Origin: Gemmatimonadaceae bacterium
GTDB lineage: Bacteria; Gemmatimonadota; Gemmatimonadetes; Gemmatimonadales; Gemmatimonadaceae
Reading direction: 5' to 3'
Length of the DNA: 64,000 nucleotides
NCBI GenBank assembly: GCA_036504815.1
Contig: DASXUN010000012.1
Span: 62,001-126,000 of the forward strand
Shown in pieces: positions 1-64,000 of this stretch (positions within the stretch are counted from its first letter, which is position 1; each line of letters opens with the position of its first letter). Made by a program: the position numbers and the translations under genes. The notes beneath the pieces were generated by a model. It did not search any database and was not told where the DNA came from. It saw only the letters and a list, made by a program, of their open reading frames with translations.

Positions 1-669
1 GAGCTCGTCGCGGCCGGCCGCGTGCGGGTGAACGGCGCGGTGGCCCGCACCGGACAGAGCGTCGACCCCGCACAGGATGTCATCACCGTCGACGGGAAGA
101 CGCTCGCCCGGCCCGAGCGTCCCACCTGGCTCGTGCTGCACAAGCCGGCCGGGGTGCTCACCTCGCGCCCCGATGGCACGGACCGCCGCACCGTCTTTGA
201 ATTGGTGCCGGACGTTCCGGGCCTCACCTACGTGGGCCGGCTCGATTACCTCACCGAGGGCGTGCTCCTCCTGACCACCGATGGCGAGGCGGCGCATCGC
301 CTGACGCATCCGTCGAGCGAGATCGAGCGCACGTACCTGGTCACCGTGCGCGGCGACGTCGCCACGGCCGTGCGCGAGGCGCGCCGCGGCGTGACGCTCG
401 ACGACGGCTTCGTGCGCCCGGTGGCGGTCGAGGCCATGCAGGGTCCCGACGGCCAGTGGCAGATCGCGCTCACCATTCGCGAGGGGCGCAATCGCGAAGT
501 GCGACGTCTCTGCGAAGCGCTCGCGCTCGAGGTGCGGCGCCTGGTGCGCACGCAGTTCGGTCCGGTCAAGCTGGGCTCGCTCCCGCCGGGGGCCTCGCGT
601 GCGCTGACCGCCCGGGAACTCGGCGTCATCGCGACGCTGGGACAGACCCACGACGCGCCTGCGGGGTAA
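1..669 (+). CDS. RsuA/RluB-family rRNA pseudouridine synthase, 5' end outside the window
   Basis: The frame is open from the first base and 222 residues are visible, so the true start lies upstream. The first visible residues (ELVAAGRVRVNG) look like the end of an S4 RNA-binding domain. The catalytic segment follows: VGRLDYLTEGVLLLT carries the family's nucleophilic Asp (codon at 244-246). Further on, REGRNREVRRLCEAL is the conserved C-terminal motif of the RsuA/RluB/RluE/RluF group. Members isomerise a single uridine in 16S or 23S rRNA. The target cannot be assigned from sequence alone, although an N-terminal S4 domain fits RsuA, RluB or RluF. The next gene starts 87 bases downstream and looks like a separate operon. 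Confidence 0.93.
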   Translation, partial: ELVAAGRVRVNGAVARTGQSVDPAQDVITVDGKTLARPERPTWLVLHKPAGVLTSRPDGTDRRTVFELVPDVPGLTYVGRLDYLTEGVLLLTTDGEAAHRLTHPSSEIERTYLVTVRGDVATAVREARRGVTLDDGFVRPVAVEAMQGPDGQWQIALTIREGRNREVRRLCEALALEVRRLVRTQFGPVKLGSLPPGASRALTARELGVIATLGQTHDAPAG

Positions 670-702
670 TACGACGCTGGCCGCGCGCCGTCGCTGCGCG
701 CC

Positions 703-731
703 CCGCCATCTGCCATCCGCCCTCCGCCATC
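703..731 (+). repeat. GCCATCCGCC-type short intergenic repeat, copy A
   Basis: The spacer between the pseudouridine synthase and moxR is built of slightly varied CCGCCATC and TGCCATCC units. A very similar array occurs at 45033-45069, again in the spacer just upstream of a gene (fhs). No function is visible. Confidence 0.5.
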
Positions 732-756
732 GCTCTCACCCCACTCTGAGCCTTCC

Positions 757-1707
757 GTGCCATCTTCTCTTGCCCGCGCCATTTCCACCGAAGTCGCCAA
801 GCGCGTCGTCGGTCAGGACGCGATGATCGACCGGTTGCTCATCGCGATCCTCACCGGCGGACATGTCCTGCTCGAGGGCGTCCCCGGGCTCGCCAAGACG
901 CTCACGGTGCGCACGCTGGCCGAAGCCATCAGCACGACGTTCAGCCGCATCCAGTTCACCCCCGACCTGCTCCCGGCCGATGTCGTCGGCACGCAGGTCT
1001 TCGACCAGGGCACCTCCACGTTCTCGGTGAAGCCGGGTCCGATCTTCGCCAACATCGTGCTCGCCGACGAGATCAACCGCGCCCCGGCCAAGGTGCAGGC
1101 GGCGCTGCTGGAGGCGATGCAGGAGAAGCAGGTGACCATCGGCGGGCAGTCGTTCCTGCTCGAGGAGCCGTTCCTCGTGCTCGCCACCCAGAACCCGATC
1201 GAGCAGGAAGGGACCTATCCGCTCCCCGAGGCGCAGGTGGACCGCTTCATGCTCAAGCTGCGCGTCGACTACCCCACGCGCGACGAGGAGAAGGAGATCA
1301 TGCGGCGCATGGCGTCGGGCGACGCCATTCCGGTGAACGACGTGGCCACGCCGGCGCAGATCCTCGCCACCCGGCACGAGATCGCCAGCCTCCGCCTCGA
1401 CGAACGGCTGGTGGACTACATCGTCGACCTCGTGCACGCCACGCGGGTGCCGGCCGACGCCGGCCTCGCGGCGCTGCAGCCGCTGATCGAATTCGGTGCC
1501 TCACCGCGCGCCACCATCGCGCTCGCGCAGGCGTCGCGCGCCCACGCCTACCTGCGCGGCCGCGACTACGTCTCGCCGGACGACGTGAAGGCGCTTGCCC
1601 CGGACGTGCTGCGGCACCGCGTGCTGCTCACGTACGAGGCCGAGGCGGAGAGCGTGGCCCCGGACGAGGTGATCGCCCGCATCCTCGACGCCGTTCCCGC
1701 GCCGTGA
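757..1707 (+). CDS. MoxR-family AAA+ ATPase
   Basis: A 316-residue MoxR-type AAA+ ATPase. Walker A is GVPGLAKT at residues 41-48 and Walker B with the family signature is LADEINRAP at 102-110; the LATQNPIEQEGTYPLPEAQ segment that follows is also diagnostic. MoxR ATPases act as chaperone-like remodellers and are almost always encoded beside DUF58 and von Willebrand factor A (VWA) proteins, as here. The start is GTG at 757 with no strong Shine-Dalgarno sequence. The stop codon overlaps the GTG of the next gene. It is the first gene of a six-gene operon resembling the Bacteroides aerotolerance (Bat) cluster. The substrate of this particular ATPase is unknown. Confidence 0.94.
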   Translation: MPSSLARAISTEVAKRVVGQDAMIDRLLIAILTGGHVLLEGVPGLAKTLTVRTLAEAISTTFSRIQFTPDLLPADVVGTQVFDQGTSTFSVKPGPIFANIVLADEINRAPAKVQAALLEAMQEKQVTIGGQSFLLEEPFLVLATQNPIEQEGTYPLPEAQVDRFMLKLRVDYPTRDEEKEIMRRMASGDAIPVNDVATPAQILATRHEIASLRLDERLVDYIVDLVHATRVPADAGLAALQPLIEFGASPRATIALAQASRAHAYLRGRDYVSPDDVKALAPDVLRHRVLLTYEAEAESVAPDEVIARILDAVPAP

Positions 1708-2654
1708 CCGCCGCCGTGCCCGCCCGGGCGACCGCGCACGGGACGGACGACGGCACCCTGAGCGTCCCGCCCGAGATCCTGCGCCAGGTGAAGCGCATCG
1801 AGCTCCGCACGCGCGGGCTCGTGAACTCGCATTTCGCCGGCGAATACCACTCGGTGTTCAAGGGGCAGGGGATGGAGTTCGCCGAGGTGCGCGAGTACCA
1901 GACCGGCGACGAGGTGCGGACCATCGACTGGAATGTCTCGGCGCGCATGCGCCGCCTCTTCGTGAAGCGCTACGTCGAGGAACGCGAGCTCACCGTGCTG
2001 CTGCTCGTGGACTGTTCGGGCTCCGCGCGATTCGGCACGGCCGACCGTGACAAGCGCGCGCTCGCGGCGGAACTCGCGGCGGTGCTCGCGCTGACGGCCA
2101 CCCGCAACAACGACCGCGTGGGGATGGTGCTCTTTTCCGATGGCATCGAGCATGTGGTGCCGCCGCGCAAGGGACGCCGCCACGCGCTGCGCCTCGTGCG
2201 CGACGTCCTCGCCTGGCCGGCGCGCCAGCGCACCACCGATCTGGCGGGCGCGCTCGACCACGCGGCGCGCCTGCTCTCGCACCACGCGATCGTCTTCGTG
2301 ATCTCCGACTGGGTCGCGCCGAATCCCGAGCGCGCGCTGCGACGGCTGCGCCAGCGGCACGATGTGGTGGGCGTGGTGCTCGACGATCCGGGCGAGCGCA
2401 CGCTGCCGTCGCTGGGCGTGGCGCGACTGGTTGATCCGGAAACGGGGGCGTACCTCGAGGTGGACACCAGCGACGCGGCCGTGCGGCGCGCCTACGCGGA
2501 GGCGCTCACGGTCGAGCAGGCCGAGCGGACGGGCCGCTTTCGCCGGCTCGCCATCGATGAGGTGCGCGTGCACACCGAGTCGGGCTACGTGGACGCGCTG
2601 ATGCGCTTCTTCGCGACGCGCGAGACGCGGGCGCGCCGGCGGGCGCGCCGATGA
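1704..2654 (+). CDS. DUF58-domain protein of the MoxR/Bat operon
   Basis: A 316-residue DUF58 protein. Residues about 45-95 contain the diagnostic FKGQGMEFAEVREYQTGDE and VRTIDWNVSAR segments, followed by a VWA-like fold with LLLVDCSGSARFG, a partial metal-site (MIDAS-like) motif. No signal peptide or membrane segment is evident, so it is probably cytoplasmic. It overlaps moxR and the next gene by four bases each (GTGA and ATGA), which implies translational coupling. DUF58 proteins are constant partners of MoxR ATPases, but their biochemical role is not established. Confidence 0.92.
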   Translation: MTAAVPARATAHGTDDGTLSVPPEILRQVKRIELRTRGLVNSHFAGEYHSVFKGQGMEFAEVREYQTGDEVRTIDWNVSARMRRLFVKRYVEERELTVLLLVDCSGSARFGTADRDKRALAAELAAVLALTATRNNDRVGMVLFSDGIEHVVPPRKGRRHALRLVRDVLAWPARQRTTDLAGALDHAARLLSHHAIVFVISDWVAPNPERALRRLRQRHDVVGVVLDDPGERTLPSLGVARLVDPETGAYLEVDTSDAAVRRAYAEALTVEQAERTGRFRRLAIDEVRVHTESGYVDALMRFFATRETRARRRARR

Positions 2655-3586
2655 TCGCCGGGTTCGCCGTCGCGGTCGCGCTCGCGCTGCAGGGCGCGAG
2701 CCCGCGCCCGGTCATCGGCGTGGATGTGCGTCCCACCACCGTGGCGGTGGGCGAGCCGTTCACGGTGCGCATCCGGGTGCAGGCGCCGGCGGGCACGGTC
2801 ATTCGCTTCCCCGACGTGCCCGACTCGGCGGGGGCGATCGAGGCGGTCGATCCGCGCGCCCTCGAGGATCACTCCACGAGCACCGTCTTCGATCGCACGG
2901 CGTCGTACCGCTTCATCGCGTGGGAATCGGGACGCCGGGTGGTGCCGCTCGGCGACGTGCGGTGGGAACTGACGCGCGGCGTGGAATCCGTGCCGGTCGG
3001 ACCGGTCCACATCGAAGTCACGACGATGCTCCCCGCCGACACGGCCGCGCTGGTGCCGCGCGCGGCGCGCGCCCCGTTCGAGCCGCCGCCGCAGTGGTGG
3101 CGCTGGGGGCTCGGCGCCCTGGGCGCGCTCGCCATTGCCTGGATGCTGCGGCGTGCGCTGCGGCGCCGACGCGCGCCGGCGCCGCCCACCGATGCCTTCG
3201 TGGAGGCGCAGGCGGACTTCGCGGCCGTCGATGCGCAGGCGCTGCCGGACGCGGGCGAGCCGGGACGCGCCATCCTCGCGTACGCGGAGGTGACGCGGGC
3301 GTATCTCACGCGGCGCTTCCCGCAGGCGACCGAGGGATTGACGACGCCCGAGTACGTGCAGGCGCTCGCGGCCCATCACCTGCCGATCCTCCCCGAGGAG
3401 GTGGCGGCGGTGCTGCAGGCGGCGGACGGCGTGAAATTCGCGGGCGAGCCCGCCGACGCCGCGCGCGTGGCGCTGGTCGCGCGCGCGGCGCGCGGCGTGG
3501 TGCGCGACGTGCAGACCGCGTACGAAGCGCGCCTCGCCGCCGCCGACAAGGGGAAGGGGCCGCGCGGCCGTCGGAGGGGCGCATGA
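2651..3586 (+). CDS. Single-pass membrane protein of the Bat operon (DUF4381/BatD-like)
   Basis: A 311-residue protein with an N-terminal signal-like segment, an extracytoplasmic beta-rich region (GVDVRPTTVAVGEPFTVRIRV resembles the start of BatD-type domains), one membrane helix near residues 153-172 followed by a basic stretch, and a cytoplasmic C-terminal half with an ARGVVRDVQTAYE tail. The topology and the position between a DUF58 gene and a VWA gene match the DUF4381-like component of MoxR/VWA operons. It overlaps both neighbours by four bases. Its role is inferred only from context; it probably works with the VWA proteins in the envelope. Confidence 0.72.
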   Translation: MIAGFAVAVALALQGASPRPVIGVDVRPTTVAVGEPFTVRIRVQAPAGTVIRFPDVPDSAGAIEAVDPRALEDHSTSTVFDRTASYRFIAWESGRRVVPLGDVRWELTRGVESVPVGPVHIEVTTMLPADTAALVPRAARAPFEPPPQWWRWGLGALGALAIAWMLRRALRRRRAPAPPTDAFVEAQADFAAVDAQALPDAGEPGRAILAYAEVTRAYLTRRFPQATEGLTTPEYVQALAAHHLPILPEEVAAVLQAADGVKFAGEPADAARVALVARAARGVVRDVQTAYEARLAAADKGKGPRGRRRGA

Positions 3587-4578
3587 TGGCGATGCTGCGC
3601 GGCTGGGAGCTGGCGTCGCCGTGGTGGCTGCTGCTCCTCCCGTTCCTGCTGCTCTGGCTGCGGTGGCGCCGCCGCCGGCGTCCCGACGCGATTCTCTTCT
3701 CGCGGGTGGATGTGCTGCAGGCGGGTCCCGGTCGCGGACGCTGGGCCGCGCGCGCCCTGCTCATCCTGCGGGTCACCGCGCTGGTCGCCGGCACGGTGGC
3801 CCTCGCGCGCCCGCGCACGGGGGCGCGCACGGAGCAGGTGACGGGTGAAGGCATCAGCATCATGCTGGTGGTCGACCTCTCGAGCTCGATGCTCGCCGAG
3901 GACTTCCAGCCGCAGAATCGCCTGGAGGTGGCCAAGGAGAAGATCAAGCAGTTCGTGCTCGCGCGTTCCTCCGACGCGATCGGGCTCGTGTCATTCTCCG
4001 GTGAGGCCCTCACGCAGGTCCCGCTCACCATCGACTATCCGGTGGTGCTCGCGGCCGTCGACAATCTGCAGTCGGGCCAGCTGGAAGACGGCACGGCCAT
4101 CGGCACCGCCATCGCCACGGCGGCGAATCGGCTGCGCGACGCGCCGGGGCGCTCGAAGGTGATGATCCTGCTGACCGACGGCGTCAACAACCGCGGCGCC
4201 ATCGATCCGCGCACGGCCGCGCAGGCGGCGGCCTCGCTCGGCATTCGCATTTACACCATCGGCGTCGGCAGCGAGGGCATGGCGCCGGTGCCGGTGGGAC
4301 GCGGGGTCTTCGGCCTGCGCTATGAGAACCGCAAGGTCGAAATCGACGAACCGCTGCTGACCGACATCGCGCGGGGGACGTCGGGCCGCTACTTCCGGGC
4401 GCGCGACGGCGCCGCGCTGCAGCGCATCTACGAGCAGATCGACCAGCTGGAGCGCGTGCCGGTGCGCGCCTCGCGCTACGTGCGGTACAACGAACTGTAC
4501 GTCTATCCGCTCGGGCTCGCGCTCGCCGCGCTCGTGCTCGAGTTGGCATTGCTCGCGTGGCGGGGTCCGCTGCCATGA
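3583..4578 (+). CDS. BatA-like VWA-domain membrane protein
   Basis: A 331-residue protein starting at the ATG that overlaps the previous stop; the open frame extends further upstream but has no start linked to this operon. Two N-terminal membrane helices (about residues 10-27 and 58-80) precede a VWA domain with an intact MIDAS signature (VVDLSSSMLAEDF), and LLTDGVNNRGAI lies further on. A last membrane helix sits near the C terminus (YPLGLALAALVLELALLAW). This is the layout of BatA. Such proteins are thought to act at the membrane in stress or oxygen tolerance with MoxR, but the mechanism is unknown. Confidence 0.88.
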   Translation: MMAMLRGWELASPWWLLLLPFLLLWLRWRRRRRPDAILFSRVDVLQAGPGRGRWAARALLILRVTALVAGTVALARPRTGARTEQVTGEGISIMLVVDLSSSMLAEDFQPQNRLEVAKEKIKQFVLARSSDAIGLVSFSGEALTQVPLTIDYPVVLAAVDNLQSGQLEDGTAIGTAIATAANRLRDAPGRSKVMILLTDGVNNRGAIDPRTAAQAAASLGIRIYTIGVGSEGMAPVPVGRGVFGLRYENRKVEIDEPLLTDIARGTSGRYFRARDGAALQRIYEQIDQLERVPVRASRYVRYNELYVYPLGLALAALVLELALLAWRGPLP

Positions 4579-6257
4579 TCGCGTGGGAGCGCCCCGTCCT
4601 GCTCGCCTTCTCGCTACTCGTCGCCGTGCTGGGAGCGACAGCGGCCTGGCTGTGGCAGCGCCGGCGCGCCGAGCGGCTCGCAGCGCTCGGCAGCGACGCG
4701 GCGTTGCGACGGCTCGCCCCCTCGGCCCGGTCGGCCGCCGGGCTGCGCCGCGCCATCCGGCTGGGGACGGCCGCGGTGCTCACCTCCATTGCGTTCGCCG
4801 GCCCGCGATGGGGGACGTCGCGCGAAGTCATTCGCACGCGCGGGGGCGACGTGGTGCTCGCGATGGACGCCTCGCTCTCGATGCTCGCCGACGATGAGCG
4901 GCCGACGCGCCTCGAGCGCATGAAACAGGAAGTGCGCCGCTTCCGCGCCGCCTCGCCGGGCGACCGGGTGGCGCTCATCGCCTTCGCCGGCCGGGCGTAT
5001 GTGCTGTCGCCGCTCACGGCCGATGACGGCGCGCTCGAACTCTTCCTCGACAACCTCGACCCGTCCATCGTGGGCCAGCCGGGGACGGCGCTCGCGCCGG
5101 CCATCACGGGCGGCCTCGACCTGCTGGCCGCGGCGCAGGGCGGTGCGGGGAAGGCCATCGTGCTCCTGACCGACGGCGAAGGGTTCGACGATCGCGCGGA
5201 CGCGATTCGCGCGGCCCAGCGCGCGCGAAAGGAGAATGTGCGCCTCGTCACGGTCGGCTTCGGGACGGAGGGTGGCACGTCGATTCCGGTGCGCGGACCG
5301 AGCGGCGTGGAAGCGAAGCGCGACGAGCGTGGCGACATCGTCATCACGCGGTATGCACCCGAGACACTCGCCGAGGTGGCGCGCGTCGCCGACGGCGAGT
5401 TCATTCCCGCCGGCGTCAATGACAAGGGAACGCGCATCGCGCGCGCCCTGTCGTCACTCGAGGCGCGACGCCGCGCCTCGGAAGCAGGGCTCGCGATGCC
5501 CGCGCGGTACCAATGGCTGCTCGCCGTGGCCGTCCTCCTGCTGCTCTTCGATGCCTGGCATTCCGACGGCGGACGGCTCCCGGTGCGGTGGCTCCCGCTG
5601 CGCCTGCGCCGGCGGTTCGGCGCTGCGATGGTGGCTGGCGTCGCCGTCGCGGCGCCCGGTGCGGCGCGCGCGCAGGGGGCCGGCGATCGCGCGCTGCAGG
5701 AGTTCAGGGAAGGGCGCACCCTCGAGTCGGTGCGCAGCTATCGGGACGCGATCAATCGCGGCGACCGCACGCCGCGCACGCTCTACAACTTCGGCACGGT
5801 GCTGCTCGCCGCCGACTCGCTCGACGCGGCCATCGACGCGCTCGAACGGGCCAGCTTCGGTGCCGCTCCCGCGCTGCGCGACCGCGCGCTCTACAACCTG
5901 GGACTCGCCCAGTTGCTCCGCGCCCGGCGCGCGGAGGCGGAGGAACGCTCCGCGTCGGTCCGCGGCGCGCTGGCGGCCTTCCGCACGCTCCTGCTCGCGA
6001 GGCCGAAGGATGCGGATGCGCGCTGGAACTACGAGCTGGCACTGCGCCTGAGGAAGACGCCGCCGCTGCGGGCGGGGGGCGGCGGCGCGCGCGAGGACGA
6101 GCTGTCGTTGCCGCAGCAGCCGCGCGATCCCTCGGGAATGTCCGAACAGCAGGCGCAGCAGCTGCTCGACGCCGCCGCCCGCGACGAACGCGACACGCAG
6201 ACGCGCCGCCGCCGTTCGCCGCAGCGCGACCGCCCCCCGGGAGGAAAGGACTGGTGA
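4575..6257 (+). CDS. BatB-like VWA protein fused to TPR repeats (BatB/BatC fusion)
   Basis: A 560-residue protein; the ATG at 4575 overlaps the upstream stop (ATGA) and is preferred over a GTG six codons earlier. Order: N-terminal helix, VWA domain with MIDAS motif VLAMDASLSMLADD, a membrane helix (WLLAVAVLLLLFDAWH), a second hydrophobic stretch ending APGAARAQG, then TPR-like repeats (TLYNFGTVLLAADSLDAAI and RALYNLGLAQLLRARR). The C-terminal SEQQAQQLLDAAARDERDTQ resembles the tail of BatB/BatC-type proteins. In Bacteroides BatB and BatC are separate; here they appear fused. The role is inferred from family and operon. Confidence 0.86.
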   Translation: MIAWERPVLLAFSLLVAVLGATAAWLWQRRRAERLAALGSDAALRRLAPSARSAAGLRRAIRLGTAAVLTSIAFAGPRWGTSREVIRTRGGDVVLAMDASLSMLADDERPTRLERMKQEVRRFRAASPGDRVALIAFAGRAYVLSPLTADDGALELFLDNLDPSIVGQPGTALAPAITGGLDLLAAAQGGAGKAIVLLTDGEGFDDRADAIRAAQRARKENVRLVTVGFGTEGGTSIPVRGPSGVEAKRDERGDIVITRYAPETLAEVARVADGEFIPAGVNDKGTRIARALSSLEARRRASEAGLAMPARYQWLLAVAVLLLLFDAWHSDGGRLPVRWLPLRLRRRFGAAMVAGVAVAAPGAARAQGAGDRALQEFREGRTLESVRSYRDAINRGDRTPRTLYNFGTVLLAADSLDAAIDALERASFGAAPALRDRALYNLGLAQLLRARRAEAEERSASVRGALAAFRTLLLARPKDADARWNYELALRLRKTPPLRAGGGGAREDELSLPQQPRDPSGMSEQQAQQLLDAAARDERDTQTRRRRSPQRDRPPGGKDW

Positions 6258-8431
6258 AAATCCTCCCCATCGCCCCGCACCACACCCTGCTCCCTGTACG
6301 CTGCACCGCGGGGCGGAGGGCGCTGGCGTGCCTGGTCTTGCTGTCGCTCGTGCCCGTGGCTGCGCCGGCCCAGTATCCCCCGGTCGTCACGCGCTCGCGC
6401 CTCGACCCGGCGCGCGACGTCAACTTCCACGCGATCCTCATTCCCGACACGGTGTACGTGGGGCAGCAGTCCACGTACCAGATCGGTGTCTTCCTCAACC
6501 AGACGGTGCGGCAGCGCCTGCGCCGCAATCCCGAGTTCGTTCCGCCCGAAACGCGATCGCTGCTCGTCTACGACCTCCCCGAAGCGAAGTCGCCGCTGGT
6601 TGGCACCGTGGACGGTCGGTCGTATGAAGTGCACGTCTTTCAGCGCGCCTTCTTCGCGCTGTCGCCCGGGCGCTACGACGTGCCGCCGGCGAAGCTGACC
6701 TACGCCTTGCCGCAGAGCGCGTCGTTCTTCAGCCGGGAAGAATCGCACGCCATGCGCAGCGAGGCGCTCTCGCTCGTCGTGCTGCCGGTTCCCACGGCGG
6801 GCCGGCCGGAGGACTGGGCGGGGGCCGTGGGGGAGTGGCGCGCGCGGCTGCGCGTCGATTCCTCCTCCGGGCGCGTGGGCAATCCAATCGTCGTGACCAT
6901 GCGCATCGAGGGACGCGGCAACGTGACGCTGTTGCCTCGTCCGCGCCTCACCATCGCGTGGGCCTCGGTGGTCGCCGCTGACGAGCGCGTGGAGCTCGAC
7001 TCCACGCCGACGACGCTGCGCGGCGCCAAGGAGTTCGACTGGCTCATCACCCCGCGCCAGCCGGGACGCCGGGTGATCCCGTCGCAGCGCTTCGCCTATT
7101 TCAATCCGACCGCGCGGCGCTTCGAGCTCGCCTTCAGTCCGGCCGTCACCGTGGCCGTCGGCGAAGGCGACACCGTCGCCGCCGATTCGACCACCAGCGC
7201 CGCCGCGCCGTTCACCTACGCACCGCCGGCGCCCACCGACCTCACGATACGTTCCGCGATGGGACCGGCCGCCGGTTTCTCCTGGTTGCGCTCGCCCTGG
7301 TTCGTGGCGCTCATGGCGCTCGCTCCGTGGCCCGCCGCGATCGGCGCGTTCCGTCACCGGCGGCGCCGGCCGCGCCCCGCGCCGAGCAAGGCGCGCCAGC
7401 TCAAGGACGCCGCCGGCACCGCATCCTCCGCACCGGACGTGCTGCGCCGCCTCACGCATGACGCCCTGCGCGAGCGGCTTGGTCTCGACGTGGGACTCGC
7501 GCTGGCCAACGGCACACTCGTCAATGATCTCCGCCACGAAGGAGTGACGGGTGACACCGCCGCCCGACTGGACCTCGCGCTTCGCCAGCTCGACATGTCG
7601 ACGTTCGGCGCCGCCACGTCGATGCGCGCACCGAGCGCCTCGGCGCTGGTGGCCCTGGTCGCTGCGGTCGACGGTGAAGCACGGCGCGGACGCGGGCGCC
7701 GCGCCCAGTCGCGCGCGGCGCTCGGCGTGATCGCCCTGCTGGCCCTCGGCGCCGCGGCGCCGCTGCTGGCCCGCCAGGGTGACACCGTCGAGCGCAGTTG
7801 GGCCCAGGGGCAGACCGCGTACTCCGGACGCGACTTCGAACGGGCCGAACGGCACTTCCTCGATGTCGCGCGCCTGCGGGCCGACCATCCCGACGTCTGG
7901 GCCAACGTCGGCACCGCGGCGTGGATGGCCGCCGACACGGCGCGCGCGGTGCAGGGGTGGCAGCGCGCGCTGCGACGGTCGCCGCTCGACCTCGAGTTGC
8001 GCAACCGCCTCGCGCTGGTGCGCGCGGTGCAGGATCGCGGCGCGGCGCGCGTGCCGCCGGTCCCGGTGCAGTTGCCGCCGCTCCTCTTCGCGGTGCTGTG
8101 GGGCGTCGGCTGGTGGTTGCTCGCGCGGCGCGCGTGGTCCGGGCGTGCCATCGCGCGGCGCAGTCTCTGGCTGGTGGTCGTCAGCGTGGCGGTGCTCGCC
8201 GGCGCGGTCGTGCTCGACCAGGTGCAGCGCGCCGCCGATCTCGCCGTCGTCGTCCGGCCCGAGCCACTGCGCACGATTCCCGCGCTCGGCGCCGACCAGG
8301 GACCCGCACCGCTCACCGGCGAGGTCGCGGTGGTGGTGGAACGGCTTGGCGCGTGGGCGCACGTGCGTCTCGATGGCCGGCGGCAGGGATGGATCGCGTC
8401 CGAGCTCCTGCTGCCGCTTGGCGATGATTGA
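6254..8431 (+). CDS. BatD-like protein fused to TPR and SH3-like domains
   Basis: A 725-residue protein read from GTG at 6254, which overlaps the previous stop and has a good ribosome-binding site (GGGAGGAAAGGA, about 6239-6250). After a signal peptide ending near VAAPAQY come BatD-like beta domains (VYVGQQSTYQIGVFLNQTV, and RVGNPIVVTMRIEGRGNVTLLPRP). A membrane helix near WFVALMALAPWPAAIGAF follows, then a cytoplasmic or linker part and a second hydrophobic segment. TPR-like repeats (QTAYSGRDFERAERHFLDVAR), two more helices and a C-terminal SH3-like tail (EVAVVVERLGAWAHVRLDG, GWIASELL) complete it. It appears to combine BatD with a BatE-like (TPR plus SH3) module. Confidence 0.84.
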   Translation: MKILPIAPHHTLLPVRCTAGRRALACLVLLSLVPVAAPAQYPPVVTRSRLDPARDVNFHAILIPDTVYVGQQSTYQIGVFLNQTVRQRLRRNPEFVPPETRSLLVYDLPEAKSPLVGTVDGRSYEVHVFQRAFFALSPGRYDVPPAKLTYALPQSASFFSREESHAMRSEALSLVVLPVPTAGRPEDWAGAVGEWRARLRVDSSSGRVGNPIVVTMRIEGRGNVTLLPRPRLTIAWASVVAADERVELDSTPTTLRGAKEFDWLITPRQPGRRVIPSQRFAYFNPTARRFELAFSPAVTVAVGEGDTVAADSTTSAAAPFTYAPPAPTDLTIRSAMGPAAGFSWLRSPWFVALMALAPWPAAIGAFRHRRRRPRPAPSKARQLKDAAGTASSAPDVLRRLTHDALRERLGLDVGLALANGTLVNDLRHEGVTGDTAARLDLALRQLDMSTFGAATSMRAPSASALVALVAAVDGEARRGRGRRAQSRAALGVIALLALGAAAPLLARQGDTVERSWAQGQTAYSGRDFERAERHFLDVARLRADHPDVWANVGTAAWMAADTARAVQGWQRALRRSPLDLELRNRLALVRAVQDRGAARVPPVPVQLPPLLFAVLWGVGWWLLARRAWSGRAIARRSLWLVVVSVAVLAGAVVLDQVQRAADLAVVVRPEPLRTIPALGADQGPAPLTGEVAVVVERLGAWAHVRLDGRRQGWIASELLLPLGDD

Positions 8432-8461
8432 CCCGCCCGCCGCACGCCCGGAGATTTCGTC

Positions 8462-10279
8462 GTGCCCTTGATTGCCGTCCTCCCCAGCACCGTCGCCGAC
8501 CAGATCGCGGCGGGCGAAGTCGTCGAACGTCCCGCGTCCGTCGTGAAGGAGCTGGTGGAGAATGCGCTCGATGCGGGCGCCACCAGCATCGACCTCGCGG
8601 CGCAGGAAGGCGGACGCGCGCTCGTGCGCATCAGCGACGACGGCGTCGGCATGGTGCGCGACGACGCCGTGCTCGCCATCGAGCGCCACGCCACGTCGAA
8701 GATCCGCACCGCCGCCGATCTGGTGGGCGTCGCCTCGTTCGGGTTTCGCGGCGAGGCGCTCCCCGCCATCGGCTCGGTGGCGCGCCTCGAAATTGACACC
8801 GCCACGGACGACGGGGCGGGGACGCGCGTGCGGGTCGAGGGCGGCACGCTCGTGGCCGTGAGCGAGGTGGCCCGGCGGCGCGGGACCACCGTCACCGTCA
8901 GCGATCTCTTCTTCAACGTGCCGGCGCGACTCAAGTTCCTGCGCGGCGCACGCAGCGAGTGGCGCGCCATCATGGAGGTGCTCACCACGATGGCGCTGAC
9001 GCGGCGTGACGTGCGCTTCTCCGTCACGCACGATGCCAAGGCGCTGCTTACGCTGCCGCCCGCCTCGGGGCTCCGCGACCGCGTCGCGGCCCTCTGGAGC
9101 GTGACGCTCGCCGACGCGCTCGTTGCCGTGGATGACGTGAGCGGGCCGTTTCGCGTCAGCGGACTCGTGGAGCGTCCCTCGGACGTCGGCACGGCGGCGC
9201 GCCGCGTCTTCGTCTCCGTCAACGGGCGCGCCGTGCGCGACGCGGGCATCGTGCGGGCGGCCGAGGCCGCGTATCGCTCCACCATCCCCGCCGGTGTGCG
9301 CCCGACGGTTCTGCTCGAGCTCGAGCTGCCCGGCGGCGACGTGGACGTCAACGTGCACCCGGCCAAGGCCGAGGTGCGATTCCGCGACCGCTGGCCGATC
9401 GAGCGCGCCGTGGAACGCGCCGTGCGCCGCGCCCTGGGCACGGAGGACGCCGCCGTCTGGTTCGGCGCCGCGCCCGCGGCGGGCGCGGCCATTCAGTACT
9501 TCCCGCGCGACGTCGACGTGGAGCTGCTGCGCGCCCCCACGCACGCGGCCGGGGACGTTCCGCTGTTCGTGGACCAGGACGCCGATGCGAATGCCGCATC
9601 GGCGTCAGGTGACGACGCGACTGCCGCGTCGACACCTGCTGCGGCGGACTTCGCCGTTCCGCGCACCGAGCACCCCACCGTGCCCGTGCCCCCGCACCCG
9701 GCGGAAGCCGCGGTGCCCCCGCTATTCCAGCTCCGCCGCACCTTCATCGCCTTCGAGCGCGCCGACGGCCTCGTGCTCATCGATCAGCACAGCGCGCACG
9801 AGCGCGTGCTGTACGAACGCTTCCTCGGCGCCATGGAGCGCGGCGATGCGCCCGCGCAGCGGCTCCTCTTTCCGCTCACGCTGCACCTGTCGCCGGCCGA
9901 AGCGGATGCCTTCGATGCCAACCGCGATCTGCTGGCGCGGTTGGGCTTCGAGGCCGAGGCGTTCGGCGGCGCGTCGGTGCTCGTCCAGGCCACGCCCAAC
10001 CCGCACCCGCGTTTCGATGCCGAACGCTGCCTGCGCGAGACGCTGCAGGCGCTGACGGGCGACCGCACCGCCAGCACGCACGCGCGGCATGAGCACCTCG
10101 CCGCGACGGTGGCGTGCAAGGCCGCCATCAAGGCGGGCGACGTGCTGGCGGGTGGGGAAATGCGCGCGCTGTACCTGGCGCTGGTTGGCACGTCGCTTCC
10201 CGCGCACGACGTGCACGGGCGCGCCACCATCGTTCACCTGTCATGGGACGAGCTTGAGCGGCGCTTCGGACGACGCTGA
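8462..10279 (+). CDS. mutL: DNA mismatch repair protein MutL
   Basis: A 605-residue MutL with a GHKL ATPase N-terminal half: IAAGEVVERPASVVKELVEN, DAGAT, DDGVGM and GFRGEAL are all intact. The C-terminal half carries DQHSAHERVLYE (residues 441-452), the latent endonuclease motif with Ser in place of the usual Ala. ACKAAIKAGD follows, and the final zinc-site motif usually written CPHGRP reads DVHGRA (583-588), so the Cys is absent. It is probably a nicking-type MutL as in bacteria without MutH, with an altered metal site. The start is GTG at 8462, 30 bases after the Bat operon. The gene overlaps miaA by 26 bases. MutS is not in the window. Confidence 0.96.
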   Translation: MPLIAVLPSTVADQIAAGEVVERPASVVKELVENALDAGATSIDLAAQEGGRALVRISDDGVGMVRDDAVLAIERHATSKIRTAADLVGVASFGFRGEALPAIGSVARLEIDTATDDGAGTRVRVEGGTLVAVSEVARRRGTTVTVSDLFFNVPARLKFLRGARSEWRAIMEVLTTMALTRRDVRFSVTHDAKALLTLPPASGLRDRVAALWSVTLADALVAVDDVSGPFRVSGLVERPSDVGTAARRVFVSVNGRAVRDAGIVRAAEAAYRSTIPAGVRPTVLLELELPGGDVDVNVHPAKAEVRFRDRWPIERAVERAVRRALGTEDAAVWFGAAPAAGAAIQYFPRDVDVELLRAPTHAAGDVPLFVDQDADANAASASGDDATAASTPAAADFAVPRTEHPTVPVPPHPAEAAVPPLFQLRRTFIAFERADGLVLIDQHSAHERVLYERFLGAMERGDAPAQRLLFPLTLHLSPAEADAFDANRDLLARLGFEAEAFGGASVLVQATPNPHPRFDAERCLRETLQALTGDRTASTHARHEHLAATVACKAAIKAGDVLAGGEMRALYLALVGTSLPAHDVHGRATIVHLSWDELERRFGRR

Positions 10280-11177
10280 GCTCCGCATCATCTGCGGACC
10301 CACGGGCGCGGGCAAGTCGGCGCTCGCCCTCGCGCTCGCGGAGCGCCTCGGCCTCACCATCCTCGCCGCCGATTCGCGGCAGGTGTATCGCGATTTCGAC
10401 ATCGGCACGGCCAAGCCGACCGCCGCCGAGCGGGCGCGGGTTCCGCACGAGGGCATCGATCTCGCCGAGCCCGCCGAGCGTTACAGTGCGGCCGCGTGGG
10501 CGGCGCACGCCGATGCCGTCTTGCGTCGCGTCGGTCCCGCGCGCGTTCTCGTGGTGGGCGGCACCGGACTCTACCTGCGCGCGCTCGCGACGCCGCTGTT
10601 CGAGGAGCCGCCGCTCGATCCCGAACGCCGCGCCGCGCTCGCCCGCGAACTCGACGGGCTCGACACGGCGACGCTGCGCCGCTGGGTGATGCACTGCGAT
10701 CCGGCGCGCGCCGCCCTGGGTCGCACGCAGCTGTTGCGCGCGCTCGAAGTCGCGCTCCTCACCGGACGGCGCATTTCCGACTTGCACCGCGACGCCGCCC
10801 GTGCGCCGCGCTGGCGCGCGCGCTGGCTCGTGGTCGATCCCGGGGCCGCGCTGCAGTCGCAGCTCCAGCAGCGGCTCGGCGCGATGCTCGCGGCCGGCTG
10901 GCTCGACGAGGTGCGGGGCCTCACGACCCGCGTGCCGCCCGACGCGCCAGCGTGGAAGGCGTGCGGCTATCAGGCCCTCCGCGCATTCGCGAGCGGCAGC
11001 GGCACCCTCGACGAGGCGCGCGGGGCTATACTTGTGGCGACGCGGCAGTACGCCAAGCGGCAGCGCACCTGGTTCCGGCATCAGCTCGGCGACGCGGCCG
11101 TGACACACATTGATCCACGCAGCGCCGACGCGGCCGGGCAGTGCGCGCGCTGGTGGCACGAGGGACGTTCGGCGTGA
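10254..11177 (+). CDS. miaA: tRNA dimethylallyltransferase MiaA
   Basis: MiaA transfers a dimethylallyl group to A37 of tRNAs that read UNN codons. IICGPTGAGKSALAL is the N-terminal P-loop, ILAADSRQVYRDFDIGTAKP is the conserved substrate-binding segment, and TGLYLRAL and the C-terminal ATRQYAKRQRTWFRHQ are also typical. The frame is open far upstream inside mutL, but the only sensible start is TTG at 10254. It gives 307 residues (usual length about 300-315) and places the P-loop near residue 14. It overlaps mutL by 26 bases and bshA by four. Confidence 0.93.
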   Translation: MSGASDDAELRIICGPTGAGKSALALALAERLGLTILAADSRQVYRDFDIGTAKPTAAERARVPHEGIDLAEPAERYSAAAWAAHADAVLRRVGPARVLVVGGTGLYLRALATPLFEEPPLDPERRAALARELDGLDTATLRRWVMHCDPARAALGRTQLLRALEVALLTGRRISDLHRDAARAPRWRARWLVVDPGAALQSQLQQRLGAMLAAGWLDEVRGLTTRVPPDAPAWKACGYQALRAFASGSGTLDEARGAILVATRQYAKRQRTWFRHQLGDAAVTHIDPRSADAAGQCARWWHEGRSA

Positions 11178-12301
11178 AGATCGGCATCACCTGCTATCCC
11201 ACGTATGGCGGTTCGGGCGCCGTCGCGACGGAACTGGGCATTGCGCTCGCCGCGCGCGGGCACGAAGTGCACTTCATCACCTACGCGCACCCGTTCCGGC
11301 TTCCCATCTTCTCCCCGCGCATCTACTACCACGAAGTCGCCATCGGGTCGTATCCGCTCTTTCAGTATCCGCCGTACGACCTGGCGCTGGCGGTGCGGAT
11401 GCACGAGGTGGCCACCCAGCAGAAGCTCGACCTGCTGCACGTGCACTACGCCATCCCGCACGCCACGAGCGCCTGGCTCGCCAAGCAGATGCTGCGCGAA
11501 GTGGGACACGACCTTCCCGTCGTGACGACGCTGCACGGCACCGACATCACGATCGTCGGCCAGGACCACTCGTACCACGCCATCACCCGATTCTCCATCG
11601 ACAAGTCGGATCGCGTGACGGCGGTCTCGCAGCACCTGAAGGACGAGACGGTGCGCGCCTTCGGCTGCGAGCAGCAGCGGGTCGAGGTCATTCCCAACTT
11701 CGTCGACCCGGCCGTCTTCAGGCGCACTGCGTCCGACGCCGCCCTCCGCCAGCAGCTCGGCGACGGGCGCAAGGTGCTGATGCACATCTCCAACATGCGT
11801 CCCGTGAAGCGCGTCACCGACGTGGTGCAGATCTTCGCCGCCGTCCGTCGCGAGATTCCGTCGGTGCTGGTGATGGTCGGCGACGGCCCCGACCGGCCGG
11901 CCGCGGAGGAGGAGGCGCGCCGCCTCGACGTCGAGGGCGACGTGCGGTTCCTGGGCAAGATCGACGGTGTCGCCCCGCTCATCGCGAGCGCCGACCTGTA
12001 CCTGCTCACCACCGACAGCGAGAGCTTCGGCCTCTCCGCACTCGAGGCGCAGGCCTGTGGCGTGCCGGTGCTCGGGTACGCCGTCGGCGGTCTTCCCGAA
12101 GTCGTCGAGAGCGGAAGCACCGGCCACCTCGGCGCGGTGGGCGACATCGTCGGGATGTCGCGCGCCGCCCTCGACATCCTGGGCAGCGATGCCCACTGGC
12201 AGTCCATGAGCGCCGCCGCCGTGACCCGCGCCGTCGGCCGCTTCTCTACCGATCGGGTCCTCCCCCTGTACGAAGCACTCTATGCCGGCGCCGTGCGCTA
12301 G
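11174..12301 (+). CDS. bshA: BshA-like N-acetyl-alpha-D-glucosaminyl L-malate synthase
   Basis: A 375-residue GT4 glycosyltransferase whose beginning (KIGITCYPTYGGSGAVATELG) is the hallmark of BshA, the first enzyme of bacillithiol synthesis, which joins UDP-GlcNAc and L-malate. Other matching parts are HFITYAHPFRLP, HVHYAIPHATSAWLAKQ and TTLHGTDITIVGQD. The C-terminal nucleotide-binding half has HISNMRPVKRVTDVV and ESFGLSALEAQACGVPVLGY. The GTG start at 11174 overlaps the miaA stop (GTGA). BshB and BshC are not in this window. Bacillithiol is best known from Firmicutes but BshA homologues occur in Deinococcus, Bacteroidota and related groups. Confidence 0.9.
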   Translation: MKIGITCYPTYGGSGAVATELGIALAARGHEVHFITYAHPFRLPIFSPRIYYHEVAIGSYPLFQYPPYDLALAVRMHEVATQQKLDLLHVHYAIPHATSAWLAKQMLREVGHDLPVVTTLHGTDITIVGQDHSYHAITRFSIDKSDRVTAVSQHLKDETVRAFGCEQQRVEVIPNFVDPAVFRRTASDAALRQQLGDGRKVLMHISNMRPVKRVTDVVQIFAAVRREIPSVLVMVGDGPDRPAAEEEARRLDVEGDVRFLGKIDGVAPLIASADLYLLTTDSESFGLSALEAQACGVPVLGYAVGGLPEVVESGSTGHLGAVGDIVGMSRAALDILGSDAHWQSMSAAAVTRAVGRFSTDRVLPLYEALYAGAVR

Positions 12302-12328
12302 CGGCGCCTCACCCACGGAACGACGCGC

Positions 12329-13138
12329 ATGCATGATCTGACCCTCTGGCAGGCGGCGGTGATGGGCACCCTCCAGGGCCTCGCCGAATTTCTCCCGATC
12401 AGCAGCTCGGCCCACCTGTCGCTCACGCCGTGGGCGTTCGGCTGGAACGAACCGGGGCTCGCCTTCGACGTGGCGCTCCACGTCGGGACGCTCGTCGCCC
12501 TGGTGGCCTACTTCTGGTCGGAGTGGATTGCGCTGGCGCGCGCCGGGGTGAACGTGGTCACCACCTGGAAGGTCGAGACGATCGCCGAGCATCGGGTCGT
12601 CTTCATCGTCGTCGCGACGATCCCTGCGGCCATCTTCGGGCTGCTGCTCGAGGATTATGCCGAGACGGTCTTTCGGGCGCCGACGCTTACGGCCACCATG
12701 CTCATCATCATGGGCGCGCTCCTGTGGTGGGCCGACCACAGCGCACCCGCCGAGCGAACGCTGGCCGCGATGACGTGGAAGCAGGCCCTGCTCATCGGCA
12801 TTGCGCAGGTCTTTGCGCTCATTCCCGGGGTCTCCCGTTCCGGCTCGACGATGACGGCGGCGCGCGCGCTGAAGTTCGACCGTCAGTCGGCCGCCGTCTT
12901 CAGCTTCCTGATGTCGATGCCGGTCATTGCCGCGGCAGCCGTGCTGAAGGTGCCCAAGCTGCTCAGCGCCGGGGCGGACCTGACGGTGCTCGTCGGCATC
13001 GCCGCGGCGGCCGTCAGCAGCTGGCTGGCCATCGCCGTGCTGCTGCGCTTCATCCAGCGCAACGGGTTTGCCGTCTTCGCCATCTATCGATTCGTGCTCG
13101 GCGCGGCCATCTACGCCCTCGCCTACGCCCGTGGGTGA
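12329..13138 (+). CDS. uppP: Undecaprenyl-diphosphatase UppP (BacA type)
   Basis: A 269-residue multi-pass membrane enzyme that removes phosphate from undecaprenyl diphosphate, so that the lipid carrier for peptidoglycan and O-antigen units can be reused. Both family signatures are complete: LQGLAEFLPISSSAHL (residues 15-30) and PGVSRSGST (166-174). The length and hydrophobic pattern match BacA/UppP. The ATG at 12329 lies 28 bases after bshA, and its 3' end overlaps the next gene. Extra copies confer bacitracin tolerance in other bacteria. Confidence 0.96.
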   Translation: MHDLTLWQAAVMGTLQGLAEFLPISSSAHLSLTPWAFGWNEPGLAFDVALHVGTLVALVAYFWSEWIALARAGVNVVTTWKVETIAEHRVVFIVVATIPAAIFGLLLEDYAETVFRAPTLTATMLIIMGALLWWADHSAPAERTLAAMTWKQALLIGIAQVFALIPGVSRSGSTMTAARALKFDRQSAAVFSFLMSMPVIAAAAVLKVPKLLSAGADLTVLVGIAAAAVSSWLAIAVLLRFIQRNGFAVFAIYRFVLGAAIYALAYARG

Positions 13139-13877
13139 TGCGGTCGTCGATGGACTGGACGGTCCGGCGCTCGCTGGGCGGTTCGGCCTTCCCGCCTGCG
13201 AGGTGCACGCGCGCGTCGAGTCCACGATGGACGTCGCGCACGCCGCCGCCGACCGCGGGGCACCGGCCGGCACGCTGATCATTGCCGACGAGCAGTCGAC
13301 GGGGCGGGGACGCGGTGGACGACGCTGGTCGTCACGCCCCGGCGACGGCCTCTGGATGACGCTGATCGAGCGGCCGCGCTCGCCGCAGGGGCTCGAAGTG
13401 CTCTCGCTGCGCATCGGCCTGCATCTCGCCGAGGCGCTCGATTCCCTCGCCGGAGAGCCGGTGCGCCTGAAGTGGCCCAACGACCTGCACCTCGCGGGCG
13501 GCAAGCTGGCCGGCATCCTCATCGAGGCGCGTTGGCGCGACCAGCGCGTCGAGTGGGTGGCCATCGGGGTCGGACTGAATGTGCTGCCGGCGGCCGACGT
13601 GCCGCTCTCCGCCGGACTCGCGCCGGGGACAACGCGGCTGCAGGCGCTCGCCGCGGCCGTCCCCGCCATGCGCGCCGCCGCGGCCGTCGAGCATTCGCTG
13701 ACCGCGGAGGAACTGGCGCGCTATCGCCGCCGCGACCTGGGTGTGGGGCGGCGGATCATTGAGCCCGCCGTTGGGGTTGTGGTGGGTGTCGGCGCGACGG
13801 GAGATTTGATCGTGGATACCGCGGCTGGGTCCGTCTCGTGCCGCGCCGGTTCGCTCGTCTTCGCGGAGGATCGCTGA
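13131..13877 (+). CDS. birA: Biotin-[acetyl-CoA-carboxylase] ligase, BirA without HTH domain
   Basis: A 248-residue biotin protein ligase. The signatures are ESTMDVAHAAA, STGRGRGGRRWSS (biotinyl-5'-AMP-binding loop) and LKWPNDLHLAGGKLAGILIE. It activates biotin with ATP and transfers it to carrier proteins such as AccB. The protein begins directly with the catalytic domain, so it lacks the winged-helix repressor part of E. coli BirA and is probably not a transcription regulator. The GTG at 13131 overlaps the uppP stop, and its own stop overlaps the coaX ATG (TGATG). Confidence 0.93.
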   Translation: MGDAVVDGLDGPALAGRFGLPACEVHARVESTMDVAHAAADRGAPAGTLIIADEQSTGRGRGGRRWSSRPGDGLWMTLIERPRSPQGLEVLSLRIGLHLAEALDSLAGEPVRLKWPNDLHLAGGKLAGILIEARWRDQRVEWVAIGVGLNVLPAADVPLSAGLAPGTTRLQALAAAVPAMRAAAAVEHSLTAEELARYRRRDLGVGRRIIEPAVGVVVGVGATGDLIVDTAAGSVSCRAGSLVFAEDR

Positions 13878-14647
13878 TGCTGCTCGTTTTCGACGTAGGC
13901 AATACCGAGACCACCATCGGACTTTGCGATGGCGAGGCCGTGGTGCGGCGTTGGCGCGTGACCACCGACACCAGCCGGACGCCCGACGAGGTCTACCTGC
14001 TGCTGCGATCGTTGCTGCAGTCGTCCGACATCCGCGAGGCGTCAGTCAGCGGGGCGGCGATTGGATCGGTGGTTCCCGCGGTGACGCAGCCGATGGCCGA
14101 GGCCTGCCTGCGACTGGTCGGGAAGCCCGCCGTGGTGGTGGATGCGCGGTCCCCGCTTCCCATCACGCTCGACGTGGACGAGCCCCTGACGGTCGGAGCC
14201 GACCGCATCATCAACACCCTCGCCGCGAGCCGCATTCACTGCTGCGACTGCATTGTGGTGGACCTCGGCACGGCCACGACGTTCGACTGCATCACCGGCG
14301 ACGGGAAGTTCATCGGCGGAGTCATCTCGCCCGGCGTGCAGGTCTCGGCGGAATCGCTCTTCCGCAAGACGGCCAAGCTCACCGCGACCGAACTCGTTCC
14401 ACCGGTGCACGTGATCGGCCGGCGGACGGAGGAGTGCATTCGCTCGGGCGTGGTGCTGGGCGCGGCCGATGCGATCGACGGCATCGTCCGTCGGATCAAG
14501 GCCGAGTGGCCCGGTGGGCAGGAACCGCTGGTGATCGCCACGGGCGGGTTGGCGGCGGCTTTCAAGCCGCTGTGCGAGGAACTCGACCTGCTCGAGCCGG
14601 ACCTGACCTTGAAGGGGCTGGCCATGGCGCACGCACTGTTGCCGTAG
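13877..14647 (+). CDS. coaX: Type III pantothenate kinase CoaX
   Basis: A 256-residue ASKHA-fold kinase catalysing the first step of coenzyme A synthesis. Seen directly: phosphate-1 motif VFDVGNTETTIG at the N terminus, TVGADRIINTLAA, CIVVDLGTATTFDCI (phosphate-2), GGVISPGVQ and the adenosine motif VIATGGLA. The start ATG overlaps the birA stop. A birA-coaX order is common in several phyla. A hairpin follows the gene at 14671-14696. Confidence 0.96.
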   Translation: MLLVFDVGNTETTIGLCDGEAVVRRWRVTTDTSRTPDEVYLLLRSLLQSSDIREASVSGAAIGSVVPAVTQPMAEACLRLVGKPAVVVDARSPLPITLDVDEPLTVGADRIINTLAASRIHCCDCIVVDLGTATTFDCITGDGKFIGGVISPGVQVSAESLFRKTAKLTATELVPPVHVIGRRTEECIRSGVVLGAADAIDGIVRRIKAEWPGGQEPLVIATGGLAAAFKPLCEELDLLEPDLTLKGLAMAHALLP

Positions 14648-14670
14648 GCCGGGTCGAAATGACAGCAGGC

Positions 14671-14696
14671 GAGGGCCGACGTGGCAGTCGGCCCTC
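14671..14696 (+). terminator. Hairpin at the end of the mutL-coaX cluster
   Basis: A perfect 10-bp inverted repeat (GAGGGCCGAC ... GTCGGCCCTC) with a six-base loop lies 24 bases after coaX. There is no run of T after it, so it may be a factor-assisted terminator or an mRNA-protecting hairpin. Confidence 0.5.
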
Positions 14697-14764
14697 TGCA
14701 ATTATGGCATATCTAAACCGCTGTCATGCTTGAAGTTATGCGATTTAGCCTCTCCCGTGGCTCC

Positions 14765-14793
14765 CTTGCGTTGGCATGACTCTCGCATATACT
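14765..14793 (+). promoter_or_regulatory. Sigma-70-type promoter of groES-groEL
   Basis: A -35 box TTGCGT (14765-14770), a 17-base spacer and a -10 box TATACT (14788-14793). The expected start of transcription near 14800 puts the CIRCE operator in the first bases of the transcript, the usual arrangement for HrcA control. Confidence 0.78.
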
Positions 14794-14804
14794 TCATCCA
14801 GTTG

Positions 14805-14831
14805 TTAGCACTCACGTATGACGAGTGCCAA
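14805..14831 (+). promoter_or_regulatory. CIRCE operator (HrcA binding site)
   Basis: TTAGCACTC, a nine-base spacer, then GAGTGCCAA: the CIRCE inverted repeat with one mismatch (consensus right arm GAGTGCTAA). HrcA binds this element and represses chaperonin genes until heat shock. The hrcA gene itself is not in the window. Confidence 0.93.
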
Positions 14832-14879
14832 CTGATGTGACATCACAAAACTTACCCCCTAGCACGAGGAGTCGTGAAC

Positions 14880-15185
14880 ATGGCAGCCAAGACCCCAGGG
14901 TCGAAGGTCGCGCCGCTCGCCGATCGCGTCGTCATCAAGGCGATCGAGGAAGCCGAGACGATGCGCGGTGGCCTGTACATCCCGGATACCGCCAAGGAGA
15001 AGCCGCAGCAGGGCGAGATCATCGCCGTGGGCCCGGGCCGGTACGAGGACGGCAAGCTCATCCCGATGGGCGTGAAGGTCGGCGACAAGGTCCTGTACGG
15101 GAAGTACAGCGGCACCGAGGTGACGGTCGATGGTGAGAACTACCTGATCCTGCGCGAGTCGGACGTCCTCGCGGTCATCAACTAA
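14880..15185 (+). CDS. groES: Co-chaperonin GroES
   Basis: A 101-residue GroES that caps the GroEL cavity. [22 protein letters not shown], the mobile loop and its flank, and [19 protein letters not shown] are typical. The ATG at 14880 is chosen because GAGGAG (14866-14871) sits eight bases before it; a GTG two codons earlier is too close to that site. It is transcribed from the CIRCE-controlled promoter together with groEL 33 bases downstream. Confidence 0.97.
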
Positions 15186-16850
<1,665 letters not shown>

Positions 16851-16945
16851 GACTGAGGATTGGGAATTCGGATTGGGATTCAGGATTCCGATCAAGGATC
16901 ACGATCAACGATGGGGCCGGGCGAGCAATCGCCCGGCCCCATTCG
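16851..16945 (+). repeat. GGATT-rich intergenic repeat with GCAA-capped hairpin, copy 1
   Basis: It starts at the first base after groEL. A GGATT-rich left part (GACTGAGGATTGGG, then GGATTGGGATTCAGGATTCC) is followed by a perfect 14-bp inverted repeat (16911-16924 with 16929-16942, beginning ATGGGGCCGGGCGA) closed by the tetraloop GCAA. The same element recurs in the same orientation at 20465-20560. The hairpin may also end groEL transcription, but no T-run follows it. The remaining spacer to 17068 shows nothing recognisable. Confidence 0.9.
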
Positions 16946-17068
16946 CTCGCGATGATCCCCGGGTTATTTCGGCCCCGAAATCCCCTTTTGAGGCACCGGG
17001 CGACGTAGATTGCAGGTAGCCAGTTTCTCCGGCTGATCGCGACGCCGATCAGTCCCCCCTGGAGCCGA

Positions 17069-19474
17069 ATGACGGCTTCGTCGCCCTGGCGAGCATCGGG
17101 CCGCACGGCCGAGCTCCCCCCGTTCGCGCCAGCAGGCGGCCTCGTGATACTCGCTTCCCTCCGCGCCCCGTCCCCGGCGCCCCGCGTCCATTCCAACGCT
17201 CCGACGGCCGGCCACGTGCCGTACCCGCGGGCGCTCCAGCGCGTCGCCCTGCTGGGCAACCACCTGCCGCGGCAGTGCGGCATCGCCACCTTCACGACCG
17301 ACCTCGCCGGCGCGATCGTCGGCGCCTTTCCGGCGCTCGACACGCTGGTCGTCGCGATGAACGACGGCGGTGTGCGGCATGCCTACCCGGCAGCCGTGCG
17401 CTTCGAGGTGGAGCAGGACGACGTCGCCTCGTATCGGCGCGCCGTGGATTTCCTGAATGTCTCCAACGTGGACGCCGTCTCGCTGCAGCACGAGTTCGGG
17501 ATCTTCGGGGGCAAGGCGGGCGCGCTCCTCCTCCCGCTCCTCGCCGAGTTGCGCATGCCGATCGTCACCACGCTGCATACGATCCTCGCGCGCCCCGATG
17601 CCGCCCAGCGGCGCGTGATGGACGAAATCGTCCGGCACTCCGAACGGCTGGTCGTGATGAGCGGGCACGGCGCCACGCTGTTGCACGACGTCTACGGCGT
17701 GGATCCGGCGCGGGTGGACCAGATCCCGCACGGGATTCCCGAGGTGATGTTCGCGACCGGCGACAAGGACCGCCTGGGCGTGGCGGGGAAGCAGGTGATC
17801 CTCACGTTCGGCCTGCTCTCTCCCGACAAGGGGATCGAGCACGTCATCGACGCGCTGCCGGCGATCCTCGCGCGACATCCCGACGTCGTCTACATCGTGC
17901 TCGGTGCCACGCATCCGCACGTGCTGTCGCAGGCGGGCGAGTCGTACCGCCTCATGCTCGAGGCCCGCGCGCAGACGCTGGGCGTGGACGGCAGCATCAT
18001 CTTCCACAACCGCTTCGTCAGCCAGGACGAGCTGGGGGAATTCCTCACCGCCGCCGACCTGTACGTCACGCCCTATCACAACCTCGAGCAGAGCACCTCC
18101 GGGACGCTGGCGTACGCGGTGGGGGCGGGGAAGGCGGTCATCTCGACGCCGTATCGCTACGCCACGGAACTGCTCGGCGAGGGACGCGGGCTGCTCGTGC
18201 CGCCGCGCGACGCCGCCTCCATCGCGCGGGCGGTCATCAGCCTGTTCGGTGACGACGTGCGCATGACCGCGCTGCGCGAGAATGCCGCGAACTACGGGCG
18301 CGCGATGTCGTGGCCCGCGGTGGCGCAGCGGCACGTGGCGTCGCTCGAGCACGCCGTGGCGAGCCACGCGCATCGCCGGCGCACGGTCTTCCGCGCGCGT
18401 ACGCTCGCCGAGCGGCCGCCGTCGCTGCCGGCGCTCCAACTCGACCATCTCCAGTGCCTCACCGACGATACGGGAGTGCTGCAGCATGCCTCCTTCGTCG
18501 TCCCCCGCTACGCCGACGGCTACTGTCTCGACGACAACGCCCGGGCGCTGCTGCTGATGGTGCGGCTCGAGGAGACGGGGCAGGCCGACCGGAGCCTCGT
18601 GCGCGCCCTGGCGTCGCGATACCTCGCCTTCGTCGACAACGCGTTCGACCAGCCGTCCGGGCGGTTCCGCAATTTCATGTCGTACGCCCGCATCTGGGGC
18701 GAGCGCGTCGGGTCGGAGGACAGCCAGGGGCGCGGCCTCTGGGCCCTCGGCGCGGTTGTCGGGCGCGCGCCCGATCCGGGACGGCGCAGCCTGAGCGGTG
18801 ACCTGTTCCATAAGGCGCTCCCGGCCATGGCCGGCCTCGCGAGCCCGCGGGCGTGGGCCTACGCCCTGCTCGGGATTGACGAGTACCTGCGTGCCTTCGG
18901 GGGCGACCGCGTCGTGCAGGCGATGCGCGCGCTCCTCGTGAATCGACTGGTCGACATCCGCGCGCGCGCCGGCTCGCAGGAGTGGCCCTGGTTCGAGGAG
19001 TCGCTGACGTACGCCAACGCCCGGCTGCCGCAGGCCCTCATGCTGTCGGGGGCCGCGATGGGCCGCGCCGACCTGGTCGCCACCGGCGTGCAGTCGTTGG
19101 AGTGGCTGGCGAAGCTGCAGCACACGCCCGATGGCTACTTCTCACCCATCGGCTCGAATGGCTTCTACGTGCGAGGCGCGGCGCGCGCGCGCTTCGACCA
19201 GCAGCCCGTGGAAGCGTGCGGCATGGTCTCGGCGTCGCTGGATGCGCTGCGCGTCACCGGCGACGTACGCTGGCTGAGCGAGGCGCACGCGGCCTTCGGC
19301 TGGTTCACTGGGCAGAATCATCTCCAGCTGGCCGTCCACGATGTCTCCAGCGGCGGCTGCCGCGACGGACTGCACGCCGAACGCCTGAACGAGAACCAGG
19401 GGGCCGAATCGACGCTCAGCTTCCTGAGCGCCCTCTGCGACATGCGCGCCGCGGCGCACGCGGAGCCGGTTTGA
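17069..19474 (+). CDS. GT4-family glycosyltransferase fused to a large C-terminal domain
   Basis: 801 residues. After a variable leader of about 50 residues, residues roughly 57-420 form a GT4/GT-B glycosyltransferase: LPRQCGIATFTTDLA near the start, then LSPDKGIEHVIDALPAI, TSGTLAYAVGAGKAVISTPY and the nucleotide-sugar site ATELLGEGRGLLVPP. Residues about 430-790 are a different domain rich in helices (YCLDDNARALLLMVR, RFRNFMSYARIWGE, WPWFEESLTYANARLPQAL, LNENQGAESTLSFLSAL) that looks like an alpha/alpha-toroid sugar-active fold; this is an inference. A GH130-type enzyme follows 22 bases downstream. Start chosen: ATG 17069, with GGAG four bases before it. Substrate unknown; a mannose polymer is suggested by context. 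Confidence 0.85.
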   Translation: MTASSPWRASGRTAELPPFAPAGGLVILASLRAPSPAPRVHSNAPTAGHVPYPRALQRVALLGNHLPRQCGIATFTTDLAGAIVGAFPALDTLVVAMNDGGVRHAYPAAVRFEVEQDDVASYRRAVDFLNVSNVDAVSLQHEFGIFGGKAGALLLPLLAELRMPIVTTLHTILARPDAAQRRVMDEIVRHSERLVVMSGHGATLLHDVYGVDPARVDQIPHGIPEVMFATGDKDRLGVAGKQVILTFGLLSPDKGIEHVIDALPAILARHPDVVYIVLGATHPHVLSQAGESYRLMLEARAQTLGVDGSIIFHNRFVSQDELGEFLTAADLYVTPYHNLEQSTSGTLAYAVGAGKAVISTPYRYATELLGEGRGLLVPPRDAASIARAVISLFGDDVRMTALRENAANYGRAMSWPAVAQRHVASLEHAVASHAHRRRTVFRARTLAERPPSLPALQLDHLQCLTDDTGVLQHASFVVPRYADGYCLDDNARALLLMVRLEETGQADRSLVRALASRYLAFVDNAFDQPSGRFRNFMSYARIWGERVGSEDSQGRGLWALGAVVGRAPDPGRRSLSGDLFHKALPAMAGLASPRAWAYALLGIDEYLRAFGGDRVVQAMRALLVNRLVDIRARAGSQEWPWFEESLTYANARLPQALMLSGAAMGRADLVATGVQSLEWLAKLQHTPDGYFSPIGSNGFYVRGAARARFDQQPVEACGMVSASLDALRVTGDVRWLSEAHAAFGWFTGQNHLQLAVHDVSSGGCRDGLHAERLNENQGAESTLSFLSALCDMRAAAHAEPV

Positions 19475-19496
19475 CCACCCATCGCGAGGCGACGTC

Positions 19497-20459
19497 ATGA
19501 CGACGCGGCAGCACTACGAGGTGCTCTTTGACCGGCATCCGGCGAACCCGATTCTCACGGCGGCCGACTGGCCGTATCCGGCGCATACGGTCTTCAACGC
19601 GGGTGCCACGAAGCTGGCGGACGGCACGACGCTGCTCCTGTGCCGCGTGGAGGACCGCCGCGGCCACTCGCATCTCTGCGCGGCGCGCTCCGCGAACGGC
19701 GTGGACCGATGGGTGATCGACCAGACGCCGACGCTGCAGGCCGATCCCGAGCGCTATCCCGAGGAACTCTGGGGGATCGAGGATCCGCGGATCACCTTCG
19801 TACCGGAACTCGGCAAGTACGCGGTAGCGTACACCGCCTTCAGTAAGAGCGGTCCCGGCGTGGCCCTGGCGATGACGACCGACTTCACGTCGTTCGAGCG
19901 CTTCGGCCTCGTGATGCAGCCGGATGACAAGGATGCCGCGCTGCTGCCGCGCCGCGTGGACGGCAACTTCGCCATGCTGCATCGGCCGATGACCGATGTC
20001 GCGGCGCACGTCTGGATCTCGTACTCGCCGGACCTGACCAACTGGGGCGGGCACAAGCTGGTGCTGCAGGCACGGCGCGGGTCGTGGTGGGACGCCAACA
20101 AGGTGGGGCTCTCGCCGCCGCTCATCGAAACCTCGCGCGGCTGGCTGATGATCTACCACGGCGTGCGGCAGACCGCGTCCGGGGCGCTTTACCGTCTCGG
20201 GTTGGCCCTGCTCGACCTCGAGCACCCCGAGCAGGTGCTGCGACGCGGCGACATGTGGGTCTTCGGTCCCGAGGCGCCGTACGAGTGCAGCGGCGACGTG
20301 GGCAACGTCGCCTTCCCGTGCGGGACCACGCTCGGCGCCGACGGCGATACGGTCTACATGTACTACGGGGCGGCCGACACAAGCATCGCGCTGGCGACGG
20401 GGAGCATCGCGCAGATGCTGCGCTGGCTGGATGAGCATGGGAAGGAGACAGGTCGATGA
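19497..20459 (+). CDS. GH130-family beta-mannoside phosphorylase/mannosidase-like protein
   Basis: A 320-residue five-bladed beta-propeller protein of the GH130 type. Seen: RHPANPILTAADWPY and FNAGATKLADGTTLLLCRVED near the N terminus, WGIEDPRIT at about residues 92-100 (the family's catalytic Asp region), and the C-terminal YECSGDVGNVAFPCGTTL and YYGAADTSIALATG. GH130 enzymes either phosphorolyse or hydrolyse beta-mannosides (beta-1,4 or beta-1,2). The subfamily cannot be fixed by eye. It is coupled to the GT4 gene upstream, and a minus-strand GDP-mannose gene (manC) lies about 1 kb away. Repeat copy 2 begins five bases after the stop. Confidence 0.9.
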   Translation: MTTRQHYEVLFDRHPANPILTAADWPYPAHTVFNAGATKLADGTTLLLCRVEDRRGHSHLCAARSANGVDRWVIDQTPTLQADPERYPEELWGIEDPRITFVPELGKYAVAYTAFSKSGPGVALAMTTDFTSFERFGLVMQPDDKDAALLPRRVDGNFAMLHRPMTDVAAHVWISYSPDLTNWGGHKLVLQARRGSWWDANKVGLSPPLIETSRGWLMIYHGVRQTASGALYRLGLALLDLEHPEQVLRRGDMWVFGPEAPYECSGDVGNVAFPCGTTLGADGDTVYMYYGAADTSIALATGSIAQMLRWLDEHGKETGR

Positions 20460-20464
20460 GTCGA

Positions 20465-20560
20465 GACTGAGGACCTGGAATCCGGATTGGGATTCAGGAT
20501 TCCGATCAAGGATTACGATCGACGATGGGGCCGGGCGAGCAATCGCCCGGCCCCATTCAT
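20465..20560 (+). repeat. GGATT-rich intergenic repeat with GCAA-capped hairpin, copy 2
   Basis: A direct repeat of 16851-16945. The last ~70 bases, from GGATTGGGATTCAGGATTCC to CCCCATTC, differ at only two positions. The same 14-bp stem (20525-20538 with 20543-20556) and GCAA loop are present. It starts just after the GH130 gene. The two copies therefore bracket the GT4-GH130 pair. Confidence 0.9.
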
Positions 20561-20565
20561 TATCC

Positions 20566-20660
20566 CCCTTCCCCCGCACCACACCCCGCACCCCACCCCC
20601 CGCACCACACCCGGCTCCCTGCACCCTGCACCCCACCGTGTCCGTCCCCCTGCACCCCGT
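20566..20660. other. C/A-rich low-complexity spacer
   Basis: The stretch between repeat copy 2 and the convergent metallo-hydrolase gene is built of CCCCGCACC and CACCCTGCACC-like units with almost no G runs. No coding region or hairpin is visible. Confidence 0.5.
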
Positions 20661-21455
20661 CTAAAGCCCGAGTTCGTACTGCGACTGCCCCCCTCCCGGC
20701 AGCGTCACCTCATCCTGTGCCGCGCACGCCAACGCGCCCCTGAACACGGTCTTCCTGAGCGCGTCTTTCGCCGCGCGCAGCGCCACCGCCGGCAGGTTGT
20801 TCTTCTGGCTGAGATGCGCGAGCAGCACCTGCCGCAGCCCCTTGTGCACCACGCGCTGGAGCAGGTCGCCCGTCTGCCGGTTGCTCAAGTGCCCCGTGTC
20901 ACATGCAATCCGTTCCTGCAGGAACGGCGGATACGGCCCGTTGCGCAGCATCTCCTCGTCGTGATTGCTCTCGAAGACCAGGTAGTCGAGCCGCGCGAAG
21001 GCGACGGCGAGTTCATCCGGCACGTGGCCAAGGTCCGTCGCGACGCCGAGGCGTGCGCCCGAGCGCGTCGCCGTGATCACCACCGCCGCCGGCTGCGCCG
21101 CGTCGTGCGGCACGCGCACCAGTTCCACGGTGCAGTCGCCGACGGTCCTCGGCCTGCCGTACGCCAGGGCATGCAGCCGGTCCGGCGGCACGTCGCGAAC
21201 GCCAGTGAGCGTCCCGCGCGTCGCGAAGACGGGCCAGCCCCACTTGGCCACGGCCTGCGCGATCCCCTTCACGTGGTCGATGTGTTCGTGGGTGACCACG
21301 ATCGCGCTGACGGATTGCGGCGCGACGCCGGCGTCGGCGAGCCGCTTCGCAAGGATGCGAGGGCCGAGCCCGTTGTCCACGAGCAGTCGCGTCTCGCCCA
21401 CTTCCACCAGCGTCGCGTTCGCCTTGCTCCCGCTGGCCAGCGTGCAGAATCTCAA
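20661..21455 (-). CDS. YycJ/WalJ-like metallo-beta-lactamase-fold hydrolase
   Basis: A 264-residue metallo-hydrolase. RFCTLASGSKANATLVEVGETRLLVDNGL is split into family-typical parts (ASGSKAN, LVDNGL) at the start, and the metal motif THEHIDHVKG, TDLGHVP, ESNHDEEML, TGHLSNRQ and LAHLSQKNN follow. The start is a TTG overlapping the manC stop (TTGA). Relatives include YycJ/WalJ exonuclease-like proteins and cyclic-phosphate phosphodiesterases, so the substrate is uncertain. It is the last gene of a four-gene minus-strand cluster. Confidence 0.85.
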   Translation of the reverse strand: MRFCTLASGSKANATLVEVGETRLLVDNGLGPRILAKRLADAGVAPQSVSAIVVTHEHIDHVKGIAQAVAKWGWPVFATRGTLTGVRDVPPDRLHALAYGRPRTVGDCTVELVRVPHDAAQPAAVVITATRSGARLGVATDLGHVPDELAVAFARLDYLVFESNHDEEMLRNGPYPPFLQERIACDTGHLSNRQTGDLLQRVVHKGLRQVLLAHLSQKNNLPAVALRAAKDALRKTVFRGALACAAQDEVTLPGGGQSQYELGL

Positions 21456-22495
21456 CGGTGGTTCCGCAGCGCGTCCGGCAGCGACTCGAGGAGCGGCTTG
21501 AGGTTGCGCGCCTTCTCCTCGGTGGTGACGAGCACCACGCCGTGGTGCTCCACGACGACGAGATCCTGCACGCCAAACAGCACGACGTCGGCGCCGGCGG
21601 CGTACACGACATTTCCCGACGATTCGCGCAGGTGGACGCGACCGTGCGCCACGTTGCCGTCGGCGTCCTGCCGGTGCACGCCGCGCAGCGCCGACCAGTT
21701 GCCCACGTCGTTCCACCCAAATCGTCCGGGCAGCACGAAGACTTTCGCGCTCCGCTCCAGCACGCCGATGTCCACCGCGATGGGATCCTTCACCCCGCCA
21801 AAGAAGGCGGACGCGTCGTCCCCCGCCGCGGCCAATGGCTGCGCCACGGGTGGACAGTGCGCGGCGAGTTCGTCGAGGAAGACCCCCACCGGCCACGCGA
21901 AGATGCCAGAGTTCCACAGCGCGCCCGCCTTCACCAGCGCTTCGGCGCGCGGCAGGCCGGGTTTCTCGGCGAAGCGCGCCACCCGGTGCGCCGCGCCGGC
22001 CGTGGGCTCGCCGACCTCGATGTACCCGAGCCCCGTGTCGGCGTGCGTCGGCACGATTCCCACCGTGACCAGTCCCTGCGTGCGCACCGCCTCGGCGGCG
22101 GCGAAGGTCAGCGTCTCGCGAAACCGCGGCACGTCGCCGATGGCCCAGTCGGCATGCACCGAGAGCATGACGGCGTCCGGGCCGGCCAGTTTCGCGATGC
22201 GCGATGCCGCCCACGCCAGCGCGGCCGCGGTGCCGGCGGGGCGGGGCTCCGCGAGCACGTGCGCCGCCGGCAATTCCGGCGCGATGGCGCGCACGCCGTC
22301 GGCCAGCTCGGCGTTGGTCAGCACCATGGTGCGCTCGGCGGGGGCCACGGGGGCCAGCCGGTCGAGCGTGTCGCGCAGCATCGGCCGGTCGGTGATGAGC
22401 GGGAGGAACTGCTTCGGCTGCTCGGATGTGCTGAGCGGCCAGAAACGCGATCCGACGCCACCGGCGAGAATCACCACCCACGTCGGCGCGCTCAT
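21452..22495 (-). CDS. manC: Mannose-1-phosphate guanylyltransferase
   Basis: A 347-residue nucleotidyltransferase that makes GDP-mannose from GTP and mannose-1-phosphate. Diagnostic: ILAGGVGSRFWPLS with the pyrophosphorylase signature, PKQFLPL, FAEKP, LWNSGIFAWP and GWNDVGNWSAL. There is no C-terminal mannose-6-phosphate isomerase domain, so it is the monofunctional form. It overlaps both neighbours by four bases. GDP-mannose would be the natural donor for the GT4 enzyme encoded at 17069-19474 on the other strand, although that link is inference. Confidence 0.93.
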   Translation of the reverse strand: MSAPTWVVILAGGVGSRFWPLSTSEQPKQFLPLITDRPMLRDTLDRLAPVAPAERTMVLTNAELADGVRAIAPELPAAHVLAEPRPAGTAAALAWAASRIAKLAGPDAVMLSVHADWAIGDVPRFRETLTFAAAEAVRTQGLVTVGIVPTHADTGLGYIEVGEPTAGAAHRVARFAEKPGLPRAEALVKAGALWNSGIFAWPVGVFLDELAAHCPPVAQPLAAAGDDASAFFGGVKDPIAVDIGVLERSAKVFVLPGRFGWNDVGNWSALRGVHRQDADGNVAHGRVHLRESSGNVVYAAGADVVLFGVQDLVVVEHHGVVLVTTEEKARNLKPLLESLPDALRNHR

Positions 22496-22896
22496 GCGCC
22501 CACCGTCGGCGCGTCGGCGCCGTCATCCATGCCGGTCAATTCCATGACGCGGGCGTACAGCCGCTTTGGGCTGAACGGCTTGGTGATGAAGTCGGACGCG
22601 CCCAGGCGCATCGCCTCGTCATAGCGCTGGTCCTGCCCGGCGGCCGTGAGAATCACGCAGGGGAGGGCGGACCAGCGCGCGTCGCTGCGCATGCGCGCAA
22701 GAACTTCGAGCCCCGTGAGGTTGGGCATCATGAGGTCGAGCAGCACGAGGCGGATGTCGGGGTGCGCGGCCAGCGCGGCCAGCGCCTCGGTGCCGTCGAA
22801 GACGAGCGTCACCTGAAAGGGACCCTGCTCGAGCTTCGTCTTGACGATGCGGCCGATGTGCGGTTCGTCGTCGGCCACGAGCACGTGGCACGTCAT
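22492..22896 (-). CDS. Single-domain CheY-like response regulator
   Basis: A 134-residue receiver domain without an output domain. The acidic pair is Asp9-Asp10, the phosphoacceptor Asp54 (VLLDLMMPNLTG), the switch Thr84 and the conserved Lys106 (FITKPFSP). It overlaps manC by four bases and lies 13 bases after a roadblock/LC7 gene, so the three are probably co-transcribed. No partner kinase lies immediately beside it. The output is unknown. Confidence 0.92.
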   Translation of the reverse strand: MTCHVLVADDEPHIGRIVKTKLEQGPFQVTLVFDGTEALAALAAHPDIRLVLLDLMMPNLTGLEVLARMRSDARWSALPCVILTAAGQDQRYDEAMRLGASDFITKPFSPKRLYARVMELTGMDDGADAPTVGA

Positions 22897-22909
22897 GCGA
22901 GGGCGCCGG

Positions 22910-23263
22910 TCAGACGAGGGACGCGATGTTCGCGCGGTTGCGCCGCAGCTCGTAGAGCAACTGGGCGAGGTTCACCGTCGGGAGCGCCAGCACCAGGAGC
23001 ACGGCATCCGGCGACAGGGCCGAGACGATGGCGACGCCGCGTTCGTACTCCAGGACGGCGGTCTGCAGGCCGCCCTGGGTGCTGGCGTGCCCCATTTCTT
23101 CGGCGGCGATCAGCACCGGGGGGACGTGGGCGGCCACATTCTCGGTGTCGACGGCGGGCACGCCCTGACCGTCGATCACGAGGCCGTCGCGGCCGAGCAC
23201 GATGGCCGCCTGCACCCCCTCCCGCTCCCGAATCGCAGCCACGAGGTCGCGAATGGTCGGCAT
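22910..23263 (-). CDS. Roadblock/LC7-domain protein (MglB-like)
   Basis: A 117-residue roadblock/LC7 protein: IRDLVAAIREREGVQAAIVLGRDGLVIDGQG at the start (split here only to name it) and a VAIVSALSPDAVLLVLALPTVNLAQLLYELR core. The inner ATG at 23263 is chosen over one 19 codons upstream because a GGAG site sits just before it. Roadblock proteins such as MglB regulate Ras-like GTPases (MglA) in polarity and gliding, but no MglA is in the window. It is the first gene of the minus-strand cluster ending with the metallo-hydrolase. Confidence 0.82.
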   Translation of the reverse strand: MPTIRDLVAAIREREGVQAAIVLGRDGLVIDGQGVPAVDTENVAAHVPPVLIAAEEMGHASTQGGLQTAVLEYERGVAIVSALSPDAVLLVLALPTVNLAQLLYELRRNRANIASLV

Positions 23264-23372
23264 CGCCCGCTCCGGTGTAGAAAGGTTGCCGAAGTGTACG
23301 CGCCGTGGGGGCGAAGTCAAGCGGAATTCGCTTCCCCTGCCGTCGCCCGACCGCTACTTTCACCAGCAACCC

Positions 23373-23972
23373 ATGCTCACCACGAAATTCGCACTTCGCC
23401 GCGGTCGCCGCGCGGTCCTTGGCTCGTTGCTCCTGATCGTGGCCGCGCTCGCGTCGGCGGCCTGCAGCGATCCGTTCAAGCTCAAGGCGTCCTACGCCAA
23501 CGAACCGTTCACGTATTCCGTGTACGGGATGTCGGGTTCGGGGCCGTCCAACGCGCCAGCCGCGCTCGATCTCATCGGCCGGTCGCCGGTGAAGGTGGAT
23601 GGCACGCTCGCCTTCGACATCGCCTTCGACTTCGACGGCACCGGGAAGATTCTCGTCATTCCGCAGAAGCTGGTCGGTACGCCGATGAACGGCGGACGCG
23701 CGGTCGCGTTGCAGCGCATCAGCGGCGCCTACGAATCCGTCCTGCTCGCGCCGCAGCACAACTGGGTCACCGATTCCATCGTGGCGCTGGCGCCGGGCGA
23801 GACGGTGGGCGTGCGGATGATCTCGGCGAGCTGCATCTATCAGATGTCCAGCGAGATGTACGCCAAGGTCGTCATCGATTCGGTGAAGGCGGGCGGGCTC
23901 ATCTTTGGCCGCGGGGTCATCAATCCGAACTGCGGCTTCCGCTCCTTCGCGACCGGGATCCCGGACAAATAG
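23373..23972 (+). CDS. Lipoprotein of unknown function
   Basis: A 199-residue predicted lipoprotein. A basic N terminus (KFALRRGRRAVLG), a hydrophobic stretch and a lipobox ASAAC end the signal peptide near residue 33. The mature part is polar with some beta-type character and resembles no family I recognise. The ATG at 23373 is preferred because it places the signal peptide correctly. It is divergent from the roadblock gene (110-base spacer) and is followed after three bases by serS. Confidence 0.7.
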   Translation: MLTTKFALRRGRRAVLGSLLLIVAALASAACSDPFKLKASYANEPFTYSVYGMSGSGPSNAPAALDLIGRSPVKVDGTLAFDIAFDFDGTGKILVIPQKLVGTPMNGGRAVALQRISGAYESVLLAPQHNWVTDSIVALAPGETVGVRMISASCIYQMSSEMYAKVVIDSVKAGGLIFGRGVINPNCGFRSFATGIPDK

Positions 23973-23975
23973 GCC

Positions 23976-25250
23976 ATGCACGACATCCGGATGGTGCGTG
24001 AGCAGGCGGCCGCGCTGCGCGACGGCATGCGCCGCCGCCTCATGCTCGACCAGCTCGAACCGGTGATTGCGCGCCTCGAGAGGCTCGACCGGGAGCGCCG
24101 CCAGGCGATCCAGCTGGTCGAGGAGAAGAAGGCCGCCCGCAACGCGGCGAGCCAGGACGTCGGGCGCAAGAAGAAGGCGGGCGAGGACACGGCCGAGTTG
24201 CAGGCGCAGACGCGCGCGCTCGGCGAGGAGATCGCGCGCCTGGAGGCCTCGCTCGCCGAGACGGAGGCCGCCATCCAGCAGGGGCTCTACGAGGTCCCGA
24301 ACGTCACCCTTCCGGAAGTCCCCGCTGGGGATGAGACGCACAACACGGTGGTGCGCAGCTGGGGCACGCCCCGTGCGACCGACGGGGTGAAGCCGCATTG
24401 GGAGGTGGGCGAGGCGCTCAGGCTGCTCGACCTGCCGCGCGGCGCCAAGATCAGCGGCTCGGGCTTCATCGTCTTCCGCGGGGCGGGCGCGCGGCTCGTG
24501 CGCTCCCTGATGAGCTTCATGCTCGACCTGCACACGCGCGAGCACGGCTACGAGGAGCTGTGGGTGCCCGTGGTCGTGAACCGCGCGGCGATGACGGGGA
24601 CGGGCCAGCTGCCGAAGTTCGAGGAGGACATGTACGCCCTCACCGGCGATCAGGGTTTCCTCATTCCCACCGCCGAGGTGCCGGTCACCAACCTCTATGG
24701 CGGGGAGATTCTCGACGCGTCGCAGCTTCCGATGGCGTTCACGGCGTACAGCCCGTGCTTCCGTCGCGAGGCGGGCGCGGCCGGCAAGGACACCCGCGGC
24801 CTCTTGCGCGTGCACGAGTTCGACAAGGTGGAACTCGTGCGCTACTGCCGCCCGGAGGATGGCGCCGCGCAGCTCGAACTGCTCACGGGGCACGCCGAGC
24901 AGGTGCTGCAGCGGCTCGGGCTCCCGTATCGCGTGGTGCTGCTCGCCGCGGGCGACACCGGCTTCAGCAGCGCCAAGACCTACGATCTCGAGGTTTTCGC
25001 GCCGGGCGTGGGCAAGTGGCTCGAGGTCTCGTCGTGCTCCGTCTTCACGGATTATCAGGCGCGCCGCGCGAATATCCGTTTCCGCGCCGCCCCGGGCGAG
25101 AAGCCGCAGCACGTCTACACCCTGAACGGCTCGGCGCTCGCCTTCCCGCGCGTCATCGCGGCGCTCCTCGAGCACTATCAGCAGCCGGACGGTTCGGTGC
25201 TCATCCCCGAGGCGCTGCGACCGTACGCCGGCGCCGACGTGCTGCGGTAG
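23976..25250 (+). CDS. serS: Seryl-tRNA synthetase
   Basis: A 424-residue class II aminoacyl-tRNA synthetase. The N-terminal 110 residues form the long antiparallel coiled coil (QAIQLVEEKKAARNAASQD and after) that grips the long variable arm of tRNA-Ser and tRNA-Sec. Motif 2 is FRREAGAAGKDTRGLLRVHE and motif 3 lies in LNGSALAFPRVIAALLE. The tRNA-Sec at 48487-48583 must also be charged with serine by this enzyme. The following kinase gene starts three bases after the stop. Confidence 0.97.
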   Translation: MHDIRMVREQAAALRDGMRRRLMLDQLEPVIARLERLDRERRQAIQLVEEKKAARNAASQDVGRKKKAGEDTAELQAQTRALGEEIARLEASLAETEAAIQQGLYEVPNVTLPEVPAGDETHNTVVRSWGTPRATDGVKPHWEVGEALRLLDLPRGAKISGSGFIVFRGAGARLVRSLMSFMLDLHTREHGYEELWVPVVVNRAAMTGTGQLPKFEEDMYALTGDQGFLIPTAEVPVTNLYGGEILDASQLPMAFTAYSPCFRREAGAAGKDTRGLLRVHEFDKVELVRYCRPEDGAAQLELLTGHAEQVLQRLGLPYRVVLLAAGDTGFSSAKTYDLEVFAPGVGKWLEVSSCSVFTDYQARRANIRFRAAPGEKPQHVYTLNGSALAFPRVIAALLEHYQQPDGSVLIPEALRPYAGADVLR

Positions 25251-25253
25251 CGC

Positions 25254-26423
25254 ATGCGACGCCGGGTGCCGGTGATCCTGGTCGCGCTCGGTCTCCTGGT
25301 GCTGCTGGGGTCGTACGTGTGGTACGCCCAGCGCGTGGTCGATGAACTGCGCGGCGAGTCCGAGCGGACCAGCCGCATGTTCGCGCGGGTGTACGGCGCG
25401 CTCGCCGACACGACCACCGGCGCCGAGACCGCGGCGCTCATGGGGCTGTCGCAGGAAATCCGCGAGCTTGGCGTGCCGGTCATCGTCACCGACGCGCAGG
25501 GCAGGCCGACGGCGTTCGTGAACATCCCCGGTTTGGGCAACGGGCTGGTCAGTCCTGCCGATCCGCGCTTCGCCACGCTGTCCGACCTGGTGCGAACGCT
25601 CGACCGGCAGAACCAGCCCGTGGTGGAGCCGGGGGTGGGACAGATCCACTTCGGCAACACGCCGCTGGTGCGCGGACTCCGCATCATCCCGCTGCTCCAG
25701 GTGGCGATGCTCAGCCTCCTGATCGTCGCCGGCATCCTGGCGCTGGGCGTGCGGGCGCGGGCGGAGCGGGAGCGCGTGTGGGCGGGGATGGCGCGCGAGG
25801 CGGCACACCAGTTGGGCACGCCGCTCTCGTCGCTGCAAGGCTGGCTCGAGCTGCTGGCCGAGCGGGGCGACGGCGACCCGGCCGCCGAGTCGGCGCGGCA
25901 GCATATGCAGGGCGACGTCGACCGGCTGGAGCGCGTGGCGCACCGCTTCGAGCGCATCGGGCGGCCGCCGAAGCTCGTCCCGACAGACGTGGGCGAGGCG
26001 ACCGAGGCCGTCGTGAACTATTTCCGGGCGCGCGTCCCGACGCTGGCCAACACCGTCGTCGTCCAGTTCGAGCGTGGCGAGGGACCGCTGGTGGTGCCCG
26101 TGGATCGCGTGCTGCTCGAATGGGCGGTGGAGTCGCTCGTCAAGAACGCGGTCGATGCGCTGGCGGGGCGGGGCGGCACGATCTCGGTGCGCGTGGATCG
26201 CGCGGCGGGCGGCGGCGCGCGGGTGCGCGTGGCCGATGACGGACCGGGGATCCCGCCCAAGCTTCGGCGCAAGATCTTCGCCGCCGGTTTCACCACCAAG
26301 GAGCGCGGCTGGGGCATCGGTCTGCCGCTGGCGCGCCGCATCGTCGAGGAGTCGCACGACGGCCGGCTGGTGCTCGTCCCGTCTGATCGCGGGGCGGTGT
26401 TCGACCTCGTCTTCCCCGGATGA
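25254..26423 (+). CDS. Membrane-bound sensor histidine kinase
   Basis: 389 residues with two membrane helices (about 6-23 and 143-165) enclosing a sensor region of about 120 residues. The dimerisation/phosphoacceptor segment MAREAAHQLGTPLSSLQGW has His185, and the HATPase domain shows NAVDAL (N box), VADDGPGIP (G1), GFTTKERGWGIGLPL (F and G2 boxes). There is no adjacent response regulator in the same direction. It overlaps pcrA by four bases. Signal and partner are unknown. Confidence 0.93.
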   Translation: MRRRVPVILVALGLLVLLGSYVWYAQRVVDELRGESERTSRMFARVYGALADTTTGAETAALMGLSQEIRELGVPVIVTDAQGRPTAFVNIPGLGNGLVSPADPRFATLSDLVRTLDRQNQPVVEPGVGQIHFGNTPLVRGLRIIPLLQVAMLSLLIVAGILALGVRARAERERVWAGMAREAAHQLGTPLSSLQGWLELLAERGDGDPAAESARQHMQGDVDRLERVAHRFERIGRPPKLVPTDVGEATEAVVNYFRARVPTLANTVVVQFERGEGPLVVPVDRVLLEWAVESLVKNAVDALAGRGGTISVRVDRAAGGGARVRVADDGPGIPPKLRRKIFAAGFTTKERGWGIGLPLARRIVEESHDGRLVLVPSDRGAVFDLVFPG

Positions 26424-28666
26424 CGCCGTCGCCCCCGCTGGGTGATGTCACCCTGAACGCGGCGCAGCGCGCCGCCGTCGAGCACGGCACTGGGCCGCTG
26501 CTCGTGCTCGCGGGCGCCGGTTCGGGCAAGACGCGCGTCCTCACCGCGCGGGTGGCGCGCATCGTCGAGGAGCTGGGCGTCGCGCCGCATCGCGTGCTCG
26601 CCGTCACCTTCACCAACAAGGCGGCCGGCGAGATGCGCGAGCGCATCGGCCGCCTGCTCGGCGCCGAACCGCGCGGCATGTGGATCGGCACCTTTCACGG
26701 CATCGGTGCGCGGCTGCTGCGGCTGCACGCCGACCAGGTGGGGCGCACGCCCGAGTACACCATCTACGACGAGGACGACACGCTCACCGTCGTGCGCCGC
26801 CTGATGGATCGCGAGAAGGTCTCCGCGAAGGACTTCGCCCCCAAGGCGGTGGTCGCGGCGATCAGCGACGCCAAGAATGCGCTCGTCTCCTCCGACGAAT
26901 ACGCGCGGCTCGCGCTGACACCGCTCGCCAAGGCCGTGGCCCCCGTCTACGCCGCGCTGGAACCCACGCTGCGCGCGCAGAACGCGGTGAGCTTCGATGA
27001 CCTCCTGGTGCTCCCCGTGCAGATCCTGCGCGCGAATGCCGAATTGCACGCGCACTACGCCGCGCGCTTCGAGCACGTGCTCGTGGACGAGTATCAGGAC
27101 ACCAACCACGCGCAGTACGAATTCGTGCGGCTCCTTTCGGGGCCGGAGGGGAATGTCGCCGTCGTTGGCGACGATGATCAATCCATCTACGGATGGCGCG
27201 GCGCCGATGTGCGGAACATCCTCGACTTCGAGCGCGACTATCCCGGCGCGCGCGTCGTGCGGCTCGAGGAGAACTACCGCTCCACGCCGGGCATCCTCGC
27301 CATGGCGAACGTGGTGATCGCGCAGAACGCCGAGCGGCGCGGGAAGACGCTGCGCGCGACGCGCCCCGGCGGCGAGCCGGTGACCGTGCTCAAGGCGCTC
27401 GACGACCGCGACGAGGCCGACGCCATCGCCGATGCCATCGAGCATCGCCGGCTGAACCTGCGCGAGCGCCCCTCCGAGGTGGCGGTGCTGTACCGCACCA
27501 ACGCGCAGAGCCGCGCCATCGAGGAGTCGCTCCGCCGGCGCAGCATCCCGTATCGGCTCGTGGGCGCGGTCCGCTTCTACGACCGGCGCGAGGTGCGTGA
27601 CCTGCTCGCCTGGCTGCGGCTCGCCGCCAACCCGGCGGACGACGAGGCGTTCCGCCGGGCGATCACCGCGCCGCGGCGCGGCATCGGCGACGCCACCGTC
27701 GAGCTGCTGGCCGCCACGGCGCGCGCGCAAGGCGCGACGCTGCTCGACATGGCGCGTCGCTCCGGCGAACTCGACGGCGTGCGCCCGGCCACGCGCGCCG
27801 CACTCGGCGAGATCACGCAGCTCGCCGATCGCTTCCGCGCGAGCGCCGCCGACGCCAGCGTCGACCAGCTGATCCTCGAGATCCTCCAGGCCACCGGCTA
27901 CGACGAGGCGTTGCGCGCCGAAGGGCCGGAGGGGCTCGACCGGCTCGACAATGTGCGCGCGATGGTGGAAGGGGCGGCGGAAACCGTGGTCGACGACGGC
28001 GGCGAGCTGGGGCTGCGCCCCCTCGATCACTTCCTGCAGAAGGCCATGCTCGTGACCGCGGCGGACCAGCTCGGCGCGGATGCGGAGGCGGTGACGCTCA
28101 TGACCGTGCACACCGCCAAGGGGCTCGAATTTCCGGTCGTCTTCATCGCGGGCCTCGAGGACGGGCTCTTCCCGCTGGCCCGCGCCTTCGACGATCCGGC
28201 GATGCTCGAGGAGGAACGCCGCCTCCTGTACGTCGGCATCACGCGCGCCGAACGGAAGCTGACACTCACCTACGCAATGTCGCGGCGCCGCAACGGCGAA
28301 CTGATGCCCGGCATCCTGTCATCGTTCCTGTCGCCCGTGCCGCGCGAGCTGTACGACGCCCAGATGACGGCGAAGCTGCGCGGCAGTGCGAACGCGTTTG
28401 CCTATGGGTCGCCGGCGCTGCGCCGTCCGGGAGTGCCGATGTCCCGTCCGGCGGCGTGGGAAGCGCCTTCCGAGGAGGAGTCGCAGGTGGCGCCGCGCTA
28501 CATCAAGGGGGCGCGGGTGCGGCACAAGGCGTTCGGCAGCGGGACGATCGTCGAGCTCGGCGGGGCAGGGCGCGATACGAAGGTCACCATCGAGTTCGAT
28601 GACGAAGCCGTGGGGCGCAAGCGCCTCGTCGTCGCCTTCGCCGGGCTGGAGCGCGAAGACGACTAG
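26420..28666 (+). CDS. pcrA: ATP-dependent DNA helicase PcrA/UvrD
   Basis: A 748-residue superfamily 1A helicase. Motif I AGAGSGKTRVL, motif Ia TFTNKAAGEMRERI, motif II VDEYQDTN, motif III GDDDQSIYGWRGA, motif IV EENYRST and the late MTVHTAKGLEFPVVF and YVGITRAERKLTL are intact. The C-terminal 60 residues (GARVRHKAFGSGTIVELGG onward) form the Tudor-like domain that PcrA/UvrD use to contact RNA polymerase. Roles: repair, replication restart, clearing of R-loops. Its TAG lies in CTAG, which also serves as the stop of the convergent gene. Confidence 0.97.
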   Translation: MTPSPPLGDVTLNAAQRAAVEHGTGPLLVLAGAGSGKTRVLTARVARIVEELGVAPHRVLAVTFTNKAAGEMRERIGRLLGAEPRGMWIGTFHGIGARLLRLHADQVGRTPEYTIYDEDDTLTVVRRLMDREKVSAKDFAPKAVVAAISDAKNALVSSDEYARLALTPLAKAVAPVYAALEPTLRAQNAVSFDDLLVLPVQILRANAELHAHYAARFEHVLVDEYQDTNHAQYEFVRLLSGPEGNVAVVGDDDQSIYGWRGADVRNILDFERDYPGARVVRLEENYRSTPGILAMANVVIAQNAERRGKTLRATRPGGEPVTVLKALDDRDEADAIADAIEHRRLNLRERPSEVAVLYRTNAQSRAIEESLRRRSIPYRLVGAVRFYDRREVRDLLAWLRLAANPADDEAFRRAITAPRRGIGDATVELLAATARAQGATLLDMARRSGELDGVRPATRAALGEITQLADRFRASAADASVDQLILEILQATGYDEALRAEGPEGLDRLDNVRAMVEGAAETVVDDGGELGLRPLDHFLQKAMLVTAADQLGADAEAVTLMTVHTAKGLEFPVVFIAGLEDGLFPLARAFDDPAMLEEERRLLYVGITRAERKLTLTYAMSRRRNGELMPGILSSFLSPVPRELYDAQMTAKLRGSANAFAYGSPALRRPGVPMSRPAAWEAPSEEESQVAPRYIKGARVRHKAFGSGTIVELGGAGRDTKVTIEFDDEAVGRKRLVVAFAGLEREDD

Positions 28667-29622
28667 CTCACCTCTCCCCGCGCGGGCACGTACAGCGGCT
28701 CCGCGAGCCGGCTCGTGAAGCCCAGCGACGTGGCCGGGAGACCGAAATGCCGCAGCGCCGCCTCGCGCGCCGTGTCGCCGTCGCCGCGCCGCAGTGCCGT
28801 GCGCCGCACCGCCTTGGCGGCGCGCAGCGGTTCTTCCCCCGACGGATCGTGCGCATACGGCTCGCTGCCGTCCGCGCGCCGCAGGAAGTCCACCACGTAG
28901 TCGAACGAACGCGTCAGGTACGCGCCGACCTCGCGCTCCTCGAGATCCCAGCGGCTGCGCTCGGCCATCAGGTTGAAGACCCGCTGCCAGCTGTCCGCGT
29001 CCGTCACCCGCACCATGCCGCGGAAGATCCGGCGGTTGGTGTGGGTGCTGAAGATCGTCGGGCTCAGGATGCGATCGAGATGGTCGTCGGCGCGGCCGTG
29101 GTCGAGCAGGATGATCTCGTGCGCACGCCGGCTGTGGCGCGCGCCCAGGTGCCACTCGAAGCGGCTCTCCCAGTACGAGTGCCCGATGGCGCTCGTGCTC
29201 GAGGTGGCCGCGAGCTGATGCGGGACGAACCAGTTGTGGGCCACGACATCGGCGGCGAGATGCGCCAGGTAGCCATACGCAAAGGCCTGCAGCGTCTCGT
29301 CGCGCGCGCGGTCGAGGATCTCGAGGCCCACGTACCAGTGATGGCAGTGGCGTCCGAAGCGCGCGTACTTCTTGGCCAGGCTCGTGTCGGCGGCGATCGA
29401 TCCGTACAGAAAGTCGTACGGGAAGGCGAGCAGCAGGTCGGCCAGTTTCGGCGGGAGCAGGAAGGCCGAGCGCAGCACCGCCTCGCCCAGCAGGATGTGC
29501 GTGCCCGGGGTCCAGGCGTGGGCGACGGCCGGGGTCAGCACCAGCAACACGACGATCAACGCGAAGCCGCGCCCAACCGTCGCGAGTCCCCGATGGGAGC
29601 GCGCGAATCGTGCCAGGGTCAC
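28663..29622 (-). CDS. Zinc-dependent phospholipase C-like secreted protein
   Basis: 319 residues from GTG at 29622, chosen because it gives a clean signal peptide (GRGFALIVVLLVLTPAVAHA) directly followed by WTPGTHILLGEAVL. Further features are GSIAADTSLAKKY, FGRHCHHWYVGLEILDRA, YLAHLAADVVAHNWFVPHQ and WESRFEWHLGARH. These His/Asp-rich segments resemble the metal site of the zinc-dependent phospholipase C (S1/P1 nuclease-like) fold. The activity is not proven. It is probably periplasmic. It follows the DUF948-like gene on the same strand after four bases. Confidence 0.75.
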   Translation of the reverse strand: MTLARFARSHRGLATVGRGFALIVVLLVLTPAVAHAWTPGTHILLGEAVLRSAFLLPPKLADLLLAFPYDFLYGSIAADTSLAKKYARFGRHCHHWYVGLEILDRARDETLQAFAYGYLAHLAADVVAHNWFVPHQLAATSSTSAIGHSYWESRFEWHLGARHSRRAHEIILLDHGRADDHLDRILSPTIFSTHTNRRIFRGMVRVTDADSWQRVFNLMAERSRWDLEEREVGAYLTRSFDYVVDFLRRADGSEPYAHDPSGEEPLRAAKAVRRTALRRGDGDTAREAALRHFGLPATSLGFTSRLAEPLYVPARGEVS

Positions 29623-29626
29623 GGGC

Positions 29627-30409
29627 CTACGGCGCGGGAGCGTCGCCGGCTGCAGGTCCGGGCGCGCCGCCACCCCCGCGGCGACGGCGATTCCGGCGCC
29701 GGCGCGAACGCGGGCGCTCCGTCGACGCCTCATCCGCATAGGGGGACTCCTGCCCCTCGCCGTCGTCCGCCAGGTGCCTCGGTTCATCCAGCTCCGCCGC
29801 ATGAACCTCGCGTGGCTCCTCGAACAGGTCGGGCGCCGGCTGGGTGTCGAGGCGGCGGGGCGCGTCGTCCCGTCCGGCCGCCCGCTCGTGGCGTCGCGGT
29901 GCCGGCTCGCCGCGGCGGTGCGGTGGCGCCGCCTGCGGCCGGAAGAGCTGGCGCCCCGCCTTGAAGGTGCTCACCGCCGCTTCTGCAATGTCGGCGACGG
30001 CCTCGGCCTTGCTCGTCACGCGTCCCAGCAGCTCACCGAAGTCATCGATGCGATCCGCAATCCCGCTCACCGAATCGCGCACGCGTTCGGTCGCGTTGGA
30101 GAGCGCCTCGGCGGCGGCCATGGCGTCCTGCTTCACGGCGTCCGTCAGGTCACGGACGTTCTCCGCGGCGGCGGTCGCACTCGCCACCATCGGGTCGATC
30201 TTCGACGCCAGCCGGCTCAGCTGCTCCTGCATCGCCTGCTGCGCCTTCCACATGCGGAAGAAGATCACCAGCAGCAGGATGAGCGCGACAAGCGTGACGA
30301 TCTGCGCGAGTCCCGCGGCAACGAACACGACCTGTTCGAACCCGCCGCGATCGGGCGGAACCTGGCGCACCAGCAGCGTGTCGGCGGCAGCCTGAAGGAG
30401 AGAGTGCAT
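29627..30409 (-). CDS. Membrane-anchored DUF948-like coiled-coil protein
   Basis: 260 residues. One membrane helix (about 26-50: [21 protein letters not shown]), then a long amphipathic Ala-rich helix (residues ~60-150: [40 protein letters not shown]) as in DUF948 or apolipoprotein-like proteins, then a disordered, very basic tail ([17 protein letters not shown]). The tail could bind nucleic acid or the inner face of the membrane; this is a guess. The start ATG lies 95 bases from the divergent murA. Function unknown. Confidence 0.7.
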
Positions 30410-30503
30410 ATCCGTAGCTTCCGCCGTTGCGGTGGCAAACGCAAGGGCGGGCGGTCCGCGCCTCCAATTCCCGAACCCGTCTCGCAGGCGTAAGTTTTTG
30501 TCC

Positions 30504-31787
30504 ATGAAATTTCTCGTCGAAGGCGGCCGGCCGCTCAGCGGCACCATCCGTCCCTCCGGTAACAAGAACGCAGCCCTGCCCATCGTGGCCGCCACGCTCC
30601 TCACCGAGCAGCCGGTCACGCTGCAGAACGTGCCGCGCATCAAGGACATCGAGATCCTGGTCGAGCTCCTGGCCACGACCGGCGCCGAGGCGAGATGGAG
30701 CGGACCCAACACGCTGAGCGTCCACGCCAAGTCCGTGTCGGCGCGCGCCCTCGACCTCGAGAGGTGCAAGCGCATTCGCGGCTCCATCCTGCTGGCCGCG
30801 CCGCTCCTGGCGCGCTGCGGCGAGGTGACGCTCTCGCCGCCCGGCGGTGACGTCATCGGCCGCCGCCGGCTCGACACGCATTTCCTCGCGCTGCAGCAAC
30901 TCGGCGCCGACCACGTGCTCTCCGACCAGATCCGCTTCACGACGAAGGGCCTGGTGGGGGCGGATGTCTTCCTCGACGAGCCCAGTGTCACGGGCACCGA
31001 GAATGCGGTGATGGCGGCGGTGGCGGCGCGCGGCACGACCATCCTGCGCAACGCCGCCAGCGAGCCGCACGTGCAGGACCTCTGCGAATTCCTCGTCGCG
31101 CTCGGCGCGCGCATCGAGGGGATCGGCACCAACACCCTCACGGTGTACGGCGGCGCGACGCTGGGCGGCGCCACGCATGCGATCGGTCCCGACCACATCG
31201 AGGTCGGCTCCTTCATCGGGCTCGCGGCGGTCACGCGCAGCGAACTGCGCATCGCCGGGGCCGGCGTGCGCCACCTGCGCTCGATCCTCATGGGCTTCGA
31301 GCGGCTCGGCATCACCGGCCGCACCGAGGGCGATGACCTCATCATTCCCGCCAAGCAGTCGATGGTCATCCAGAACGACCTGGGCGGGCACGTGCCCAAG
31401 CTCGAGGATCAGCCGTGGCCGGCGTTCCCGGCGGACGTGATGTCCATCGCCATCGTCACGGCGACGCAGTGCCACGGGCTCATCCTGATGTTCGAGAAGA
31501 TGTTCGAGTCGCGCATGTTCTTCGTCGACAAGCTCGTGTCGATGGGCGCGCGCATCGTGCTCTGCGATCCGCACCGGGCGCTCGTGGCGGGCCCGTCCGA
31601 ACTGCGCGCCGGGACGGTCGAGAGTCCCGACATCCGCGCCGGCATGGCGATGCTCCTCGCGGCGCTCTGCGCCAAGGGGACGAGCACCATCAAGAACGTC
31701 GGACAGATCGATCGCGGGTACGAGCGGATCGACGAGCGGCTCAACGCCCTCGGCGCGAAGATCACGCGGGTGCCGGAGGACCGGTGA
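30504..31787 (+). CDS. murA: UDP-N-acetylglucosamine 1-carboxyvinyltransferase MurA
   Basis: 427 residues; transfers enolpyruvate from PEP to UDP-GlcNAc, the first committed step of peptidoglycan synthesis. Family marks: [20 protein letters not shown] at the start, [15 protein letters not shown]-like [12 protein letters not shown], and the C-terminal [14 protein letters not shown]. The active-site loop reads [11 protein letters not shown], so the Cys of E. coli MurA (Cys115), the fosfomycin target, is Asp here (Asp116, codon 30849-30851). The same exchange is known from Mycobacterium and Chlamydia enzymes, which are active and fosfomycin-insensitive. The start ATG gives the correct N terminus. 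Confidence 0.96.
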
Positions 31788-32482
31788 GCGGCGCGCTCCC
31801 GCCGCGGGAGCGCGTCCCTTCGTTCGCCGTGCTCGGACTGACCGCCTTCACGACCACGCGTGAGGCCGGGACGTACGGCTTCACGGATGACGCGCCCGTG
31901 CAGGCGGTGAGCGACCGTTGGTTCGCGCTGATGCGCGGCACCGGCGGCCGCCTGGCGTCGGCGCATCAGGTGCACGGCGCCAAGGTGATCACGCACCGCC
32001 CCGGCTGGGACGGCTGGCTGCGGGTGGACTCGGCCGACGGTCACGCCACCGCGCACCACGACACGGCGCTGGTCGTGACGATCGCCGACTGCGTCCCCGT
32101 CTTCATCGGACATCCGAACGGCGCGTCGGCGCTGCTGCACGCCGGGTGGCGCGGCGTCGCCGGCGGCATTCTCGACGCCGGGCTTCGCGCCCTGCAGGCG
32201 ATGGGGTGCCACCATCGCGACCTCGTGGTGCATCTCGGTCCGGCCATCTGCGGGGCGTGCTACGAAGTGGGCCCCGACGTCTACGCGCAGCTGATGCGGC
32301 GGTCCGCGGAGCGCGCGGCGCCAGTGGACTTGCGCGCGCTGCTCGCCGACCAGGCGCGCCTTGCCGGCGTGAAGCAGGTGGAAACGAGCGCGTGCTGCAC
32401 GCGCTGCCACCGCGATCGTTTCTTCTCGCACCGCGGTGGCGACACGGGCCGGCAGGTGGCCGTGATCGCGCCGGCATCTTAG
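31784..32482 (+). CDS. pgeF: Peptidoglycan editing factor PgeF (YfiH/YlmD, laccase-domain)
   Basis: A 232-residue purine nucleoside phosphorylase/PgeF-type protein. The metal-site motifs are complete: [46 protein letters not shown], and CCTRC with FFSHR. PgeF proteins prevent or reverse misincorporation of L-Ser in the peptidoglycan stem peptide; homologues also show adenosine or laccase activity. The GTG start overlaps the murA stop (GTGA) with a CCGGAGGA site before it. Coupling to murA supports a cell-wall role. Confidence 0.9.
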
Positions 32483-32586
32483 ACTTTTCCCGCAACGGAC
32501 GCGATGGCGCGCGGAATTCGGCAGCGGTGGTCCCCCTCGCTGCATTCAACTAGCAGGCTAGGGCCGACGAAGGTCTGGAGAGGGAT

Positions 32587-34002
32587 GTGACGGGACTGTA
32601 CGGCGACAACACGGAATCGGGACCCCGGTGGACGGGCGCGGGGCAGGGCGATCGTATCGCGCCAATGAGGTCCGAGGCCGATTCGTCGGCGCAGTTCAAG
32701 TCGGCCGCGCTCCTCGCGTCACGCGAACGGCTCATCACGTTCACCGGTCGGGTCTTCGCCTTCGTCTGGGGTCCGGCGCTCGTGGTCGGCGCGCTGCAGT
32801 ATCTCGCCGTCGACCAGGCGCGCGCCGTCTCCGGTTTTGTGCAGGCCGGTTCCGCGTTCGTTGGCGCCGCGCTGCTCTGGCGGCCCTGGAAGCGCCGACT
32901 CGCGCAGCAGGCGATGGTGGGCATCGCGCTGCTGGTCCTGGGCGTCGCGATCGGCGTCTTCGCGGCCGGACTGACCGCGGGCAACGTGTCGGCATCGGCG
33001 CTCGCCGTGGTCTGGGCAACGCTCTTCTTCGGCGAGCGCGGACTGTGGAGCGTTTCGGGCGCCCTGCTGGTGCTCTACGTCGCGGCGGCGACGACGTTCA
33101 TCGGCAACGACGCGTCCGCGCAGCTGATGATTCAGCCCAACGAGTGGGGCTACTGGCTGCGCTACACGCTCGTCGCGCTCATCGGCGCGGTGCTGTCGGG
33201 ATTCGTGGTCCTCGCCGCGCGGCGGGCGTACGAGTCGATGCGCGTGCGCGAGTTCGACGCGCTGCAGGCGCGAAGCGCCGCGGAAACCGCGCGCATCGCC
33301 GCGGAGGCGCAGGCCGACACGCTGCAGCGCCGTCAGTTGGTCATCTCGCTCGTGACCGGCCTCGCCAAGGACATGCACGCGTTGCTCTCGCAGGACTTCG
33401 CCCGGATGCGATTGCTGCGCGACACCGCAACGGGGCGGGAGGAACGGCAGGCGGCGATCACGCTGCTCGCGAATGCCGAGCGGGCGCATCAGATGATGGC
33501 GGACCTGCTGACGCTCGGCCAGCAGACGCCGGACGGCGTCGAGGGATTCGATGGGGCGGGCGTCGTGAAGCGGATGTCGCTGCTACTGCGCGGCGCGATG
33601 CCGTCGCGGGTGGTCCTCACCGTGTCCAGCGAACGCTCGTGTCCGCTGTCGGGCGACGAACTGAAGTTCGAGCACGTCGTCACCGCGCTCGCGCTCTCCG
33701 CACGCACGGCGCTGTCGTCGGGCGGGGAGGTGCGCGTGCGTCTCTCGCGCGGCGCGGCCTCGATGGGACGCCTCGACGTGCGCCATTGCCCCAGCGGCGG
33801 CAACCCGGAATCCCCCGCGACCGACTGGACGACACTCAGGGCGGATGGCGAGCCGGTGACGCGCGAGTCGGAACTCGACACGGCGGTGCGCATCGTGGGC
33901 GAGGCGGGTGGGCGCGTGGAGGTGGGCCTGCACGACGACGGCGGCAAGACGGTGAGCGTCTTCTGGCCGTGGCAGGGCGCAGCGAGATACGTCGTGTCTT
34001 GA
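32587..34002 (+). CDS. Degenerate histidine-kinase-like membrane protein
   Basis: 471 residues. Five to six hydrophobic segments between about 55 and 210, a short coiled coil (residues 222-250), then a region that aligns by eye with the phosphoacceptor and HATPase parts of a histidine kinase but has lost the key residues. VTGLAKDMHALL (257-268) has Lys261 where GxAHDFNNLL kinases have His. ALALSARTAL (367-376) lacks the N-box Asn, and no DxGxG or GLGL box is seen. The start is GTG 32587 with GGAGAGGG upstream; ATG 32665 is an alternative. It probably senses or scaffolds rather than phosphorylates. Confidence 0.7.
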   Translation: MTGLYGDNTESGPRWTGAGQGDRIAPMRSEADSSAQFKSAALLASRERLITFTGRVFAFVWGPALVVGALQYLAVDQARAVSGFVQAGSAFVGAALLWRPWKRRLAQQAMVGIALLVLGVAIGVFAAGLTAGNVSASALAVVWATLFFGERGLWSVSGALLVLYVAAATTFIGNDASAQLMIQPNEWGYWLRYTLVALIGAVLSGFVVLAARRAYESMRVREFDALQARSAAETARIAAEAQADTLQRRQLVISLVTGLAKDMHALLSQDFARMRLLRDTATGREERQAAITLLANAERAHQMMADLLTLGQQTPDGVEGFDGAGVVKRMSLLLRGAMPSRVVLTVSSERSCPLSGDELKFEHVVTALALSARTALSSGGEVRVRLSRGAASMGRLDVRHCPSGGNPESPATDWTTLRADGEPVTRESELDTAVRIVGEAGGRVEVGLHDDGGKTVSVFWPWQGAARYVVS

Positions 34003-34027
34003 CGCTGACTGGCCGGGCATCTATAAT
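33999..34027 (+). promoter_or_regulatory. Near-consensus promoter of the rimP-nusA-infB operon
   Basis: TTGACG (33999-34004), a 17-base spacer and a perfect TATAAT (34022-34027). Its -35 box overlaps the stop codon of the upstream gene. Transcription should begin around 34033-34035, leaving a leader of about 78 bases before rimP. Confidence 0.9.
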
Positions 34028-34036
34028 ACTCAGGCT

Positions 34037-34055
34037 GGGCGGGTTCCATCCGCCC
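34037..34055 (+). promoter_or_regulatory. First leader hairpin of the rimP operon
   Basis: GGGCGG (34037-34042) pairs with CCGCCC (34050-34055) across a seven-base loop, only a few bases after the expected transcription start. Together with the following terminator hairpin it forms a compact, structured leader. Confidence 0.6.
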
Positions 34056-34058
34056 TGG

Positions 34059-34089
34059 AGATGTGGGGTAGCCCCCCACATCTTTTTTT
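34059..34089 (+). terminator. Intrinsic terminator in the rimP leader (probable attenuator)
   Basis: AGATGTGGGG (34059-34068) pairs perfectly with CCCCACATCT (34074-34083) across a five-base loop and is followed by a run of seven T (34083-34089) and a second T-rich run. It lies between the near-consensus promoter and the rimP start. Because the promoter is upstream, most transcripts should stop here unless read-through is allowed. Confidence 0.85.
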
Positions 34090-34111
34090 CTCTTTTTCGG
34101 ATTGAAATCAA

Positions 34112-34579
34112 GTGAAGCAGGCGCTGGAACCCATTGTTATTGCTGCACTTGACTCACTAGGGTTCGACCTCGTCGAGTTACGGATCGGTGGCACTCGCCA
34201 GCGTCCGTTGCTCGACGTGCGCATCGATCGCCGGGACCTGCAAAAAGTCACGGTGGACGATTGCGCCGGGGCGTCACGGGCCATCGAGGCGCGGCTGGAT
34301 GCAGATCCGTCGCTCTTCGGGGATCGTTACGTGCTCGAGGTGTCGTCACCGGGAATGGAACGGCCGGTGCGCACGGAGGGCGACTGGCGTCGCTTCACCG
34401 GGCGCCGGGCGAGTGTCAAGAGTGCGGCCCTCGGCGGACGCCTCGAGGTGGAGATCGTGGGCGTGACGGAGGACGCCGGCGCGCCGCGCCTGCACCTGCG
34501 CGACGCCAAGGGAGTTGAGCACGTGCTCGGGCTGGCCGACGTCGAAGAGGCCCGCCTGGTGTTTCACTGGAAACCGTAA
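34112..34579 (+). CDS. rimP: Ribosome maturation factor RimP
   Basis: A 155-residue RimP, needed for late assembly of the 30S subunit. LVELRIGGTRQRPLLDVRID, VTVDDCAGASRAIEARLDAD, YVLEVSSPGMERPVR and FTGRRASVK are typical. The GTG start at 34112 has no visible Shine-Dalgarno sequence, only the U-rich stretch of the upstream terminator. First gene of the nusA-infB operon, 11 bases before nusA. Confidence 0.94.
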   Translation: MKQALEPIVIAALDSLGFDLVELRIGGTRQRPLLDVRIDRRDLQKVTVDDCAGASRAIEARLDADPSLFGDRYVLEVSSPGMERPVRTEGDWRRFTGRRASVKSAALGGRLEVEIVGVTEDAGAPRLHLRDAKGVEHVLGLADVEEARLVFHWKP

Positions 34580-34590
34580 CGAGGTCGTGG

Positions 34591-35931
34591 ATGTCTGGAT
34601 CGGCTGAAATCCTTGCTGCCTTCCGAGAGCTGTCGAACTCCAAGCAGATCGACCGCGCGGAGCTGCACGCGCTGCTGCAGGACGGCATTCATGCCGCCCT
34701 GGCCAAGAAGCACGGGCCCAACGTTCAGGCCGACATCACGATCGACGAGGGGCGCGGCGAGATTCGCATCGTCCTGCTGAAGACGGTGGTGGCGTCGGTC
34801 GAGGACCCGAGCCGCGAGATCAGCCTCGAGGAAGCGCAGTTCGAGGATCCCGAGTTCGCGGTGGGCGACATCATGGAAGAGCCCGTCGAGTTCGCCGAGT
34901 TCGGGCGCTCCGCGGTGCAGGCGGCGAAGCAGCGCATCATCCAGCGGGTGCGCGAGGGTGAGCGCACCAAGATCCGCGACGAGTTCTCCGGGCGCGTCGG
35001 CGACCTGCTCTCGGGCGAGATCCAGCAGATCGAGCGCGGCAAGATCGTCGTGATGCTCAACAAGTTCCGCGAGGCGGAAGCGATCATTCCATACCGCGAG
35101 CAGAATCACCGCGAGGATTACAAGCAGGGCGAGCCCATCCGCTCGGTGCTCAAGAAGATCGAGGAGACGCCCAAGGGGCCGCGCCTCGTCCTCTCGCGCG
35201 CCGATCCGATGTTCGTGCAGGCGCTCTTCAAGCTCGAGGTGCCCGAGATCCAGCAGGGGATCGTCGAGATCAAGGCGGCATCGCGCGAGTGCGGCAGCCG
35301 CACGAAGATCGCCGTGGTGTCCAAGGACGATGCCATCGATCCGGTGGGCGCGTGCGTGGGCCTCAAGGGCGCGCGCGTGCAGGCCGTCGTGCAGGAACTC
35401 GGCGGCGAGCGCATCGACATCGTGCCGTGGTCGCCCGATCCCGAGCGGTTCGCCAAGCTCGCGCTGGCGCCGGCCAAGGTGGCGCGCGTCTTCAGCGACG
35501 CGGCGACCAAGACCATCCAGGCCGTCGTGGACGAGGACCAGCTTTCGCTGGCGATCGGCCGCAACGGGCAGAACGTGCGCCTCGCCTCGGAGATCACGGG
35601 GTGGAAGATCGACCTGTACTCGAGCCGCGAGTGGCTCGAGCGCGGGGGCGACATGCCGCTCTTCCAGCCGCTGCCGGACGACGACACCGCTGCCGACGTG
35701 CATCTGTCGTCCATCGAGGGTCTGCCGCCGGCGACGGTCGCGGTGCTCGAGGCGGGCGGCTATCGCACGCTGAACGACATTCTCGATCTCGAGCGCGACG
35801 ACTTCCTCCGCCTGCCGGGCATCGCGCCCGAGGAAGCGGATCGGATCATCGCGCTGATCAACGAGCTGACCACCGACGATGCGGGCGGCGAATCCGCGGG
35901 CGGCGATGCGGACGCTCCGGAGCCGGTGTGA
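34591..35931 (+). CDS. nusA: Transcription termination/antitermination factor NusA
   Basis: 446 residues. Order: N-terminal polymerase-binding domain (1-125), S1 domain (~130-200, with GDLLSGEIQQIERGKIVVML), KH1 and KH2 (~230-345: DPVGACVGLKGARVQAVVQEL and LSLAIGRNGQNVRLASEIT), and a C-terminal helix-hairpin-helix segment (LPGIAPEEADRIIALI). NusA slows elongation at hairpins and takes part in rRNA antitermination. Being encoded behind a terminator-containing leader, it may regulate its own operon; this is inference. Confidence 0.97.
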   Translation: MSGSAEILAAFRELSNSKQIDRAELHALLQDGIHAALAKKHGPNVQADITIDEGRGEIRIVLLKTVVASVEDPSREISLEEAQFEDPEFAVGDIMEEPVEFAEFGRSAVQAAKQRIIQRVREGERTKIRDEFSGRVGDLLSGEIQQIERGKIVVMLNKFREAEAIIPYREQNHREDYKQGEPIRSVLKKIEETPKGPRLVLSRADPMFVQALFKLEVPEIQQGIVEIKAASRECGSRTKIAVVSKDDAIDPVGACVGLKGARVQAVVQELGGERIDIVPWSPDPERFAKLALAPAKVARVFSDAATKTIQAVVDEDQLSLAIGRNGQNVRLASEITGWKIDLYSSREWLERGGDMPLFQPLPDDDTAADVHLSSIEGLPPATVAVLEAGGYRTLNDILDLERDDFLRLPGIAPEEADRIIALINELTTDDAGGESAGGDADAPEPV

Positions 35932-35941
35932 GCAGGGGCAG

Positions 35942-36268
35942 ATGATGGACGCCGCGCTGCGCCGACGACTGCTGGGGCTTGCCGGCCTGGGGGTGCGCGC
36001 GCGCAACGCGGTGGTGGGCGTCGATCAGGTGCGGGCCGCGGCCCAGAGTGGCGAGCTGCGGGTGGCGTTGGTGGCGGAGGACGTGTCGCGGCACAGCCGC
36101 GACAAGGTGGTGCCGCTGCTGGCGGCGAAGGGTATTGCAGTGCTGGACGGGTTCACGGCGGCCGAGTTGGGCGCCGTGGCCGGGCGGGACGCGACGGCGG
36201 TGATCGGCATTGTCGACGCACAGTTGGCGAAAGGAATTCGCGGGGCGCTCCGCCCCGCGGGCGAGTAG
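35942..36268 (+). CDS. YlxQ-like L7Ae-family RNA-binding protein
   Basis: A 108-residue protein with the L7Ae/L30e fold pattern (LGLAGLGVRARNAVVGVDQVR, LRVALVAEDVS, VPLLAAKGIAVLDG). It sits between nusA and infB, where Firmicutes have ylxR-ylxQ; ylxR is missing here (10-base gap after nusA). Two adjacent ATG codons (35942, 35945) are possible starts. It probably binds kink-turn RNA in ribosome biogenesis; no direct evidence for the target. Confidence 0.8.
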   Translation: MMDAALRRRLLGLAGLGVRARNAVVGVDQVRAAAQSGELRVALVAEDVSRHSRDKVVPLLAAKGIAVLDGFTAAELGAVAGRDATAVIGIVDAQLAKGIRGALRPAGE

Positions 36269-36286
36269 CAGCACGAGGGAGGCGGT

Positions 36287-39118
<2,832 letters not shown>

Positions 39119-39140
39119 GCGCGCACGGGGAGGTGCACTG

Positions 39141-39533
39141 ATGCCGCCGCGTGACACGCGCCGCCCCGACCGGGTGGCCGAGGGCATTCGGATGGAGGTC
39201 GCCACGTTCCTCGCCGGCGACGTCAAGGATCCGCGCGTCCGCGGCGCGCTCGTGACCGTCACCGCCGTCGAGGTGACGCGCGATCTCGGGCACGCCACGG
39301 TCTTCGTCTCCATCATGGGCAGCGACGCCGAGCGGGACTCCGCGCTGGAGGGGCTCGCGAGCACCACCACGCACCTGCGCGCCCGCGTCGGGCGCGCGCT
39401 GCGCTTGCGCGTCGCGCCCGAGATCACCTTCCGGTACGACGAGAGCGTGGCGCGCGCGGCGCGCATCGAGACGCTGCTGGCTTCCGTCCGCCCGACGGAC
39501 GCACCCGGCGATGGCTCCCCGTCCGGCGCCTGA
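39141..39533 (+). CDS. rbfA: 30S ribosome-binding factor RbfA
   Basis: A 130-residue KH-like protein for maturation of 16S rRNA. RVAEGIRMEVATFLAGDVKDPRV is split by nature into RVAEGIRMEVATFL and KDPRVRGALVTVTAVEVT, followed by HATVFVSIMGSD and LRLRVAPEITFRYDES, the family's C-terminal signature. GGGGAGG precedes the ATG. It overlaps truB by 23 bases. Confidence 0.94.
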   Translation: MPPRDTRRPDRVAEGIRMEVATFLAGDVKDPRVRGALVTVTAVEVTRDLGHATVFVSIMGSDAERDSALEGLASTTTHLRARVGRALRLRVAPEITFRYDESVARAARIETLLASVRPTDAPGDGSPSGA

Positions 39534-40467
39534 CGGCCTGCTGCTGGTGGACAAGCCGGCGGACGTCACCTCGCACGACGTCGTGAATGCCGCGCGCCGT
39601 GCCCTGGGCGAGAAGCGCGTGGGGCACGGCGGCACGCTCGATCCCTTCGCGACGGGACTGCTGGTGCTGCTCGTCGGGCGCGCGACGCGCCTGCTGCAGT
39701 GGCTGCACGCCGAGCCCAAGGTCTATGAAGCGACGGTGCGCTTCGGTGCGGAGACCGACACCGAGGACCTCGGCGGCGCGGTGACGCGCGAAGCGCCGCT
39801 CCCGACGCGTGCCGCGCTCGAGGCAGCCGTGCCATCGCTGCTCGGCGAGATCGATCAGGTGCCGCCGGCCTATTCCGCCAAGCGCGTGGATGGGCGCCGC
39901 GCCTATGAACTCGCGCGCGCCGGGCGTGACGTGGAGCTGGCGCCGTCGCGCGTGCGCATTGACGACATCCTTCTCGGGAGCTTCGAGGGGAGTGACGACG
40001 CGGTGTCGGCGTGCCGCATGCGCGTCACCTGCGGGGGCGGCACGTATGTGCGCTCGCTCGCGCGCGACCTGGCGCGCGCCGCGGGCTCGGCGGCGCACCT
40101 CACCGCGCTGCGGCGGGAGCGCGCCGGCGTCTTCTCGCTGGCGCGCGCCATTCCGCTCGAACTCCTGCGCTCCGGCGCGCCGGTCAATCTCGCTCCGGCC
40201 ATTGATGCGCTCGAGGGCTACCCCTTCCAGGTCCTGTCGGAGGAGGAAGTGGGGCAGGTGGTGCGGGGAATAGATGTCGAGGCGAGGGTAGAAGGCGCCT
40301 ACGCTGCCCTAATCAGCGGGCGCGCCTCATCCGATGCAGCCGTCCCTGCCGCCCTCGGTCGTCCTCTGTCGAATTCTGTCGGAGTCTGCCTCATTGCCTT
40401 CGCCGAGCGCCGGCCCTCGGAGCGCGGCGAACGCTGGCAGCCGCGCGTGGTGATGCGCGATGCCTGA
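39511..40467 (+). CDS. truB: tRNA pseudouridine-55 synthase TruB
   Basis: 318 residues; makes pseudouridine 55 in the T loop of tRNAs. Seen: PDGLLLVDKPADVTSHDVV, GHGGTLDPFATGLLVLLVG with the catalytic Asp, KVYEATVRFGAETDTED, PPAYSAKRVDGRRAYELAR and the RSLARDLARAAGSAAHLTAL segment. The C-terminal ~80 residues are less conserved, PUA-like. The start overlaps rbfA and the stop overlaps ribF. Confidence 0.95.
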   Translation: MAPRPAPDGLLLVDKPADVTSHDVVNAARRALGEKRVGHGGTLDPFATGLLVLLVGRATRLLQWLHAEPKVYEATVRFGAETDTEDLGGAVTREAPLPTRAALEAAVPSLLGEIDQVPPAYSAKRVDGRRAYELARAGRDVELAPSRVRIDDILLGSFEGSDDAVSACRMRVTCGGGTYVRSLARDLARAAGSAAHLTALRRERAGVFSLARAIPLELLRSGAPVNLAPAIDALEGYPFQVLSEEEVGQVVRGIDVEARVEGAYAALISGRASSDAAVPAALGRPLSNSVGVCLIAFAERRPSERGERWQPRVVMRDA

Positions 40468-41404
40468 GCGCATGGACTGGCATGTCGAATCGGGGCTCCC
40501 GCCCGATGTGGAAGGGACGGTGGTCACCGTGGGCACCTTCGACGGCGTGCACGCCGGTCATCGCCTCGTCCTCCAGCGGCTCGCGGCCCGCGCCGCCGAG
40601 ACGGGACTGCGCAGCGTGCTCGTCACGTTCGAGCCGCACCCGCTCGAGGTGGTGAACCCCGCCAACGCGCCGCACCTGCTCACGGTCGGGGATGAGAAGC
40701 TCGAAGTGCTCGCCGAAAGCGAGCTCGACTACCTCGCGGTGCTGCCGTTTACCCCGGCGCTCGCGCAGTACGACGCGCCCACCTTCGTGGACGCCGTCCT
40801 GCGCGAGCGCTTCGGCATGCGCGAACTGCTCATCGGCTACGACCACGGCTTCGGGCGCGGACGCTCGGGCGACGCCACGGTGCTGCAGCAACTGGGAGCG
40901 GCGCGCGGCTTCGGGGTCGAAGTCGTGCCTCCGGTCATCGCGCCGGATGGCCGTCCGGTCTCTTCGACGTCGATTCGGCGGGCGATCGCCGGTGGCGATC
41001 TCGAGCGCGCCGAAGGGGGGCTCGGCCGCCACTACGGCATCTCCGGCGTCGTCATCGAGGGCGTGGGGCGGGGGAGGACCCTTGGCTTCCGCACGATCAA
41101 TCTGTCGTTCCCCCCGCCACGCAAGCTGCTGCCGCCCGACGGCGTCTATGCAGTGCGCGTCTGCACCCCGCTCGGGTCGTTCGGCGGGATGATGAACCTC
41201 GGCGGTCGCCCGACGTTCGGAGATCCGGCCCGCACCATCGAGACCCACCTCTTCGACACCGCACCGGAATTGTACGGCCGCCGCGTGCGCGTCGACCTCG
41301 TGCGGCGGTTGCGGGAAACCCGTGCGTTCGAGAGTGCGGCCTCACTGGTGGAGCAGTTGGCGCGCGACGAACAGGCCGCGCGGACCGCCCTGGCGCAGGA
41401 TTGA
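40460..41404 (+). CDS. ribF: Bifunctional riboflavin kinase/FAD synthetase RibF
   Basis: 314 residues that convert riboflavin to FMN and FMN to FAD. The N-terminal adenylyltransferase has VGTFDGVHAGHRLVL, FEPHP, LLIGYDHGFGRGRSGD and SSTSIRRAI. The C-terminal kinase has GRTLGFRTINL, PPDGVYAVRV and MNLGGRPTFGD. It overlaps truB by eight bases. The usual truB-ribF linkage supports the call. Confidence 0.95.
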   Translation: MPERMDWHVESGLPPDVEGTVVTVGTFDGVHAGHRLVLQRLAARAAETGLRSVLVTFEPHPLEVVNPANAPHLLTVGDEKLEVLAESELDYLAVLPFTPALAQYDAPTFVDAVLRERFGMRELLIGYDHGFGRGRSGDATVLQQLGAARGFGVEVVPPVIAPDGRPVSSTSIRRAIAGGDLERAEGGLGRHYGISGVVIEGVGRGRTLGFRTINLSFPPPRKLLPPDGVYAVRVCTPLGSFGGMMNLGGRPTFGDPARTIETHLFDTAPELYGRRVRVDLVRRLRETRAFESAASLVEQLARDEQAARTALAQD

Positions 41405-41497
41405 GGCAACTCGTTGTCAGTACGCAAGATGATTGACTAGACCGCGTCCCAACACTACTCTTCAAGGTTTCGCATAAACCCTTTGCCAGTCCGGGCA

Positions 41498-43150
41498 ATG
41501 ACCAACCTGAAGTACCGGCTGATTACCATCGCGCTGCTTATCCTCGCCTCGGTGTGGGCGCTGTACCCCCGCACGGTGGTTGAGCGCGTCAAGCGCAACG
41601 GCCAATTCGTCTTCGATACTGTCCAGCGAGTGCCGCTCAAACTCGGCCTCGACCTGCAGGGCGGCATGCACCTGACGCTCGAGGTCGATGAGTCCAAGGG
41701 GACCATCACCAACAAGGCGGAAGCCCTGGATCGGGCCCTCACGGTCGTGCGCACCCGCATCGACGAGTTCGGCGTTGCCGAACCGGTCGTCCAGAAGATC
41801 GGGAACGACCGCATCGCGGTGGAACTCCCGGGCATCGACGATCCGCAGCGCGCCACGGAAGTGGTGCAGAAATCGGCGTACCTCCAGTTCCAGATCACCG
41901 ACAAGACGCAGGCGTTCGAGAAGAGCGTGGCGCGTTTGGATGCGATCCTGAAGGAGAAGGGGATCGTCGCCAAGACGTCGGGGGCGGCGGCCGCGGCTGG
42001 CGCCTCGAAGTCGGCGCTGCCGAACCTCTTCGCCGCGGGCGACAGTGCGAAGAATCTGGCCAAGGACAGCACCAAGGCCGACAGCGCCAAGTCGTCGGAC
42101 GGTCCGTTCGCGACCAAGGTGGCCAAGGCGCCGGGCGGTGATCCGGGGATGTACATGGTGGCCGAGTCGGATCGCGAAGAGATCGACTCGTACCTCCAGC
42201 ATCCCGACATCAAGGCCGCGCTCCCGCCGGGCAAGCAGCTCAAGTGGGGCGCCGACACGATCGTCGCCGGGCAGAAGGCGTATCGCGGGCTGTACGTGCT
42301 GGATGCGCGCCCGATCATCACCGGCGAGTACCTCACCGACGCCAAGCCCAACACGGTGCCGGTGGAAGGGACGATCGTCGAGTTCCAGCTGAATAACGAG
42401 GGCGGCCGTCGCTTCAAGAGCGAGACCGGCAAGCATGTGCGCGACTACATGGCCATCGTGCTCGACGATCGCGTGATGTCGGCGCCCATCATCCAGAGCG
42501 CCATCGGCACGCGCGGCCAGATCACGATGGGCGGGTCGGGGCTGCAGGCGGCGCAGGACCTCGCGCTCGTGCTTCGCGCCGGCGCGCTGCCGGTGCCGCT
42601 GAAGGTGGCCGACACGCGCACCATCGGCGCCTCGCTCGGCCAGGACTCCATCAACAAGGGGATGCTGGCGGGCCTCGTGGCCATCGCGCTCGTCTGCGTG
42701 ATCATGGTGGTCTACTACCGCTTCTCCGGGCTGATGGCGCTGGGCGGCCTCGTGCTCTACGTGCTGTACACGCTGGCCGCGCTGGCCGGCTTCCACGCTA
42801 CGCTGACGCTGCCCGGACTGGCCGGCTTCGTGCTCGGCATCGGCATCGCGGTCGACGCCAACGTGCTGATCTTCGAGCGCATCCGGGAGGAGCTCGATCA
42901 CGGCAAGAGCGTGCGCACCGCCATCGAGGAGGGCTTCAAGCACGCGATGACGGCCATCATCGACACCAACGTGTCGACGGCGCTGACGGCGCTGGTGCTG
43001 TACCAGTACGGCACCGGCCCGGTGAAGGGCTTCGCGGTGACCCTCATCGCGGGCCTCGTCTCCACGCTCGTGGCGTGCGTCTTCTCGGTTCGCACGTTCT
43101 ATCTCGTTTGGCTCAACCGTAACCGCGGCGTCGAGTCGCTGAGCATCTGA
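41498..43150 (+). CDS. secD: Protein translocase subunit SecD
   Basis: A 550-residue RND-type membrane protein that uses the proton-motive force to help SecYEG export proteins. First helix ([20 protein letters not shown]), then the periplasmic P1 region with [15 protein letters not shown], a long Ala/Lys/Ser-rich insert (about residues 155-225), [22 protein letters not shown], and five C-terminal helices with [30 protein letters not shown] 41498 is chosen; an in-frame TTG lies five codons earlier. It overlaps secF (TGATG). Confidence 0.96.
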
Positions 43151-44109
43151 TGCTGCGCATCCTACACGGCACCTCGATCGACTTCATCAAGTACTGGCGC
43201 ACCGCCGCCGTACTGACCATCGCCTTCATCCTGCTGGGCGTGGGCTCCGCCCTCTTCAAGGGGGGCTTCCCGTACTCCATCGAGTTCACGGGCGGCACCC
43301 TGATGCAGGTCGAGTTCACGGCGCCGCCCGATGTGGCGAAGATCCGGTCCTCGCTCGACGCCGCCGGCATCACCGGCGCGGAGATCACCTCGTTCGGCTC
43401 GAACCGCGAGTACACCATCCGTGCGCAGGAAGCGGCGCAGGTGGAAGAGCAGGCGGCCGGCGCCGAGAAGGTCGCCAACAAGATCGAGGCGACGCTGCGG
43501 CAGGCCTTCGGCGACAACTCGTTCAAGGTGGGCCGCGTCGAGTCGGTCGGCCCGCGCGTCGGCGGCGAACTGCGCCGCGGCGCGGTTCTCGCCATCCTGA
43601 TCTCGTTCCTCGTGACCCTCGCCTACCTGGCGTGGCGATTCGAGTGGCGCTTTGGCCTGGCCGCGGTGCTCGCCACCGCGCACGACATCCTGACGACGAT
43701 CGCGTTCATCAAGCTGCTGCACCTCGAGATCTCGCTGACGGTCATCGCGGCGATCCTGACGGTGATCGGCTACTCGCTGAACGACACGATCATCATCTTC
43801 GACCGCGTGCGCGAGAACCTGCACAAGAACCGCAAGATGCCGTTCTACGACCTGCTCAACATCTCGGTCAACGAGACGCTGCCGCGGTCCATCCTGACGC
43901 ACGCCACGACGCTGGCCGCGACGCTGTCGCTGCTCGTGCTGGCGGGTGAGGTCATCCGCCCGTTCGCCTGGGTGATGTCGTTCGGCATCTTCACCGGCAC
44001 GTTCAGCTCCATCTACGTGGCGTCGCCGATCCTGATGTGGGTGGAGAACAAGTACCCGCGCAAGAACGAGGCGCGCTCGGGAACGCGCGCCGTGGCGGCA
44101 CGGCCGTAA
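43150..44109 (+). CDS. secF: Protein translocase subunit SecF
   Basis: A 319-residue partner of SecD. PYSIEFTGGTLMQVEF in the periplasmic part, ESVGPRVGGELRRGAVLAIL leading into the second helix, and VIGYSLNDTIIIFDRVRENL are diagnostic. Six membrane helices are predicted. It is read from the ATG overlapping the secD stop. A good terminator follows 18 bases after the stop. Confidence 0.96.
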   Translation: MLRILHGTSIDFIKYWRTAAVLTIAFILLGVGSALFKGGFPYSIEFTGGTLMQVEFTAPPDVAKIRSSLDAAGITGAEITSFGSNREYTIRAQEAAQVEEQAAGAEKVANKIEATLRQAFGDNSFKVGRVESVGPRVGGELRRGAVLAILISFLVTLAYLAWRFEWRFGLAAVLATAHDILTTIAFIKLLHLEISLTVIAAILTVIGYSLNDTIIIFDRVRENLHKNRKMPFYDLLNISVNETLPRSILTHATTLAATLSLLVLAGEVIRPFAWVMSFGIFTGTFSSIYVASPILMWVENKYPRKNEARSGTRAVAARP

Positions 44110-44127
44110 GATCCCGCGGTTGAAACG

Positions 44128-44159
44128 AGAGGGCGCCTCGCGGTTGGGGCGCCCTCTTT
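44128..44159 (+). terminator. Terminator after secF
   Basis: AGAGGGCGCC (44128-44137) pairs perfectly with GGCGCCCTCT (44148-44157) across a ten-base loop; two further T follow. It closes the rimP-secF series. Confidence 0.8.
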
Positions 44160-44237
44160 GCTGTAGGTCACACCCTGACGTCGTGTACGGGCGCAGGCCG
44201 TGGGCTTGTGGACGGTCCGTCCCCTAGATTCATCCCG

Positions 44238-45020
44238 ATGCCGGCCTTCATCGATTCGCACTGTCATCTGGCGGATCCGGCGTTCGACGCCGACCGCGAC
44301 GACGCGATCGCCCGCGCCCGCGCGGCGGGGGCGACGGCGCTGGTCTGCATTGGCGAATCACCCGAGATGGCGCGGCGCGCGCGCGCGGTCGCGGCGCAGC
44401 ATCCGGGGTTCATCGTGCACACGGCGGGCGTGCATCCGCACGACGCGGCCTCGTTTGACCCGGTGCGCGACCTCGCGGCCCTGCGCGACGAATTGGCGCA
44501 CGGCGCCGTGGCGCTCGGCGAATGCGGCCTCGACTACCACTACGACCACTCGCCGCGCGACCAGCAGCGCCGGGCCTTTGCCGCGCAGCTGGCGCTGGCC
44601 TCGGAGCTCCGCCTCCCGGTGGTGGTGCACTCCCGCGAGGCGGCCGATGACACCGCCGCGATGGTGCAGGAAGCAGGCGAAGCGGGGGTGGTGGGCATCA
44701 TGCACTGCTTTGCCGGGCCGGGCGCGCTCGCCGAGGTGGCGGTTGCCGCCGGGTGGTACATCTCGTTTGCCGGCATCATCACCTTCAAGAAGTGGGCGGA
44801 TGAGGCGCTCGTGCGCCTTCCCCCCGCCGACCGGCTGCTGGTCGAGTCGGATGCCCCGTACCTCGCGCCCGTTCCCCATCGCGGCCAGCGCAACGAGCCC
44901 GCGTTCGTGCTCCAGACCGTCACGCGCCTCGCCGAGGTGCGCGGCCTCAGCGTCGAACGCATGGGCGCCGTAGTCACGGAGAACGCGCGAAGATGCTTCG
45001 GCCTCGCCGCGCCGTCATAG
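44238..45020 (+). CDS. tatD: TatD-family metal-dependent DNase
   Basis: A 260-residue amidohydrolase-fold nuclease. Metal ligands are visible in FIDSHCHLADPAFD, GECGLDYHYDHSP, VVHSREAADD, MHCFAGPG and VESDAPYLAPVPHRG. TatD proteins act as 3'-5' exonucleases or in tRNA/DNA quality control. ATG 44238 puts the HCH motif at residues 8-10, the usual place; an in-frame GTG ten codons earlier is less likely. Confidence 0.93.
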   Translation: MPAFIDSHCHLADPAFDADRDDAIARARAAGATALVCIGESPEMARRARAVAAQHPGFIVHTAGVHPHDAASFDPVRDLAALRDELAHGAVALGECGLDYHYDHSPRDQQRRAFAAQLALASELRLPVVVHSREAADDTAAMVQEAGEAGVVGIMHCFAGPGALAEVAVAAGWYISFAGIITFKKWADEALVRLPPADRLLVESDAPYLAPVPHRGQRNEPAFVLQTVTRLAEVRGLSVERMGAVVTENARRCFGLAAPS

Positions 45021-45032
45021 AAGCAGTGTTGT

Positions 45033-45069
45033 CCTCCGCCATCCGCCCTCTGCCATCCGCCATCCCTGT
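45033..45069 (+). repeat. GCCATCCGCC-type short intergenic repeat, copy B
   Basis: The spacer between tatD and fhs holds CCTCCGCCATCC, GCCCTCTGCC and ATCCGCCATCC units, closely similar to the spacer at 703-731. Both lie within about 70 bases upstream of a start codon. Confidence 0.5.
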
Positions 45070-45100
45070 CCGCCCACTCCTTTCTCCGCTTTCGTAAACC

Positions 45101-46792
45101 ATGCCCCACGATCCGCATATCGTCGTCCCCACGGACATTGAGATTGCCCAGCGCGCGAAGCTGCGCCCCATCGTTGAAGTTGCCGCCGACCTGGGCCTCG
45201 GCGAAGACGACCTCGACCTGTACGGCAAGTACAAGGCGAAGATTTCCCTCGAAGTGACACAGCGTCCGCCCAAGGGGCGGCTGGTGCTCGTCACCGCCAT
45301 CAATCCGACGGCGGCGGGGGAAGGGAAGACGACGACCTCCGTCGGGCTGGCGCAGGCGCTGCGCCGCCTCGGCACCAACGCCGTGCTCGCCATTCGCGAA
45401 CCGTCGCTGGGACCGGTCTTTGGCGTGAAGGGCGGCGCGGCCGGCGGCGGCTACTCGCAGGTGCTGCCGATGGACGACATCAACCTGCACTTCACCGGCG
45501 ACTTCCACGCGATCAGCAGCGCGCACGGCCTGCTGAGCGCGATGCTCGACAATCACCTGCAGCAGGGCAACCTGCTGGGCATCGACCACCGCCGCATCAC
45601 CTGGCCGCGCACGATCGACATGAACGACCGGGCGCTGCGGAAGTGCATCATCGGCCTGGGCGGCCCGATGGATGGCGTGCCGCGCGAAGAGCGCTTCGTG
45701 ATCATTCCGGCGAGCGAGATCATGGCGATCGTCGCGCTGGCCACCAGCCCCGCCGACCTCGAGCGGCGCCTCGGCGACATCGTCGTCGGCAGCACCGCGG
45801 GCCCGCTGCGTCATCCGGTGCGCGCCCGCGAACTCAAGGCGGCCGGCGCGATGGCGCTGCTGCTGAAGGACGCCATCCGTCCGAACCTCGTGCAGACGCT
45901 CGAGGGCGGCCCCGCCTTCGTGCACGCCGGCCCCTTCGGCAACATCGCCCACGGCTGCAATTCCATCCTCGCCACGCGCGCGGCACTGGCGCTCGGCGAC
46001 GTGGTGGTGACGGAGGCCGGCTTCGGCTCGGATCTCGGCGCCGAGAAGTTCCTCGACATCAAGTGCCGCTTCGGCGGGCTGAATCCCGAGGTCGCGGTCG
46101 TCGTGGCCACCATTCGCGCGCTCAAGATGAACGGCGGCGCGAACAAGAAGGACTTGTCGAAGGAAGACCTGAAGGCGCTCGAGAAGGGGCTGCCGAACCT
46201 GGAGCACCACATCGCCAACATGCAGCAGTACGGACTCCCGGTGGTGGTGGCGATGAACCGGTTCGCCACCGACACCGACGCCGAGCTGCAGATGGTCATG
46301 GAGTGCGCGAAGCGCGCCAAGGTGCGCGTCGCCATGAACGAGGTCTTCGCCCGCGGCGGCGCCGGGGGCGAGGAGCTGGCGAAGGAAGTGCTCGAGGTGC
46401 TGGCGGAAGGGAAGTCGAAGTTTGCCCCCATCTACGACGCCGACAAGCCGATCAAGCACAAGATCCACGAGATCGTGACCAAGGTGTACGGCGCCGACGG
46501 CGCCGACTACTCGCCCAAGGCCGACAAGGCCATCGAGTACCTCGAGGCGAACGGCCTGGGTCGCACGCCGATGTGCATGGCCAAGACGCAGTACTCGCTC
46601 ACCGACGACGCGAGCAAGCTCGGCCGTCCGACGGGGTTCCGCATGACGATCAACGAGGTGTACCCGGCGGCCGGCGCCGGCTTCGTGGTCGCGCAGTGCG
46701 GCGACATCATGACGATGCCCGGCCTGCCCAAGGAGCCGGCGGCGGAGCGCATGAGCGTCGCGGCGGATGGGACGATTGCTGGTCTGTTCTAG
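45101..46792 (+). CDS. fhs: Formate--tetrahydrofolate ligase
   Basis: A 563-residue enzyme that forms 10-formyl-tetrahydrofolate from formate, THF and ATP. The P-loop is INPTAAGEGKTTTSVGLAQA. GPVFGVKGGAAGGGYSQVLP, INLHFTGDFHAISSAHGLLS and GFVVAQCGDIMTMPGLP are conserved. It supplies one-carbon units for purines and fMet-tRNA. The ATG at 45101 is 80 bases after tatD. The spacer after its stop holds a decamer tandem repeat. Confidence 0.97.
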   Translation: MPHDPHIVVPTDIEIAQRAKLRPIVEVAADLGLGEDDLDLYGKYKAKISLEVTQRPPKGRLVLVTAINPTAAGEGKTTTSVGLAQALRRLGTNAVLAIREPSLGPVFGVKGGAAGGGYSQVLPMDDINLHFTGDFHAISSAHGLLSAMLDNHLQQGNLLGIDHRRITWPRTIDMNDRALRKCIIGLGGPMDGVPREERFVIIPASEIMAIVALATSPADLERRLGDIVVGSTAGPLRHPVRARELKAAGAMALLLKDAIRPNLVQTLEGGPAFVHAGPFGNIAHGCNSILATRAALALGDVVVTEAGFGSDLGAEKFLDIKCRFGGLNPEVAVVVATIRALKMNGGANKKDLSKEDLKALEKGLPNLEHHIANMQQYGLPVVVAMNRFATDTDAELQMVMECAKRAKVRVAMNEVFARGGAGGEELAKEVLEVLAEGKSKFAPIYDADKPIKHKIHEIVTKVYGADGADYSPKADKAIEYLEANGLGRTPMCMAKTQYSLTDDASKLGRPTGFRMTINEVYPAAGAGFVVAQCGDIMTMPGLPKEPAAERMSVAADGTIAGLF

Positions 46793-46800
46793 GACTGCAG

Positions 46801-46860
46801 AGTACGACAGAGTACGACAGAGTACGACGGAGTAAGACAGAGTACGACAGGGCACGGCAG
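46801..46860 (+). repeat. Six-unit decamer tandem repeat
   Basis: Six head-to-tail copies of AGTACGACAG, three exact (units 1, 2 and 5), two with one change (units 3 and 4) and a last unit with three changes (GGCACGGCAG). It begins nine bases after the fhs stop and is non-coding. Confidence 0.92.
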
Positions 46861-46930
46861 GGCGGGCGGTGGTGCGAGGCACTATCGTCTGCCCGTTGCC
46901 GCGCGATACAATCCAAGTCGCAATCCTGTT

Positions 46931-46976
46931 TCGTGATCCTTGATCCAATTCCGGATTCCATATCCTCAATCGTTGG
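46931..46976 (-). repeat. Partial, inverted copy of the GGATT-rich repeat
   Basis: Read on the minus strand, this stretch (TGAGGATATGGAATCCGGA, then GGATCAAGGATCACGA) matches the left part of the elements at 16851 and 20465, mixing features of both. The hairpin half is missing. It lies just upstream of ridA. Confidence 0.65.
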
Positions 46977-46980
46977 TATC

Positions 46981-47361
46981 ATGACCAAGATTCATCACAC
47001 CGAGCTTGCCCCCGCCGCCATTGGCCCGTACTCGCAGGCGATTGCCGCGGGCGGCTTCCTTTTCTGCGCCGGCCAGACGCCGCTCGACCCGAAGACGATG
47101 GCGCTCGTCGAGGGCGATGTCGGCGTGCAGGCTGCGCAGGTGCTCAAGAACCTCCACGCCGTGCTGCAATCGGCCGGCTGCACGTGGAAGGACGTCGTGA
47201 AGACCACGATCTTCCTGCGCAGCATGGGCGATTTCGCGAAGGTCAACGAGGTCTACGCGGCCACGCTGGGCGAGAGCCGCCCCGCGCGCTCCACGGTCGC
47301 GGTGGCCGGCCTGCCGAAGGATGCGCAGGTCGAAATCGAGCTGATCGCCAAGCTCCCGTAA
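46981..47361 (+). CDS. ridA: RidA-family enamine/imine deaminase
   Basis: A 126-residue RidA/YjgF/YER057c protein that hydrolyses reactive enamines and imines from PLP enzymes such as threonine dehydratase. AIGPYSQAIAAGGFLFCAGQ, the catalytic Arg in RPARSTVAVAGLPKDAQVEIE, and the full length fit the active RidA subgroup. The ATG at 46981 directly follows the inverted partial repeat. Confidence 0.95.
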   Translation: MTKIHHTELAPAAIGPYSQAIAAGGFLFCAGQTPLDPKTMALVEGDVGVQAAQVLKNLHAVLQSAGCTWKDVVKTTIFLRSMGDFAKVNEVYAATLGESRPARSTVAVAGLPKDAQVEIELIAKLP

Positions 47362-47437
47362 GCCGGCAACCAATCGTCAACCGTATCGCCGATCGAGTGC
47401 CGTAGTCCCAATCCGAGTCCCCCATCCCGAAACCGTC

Positions 47438-48472
47438 ATGACGCGCGACCAGATCTTCCGCCTGACCCAGTTCGCCCGCTGCGCCGGTTGAGCGTCGAAG
47501 ATGGGTCCGGCGGACCTATCCGAAGCGCTCGCGCCGCTCGCGCGACACGTGGATCCGCGGCTGCTCGTCGGTCCTGACACCTTCGACGACGCTGCGGTCT
47601 TCCGGCTGCGCGACGACCTCGCGCTCGTGCAGACGGTGGACTTCTTCGCGCCCATCGTCGACGATGCGTACGACTTCGGGCGTATCGCGGCGGCGAACGC
47701 GCTGTCCGACGTCTACGCGATGGGCGGGACGCCGTTGACGGCGCTTGCGCTCGCGGCATTCCCCGAGAACAAGCTGCCGCTCACGCTGCTCAGCGAGATC
47801 CTGCGCGGCGGCGAGGACGTGGTGCGCGCGGCCGGCGCCATCGTGGTCGGCGGACACACGATCAGTGATGAAGAGGTCAAGTACGGGCTGGCCGTCACTG
47901 GCACCGTGCACCCGGACCAGGTGATGTCGAATGCCGGCGCCCGCGCCGGCGATGTGCTGGTGCTCACCAAGCCGCTCGGCACCGGCGTGCTCGCGACGGA
48001 GATGAAGGCCGGCGCGCTGACGACCGAGCGTGCGCACGCGCTCATCGCCTCCATGTCGCGCCTGAACGACGTCGCCTCGCACGCCGCCGTGCAGCTGGGC
48101 GTGCGCTGCGCCACGGATATCTCGGGCTTCGGCCTGATGGGGCACGCGTCGCACGTGGCCAAGGCGAGCGGCGTGACGCTGCGCTTCGAGGCGGCGTCCA
48201 TTCCCGCGCTCCCCGGCGCCGAGGAGGCGCTGCGGCTCGGCATCACCACGGGGGGCGCCAAGCGCAACGAACGCTTCGTCCTGTCGCAGATCTACTGCGC
48301 GCCGTCGGTGTCGGCCGTCGTCAGCGCGCTCGTCGTGGATCCGCAGACCTCCGGCGGACTGCTGCTCGCAGTCCCGCCCGATCGCATCGACGAGTATCTT
48401 GCGCTGGTCGCCGATGCCGTCCGCATCGGGGACGTGCTGCCGCGAGGCGAACACGCGCTCATGCTGGTCTGA
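47438..48472 (+). CDS. selD: Selenide, water dikinase SelD with a UGA (selenocysteine) codon
   Basis: A 344-residue enzyme making selenophosphate from selenide and ATP. From ATG 47438 the reading runs FRLTQFARCAG, then an in-frame TGA (47489-47491), then ASKMGPADL. This matches the CAG-U-A(A/S)K active-site motif of selenocysteine-containing SelD, with Sec18 in the position that is Cys in E. coli. Downstream, DTFDDAAVF, TVDFFAPIVDDAYDFGRIAAANA and TDISGFGLMGH are intact. A gene call that begins at ATG 47501 would lose the active site. The tRNA-Sec gene follows 14 bases after the stop. No Shine-Dalgarno sequence is obvious. Confidence 0.93.
47489..47519 (+). promoter_or_regulatory. Putative bacterial SECIS element of selD
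   Basis: Starting ten bases after the TGA, ATGGGTCC (47501-47508) pairs with GGACCTAT (47512-47519) (one G-U pair) around the loop GGC. The loop starts about 18 bases after the UGA and begins with G. Both fit the general description of bacterial SECIS elements bound by SelB. The prediction is by eye. Confidence 0.7.
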
Positions 48473-48486
48473 TCGCGCTGCGCCGC

Positions 48487-48583
48487 GGGGGTGGAGGGGG
48501 CCTGGTGGTCCTCCTGGTCTTCAAAACCAGTGCGGCCTGACTTGGTCAGGCTGGGTGGGTTCGACTCCTACACACTCCCGCCA
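48487..48583 (+). tRNA. selC: tRNA-Sec (anticodon UCA)
   Basis: A 97-base selenocysteine tRNA with encoded CCA (48581-48583). Anticodon arm CTGGT-CTTCAAA-ACCAG with anticodon TCA at 48521-48523. An extended D stem closes a four-base loop. The long variable arm has a perfect 7-bp stem (GCCTGAC/GTCAGGC, 48535-48541 with 48545-48551). A 5-bp T stem holds the loop TTCGACT. The acceptor stem (48487-48493 with 48573-48579) has seven pairs, one G-U; the eighth position (G48494, A48572) does not pair. Discriminator base is G, as in other tRNA-Sec. Its placement right after selD is a coherent selenium cassette. Confidence 0.95.
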
Positions 48584-48699
48584 GCGCGCGGGCGCCTCGA
48601 AGCGGCGTGGCACCGCCGCACGCGGTGCGCCCTGGGGCGCGGTGTTATCTTTGCCCCGCGGCACTCGCGCCGCGACACAGGGTATAGTCTCGATACGTG

Positions 48700-49359
48700 A
48701 TGCGTCCCCTCCTCTCGTTCGTGCTGCTCATCGCCGCTCTCGCGATTCCGTCGCGCGAGCGGCTCGCCGCGCAGGGGGGAGGAGCGCCGGTCGCTACCCC
48801 GGGCAGCGCGCCGCGCGCCGAACGGCCGGCGGGGGCGGCGCGCAACCCGCGGGCCGCCGGCACACCAACCCTCGACGTGGACTCGCTGCGCCTGAAGCCG
48901 CCGGTGACGCCACGGCGCGCGTTCCTCTACTCGCTCGCAATTCCCGGCGCGGGACAGGCCGCGCTCGAGCGGCACTTCTGGGGCGGCGCCTTCTTCCTCG
49001 CCGAGGGCCTCTCGCTGGCGTTGGTCTATCGCAGCGCCGAGGACCTGCGGCTCGCCCGGCACTTTCGCGCCGACTCGGTCCCCGAGACGTATCAGGTGGA
49101 CGCCAGCGGCCTGCCCATCGTCGGCGGTGACGGACGCCCCGCCGTGGCCACGTGGACCGTCAGCCGCTACTCGGCGGCGCGGGTGCGCGCCCGCCGGACG
49201 CACTACGAAGACTGGCTCGCGGTGCTGGTCTTCAACCACCTGATCGCCGGCGCCGACGCGTACGTCGCGGCGCAGTTGTGGGACCTGCCGGCGCGCGTCG
49301 GGGTGCGCACGGCGCCCGACGGCCAGCCCGCCGTGGTCGCGTCACTCAGGTTTCGCTAA
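48700..49359 (+). CDS. DUF5683-like secreted or membrane protein (paralogue 1)
   Basis: 219 residues. A signal peptide (LSFVLLIAALAIPSRERLAAQ) leads to an Ala/Pro-rich linker, then RAFLYSLAIPGAGQAALERHFWGGAFFLAEGLSL, split in family style into IPGAGQA and a membrane helix, and VFNHLIAGADAYVAAQLWD near the end. The IPGAGQ and NHLxxxxDA motifs recur in the protein at 61363-62253, so the two are paralogues; the pattern resembles DUF5683. Function unknown. A GTG one codon upstream is also possible. The stop overlaps that of the convergent gene. Confidence 0.65.
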   Translation: MRPLLSFVLLIAALAIPSRERLAAQGGGAPVATPGSAPRAERPAGAARNPRAAGTPTLDVDSLRLKPPVTPRRAFLYSLAIPGAGQAALERHFWGGAFFLAEGLSLALVYRSAEDLRLARHFRADSVPETYQVDASGLPIVGGDGRPAVATWTVSRYSAARVRARRTHYEDWLAVLVFNHLIAGADAYVAAQLWDLPARVGVRTAPDGQPAVVASLRFR

Positions 49360-50144
49360 CGCGCGCTGCGGTCGAGCTCCACCTCGGCGCATTCACGCGT
49401 CCCGTCCCAGCGGCCCAGCGAGACGCGCTCGGGCGTGAACTTCAGGAAGGTCGGCTCGTTGAGCCACGCCCCGGGGTTCGCGTAGAGCCCCGCTTCGCGC
49501 GAGTGGTGTTCGAGCATCGCGATATGCGTATGGCCGTAAATGACGACGTCGAGCGACGCGTCGCCCGCCAGCGTCTGGTGCGCGACGGCGCGCAGTCCTT
49601 CGCCGCCGTCGCGCGGCCGGACGTTGCGGCTGGTGTGCGACGTCGCGCGCGCGATCGCCGCGCCCCAGTCGGGGTGCAGCAGGCGGAAGGCGCGCACCGC
49701 CCACCGGTGCCGGATCACCGCGCGCAGGGCGCGATATCCCTTGTCGAGTTCCGGCCGCAGTCCGTCGCCGTGCGCAACATGCGCTCGCCAGCCGGCCAAC
49801 GTCCCCGTCCACGGCCCGTCGAGATACGCGGCGCCGCTCTCCCGGCGCAGCACGTCGCCGCCCCAACAGTCGTGGTTGCCGATGATCCAGAGCACGGGCA
49901 GCGCCTGCTCGGCGAACTGCGCGCACTCGGCCAGCAGGCGCACCCCCACGTGCGGGACGACGTGGCCCCACTCGAACCAGAACTCGAACATGTCGCCGTT
50001 CATCACCAGCGACCCGCGTTCCCGGCGCACGTGCGCGAGGAAGCTCCACAGCAGGCGCTCCTGCTCGGGCAACGCCACGCCGAGATGGGCGTCGGCGAGG
50101 ACGTAGACGGGGGTGGGGAGGGAATCCGGGACGGCTGCAGGCAT
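49356..50144 (-). CDS. LpxH-like metallophosphoesterase
   Basis: A 262-residue calcineurin-like phosphoesterase. All five metal/phosphate motifs are seen: VLADAHLG, NGDMFEFWFEW, IIGNHDCWGG, AHGDGLRPE and IYGHTHIAMLE, followed by NPGAWLNEPTFLKF. It resembles UDP-2,3-diacylglucosamine hydrolase LpxH, a lipid A step, and the neighbours LptE-like and RfaE2 support an LPS role. LpxH itself usually reads DLHL and has about 240 residues, so I call it LpxH-like. Confidence 0.82.
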   Translation of the reverse strand: MPAAVPDSLPTPVYVLADAHLGVALPEQERLLWSFLAHVRRERGSLVMNGDMFEFWFEWGHVVPHVGVRLLAECAQFAEQALPVLWIIGNHDCWGGDVLRRESGAAYLDGPWTGTLAGWRAHVAHGDGLRPELDKGYRALRAVIRHRWAVRAFRLLHPDWGAAIARATSHTSRNVRPRDGGEGLRAVAHQTLAGDASLDVVIYGHTHIAMLEHHSREAGLYANPGAWLNEPTFLKFTPERVSLGRWDGTRECAEVELDRSAR

Positions 50145-50233
50145 CGCCAGATTCTATCGCGCGGACGCGGCCTTTACAAACGTCGCGCGGGCCGGGAGAC
50201 TTCCTTGGACACACGGCACACAGCTGGAGCGCG

Positions 50234-50659
50234 ATGAACGCGATGCTACGGGAGACGGTTTCGGAACTGCGCGTACGGTACGCCGAGACCGACCAGATGG
50301 GCGTGGTGTACCACGGCAACTACCTGGTCTGGTGCGAGGTCGGTCGCACGGACTTCATCCGGCAGTGCGGCATGTCGTATGCGGACATGGAGCGCGAAGG
50401 GGTGCGGCTGGCCGTCGTCGAGGCGACGCTGCGCCTGCACGCCTCGGCGCGCTACGAGGAGATCGTGCACGTCACGACGCGCCTGGCCGGACTCCGCTCG
50501 CGGGCCGTCGAGTTTGCGTATGAGATCACGCGGGCGGCCGACGGGGCGCGCATCGCGTCGGCCACCACCACCCTGATGTCGGTCTCGGCCGACGGGCGCA
50601 CCGTGTCGCTGCGACCCGACATTCGCGCGTTGCTGGAACGCGGGCCAGTCGTCGATTAA
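50234..50659 (+). CDS. YbgC-like hotdog-fold acyl-CoA thioesterase
   Basis: 141 residues of the 4-hydroxybenzoyl-CoA thioesterase type: VRYAETDQMGVVYHGNYLVWCEVGRTDF is broken into YAETDQMGVVYHGNYL, containing the catalytic Asp, and WCEVGRTDFIRQCG. The length and motif match YbgC, which is often found with Tol-Pal genes; those are absent here. It is the first gene of an envelope/LPS run (lptE-like gene three bases after its stop). GGAG precedes the ATG. Confidence 0.88.
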   Translation: MNAMLRETVSELRVRYAETDQMGVVYHGNYLVWCEVGRTDFIRQCGMSYADMEREGVRLAVVEATLRLHASARYEEIVHVTTRLAGLRSRAVEFAYEITRAADGARIASATTTLMSVSADGRTVSLRPDIRALLERGPVVD

Positions 50660-50662
50660 CAA

Positions 50663-51166
50663 ATGTCCCAGTCACTCCCCTTGCGCCGGCTGACCGTCGC
50701 CCTCGCGGCGGCCGCGTCGGCGTGCGCCTACGGGCTGAGCGGCGGCGGACTGCCCTCGCACGTGCGCACCGTGGCGGTGATCCCGTTCTCCAACGAGACG
50801 GCGTCGCCGGAGATCACGCGCGAGGTGACGGACGCGCTGCGCGAGGGGCTGTCCAAGCGCCTCGGCCTGCGCGACGCGAGCGAGGAGAAGGCCAGTGCGA
50901 TTGCGCGCGGCGCCATCGTGCGCTACGAGATTGACGTTCCGGTGGCGTACAGCGCGGACCGCCAGCAGGCCAGCGCGACGCGCCGGAAGCTGCAGATTGT
51001 GGTGGACGTCGAGCTCTTTGACCAGGTGACCGGACGCACGATCTGGCAGAAAAAGGGGATCATCGGCGAAGGCGAGTATTCGGAGCGCTTCGAGGCCGAG
51101 GGACGCAAGCAGGCGATCAATCGAATTGTGAACGAGGTCATCGAGGGGGCACAGTCACAATGGTGA
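50663..51166 (+). CDS. LptE-like outer-membrane lipoprotein
   Basis: A 167-residue lipoprotein. The signal peptide ends with the lipobox ASAC (Cys21). CAYGLSGGGLPSHVRTVAVIPFSNETASP and the ITREVTDALREGL region match the LPS-assembly LptE family (DUF of the same name). It would plug the LptD pore at the outer membrane; LptD is not in the window. It overlaps the next gene by seven bases. Confidence 0.82.
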   Translation: MSQSLPLRRLTVALAAAASACAYGLSGGGLPSHVRTVAVIPFSNETASPEITREVTDALREGLSKRLGLRDASEEKASAIARGAIVRYEIDVPVAYSADRQQASATRRKLQIVVDVELFDQVTGRTIWQKKGIIGEGEYSERFEAEGRKQAINRIVNEVIEGAQSQW

Positions 51167-51516
51167 CGCGCGCGCGGCGGGGCTCCGGGCGGGCAGGATG
51201 CCTGGTGATGCTCTTGGTGGTGGCGGCGGTGGGGTACTTCGGCCTCGGCGTCGGGAACGTGTACTGGAACTACTACCAGTATCGCGACCGCATGCTGCAG
51301 GAGGCGCGGTTCGCCGGCAGCCGCACCGACGGCGTGATCAAGCGGCGCATCTCGATGTTCGCCGACTCGCTCGGCCTGCCGGAAGGGGCCAAGCAGGTGC
51401 GCATCCGCCGCGCCCAGAAGCGCATCCACATCTGGGCGGAGTACTACGAGTTGATCGAACTCCCGTTCCTCTCGCGGGAACTCCTGCTGTCGCCGCGCGT
51501 CGAGTGGACGTACTGA
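51160..51516 (+). CDS. Small single-pass membrane protein of unknown function
   Basis: 118 residues. A basic N terminus, one membrane helix (CLVMLLVVAAVGYFGLGVG), then a polar domain with a Tyr/Arg-rich start (YWNYYQYRDRMLQEARFA) and a beta-type end (RIHIWAEYYELIELPFL). It sits in an operon between an LptE-like gene and rfaE2 and overlaps both (seven and 13 bases). The shape is reminiscent of DUF4845-type proteins, but I cannot assign a family with confidence. Confidence 0.68.
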   Translation: MVTRARRGSGRAGCLVMLLVVAAVGYFGLGVGNVYWNYYQYRDRMLQEARFAGSRTDGVIKRRISMFADSLGLPEGAKQVRIRRAQKRIHIWAEYYELIELPFLSRELLLSPRVEWTY

Positions 51517-51998
51517 GTCCCCGGGCGCCCGCCGACAAGATCCTCACGTGGGAGGCGGCCGCCGCGTGGCGGCGCACCCTGCGCGGGACGCTGGTCTTCA
51601 CCAATGGCGTCTTCGACCTGCTGCATCCCGGGCACGTGGACGTGCTCACCGGTGCGCGCGCGCAGGGGACGCACCTCGTGGTCGGCCTCAACAGCGATGA
51701 CTCGGTGCGCCGGCTCAAGGGGCCGGAGCGGCCGGTGCGCGGCGAGGCGGAGCGCGCCTACGTGCTCGCCGCGCTCGAGTGCGTCGACGCGGTGGTGATC
51801 TTCGCCGAGGACACGCCGCGCGACCTCGTGCGGCACCTCGCGCCCGACGTCATCGTGAAGGGCGGCGACTACGCGCCGGAGACGGTGGTGGGCGCCAGCG
51901 ACGTGATGGCGCGCGGCGGGCGCGTGGTGATCATTCCGCTCACGCCGGGCCAGTCGACGTCCGGCATCATCGAGAAACTGCGAGGCACGGGTGGCTGA
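51504..51998 (+). CDS. rfaE2: D-glycero-beta-D-manno-heptose 1-phosphate adenylyltransferase
   Basis: 164 residues. [16 protein letters not shown] holds the HxGH nucleotidyltransferase site, and [19 protein letters not shown] and [12 protein letters not shown] are typical of RfaE domain II. It forms ADP-heptose for the LPS inner core; the kinase half (domain I) is not fused and not in the window. Start GTG 51504 is the only suitable one and overlaps the previous gene. It overlaps rph by eight bases. Confidence 0.92.
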
Positions 51999-52713
51999 GA
52001 CTCGACCGGATGGGCGCGCGCCGTCGGCGCTGCGCCCCGTGACACTGCAGCGCGAGGCCGTCGCCTACGCGGAGGGGAGCTGCCTGAGCGTCTTCGGCAA
52101 CACGCGCGTGCTGTGCGCGGCGTCGGTGGAGCAGGGCGTGCCCTCGTGGAAGAAGGGGCGCGGCGAGGGGTGGCTGACGGCCGAGTACGCGATGCTGCCG
52201 CGCGCCACGCACACGCGCACGTCGCGCGAGCGCGGCCAGGTGGGCGGGCGCACGCAGGAAATCCAGCGCCTGATCGGACGCTCGGTGCGCGCCATGCTCG
52301 ACGGCTTCGCCTGGGGCGAGTGGACCATCAAGGTGGACTGCGACGTGCTGCAGGCCGACGGCGGGACGCGCACCGCGGCCATCACCGGCGCCTGCGTGGC
52401 GGTGGTGGACGCCTTCGACTGGATGGTCCTGCACGGACATCTCGCGGCGACGCCGGTGCAGCGGCGCGTGGCGGCGGTGAGCGTGGGCGTGATCGACGGC
52501 CGGCCGTGCACCGACCTGTGCTACGCGGAAGACGTGCGCGCCGAGGTGGACATGAATGTCGTGATGGCGAGCAACGGCCAGTTCGTGGAAGTGCAGGGGA
52601 CCGGCGAGCACGGCACGTTCGACCGCGCGCAGCTCGACGCGCTGCTGGCGCTGGCGACGGCGTCGATCACGGAACTGGACGCGCACCAGCGGCGCGCGCT
52701 GGGACTCGTGTGA
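51991..52713 (+). CDS. rph: Ribonuclease PH
   Basis: A 240-residue phosphorolytic 3'-exonuclease that trims tRNA precursors. [55 protein letters not shown] with the phosphate-binding Arg residues, [21 protein letters not shown] and [17 protein letters not shown] are all conserved. GTG start at 51991. The stop overlaps the rdgB start. Confidence 0.96.
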
Positions 52714-53375
52714 GCGAACCAGGAGGGCATCACGGCGGCGCGGGGTGCGGTCGCGTGCTGCTGGCGACGCGCAGTGCGGGGAAGCGGCGCGAACTCGAGG
52801 CGATGCTGCGCGCGCACGGCTGGGACGTGATCGATCTCGAGCGTGCTGGCGTGGCGCTGGAAGCGTTGGCGGAAGACGCGCTGGAGACGGCGGCGACGTT
52901 CGAGGAGAATGCCCTGGCGAAGGCGCGGTATTTCTTTGCGCGCAGCGGCCTCCCGACGATCGCCGATGACAGCGGGTTGGCGTGCGACGCGCTGGGCGGC
53001 GCGCCGGGCGTGCACAGCAAGCGGTGGAGTGCGCGTCCCGACTTGCACGGAGTGGCGCTCGACGACGAGAACAACGCGCGGCTGTTGCGAGAGCTGGCGG
53101 CCGCGGCGCGCGCGGGGGTGACGACGCGCGTCGCGCGCTATGTGTGCGCGGCGGCGTATGTGGATGCGGCGCGCGCGCTCGTCGCGCGCGGCGAGACGGC
53201 GGGGCGCATTCTCGAGCGCGCGGAGGGGACGGAGGGGTTCGGGTACGATCCGTTGTTCTTCAGCGATGACCTCGGCGCCCCCTTTGGGCGGGTGTCGGCG
53301 GCGGCGAAGGCGACGGTGAGCCATCGGGCGCGTGCGGTGGCGCTTTTGCTCGAGAAAGTGCAGCAAGGGAGTTGA
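52710..53375 (+). CDS. rdgB: RdgB/HAM1-type XTP/dITP diphosphatase
   Basis: A 221-residue house-cleaning enzyme that removes ITP, dITP and XTP. Motifs: [55 protein letters not shown] and [10 protein letters not shown]. Start GTG 52710 overlaps the rph stop; the conserved core begins about 15 residues in, and a later GTG would be tight against it. The rph-rdgB pair is a common combination. A promoter for the tRNA genes overlaps its stop codon. Confidence 0.94.
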
Positions 53376-53400
53376 TCTTGTGGTGACGTCCGGATATTTT
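53372..53400 (+). promoter_or_regulatory. Likely promoter of the tRNA-Pro/Arg/Lys cluster
   Basis: TTGATC (53372-53377), 17 bases, TATTTT (53395-53400), 12 bases before the tRNA-Pro 5' end. Both boxes match four of six consensus bases. Confidence 0.55.
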
Positions 53401-53411
53401 GCGAGTCTTCG

Positions 53412-53485
53412 CGGGGCGTAGCGTAGCCCGGTATCGCGCCTGCTTTGGGAGCAGGAGGTCGCCGGTTCGAATCCGGCCGCCCCGA
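53412..53485 (+). tRNA. tRNA-Pro (anticodon UGG)
   Basis: A 74-base cloverleaf. Acceptor CGGGGCG/CGCCCCG, anticodon arm CCTGC-TTTGGGA-GCAGG with TGG at 53446-53448, T arm with GGTTCGAATCC. The discriminator is A and CCA is not encoded. Confidence 0.96.
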
Positions 53486-53554
53486 TGGTGTGCTCCAAGT
53501 GGAATGCGAGACGGCGGGGGAAGCATGCCGGGTGCGGTGAAGGGGAGGAGCTCA

Positions 53555-53628
53555 GCGCCAGTAGCTCAGGTGGATAGAGCAACAGCCTTCTAAGCTGTGG
53601 GTCGGGGGTTCGACTCCCTCCTGGCGCG
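53555..53628 (+). tRNA. tRNA-Arg (anticodon UCU)
   Basis: A 74-base cloverleaf. Acceptor GCGCCAG/CTGGCGC, anticodon loop CTTCTAA with TCT at 53589-53591, T loop GGTTCGACTCC. CCA not encoded. Confidence 0.96.
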
Positions 53629-53715
53629 CTTCGCGGAAGTGGTGATGGCGGTTGTTGTTGTCTGTTTTTTCTCTGTTGTCTTTCTGTTGTTTGTCTGTAG
53701 TTTTCTGTAGTATCC
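53629..53715. other. T/G-rich spacer between tRNA-Arg and tRNA-Lys
   Basis: A low-GC stretch of repeated TGTCTG, TGTTGT and TTTTCTGTAG-like units in an otherwise GC-rich genome. No hairpin precedes the T runs. It may be a processing or pausing region in the tRNA precursor. Confidence 0.5.
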
Positions 53716-53788
53716 GCACCCATAGCTCAACTGGCAGAGCAACAGACTCTTAATCTGCAGGTTGTAGGTTCGACTCCTACTGGGTGCA
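53716..53788 (+). tRNA. tRNA-Lys (anticodon CUU)
   Basis: A 73-base cloverleaf. Acceptor GCACCCA/TGGGTGC, anticodon loop CTCTTAA with CTT at 53749-53751, T arm with AGGTTCGACTCCT. The first anticodon-stem pair is mismatched (A-C). CCA not encoded. Confidence 0.94.
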
Positions 53789-53791
53789 CTG

Positions 53792-53827
53792 AGGCCGTCG
53801 CGGATGGTTGCGACGGCCTTTGTTTTT
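53792..53827 (+). terminator. Terminator of the tRNA cluster
   Basis: AGGCCGTCGC (53792-53801) pairs perfectly with GCGACGGCCT (53810-53819), followed by a T-rich tail (TTTGTTTTT). Confidence 0.9.
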
Positions 53828-54037
53828 GGGGTTGGCGGGGTGGGGCGGCGTGGCGGATGAAAATCGGTATCAGAGTTCCGCAATTGATTCGTATGACGGG
53901 GCTTGCGCGGCCGACTCTAGTATGCTACTATACCCCTCCTCACGAGAACGGCGTTCTTGTGGAGGGTGGTGCCGCGGGCCCGCGAGGGCCCGTTCGTGTC
54001 GGCGGGAAGAAGTGGCGCGGAAGTTACGCGACAACAG

Positions 54038-54066
54038 TTGACACGGGGCACACATCGCAGTATAGT
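54038..54066 (+). promoter_or_regulatory. rRNA operon promoter
   Basis: Consensus TTGACA (54038-54043), 17 bases, TATAGT (54061-54066). Transcription should begin about 54073, giving a leader of some 190 bases. A weaker candidate (TTGCGC, 17 bases, TACTAT; 53903-53931) lies upstream. Confidence 0.9.
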
Positions 54067-54206
54067 TAAAGGCTGTCGCGGAAAGCGCGACGATGAGCTG
54101 ATTGATAATCGAGATGAGATCACTGTAGGGTGTGCGAGGCGATCGCTTTGATCCGGGCCCGTTCGGGGACCCGGGGAGCGATCAACCCGAACCTAAATAC
54201 AAGTGA

Positions 54207-54249
54207 TTCCGAACACGCTGTCACGCGACAGCGTGACAGCGTTTCGGAA
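54207..54249 (+). promoter_or_regulatory. Long leader hairpin just upstream of 16S
   Basis: A 19-bp stem with one bulged C (54214): TTCCGAA plus ACGCTGTCACGC pairs with GCGTGACAGCGT plus TTCGGAA around the loop GACA. Its 3' part also belongs to GGAAGAGAGCT (54246-54256), which can instead pair with AGCTCTTCC in the 16S-23S spacer (55833-55841). Confidence 0.8.
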
Positions 54250-54265
54250 GAGAGCTGACAAACAC

Positions 54266-55789
<1,524 letters not shown>

Positions 55790-56064
55790 ACGGAGCAGCG
55801 AGTAGGCCGGGTCTTCGGACCGCGGGCACGAAAGCTCTTCCTGGAAGTCGCCGCCTCGCATCACCCTGATCTCATCTCGATTTTCATATTGTGGGTTGGC
55901 GCCGCCCCTCGGGGCGGCGCGCAGCACCCCCGCTGTTTGACAATGGAACGAGAAGTGTTCGTGGGAAAATGAATCTCACTGAAGTGAATCGCTGAAGCGC
56001 CTCGCAAGAGGCAAAGCAGTATTCACTCGTTGTAGATCGCGCGTGCTCTGCTTGACAGATATGT
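55790..56064 (+). other. 16S-23S internal transcribed spacer without tRNA genes
   Basis: About 275 bases. No tRNA-Ile or tRNA-Ala, unlike many bacteria. It contains AGCTCTTCC (55833-55841) for 16S processing, a GC-rich hairpin (GCGCCGCCCC-TCG-GGGCGGCGC, about 55900-55922), a boxA-like CGCTGTTTGACA (55931-55942) and the left arm of the 23S processing stem (55941-55963). Confidence 0.85.
55941..55963 (+). repeat. Left arm of the 23S processing stem
   Basis: CAATGGA, two unpaired bases, then GAGAAGTGTTCGTG. It is complementary to 59095-59116 on the far side of 23S. Such stems are cut by RNase III. Confidence 0.88.
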
Positions 56065-59020
<2,956 letters not shown>

Positions 59021-59094
59021 CTCCCAATCGCCCTCGAAAGAGGGCCTTCGCAGAGCATTCGCGACACAACGCGTAAACAGTCAGATTCACCACA

Positions 59095-59116
59095 CACGAA
59101 CACTTCTCCTCCATTG
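59095..59116 (+). repeat. Right arm of the 23S processing stem
   Basis: CACGAACACTTCTC, one unpaired base or two, then TCCATTG; complementary to 55941-55963. The arms close a loop containing the whole 23S. Confidence 0.88.
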
Positions 59117-59127
59117 TCTCCAATTCG

Positions 59128-59242
59128 CTGGCGATTAGAGCGTCAGGGCCACACCCGTTCCCATTCCGAACACGGTCGTTAAGCCTGACAGCGCCGATGG
59201 TACTCCGCCCGAGAGGGCGCGGGAGAGTAGGCCGTCGCCGGC
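59128..59242 (+). rRNA. rrf: 5S ribosomal RNA
   Basis: About 114 bases. Terminal helix CTGGCGAT/GTCGCCGG, the conserved CCCGTTCCCATTCCGAACACGG split as CACCCGTTCCC and ATTCCGAACACGG, and GATGGTACTCC. Ends are uncertain by one to three bases. Confidence 0.95.
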
Positions 59243-59248
59243 ACCCCT

Positions 59249-59294
59249 TTGAACCCCCCAGTCGATTCGCTCGGCTGGGGGGTTCAATCTTTTC
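59249..59294 (+). terminator. rRNA operon terminator
   Basis: A perfect 13-bp stem: TTGAACCCCCCAG (59249-59261) with CTGGGGGGTTCAA (59275-59287), followed by TCTTTTCC. Confidence 0.9.
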
Positions 59295-59338
59295 CACCCC
59301 GTCCGTTTCTCCCCTTCTCCCCGGATCGTCTGTCAGAG

Positions 59339-60223
59339 ATGACCACACACGCCGGAATCGTCACCGTGGCGGGGAAGCCCAACGCCGGCAAGAGCACGCT
59401 GCTCAACCGCCTGGTCGGGCAGCACCTGGCCATCACCAGCCCCAAGCCGCAGTCGACGCGCGACCGGATCGTGGGACTGCGCACCGAGCAGGGCGTGCAG
59501 ATGGTCATTCTCGACACCCCGGGACTCCTCGCGCCCAAGCATCACCTGCACCGGTCGATGCTCGGCGCCGCCCTGGCGGCGCTGCGCGAGGCCGATGTGA
59601 TCGTGCACGTGGTGGACGCCACCAGCGATCCCGTGGAGCCGCTGGCGACGGTGGCCGGGCTCGACGCGGCGCCGAAGGCGCCGGTGGTCGTCGCCCTCAA
59701 CAAGTGCGACCTGGTGAACCAGGTCGTGCGGCGCGACCTCGCGCGTGCGCATCCGGGCGCGATCGTGATGTCGGCGCGCACGGGCGACGGGATGCCCGAA
59801 CTGCTCGCGGCGATCGCCGCGCACCTGCCGGAGAGCCCGTTCCTGTATCCGGAGGACGATCTCTCGACGCAGCACCTGCGGTTCTTCGCGCGCGAGGCCG
59901 TGCGGGAGGCGGCCCTCGAGCAGCTCGACGAGGAGGTGCCGCACGCGGTGGCCTGCGAGATCGAGGAGTTTCGTGAGGGGAGTGCGCCGGTGTACATTCG
60001 TGCCGTGCTCCACGTGGAGCGCGACAGCCAGAAGCGCATCCTGATCGGCAGCGGCGGCCAGCGCATCAAGAGCATCGGCCAGTCCGCGCGCCAACGCATT
60101 GAGGCGCTCGTCGGCGGTGCGGTGTATCTGGACTTGTGGGTGAAGGTGCTTCCCAACTGGCGGCGGAATCCGGCGGCGCTCGCGCGGCTCGGATACACGC
60201 TGCCCCCGGACGACTCGAAATGA
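59339..60223 (+). CDS. era: GTPase Era
   Basis: A 294-residue GTPase for 30S maturation. G1 GKPNAGKS, G3 [11 protein letters not shown]4 NKCD, G5 MSART, then the C-terminal KH domain ([35 protein letters not shown]). The ATG at 59339 gives the usual length; the frame continues upstream through the rRNA terminator, so an earlier start is not credible. It overlaps the next gene (ATGA). Confidence 0.97.
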
Positions 60224-60387
60224 CGATCTCTCCGCAACTGCTGGCGATCCTGGTCTGCCCCAAGTGCAAGGGGGCCCTCGCCTATCGCGAGGCCGAGCAG
60301 GCCCTCGACTGCCCCGCGTGCAAACTGCGGTACCCCGTGCGCGACGACATCCCCGTCATGCTCGTCGATGAGGCGTTGCCGCTCTAA
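60220..60387 (+). CDS. Trm112-family zinc-ribbon protein (UPF0434/YcaR-like)
   Basis: 55 residues. Two CPxC pairs (VCPKCKGAL and [19 protein letters not shown]), as in the Trm112/YcaR family, which in eukaryotes and archaea activates methyltransferases. The bacterial role is not settled. It is translationally coupled to era and overlaps the next gene by 20 bases. Confidence 0.85.
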
Positions 60388-61366
60388 TCCGTTCGGCGCG
60401 CTTGTCGCGGCGCTCGGTGCGTCGCTGGCCCTTGCGGCCGGCGCCGGTCCGTTGCGCGCCCAGGGCGGGCTCTCGACCGAAGGCTCGCTGGTGCTGCTCG
60501 TTCCCGTGGGCGCACGGGCCGTCGGCGTCGGCCAGACGGGGGTGACCGCGGAGGCCGGCTCGGCTTCCCTCTGGAGCAATCCCGCCGGCATCGCGCGCGC
60601 CACGACGCGGGAAGTGGCGTTGCACTACTCGAAGTCCGTGGTGGCCAACGGATCCGCCCTCGGCGTCGTGTATCCCGCGGGGCGGGCGGGGGTCATCGGC
60701 GTCGGGGCGCAGCTCTATGACTACGGCGAGCAGGAGCTGACGGACGATGTCGGCAACTCGGTGGGGCAGCTGCTGACGCGCGAAGTCGTGGCCATGTTCA
60801 CCTATGCGGCGACTCTCGGCCCATCGCTGCGGGCCGGCGTGACCTACAAGCTCCTGCAGCGCCGCAACGACTGCACGGGACCGTGTTCGACCAACATGTC
60901 CTACGTGGCCACGACGAGCGGTTTCGACGGCGGCTTCCAGTGGCAGCGTGCGCACGCCGACAGCCTGGTCGTTGGTTTTGCGGTGCGGCAGATGGGCCTC
61001 AGGCTCCAGGTGAATGACGCGTACCAGTCCGACGCGCTGCCCACCCGCCTGCATCTGGGCATCGGCGCGCGCGTGCCGCGCGTGGAGAAGGCGCTGCCCG
61101 GGGCCGAACTGCGGTGGGCCGTCGAAATCGTGAACCGGACGTCCCTCGATGATCCCGCCTTCCGGCTCGGGGGCGAACTCGGATTTCAGAAGCAACTGTA
61201 CCTGCGCGCGGGCTATGCCTCAGGCGTCGGCGATGCCACGGGGCCGGCCATGGGATTCGGCTTCGTGCGCGGCGCGATGCGCATCGACTTTGCGCGCGTC
61301 TTCGGCGGCCTGTCCTCCGACGCCGGCGTGCCGCCGACGTTCCTCACGCTGCGGGTGAGCTGGTGA
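60368..61366 (+). CDS. PorV/PorQ-like outer-membrane beta-barrel protein
   Basis: 332 residues. A signal peptide ends near [41 protein letters not shown] is the hallmark of the PorV/PorQ (UPF0164) group, and alternating strands run to the C-terminal TFLTLRVSW ending in the aromatic residue typical of outer-membrane barrels. PorV shuttles proteins in the type IX secretion system of Bacteroidota; whether this one does so is unknown. It overlaps the DUF5683-like gene by four bases. Confidence 0.8.
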
Positions 61367-62253
61367 GCGTGCGGTTCGCCCTGCAGGGCGCGATGGCGCT
61401 CGCCTGCCTGGCCGTGAACGTGCGCCCGGCGACCGCACAGTGGGCGGCGCCGTGGCGCACGGGGGCCGTGCGCGACGTCGCCGACATTGCGCCGGCGTCC
61501 GGGGCGGCACTCCGCGGCCTGGGCGCGCACGACGCAGCGCACGCGCTCGCGCGACGTGCGGGCGGCCTCGGACGGGATGACGCGGAGCGCCGCCGCTGGG
61601 CCCCGGTGGCGTCGCTGATCGTTCCGGGAGCGGGCCAGGCGCTGCTGCACCAGGATCGGTTTGTGGCGTACCTCGCCGTGGAGGCGTGGGCCGTGGTCGA
61701 GTTCGCGAACCAGCGGACCGAGGCTCGCCGGCAGCAGAATCGGTACCGGGGCCTGGCGCGCGATGTCGCCCGCTCGTTGTACGGGCCGACGTTCCCGGTG
61801 GGCACCGGCGAGTACTACGAGTGGATGGAGAAGTTCCTGGAGAGCGGTGTCTTCGACCGGCTCCCGGGCGGCGAGGTGGACCCGGACATCAATTCGGGTA
61901 CGTACAACGGGGCAATCTGGCTGCTCGCGCGCACCACGTACTGGAACGACCCGAACGTGTCGCCGTCGACCGGCAGCCCCGAGTATCGCCGCGCGATGAA
62001 TTTCTATCTGGATCGCGCGATCCGCCCGGAATTCCGGTGGTCATGGCGCAGCGCGCAGCTCGAGCAGGATCTCTTCATTCGGACGATTCGCCGCAGCAAC
62101 ACGTCGTTCCGCGAGGCGCGCTCAGCGCTGGGCATCGTGCTCGCGAACCACCTGCTGTCGTCGGTGGACGCATTTGTGACGCTGAGGGTTGAAGGGCTCG
62201 CAGGGAGCGCCGGTCGCGGGTTCGCCGTGCGAGGTTCGCTTCCCATCCGCTGA
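61363..62253 (+). CDS. DUF5683-like secreted or membrane protein (paralogue 2)
   Basis: 296 residues from GTG 61363 (GTGA overlap). A signal peptide ends near VRPATAQWA. SLIVPGAGQALLHQDRFVAYLAVEAWA and the C-terminal LANHLLSSVDAFVTLRVEG reproduce the two landmark motifs of the protein at 48700-49359. The middle part (EYYEWMEKFLESGVFDRLPG, RTTYWNDPNVSPS) is extra. It forms a pair with the PorV-like gene, so an envelope role is likely. Confidence 0.68.
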   Translation: MSVRFALQGAMALACLAVNVRPATAQWAAPWRTGAVRDVADIAPASGAALRGLGAHDAAHALARRAGGLGRDDAERRRWAPVASLIVPGAGQALLHQDRFVAYLAVEAWAVVEFANQRTEARRQQNRYRGLARDVARSLYGPTFPVGTGEYYEWMEKFLESGVFDRLPGGEVDPDINSGTYNGAIWLLARTTYWNDPNVSPSTGSPEYRRAMNFYLDRAIRPEFRWSWRSAQLEQDLFIRTIRRSNTSFREARSALGIVLANHLLSSVDAFVTLRVEGLAGSAGRGFAVRGSLPIR

Positions 62254-62311
62254 ACAAGGGTTGTACAGCGACCACGACATGGCGGTGCGCAAGTCGTGTC
62301 CTTGCTTGTGT

Positions 62312-62340
62312 TTGACACCCTCGTTCACAGCGGGTACGTT
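62312..62340 (+). promoter_or_regulatory. Promoter upstream of the GGDEF-type gene
   Basis: Consensus TTGACA (62312-62317), 17 bases, TACGTT (62335-62340), about 32 bases before the start codon. The 118-base spacer after the DUF5683-like gene contains nothing else recognisable. Confidence 0.65.
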
Positions 62341-62371
62341 ACGACTTCCAGAGAGGAGTTGAGCGGGCCGC

Positions 62372-63370
62372 GTGACGCACACGACTGCAATAGTCTTCGC
62401 GCCAGACGGGCAAGCCGTGCCGGATTCCATCCGTGCCTGGCTTGACAAGCATCGTCTGCCGACGGCGCGCGTCGCGACGGCTGACGATTTGATGTCGGCG
62501 GCGCTGCGGTCGCGTCCGCGTCTGGCGATCATCGACGCGCGCACGCATCCGGTGGCGGGACTCAAGGGATGTCAACGCCTGAAGGCCGACTCCTTCACCG
62601 GCATCGTGCCGGCGCTCGTGCTCGTGCGCAACGATCCCACGTCGTTCGCGGCCGCCTTCGACGTGCTGGCCGATGAGGTGATTCGCGAGGGCACCGATGT
62701 CGCCGAAGTCGCGCTGCGCGCGGAGGCGCTGCTGCGGCGTTCGGACCGCGACACGTACGTGCACCCCTCGACGCGCCTGCCCGGCGGCATCGAAATCGAG
62801 ACGGAGATCCTGCGGCGCCTCGAGGCCGACGAGTTGTTCGCGGCGTGCTACGCCGACCTGGATCACTTCAAGGAATACAACGATCGCTACAGCTACTACG
62901 ACGGCGATCGCGTGATCCGCATCCTGTCGAAGATCCTGCACGACGTCGTGAAGGGCACGGTGGCCGAACGCGGCTTCGTCGGGCACATCGGGGGCGACGA
63001 CTTCCTGTTCGTCATCCCGGTGGAGGCGGTGTCGGAAGTCTGCACCGAGGTGGTGTCGGTGTTCGACGCGATCGTGCCGTACCAGTATTCGGAGCAGGAC
63101 CGACGCGCGGGGTATTACTTTGGAAAGGACCGGCGCGGCCAGTTGCACAAGGTGCCGCTGATGACGGTTTCCATCGGCGTCGTGACCAACGAGCGCCGGA
63201 AGTTCTCGCACCCGTCGCAGGTCAGCGAACTGGCGACGGAAATGAAGAGTTACGCCAAGAGCCTGCCGGGCTCTGTGTTCACGATCGACCGCCGCGGCGA
63301 CGTCGCTGCGGATGAGGGCGCGCCGCGGTCGTCGACGGCGGACGCTGCTTCCGGGGTGGAGGAGAAGTGA
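62372..63370 (+). CDS. GGDEF-family protein with receiver-like N terminus and GGDDF active-site variant
   Basis: 332 residues. The N-terminal 125 residues look like a degenerate receiver (LAIIDARTHPVAG with Asp55, but no acidic pair at the start). The GGDEF domain has CYADLDHFKEYNDRYSYYDGD and HIGGDDFLFVIP: the signature is GGDDF (207-211) instead of GG(D/E)EF. An inserted segment (SEQDRRAGYYFGKDRRGQL) precedes the last strand MTVSIGVV. It could be a c-di-GMP synthase of altered activity or a nucleotide sensor. GAGGAG lies 13 bases before the GTG, rather far. Confidence 0.78.
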   Translation: MTHTTAIVFAPDGQAVPDSIRAWLDKHRLPTARVATADDLMSAALRSRPRLAIIDARTHPVAGLKGCQRLKADSFTGIVPALVLVRNDPTSFAAAFDVLADEVIREGTDVAEVALRAEALLRRSDRDTYVHPSTRLPGGIEIETEILRRLEADELFAACYADLDHFKEYNDRYSYYDGDRVIRILSKILHDVVKGTVAERGFVGHIGGDDFLFVIPVEAVSEVCTEVVSVFDAIVPYQYSEQDRRAGYYFGKDRRGQLHKVPLMTVSIGVVTNERRKFSHPSQVSELATEMKSYAKSLPGSVFTIDRRGDVAADEGAPRSSTADAASGVEEK

Positions 63371-64000
63371 ACGTATCGTGTCCTGAATGCCGGTCCGTCT
63401 TCCGTGTCGACCCGTCGAAGGTGCCGACGGTGGGCGTGCGCGCGCGCTGTTCGGTGTGCGGCGGCGTGATCACGATCGCCCCGCCCGGTGCCGTCGCCGC
63501 CGGTGGATCGCCGGCGGCCGGGCGCGCGCCGGCGCCCGCGATGCCGCGATCGGCGGAGCCGGTGGTAGAGCCCGCGACTCAGCCCCGCGTGTCGGGGCGC
63601 GTGTCGCGCGCGGCAGTGATGTCCGAGGCCGAGGCCGCGCCGAGTCCCGCGTTCGAGATGCCGGCGCCGCCGCCGGTGACCGCGATTCCGCGCCCCACCA
63701 TGCCGCCATTGCCACCGCCGATGCCGGCGGGCGCCACGCCGCCGCCACCGCGCCCCGGTGCGCCGGGGCCGTTTACGCCACCACGCACGGCCACACCGGC
63801 CGCGACGGGTGGCGGGCCGCCGTCGCCGTTTGCGACACCCATGACGCCGGCGGCTCCGGCACGTCGTCCGTCGTCGGCGGTGCCGCCGACGTCGACACCG
63901 ATGGTTGGCGTGCCCGGTCTGCGCCCCACGATGGTCACGCCGCCGATCACGCCGTCGATGCCGAGCGTACCGCCGCCGGCAGCGCCGCCTCCAGCGCCGC
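63367..64000 (+). CDS. Zinc-ribbon (MJ0042-type) protein with long Pro-rich region, 3' end outside the window
   Basis: The GTG at 63367 overlaps the previous stop (GTGA), and the frame stays open to the window edge (211 codons). The N terminus NVSCPECRSVFRVDPSKVP ... CSVC gives a CxxC-19-CxxC zinc ribbon (Cys5, 8, 28, 31) like MJ0042/zinc_ribbon_5 domains. Then follow at least 160 residues of Pro, Ala, Thr and Met. Such ribbons often head membrane or regulatory proteins with a domain after the linker; that part is not visible. Confidence 0.85.
   Translation, partial: MNVSCPECRSVFRVDPSKVPTVGVRARCSVCGGVITIAPPGAVAAGGSPAAGRAPAPAMPRSAEPVVEPATQPRVSGRVSRAAVMSEAEAAPSPAFEMPAPPPVTAIPRPTMPPLPPPMPAGATPPPPRPGAPGPFTPPRTATPAATGGGPPSPFATPMTPAAPARRPSSAVPPTSTPMVGVPGLRPTMVTPPITPSMPSVPPPAAPPPAP

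Follow-up and report, generated by a model that had tools for sequence, protein, structure and literature searches.

A conserved attenuator-like leader of the rimP-nusA-infB operon in the Gemmatimonadota

The rimP-leader motif was published in 2010 by Naville and Gautheret, who called it the most ubiquitous attenuator, reported no antiterminator for it and named feedback by NusA as the best candidate mechanism, with RimP also mentioned (PMC2965389). In Streptococcus agalactiae, termination in the 5' UTR of rimP takes place 31 nt past the start site (PMC4448216), and in Bacillus subtilis the depletion of NusA is reported to have pointed to NusA-stimulated termination within the leader of the nusA operon itself (Mondal et al. 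2016, as cited in PMC12288461). For Escherichia coli, experimental support for NusA feedback is given through the references cited in PMC2965389 and PMC4448216.

Here we describe the leader of this operon in a member of the Gemmatimonadaceae, in a window (the whole stretch of DNA analysed) of 64,000 nucleotides, and follow it through the family and the phylum. The known but little-tested attenuator class is thereby extended to the Gemmatimonadota, a poorly studied phylum, where its exclusive linkage to rimP is strongly supported by comparison. What is added to the class is a phylum-wide survey, the distinction between a frozen core and a freely changing first hairpin (HP1), and a set of minimal variants.

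The operon and its predicted leader

The operon genes lie on the forward strand and follow, by Pfam, the order RimP, NusA, L7Ae-like protein, IF-2 and RbfA: rimP with a GTG start (34112–34579; RimP_N, E 9.6e-17), nusA (34591–35931; NusA_N and KH domains, E 8e-33), an L7Ae-like gene in the YlxQ position between nusA and infB (35879–36268; E 6.4e-06), infB for translation initiation factor IF-2 (36287–39118; E 2.3e-38) and rbfA (39141–39533; E 5.1e-31). RimP itself seems shortened to ~97 residues in one genus (locus L070; genomes G030, G055, G076 and G090), each of the four genomes seen having a stop past the N-terminal domain, and in a second genus (g17) the RimP match covers the N-terminal part only. 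Elsewhere the window holds a selenocysteine tRNA gene (48487–48579) and, at 53412–59243, three tRNA genes and, behind them, a single 16S-23S-5S rRNA cluster.

On its own strand rimP is preceded by a sigma-70-type promoter, TTGACG-N17-TATAAT (33999–34027), which carries 11 of the 12 consensus bases, with the -35 box at 33999–34004, a spacer of 17 nt and the -10 box at 34022–34027. It is the one promoter-like site in the surrounding 2 kb, where shuffled sequences gave 0.0 (sd 0.2). An upstream ORF (32587–34002), co-directional with rimP, has its TGA stop (34000–34002) inside the -35 box, and the gene ahead of rimP in one order-level relative (L101) also appears to have its stop inside that box. 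From the promoter spacing we infer a transcription start site at 34033–34035, so that the mRNA of rimP-nusA-infB would have a predicted 5' leader at 34033–34111 on the forward strand and the terminated form of the RNA would be ~55 nt long, ending at about 34089. For the leader RNA the predicted fold energy is -33.2 kcal/mol (z -2.98).

Within this leader the predicted intrinsic terminator, AGATGTGGGG-UAGCC-CCCCACATCT followed by U7, occupies 34059–34089 on the forward strand. The arm AGATGTGGGG (34059–34068) pairs with CCCCACATCT (34074–34083) in 10 perfect pairs around the loop TAGCC, the first T of the T7 run (34083–34089) forms the last stem pair, and the start codon of rimP lies 22 nt past the run; the stem can be counted as anything from 9 to 12 pairs, depending on which basal A-U and G-U pairs are included. 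A G-rich 5' arm, a C-rich 3' arm and a T-stretch, features of the rimP-leader motif, are found in the window. Two sites in the 2-kb scan are terminator-like, where shuffled sequences gave 1.0 (sd 0.9), a hairpin count that is not significant alone, and the element before rimP is the only strong one of them (12 pairs). We judge the terminator to be real because of the folding z-score and, above all, its conservation, and not on the site count.

Between the predicted start site and the terminator lies HP1, a small hairpin GGGCGG/CCGCCC with a 7-nt loop at the 5' end of the leader (34037–34055, forward strand). HP1 is paired in 8/8 leaders of the genus, and because the changes within the genus are G-C/G-U only, it is weakly supported in any single genus and supported across leaders as a group: its region outdoes shuffled sequences in folding over 48 leaders of the family (Stouffer -8.5), and a control stretch upstream of the promoter gave -2.0 in the same comparison. 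Its sequence differs between genera (about 0.2 bits per base). HP1 precedes the terminator in the family of the window and in some other lineages, and it is missing in several more, where the terminator hairpin begins 6–13 nt past the -10 box; HP1 is real in several lineages and stands outside the universal core. The HP1 loop GGGTTCCA (34041–34048) is complementary over 8 nt to the rimP codons TGGAACCC (34125–34132), which we take as chance, since relatives change the loop and the complementarity is not kept. An earlier note on this DNA had claimed the TTGACG-N17-TATAAT promoter, the perfect 10-bp hairpin with T7 ending 22 nt before rimP, and the first hairpin at 34037–34055; all three are borne out by the sequence, HP1 with the restriction just given.

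Conservation in the family and across the phylum

Among 148 genomes of the Gemmatimonadaceae, RimP was detected in 134, and a strict terminator pattern (GTGGGG, 1–8 nt, CCCCRCAYY, T5) occurs in 117, once in each and never more than once per genome, with no match in any of them to a reversed control pattern. All but one of these matches (116/117) share the strand of rimP and lie no more than 200 nt upstream of it, at a median distance of 29 nt by blast match, and the remaining one sits 57 nt from a contig end. The rimP-bearing genomes without the strict pattern that were checked (13/13) carry a variant terminator, either with one T fewer or with compensating changes in the stem, for example ACGTGGGG/CCCCACGT or GTGGGC/GCCCAC. 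A counterpart of the terminator is present in 70/70 sampled family loci, one of which (L036) has a compensated G-C to C-G swap, and the arrangement of promoter, terminator and rimP is kept throughout the family. In 48 family leaders the promoter counterpart keeps the 17-nt spacer in 46 and scores at least 8.5 in 40, a score reached by 3.1% of shuffles; the distance from the -10 box to the stem is usually 32–40 nt, and 47–59 nt in a smaller set, one genus among them.

With one leader taken from each of 25 genera, information content is 1.83 bits per base in the 5' arm and 1.50 in the 3' arm with the U-tract; the arm value is somewhat inflated, as some stem positions are set by the search expression itself, though only 1/26 loci failed the expression. 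The flanks in the same 25 genera hold 0.20 bits per base in the 30 nt upstream and 0.16 in the 20 nt downstream. The conservation of the terminator is far beyond chance.

Most rimP loci elsewhere in the Gemmatimonadota also have a counterpart of the terminator. Across 129 terminators of the phylum the three central pairs are G-C in 127, 128 and 129 respectively, and the apical pair is G-C in 113 (the window included) and C-G in 13, while the flanks of the stem covary, one position being T-A, T-G or C-G and another T-A, A-T or G-C. What is conserved is pairing plus a fixed sequence core, GGG:CCC. Three loci (L086, L121 and L118) have no clear rimP-leader terminator in the 150 nt before rimP, and one of these may have a misassigned rimP start. 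A pattern scan over genomes of many phyla gave at least 124 matches, at least 23 of which precede rimP or nusA; among the matches listed, every one before rimP with a record title shown comes from the Gemmatimonadota, and the others resemble ordinary terminators.

The survey also brought out compact forms. In several order-level relatives the terminator hairpin begins about 10 nt past the -10 box and the U-tract ends 0–2 nt from the rimP start codon; in L101, L104, L108, L113, L114, L137 and L138 a U8 tract lies 0–2 nt before the ATG, and the whole 5' UTR is essentially the terminator hairpin. Termination and translation initiation may there be competing for the same few bases. No space is left for a promoter between the U-tract and the gene, so that in these relatives rimP mRNA made by read-through of the terminator seems unavoidable, and this need for read-through speaks for an attenuator and not only a terminator of the upstream gene.

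Proposed attenuation and the candidate factors

The attenuator-like leader proposed in the earlier note is well supported by its retention throughout the family, its exclusive placement before rimP and the seemingly unavoidable read-through in the compact relatives. The feedback by NusA that the note put forward as a hypothesis is a reasonable reading with precedents. The reading that we favour, and consider probable, is that of a rimP-leader attenuator at which NusA most likely raises termination. Polymerase would start ~7 nt past TATAAT, make HP1 and then the strong GUGGGG/CCCCAC hairpin with U7; a fraction of the polymerases would stop at U7 and release the ~55-nt RNA, and the remainder would enter rimP-nusA-infB. 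NusA, itself a product of the operon, would raise termination at this site, and plentiful NusA would thus mean less transcription of its own operon. Termination in vivo is presumably partial, and we infer NusA as the effector in this organism by analogy. At a site so near the promoter, the timing with which NusA takes the place of sigma on the polymerase may also matter.

Two other ways of controlling such a terminator found no support. When the 5' arm was folded with the upstream leader, the 3' arm not yet made, its pairing was 0.40 against 0.58 in shuffled leaders, and no antiterminator was found in this test. A leader peptide of the trp/his type was rejected as well: a frame with an RTG in the terminator stem often continues to rimP, but among 69 leaders its register relative to rimP splits 30/20/19 and the peptides differ. 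With neither antiterminator nor leader peptide, a protein acting on the terminator is favoured.

Which protein this would be is the matter on which the main alternative turns. The attenuator could sense chiefly something other than NusA, be it NusG, RimP, another RNA-binding protein, temperature or the general elongation rate, and we regard this as the less likely reading. The stem keeps its sequence more strictly than pairing alone would require, which suggests that it is recognised by something, and the contrast with the freely changing HP1 narrows what that would be; RimP was already a candidate for Naville and Gautheret (PMC2965389). Counting against NusA, the hairpin here is strong and its U-tract is interrupted only distally, whereas in B. 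subtilis a terminator that depends on NusA tends towards a weak hairpin or a U-tract with interruptions (PMC12288461). The basal A-U pairs and the distal interruption of the U-tract, features tied to NusG too in the B. subtilis model, would by that analogy fit NusG as much as NusA (PMC8060035). On the other side stand the published experimental cases of B. subtilis and E. coli, which, as far as the sources cited above report them, indicate NusA. One could tentatively imagine the GYGGG:CCCRC hairpin as a sequence-specific protein-binding site, for the RNA-binding domains of NusA or for RimP, and so as terminator and receptor in one. The compact natural variants in which the U-tract abuts the start codon offer simple templates for deciding among NusA, NusG and RimP.

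Far less probable is a housekeeping terminator that serves the upstream gene only, with rimP driven by another promoter. The gene ahead of rimP runs in the same direction in the window and in 55/68 relatives by a crude longest-ORF test, as such a terminator would have it, but the terminator has the only good promoter on its upstream side, at a nearly fixed distance in relatives, the order-level relatives leave no room between U-tract and start codon, and a frozen sequence before rimP is unlike an ordinary terminator. Least credible of all is that the ~55-nt terminated RNA is a functional small RNA with attenuation secondary, for although a short RNA with two stable hairpins and a U-tail would be stable, the HP1 sequence (about 0.2 bits) is unconserved between genera and other lineages lack HP1 altogether, which leaves little for base-pairing with targets.

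Relation to known rimP leaders

By position, structure and core, the window element belongs to the general rimP-leader class. It shares with that class the G-rich 5' arm, the GGG...CCC core, the T-stretch and the place directly before rimP-nusA-infB, as well as the absence of an antiterminator and the variable distance to the start codon (PMC2965389). Of the motif core GGGc(...)gCCC, the GGG/CCC part is present, and the lower-case c and g occur only in some relatives. It departs from the class in that the fourth apical pair in the family of the window is mostly G-C and not C-G, and in that the family stem has a fixed extension, (A/G)TGTGGGG, with a lineage-specific HP1 ahead of it. The element is outside the Rfam family RF01770, which models the gammaproteobacterial form: RF01770 has no match in the window at the gathering threshold (47 bits) or at E values up to 10, and none in five relatives, while the E. 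coli K-12 control scored 102 bits.

The E. coli leader has the same gene position, and its last hairpin in K-12, GGGC-UUUAG-GCCC followed by U7, shares the GGG:CCC core; E. coli differs in having metY and a further terminator upstream. The leader of S. agalactiae likewise has a short promoter-proximal terminator before rimP-nusA-infB (PMC4448216). In the window HP1 adds ~25 nt, for a predicted termination at ~55 nt, whereas those relatives in the Gemmatimonadota that lack HP1 have the short form, as in S. agalactiae. The autoregulation of the B. subtilis nusA operon, as presented in PMC12288461, is by analogy the mechanism that we propose for the window element.
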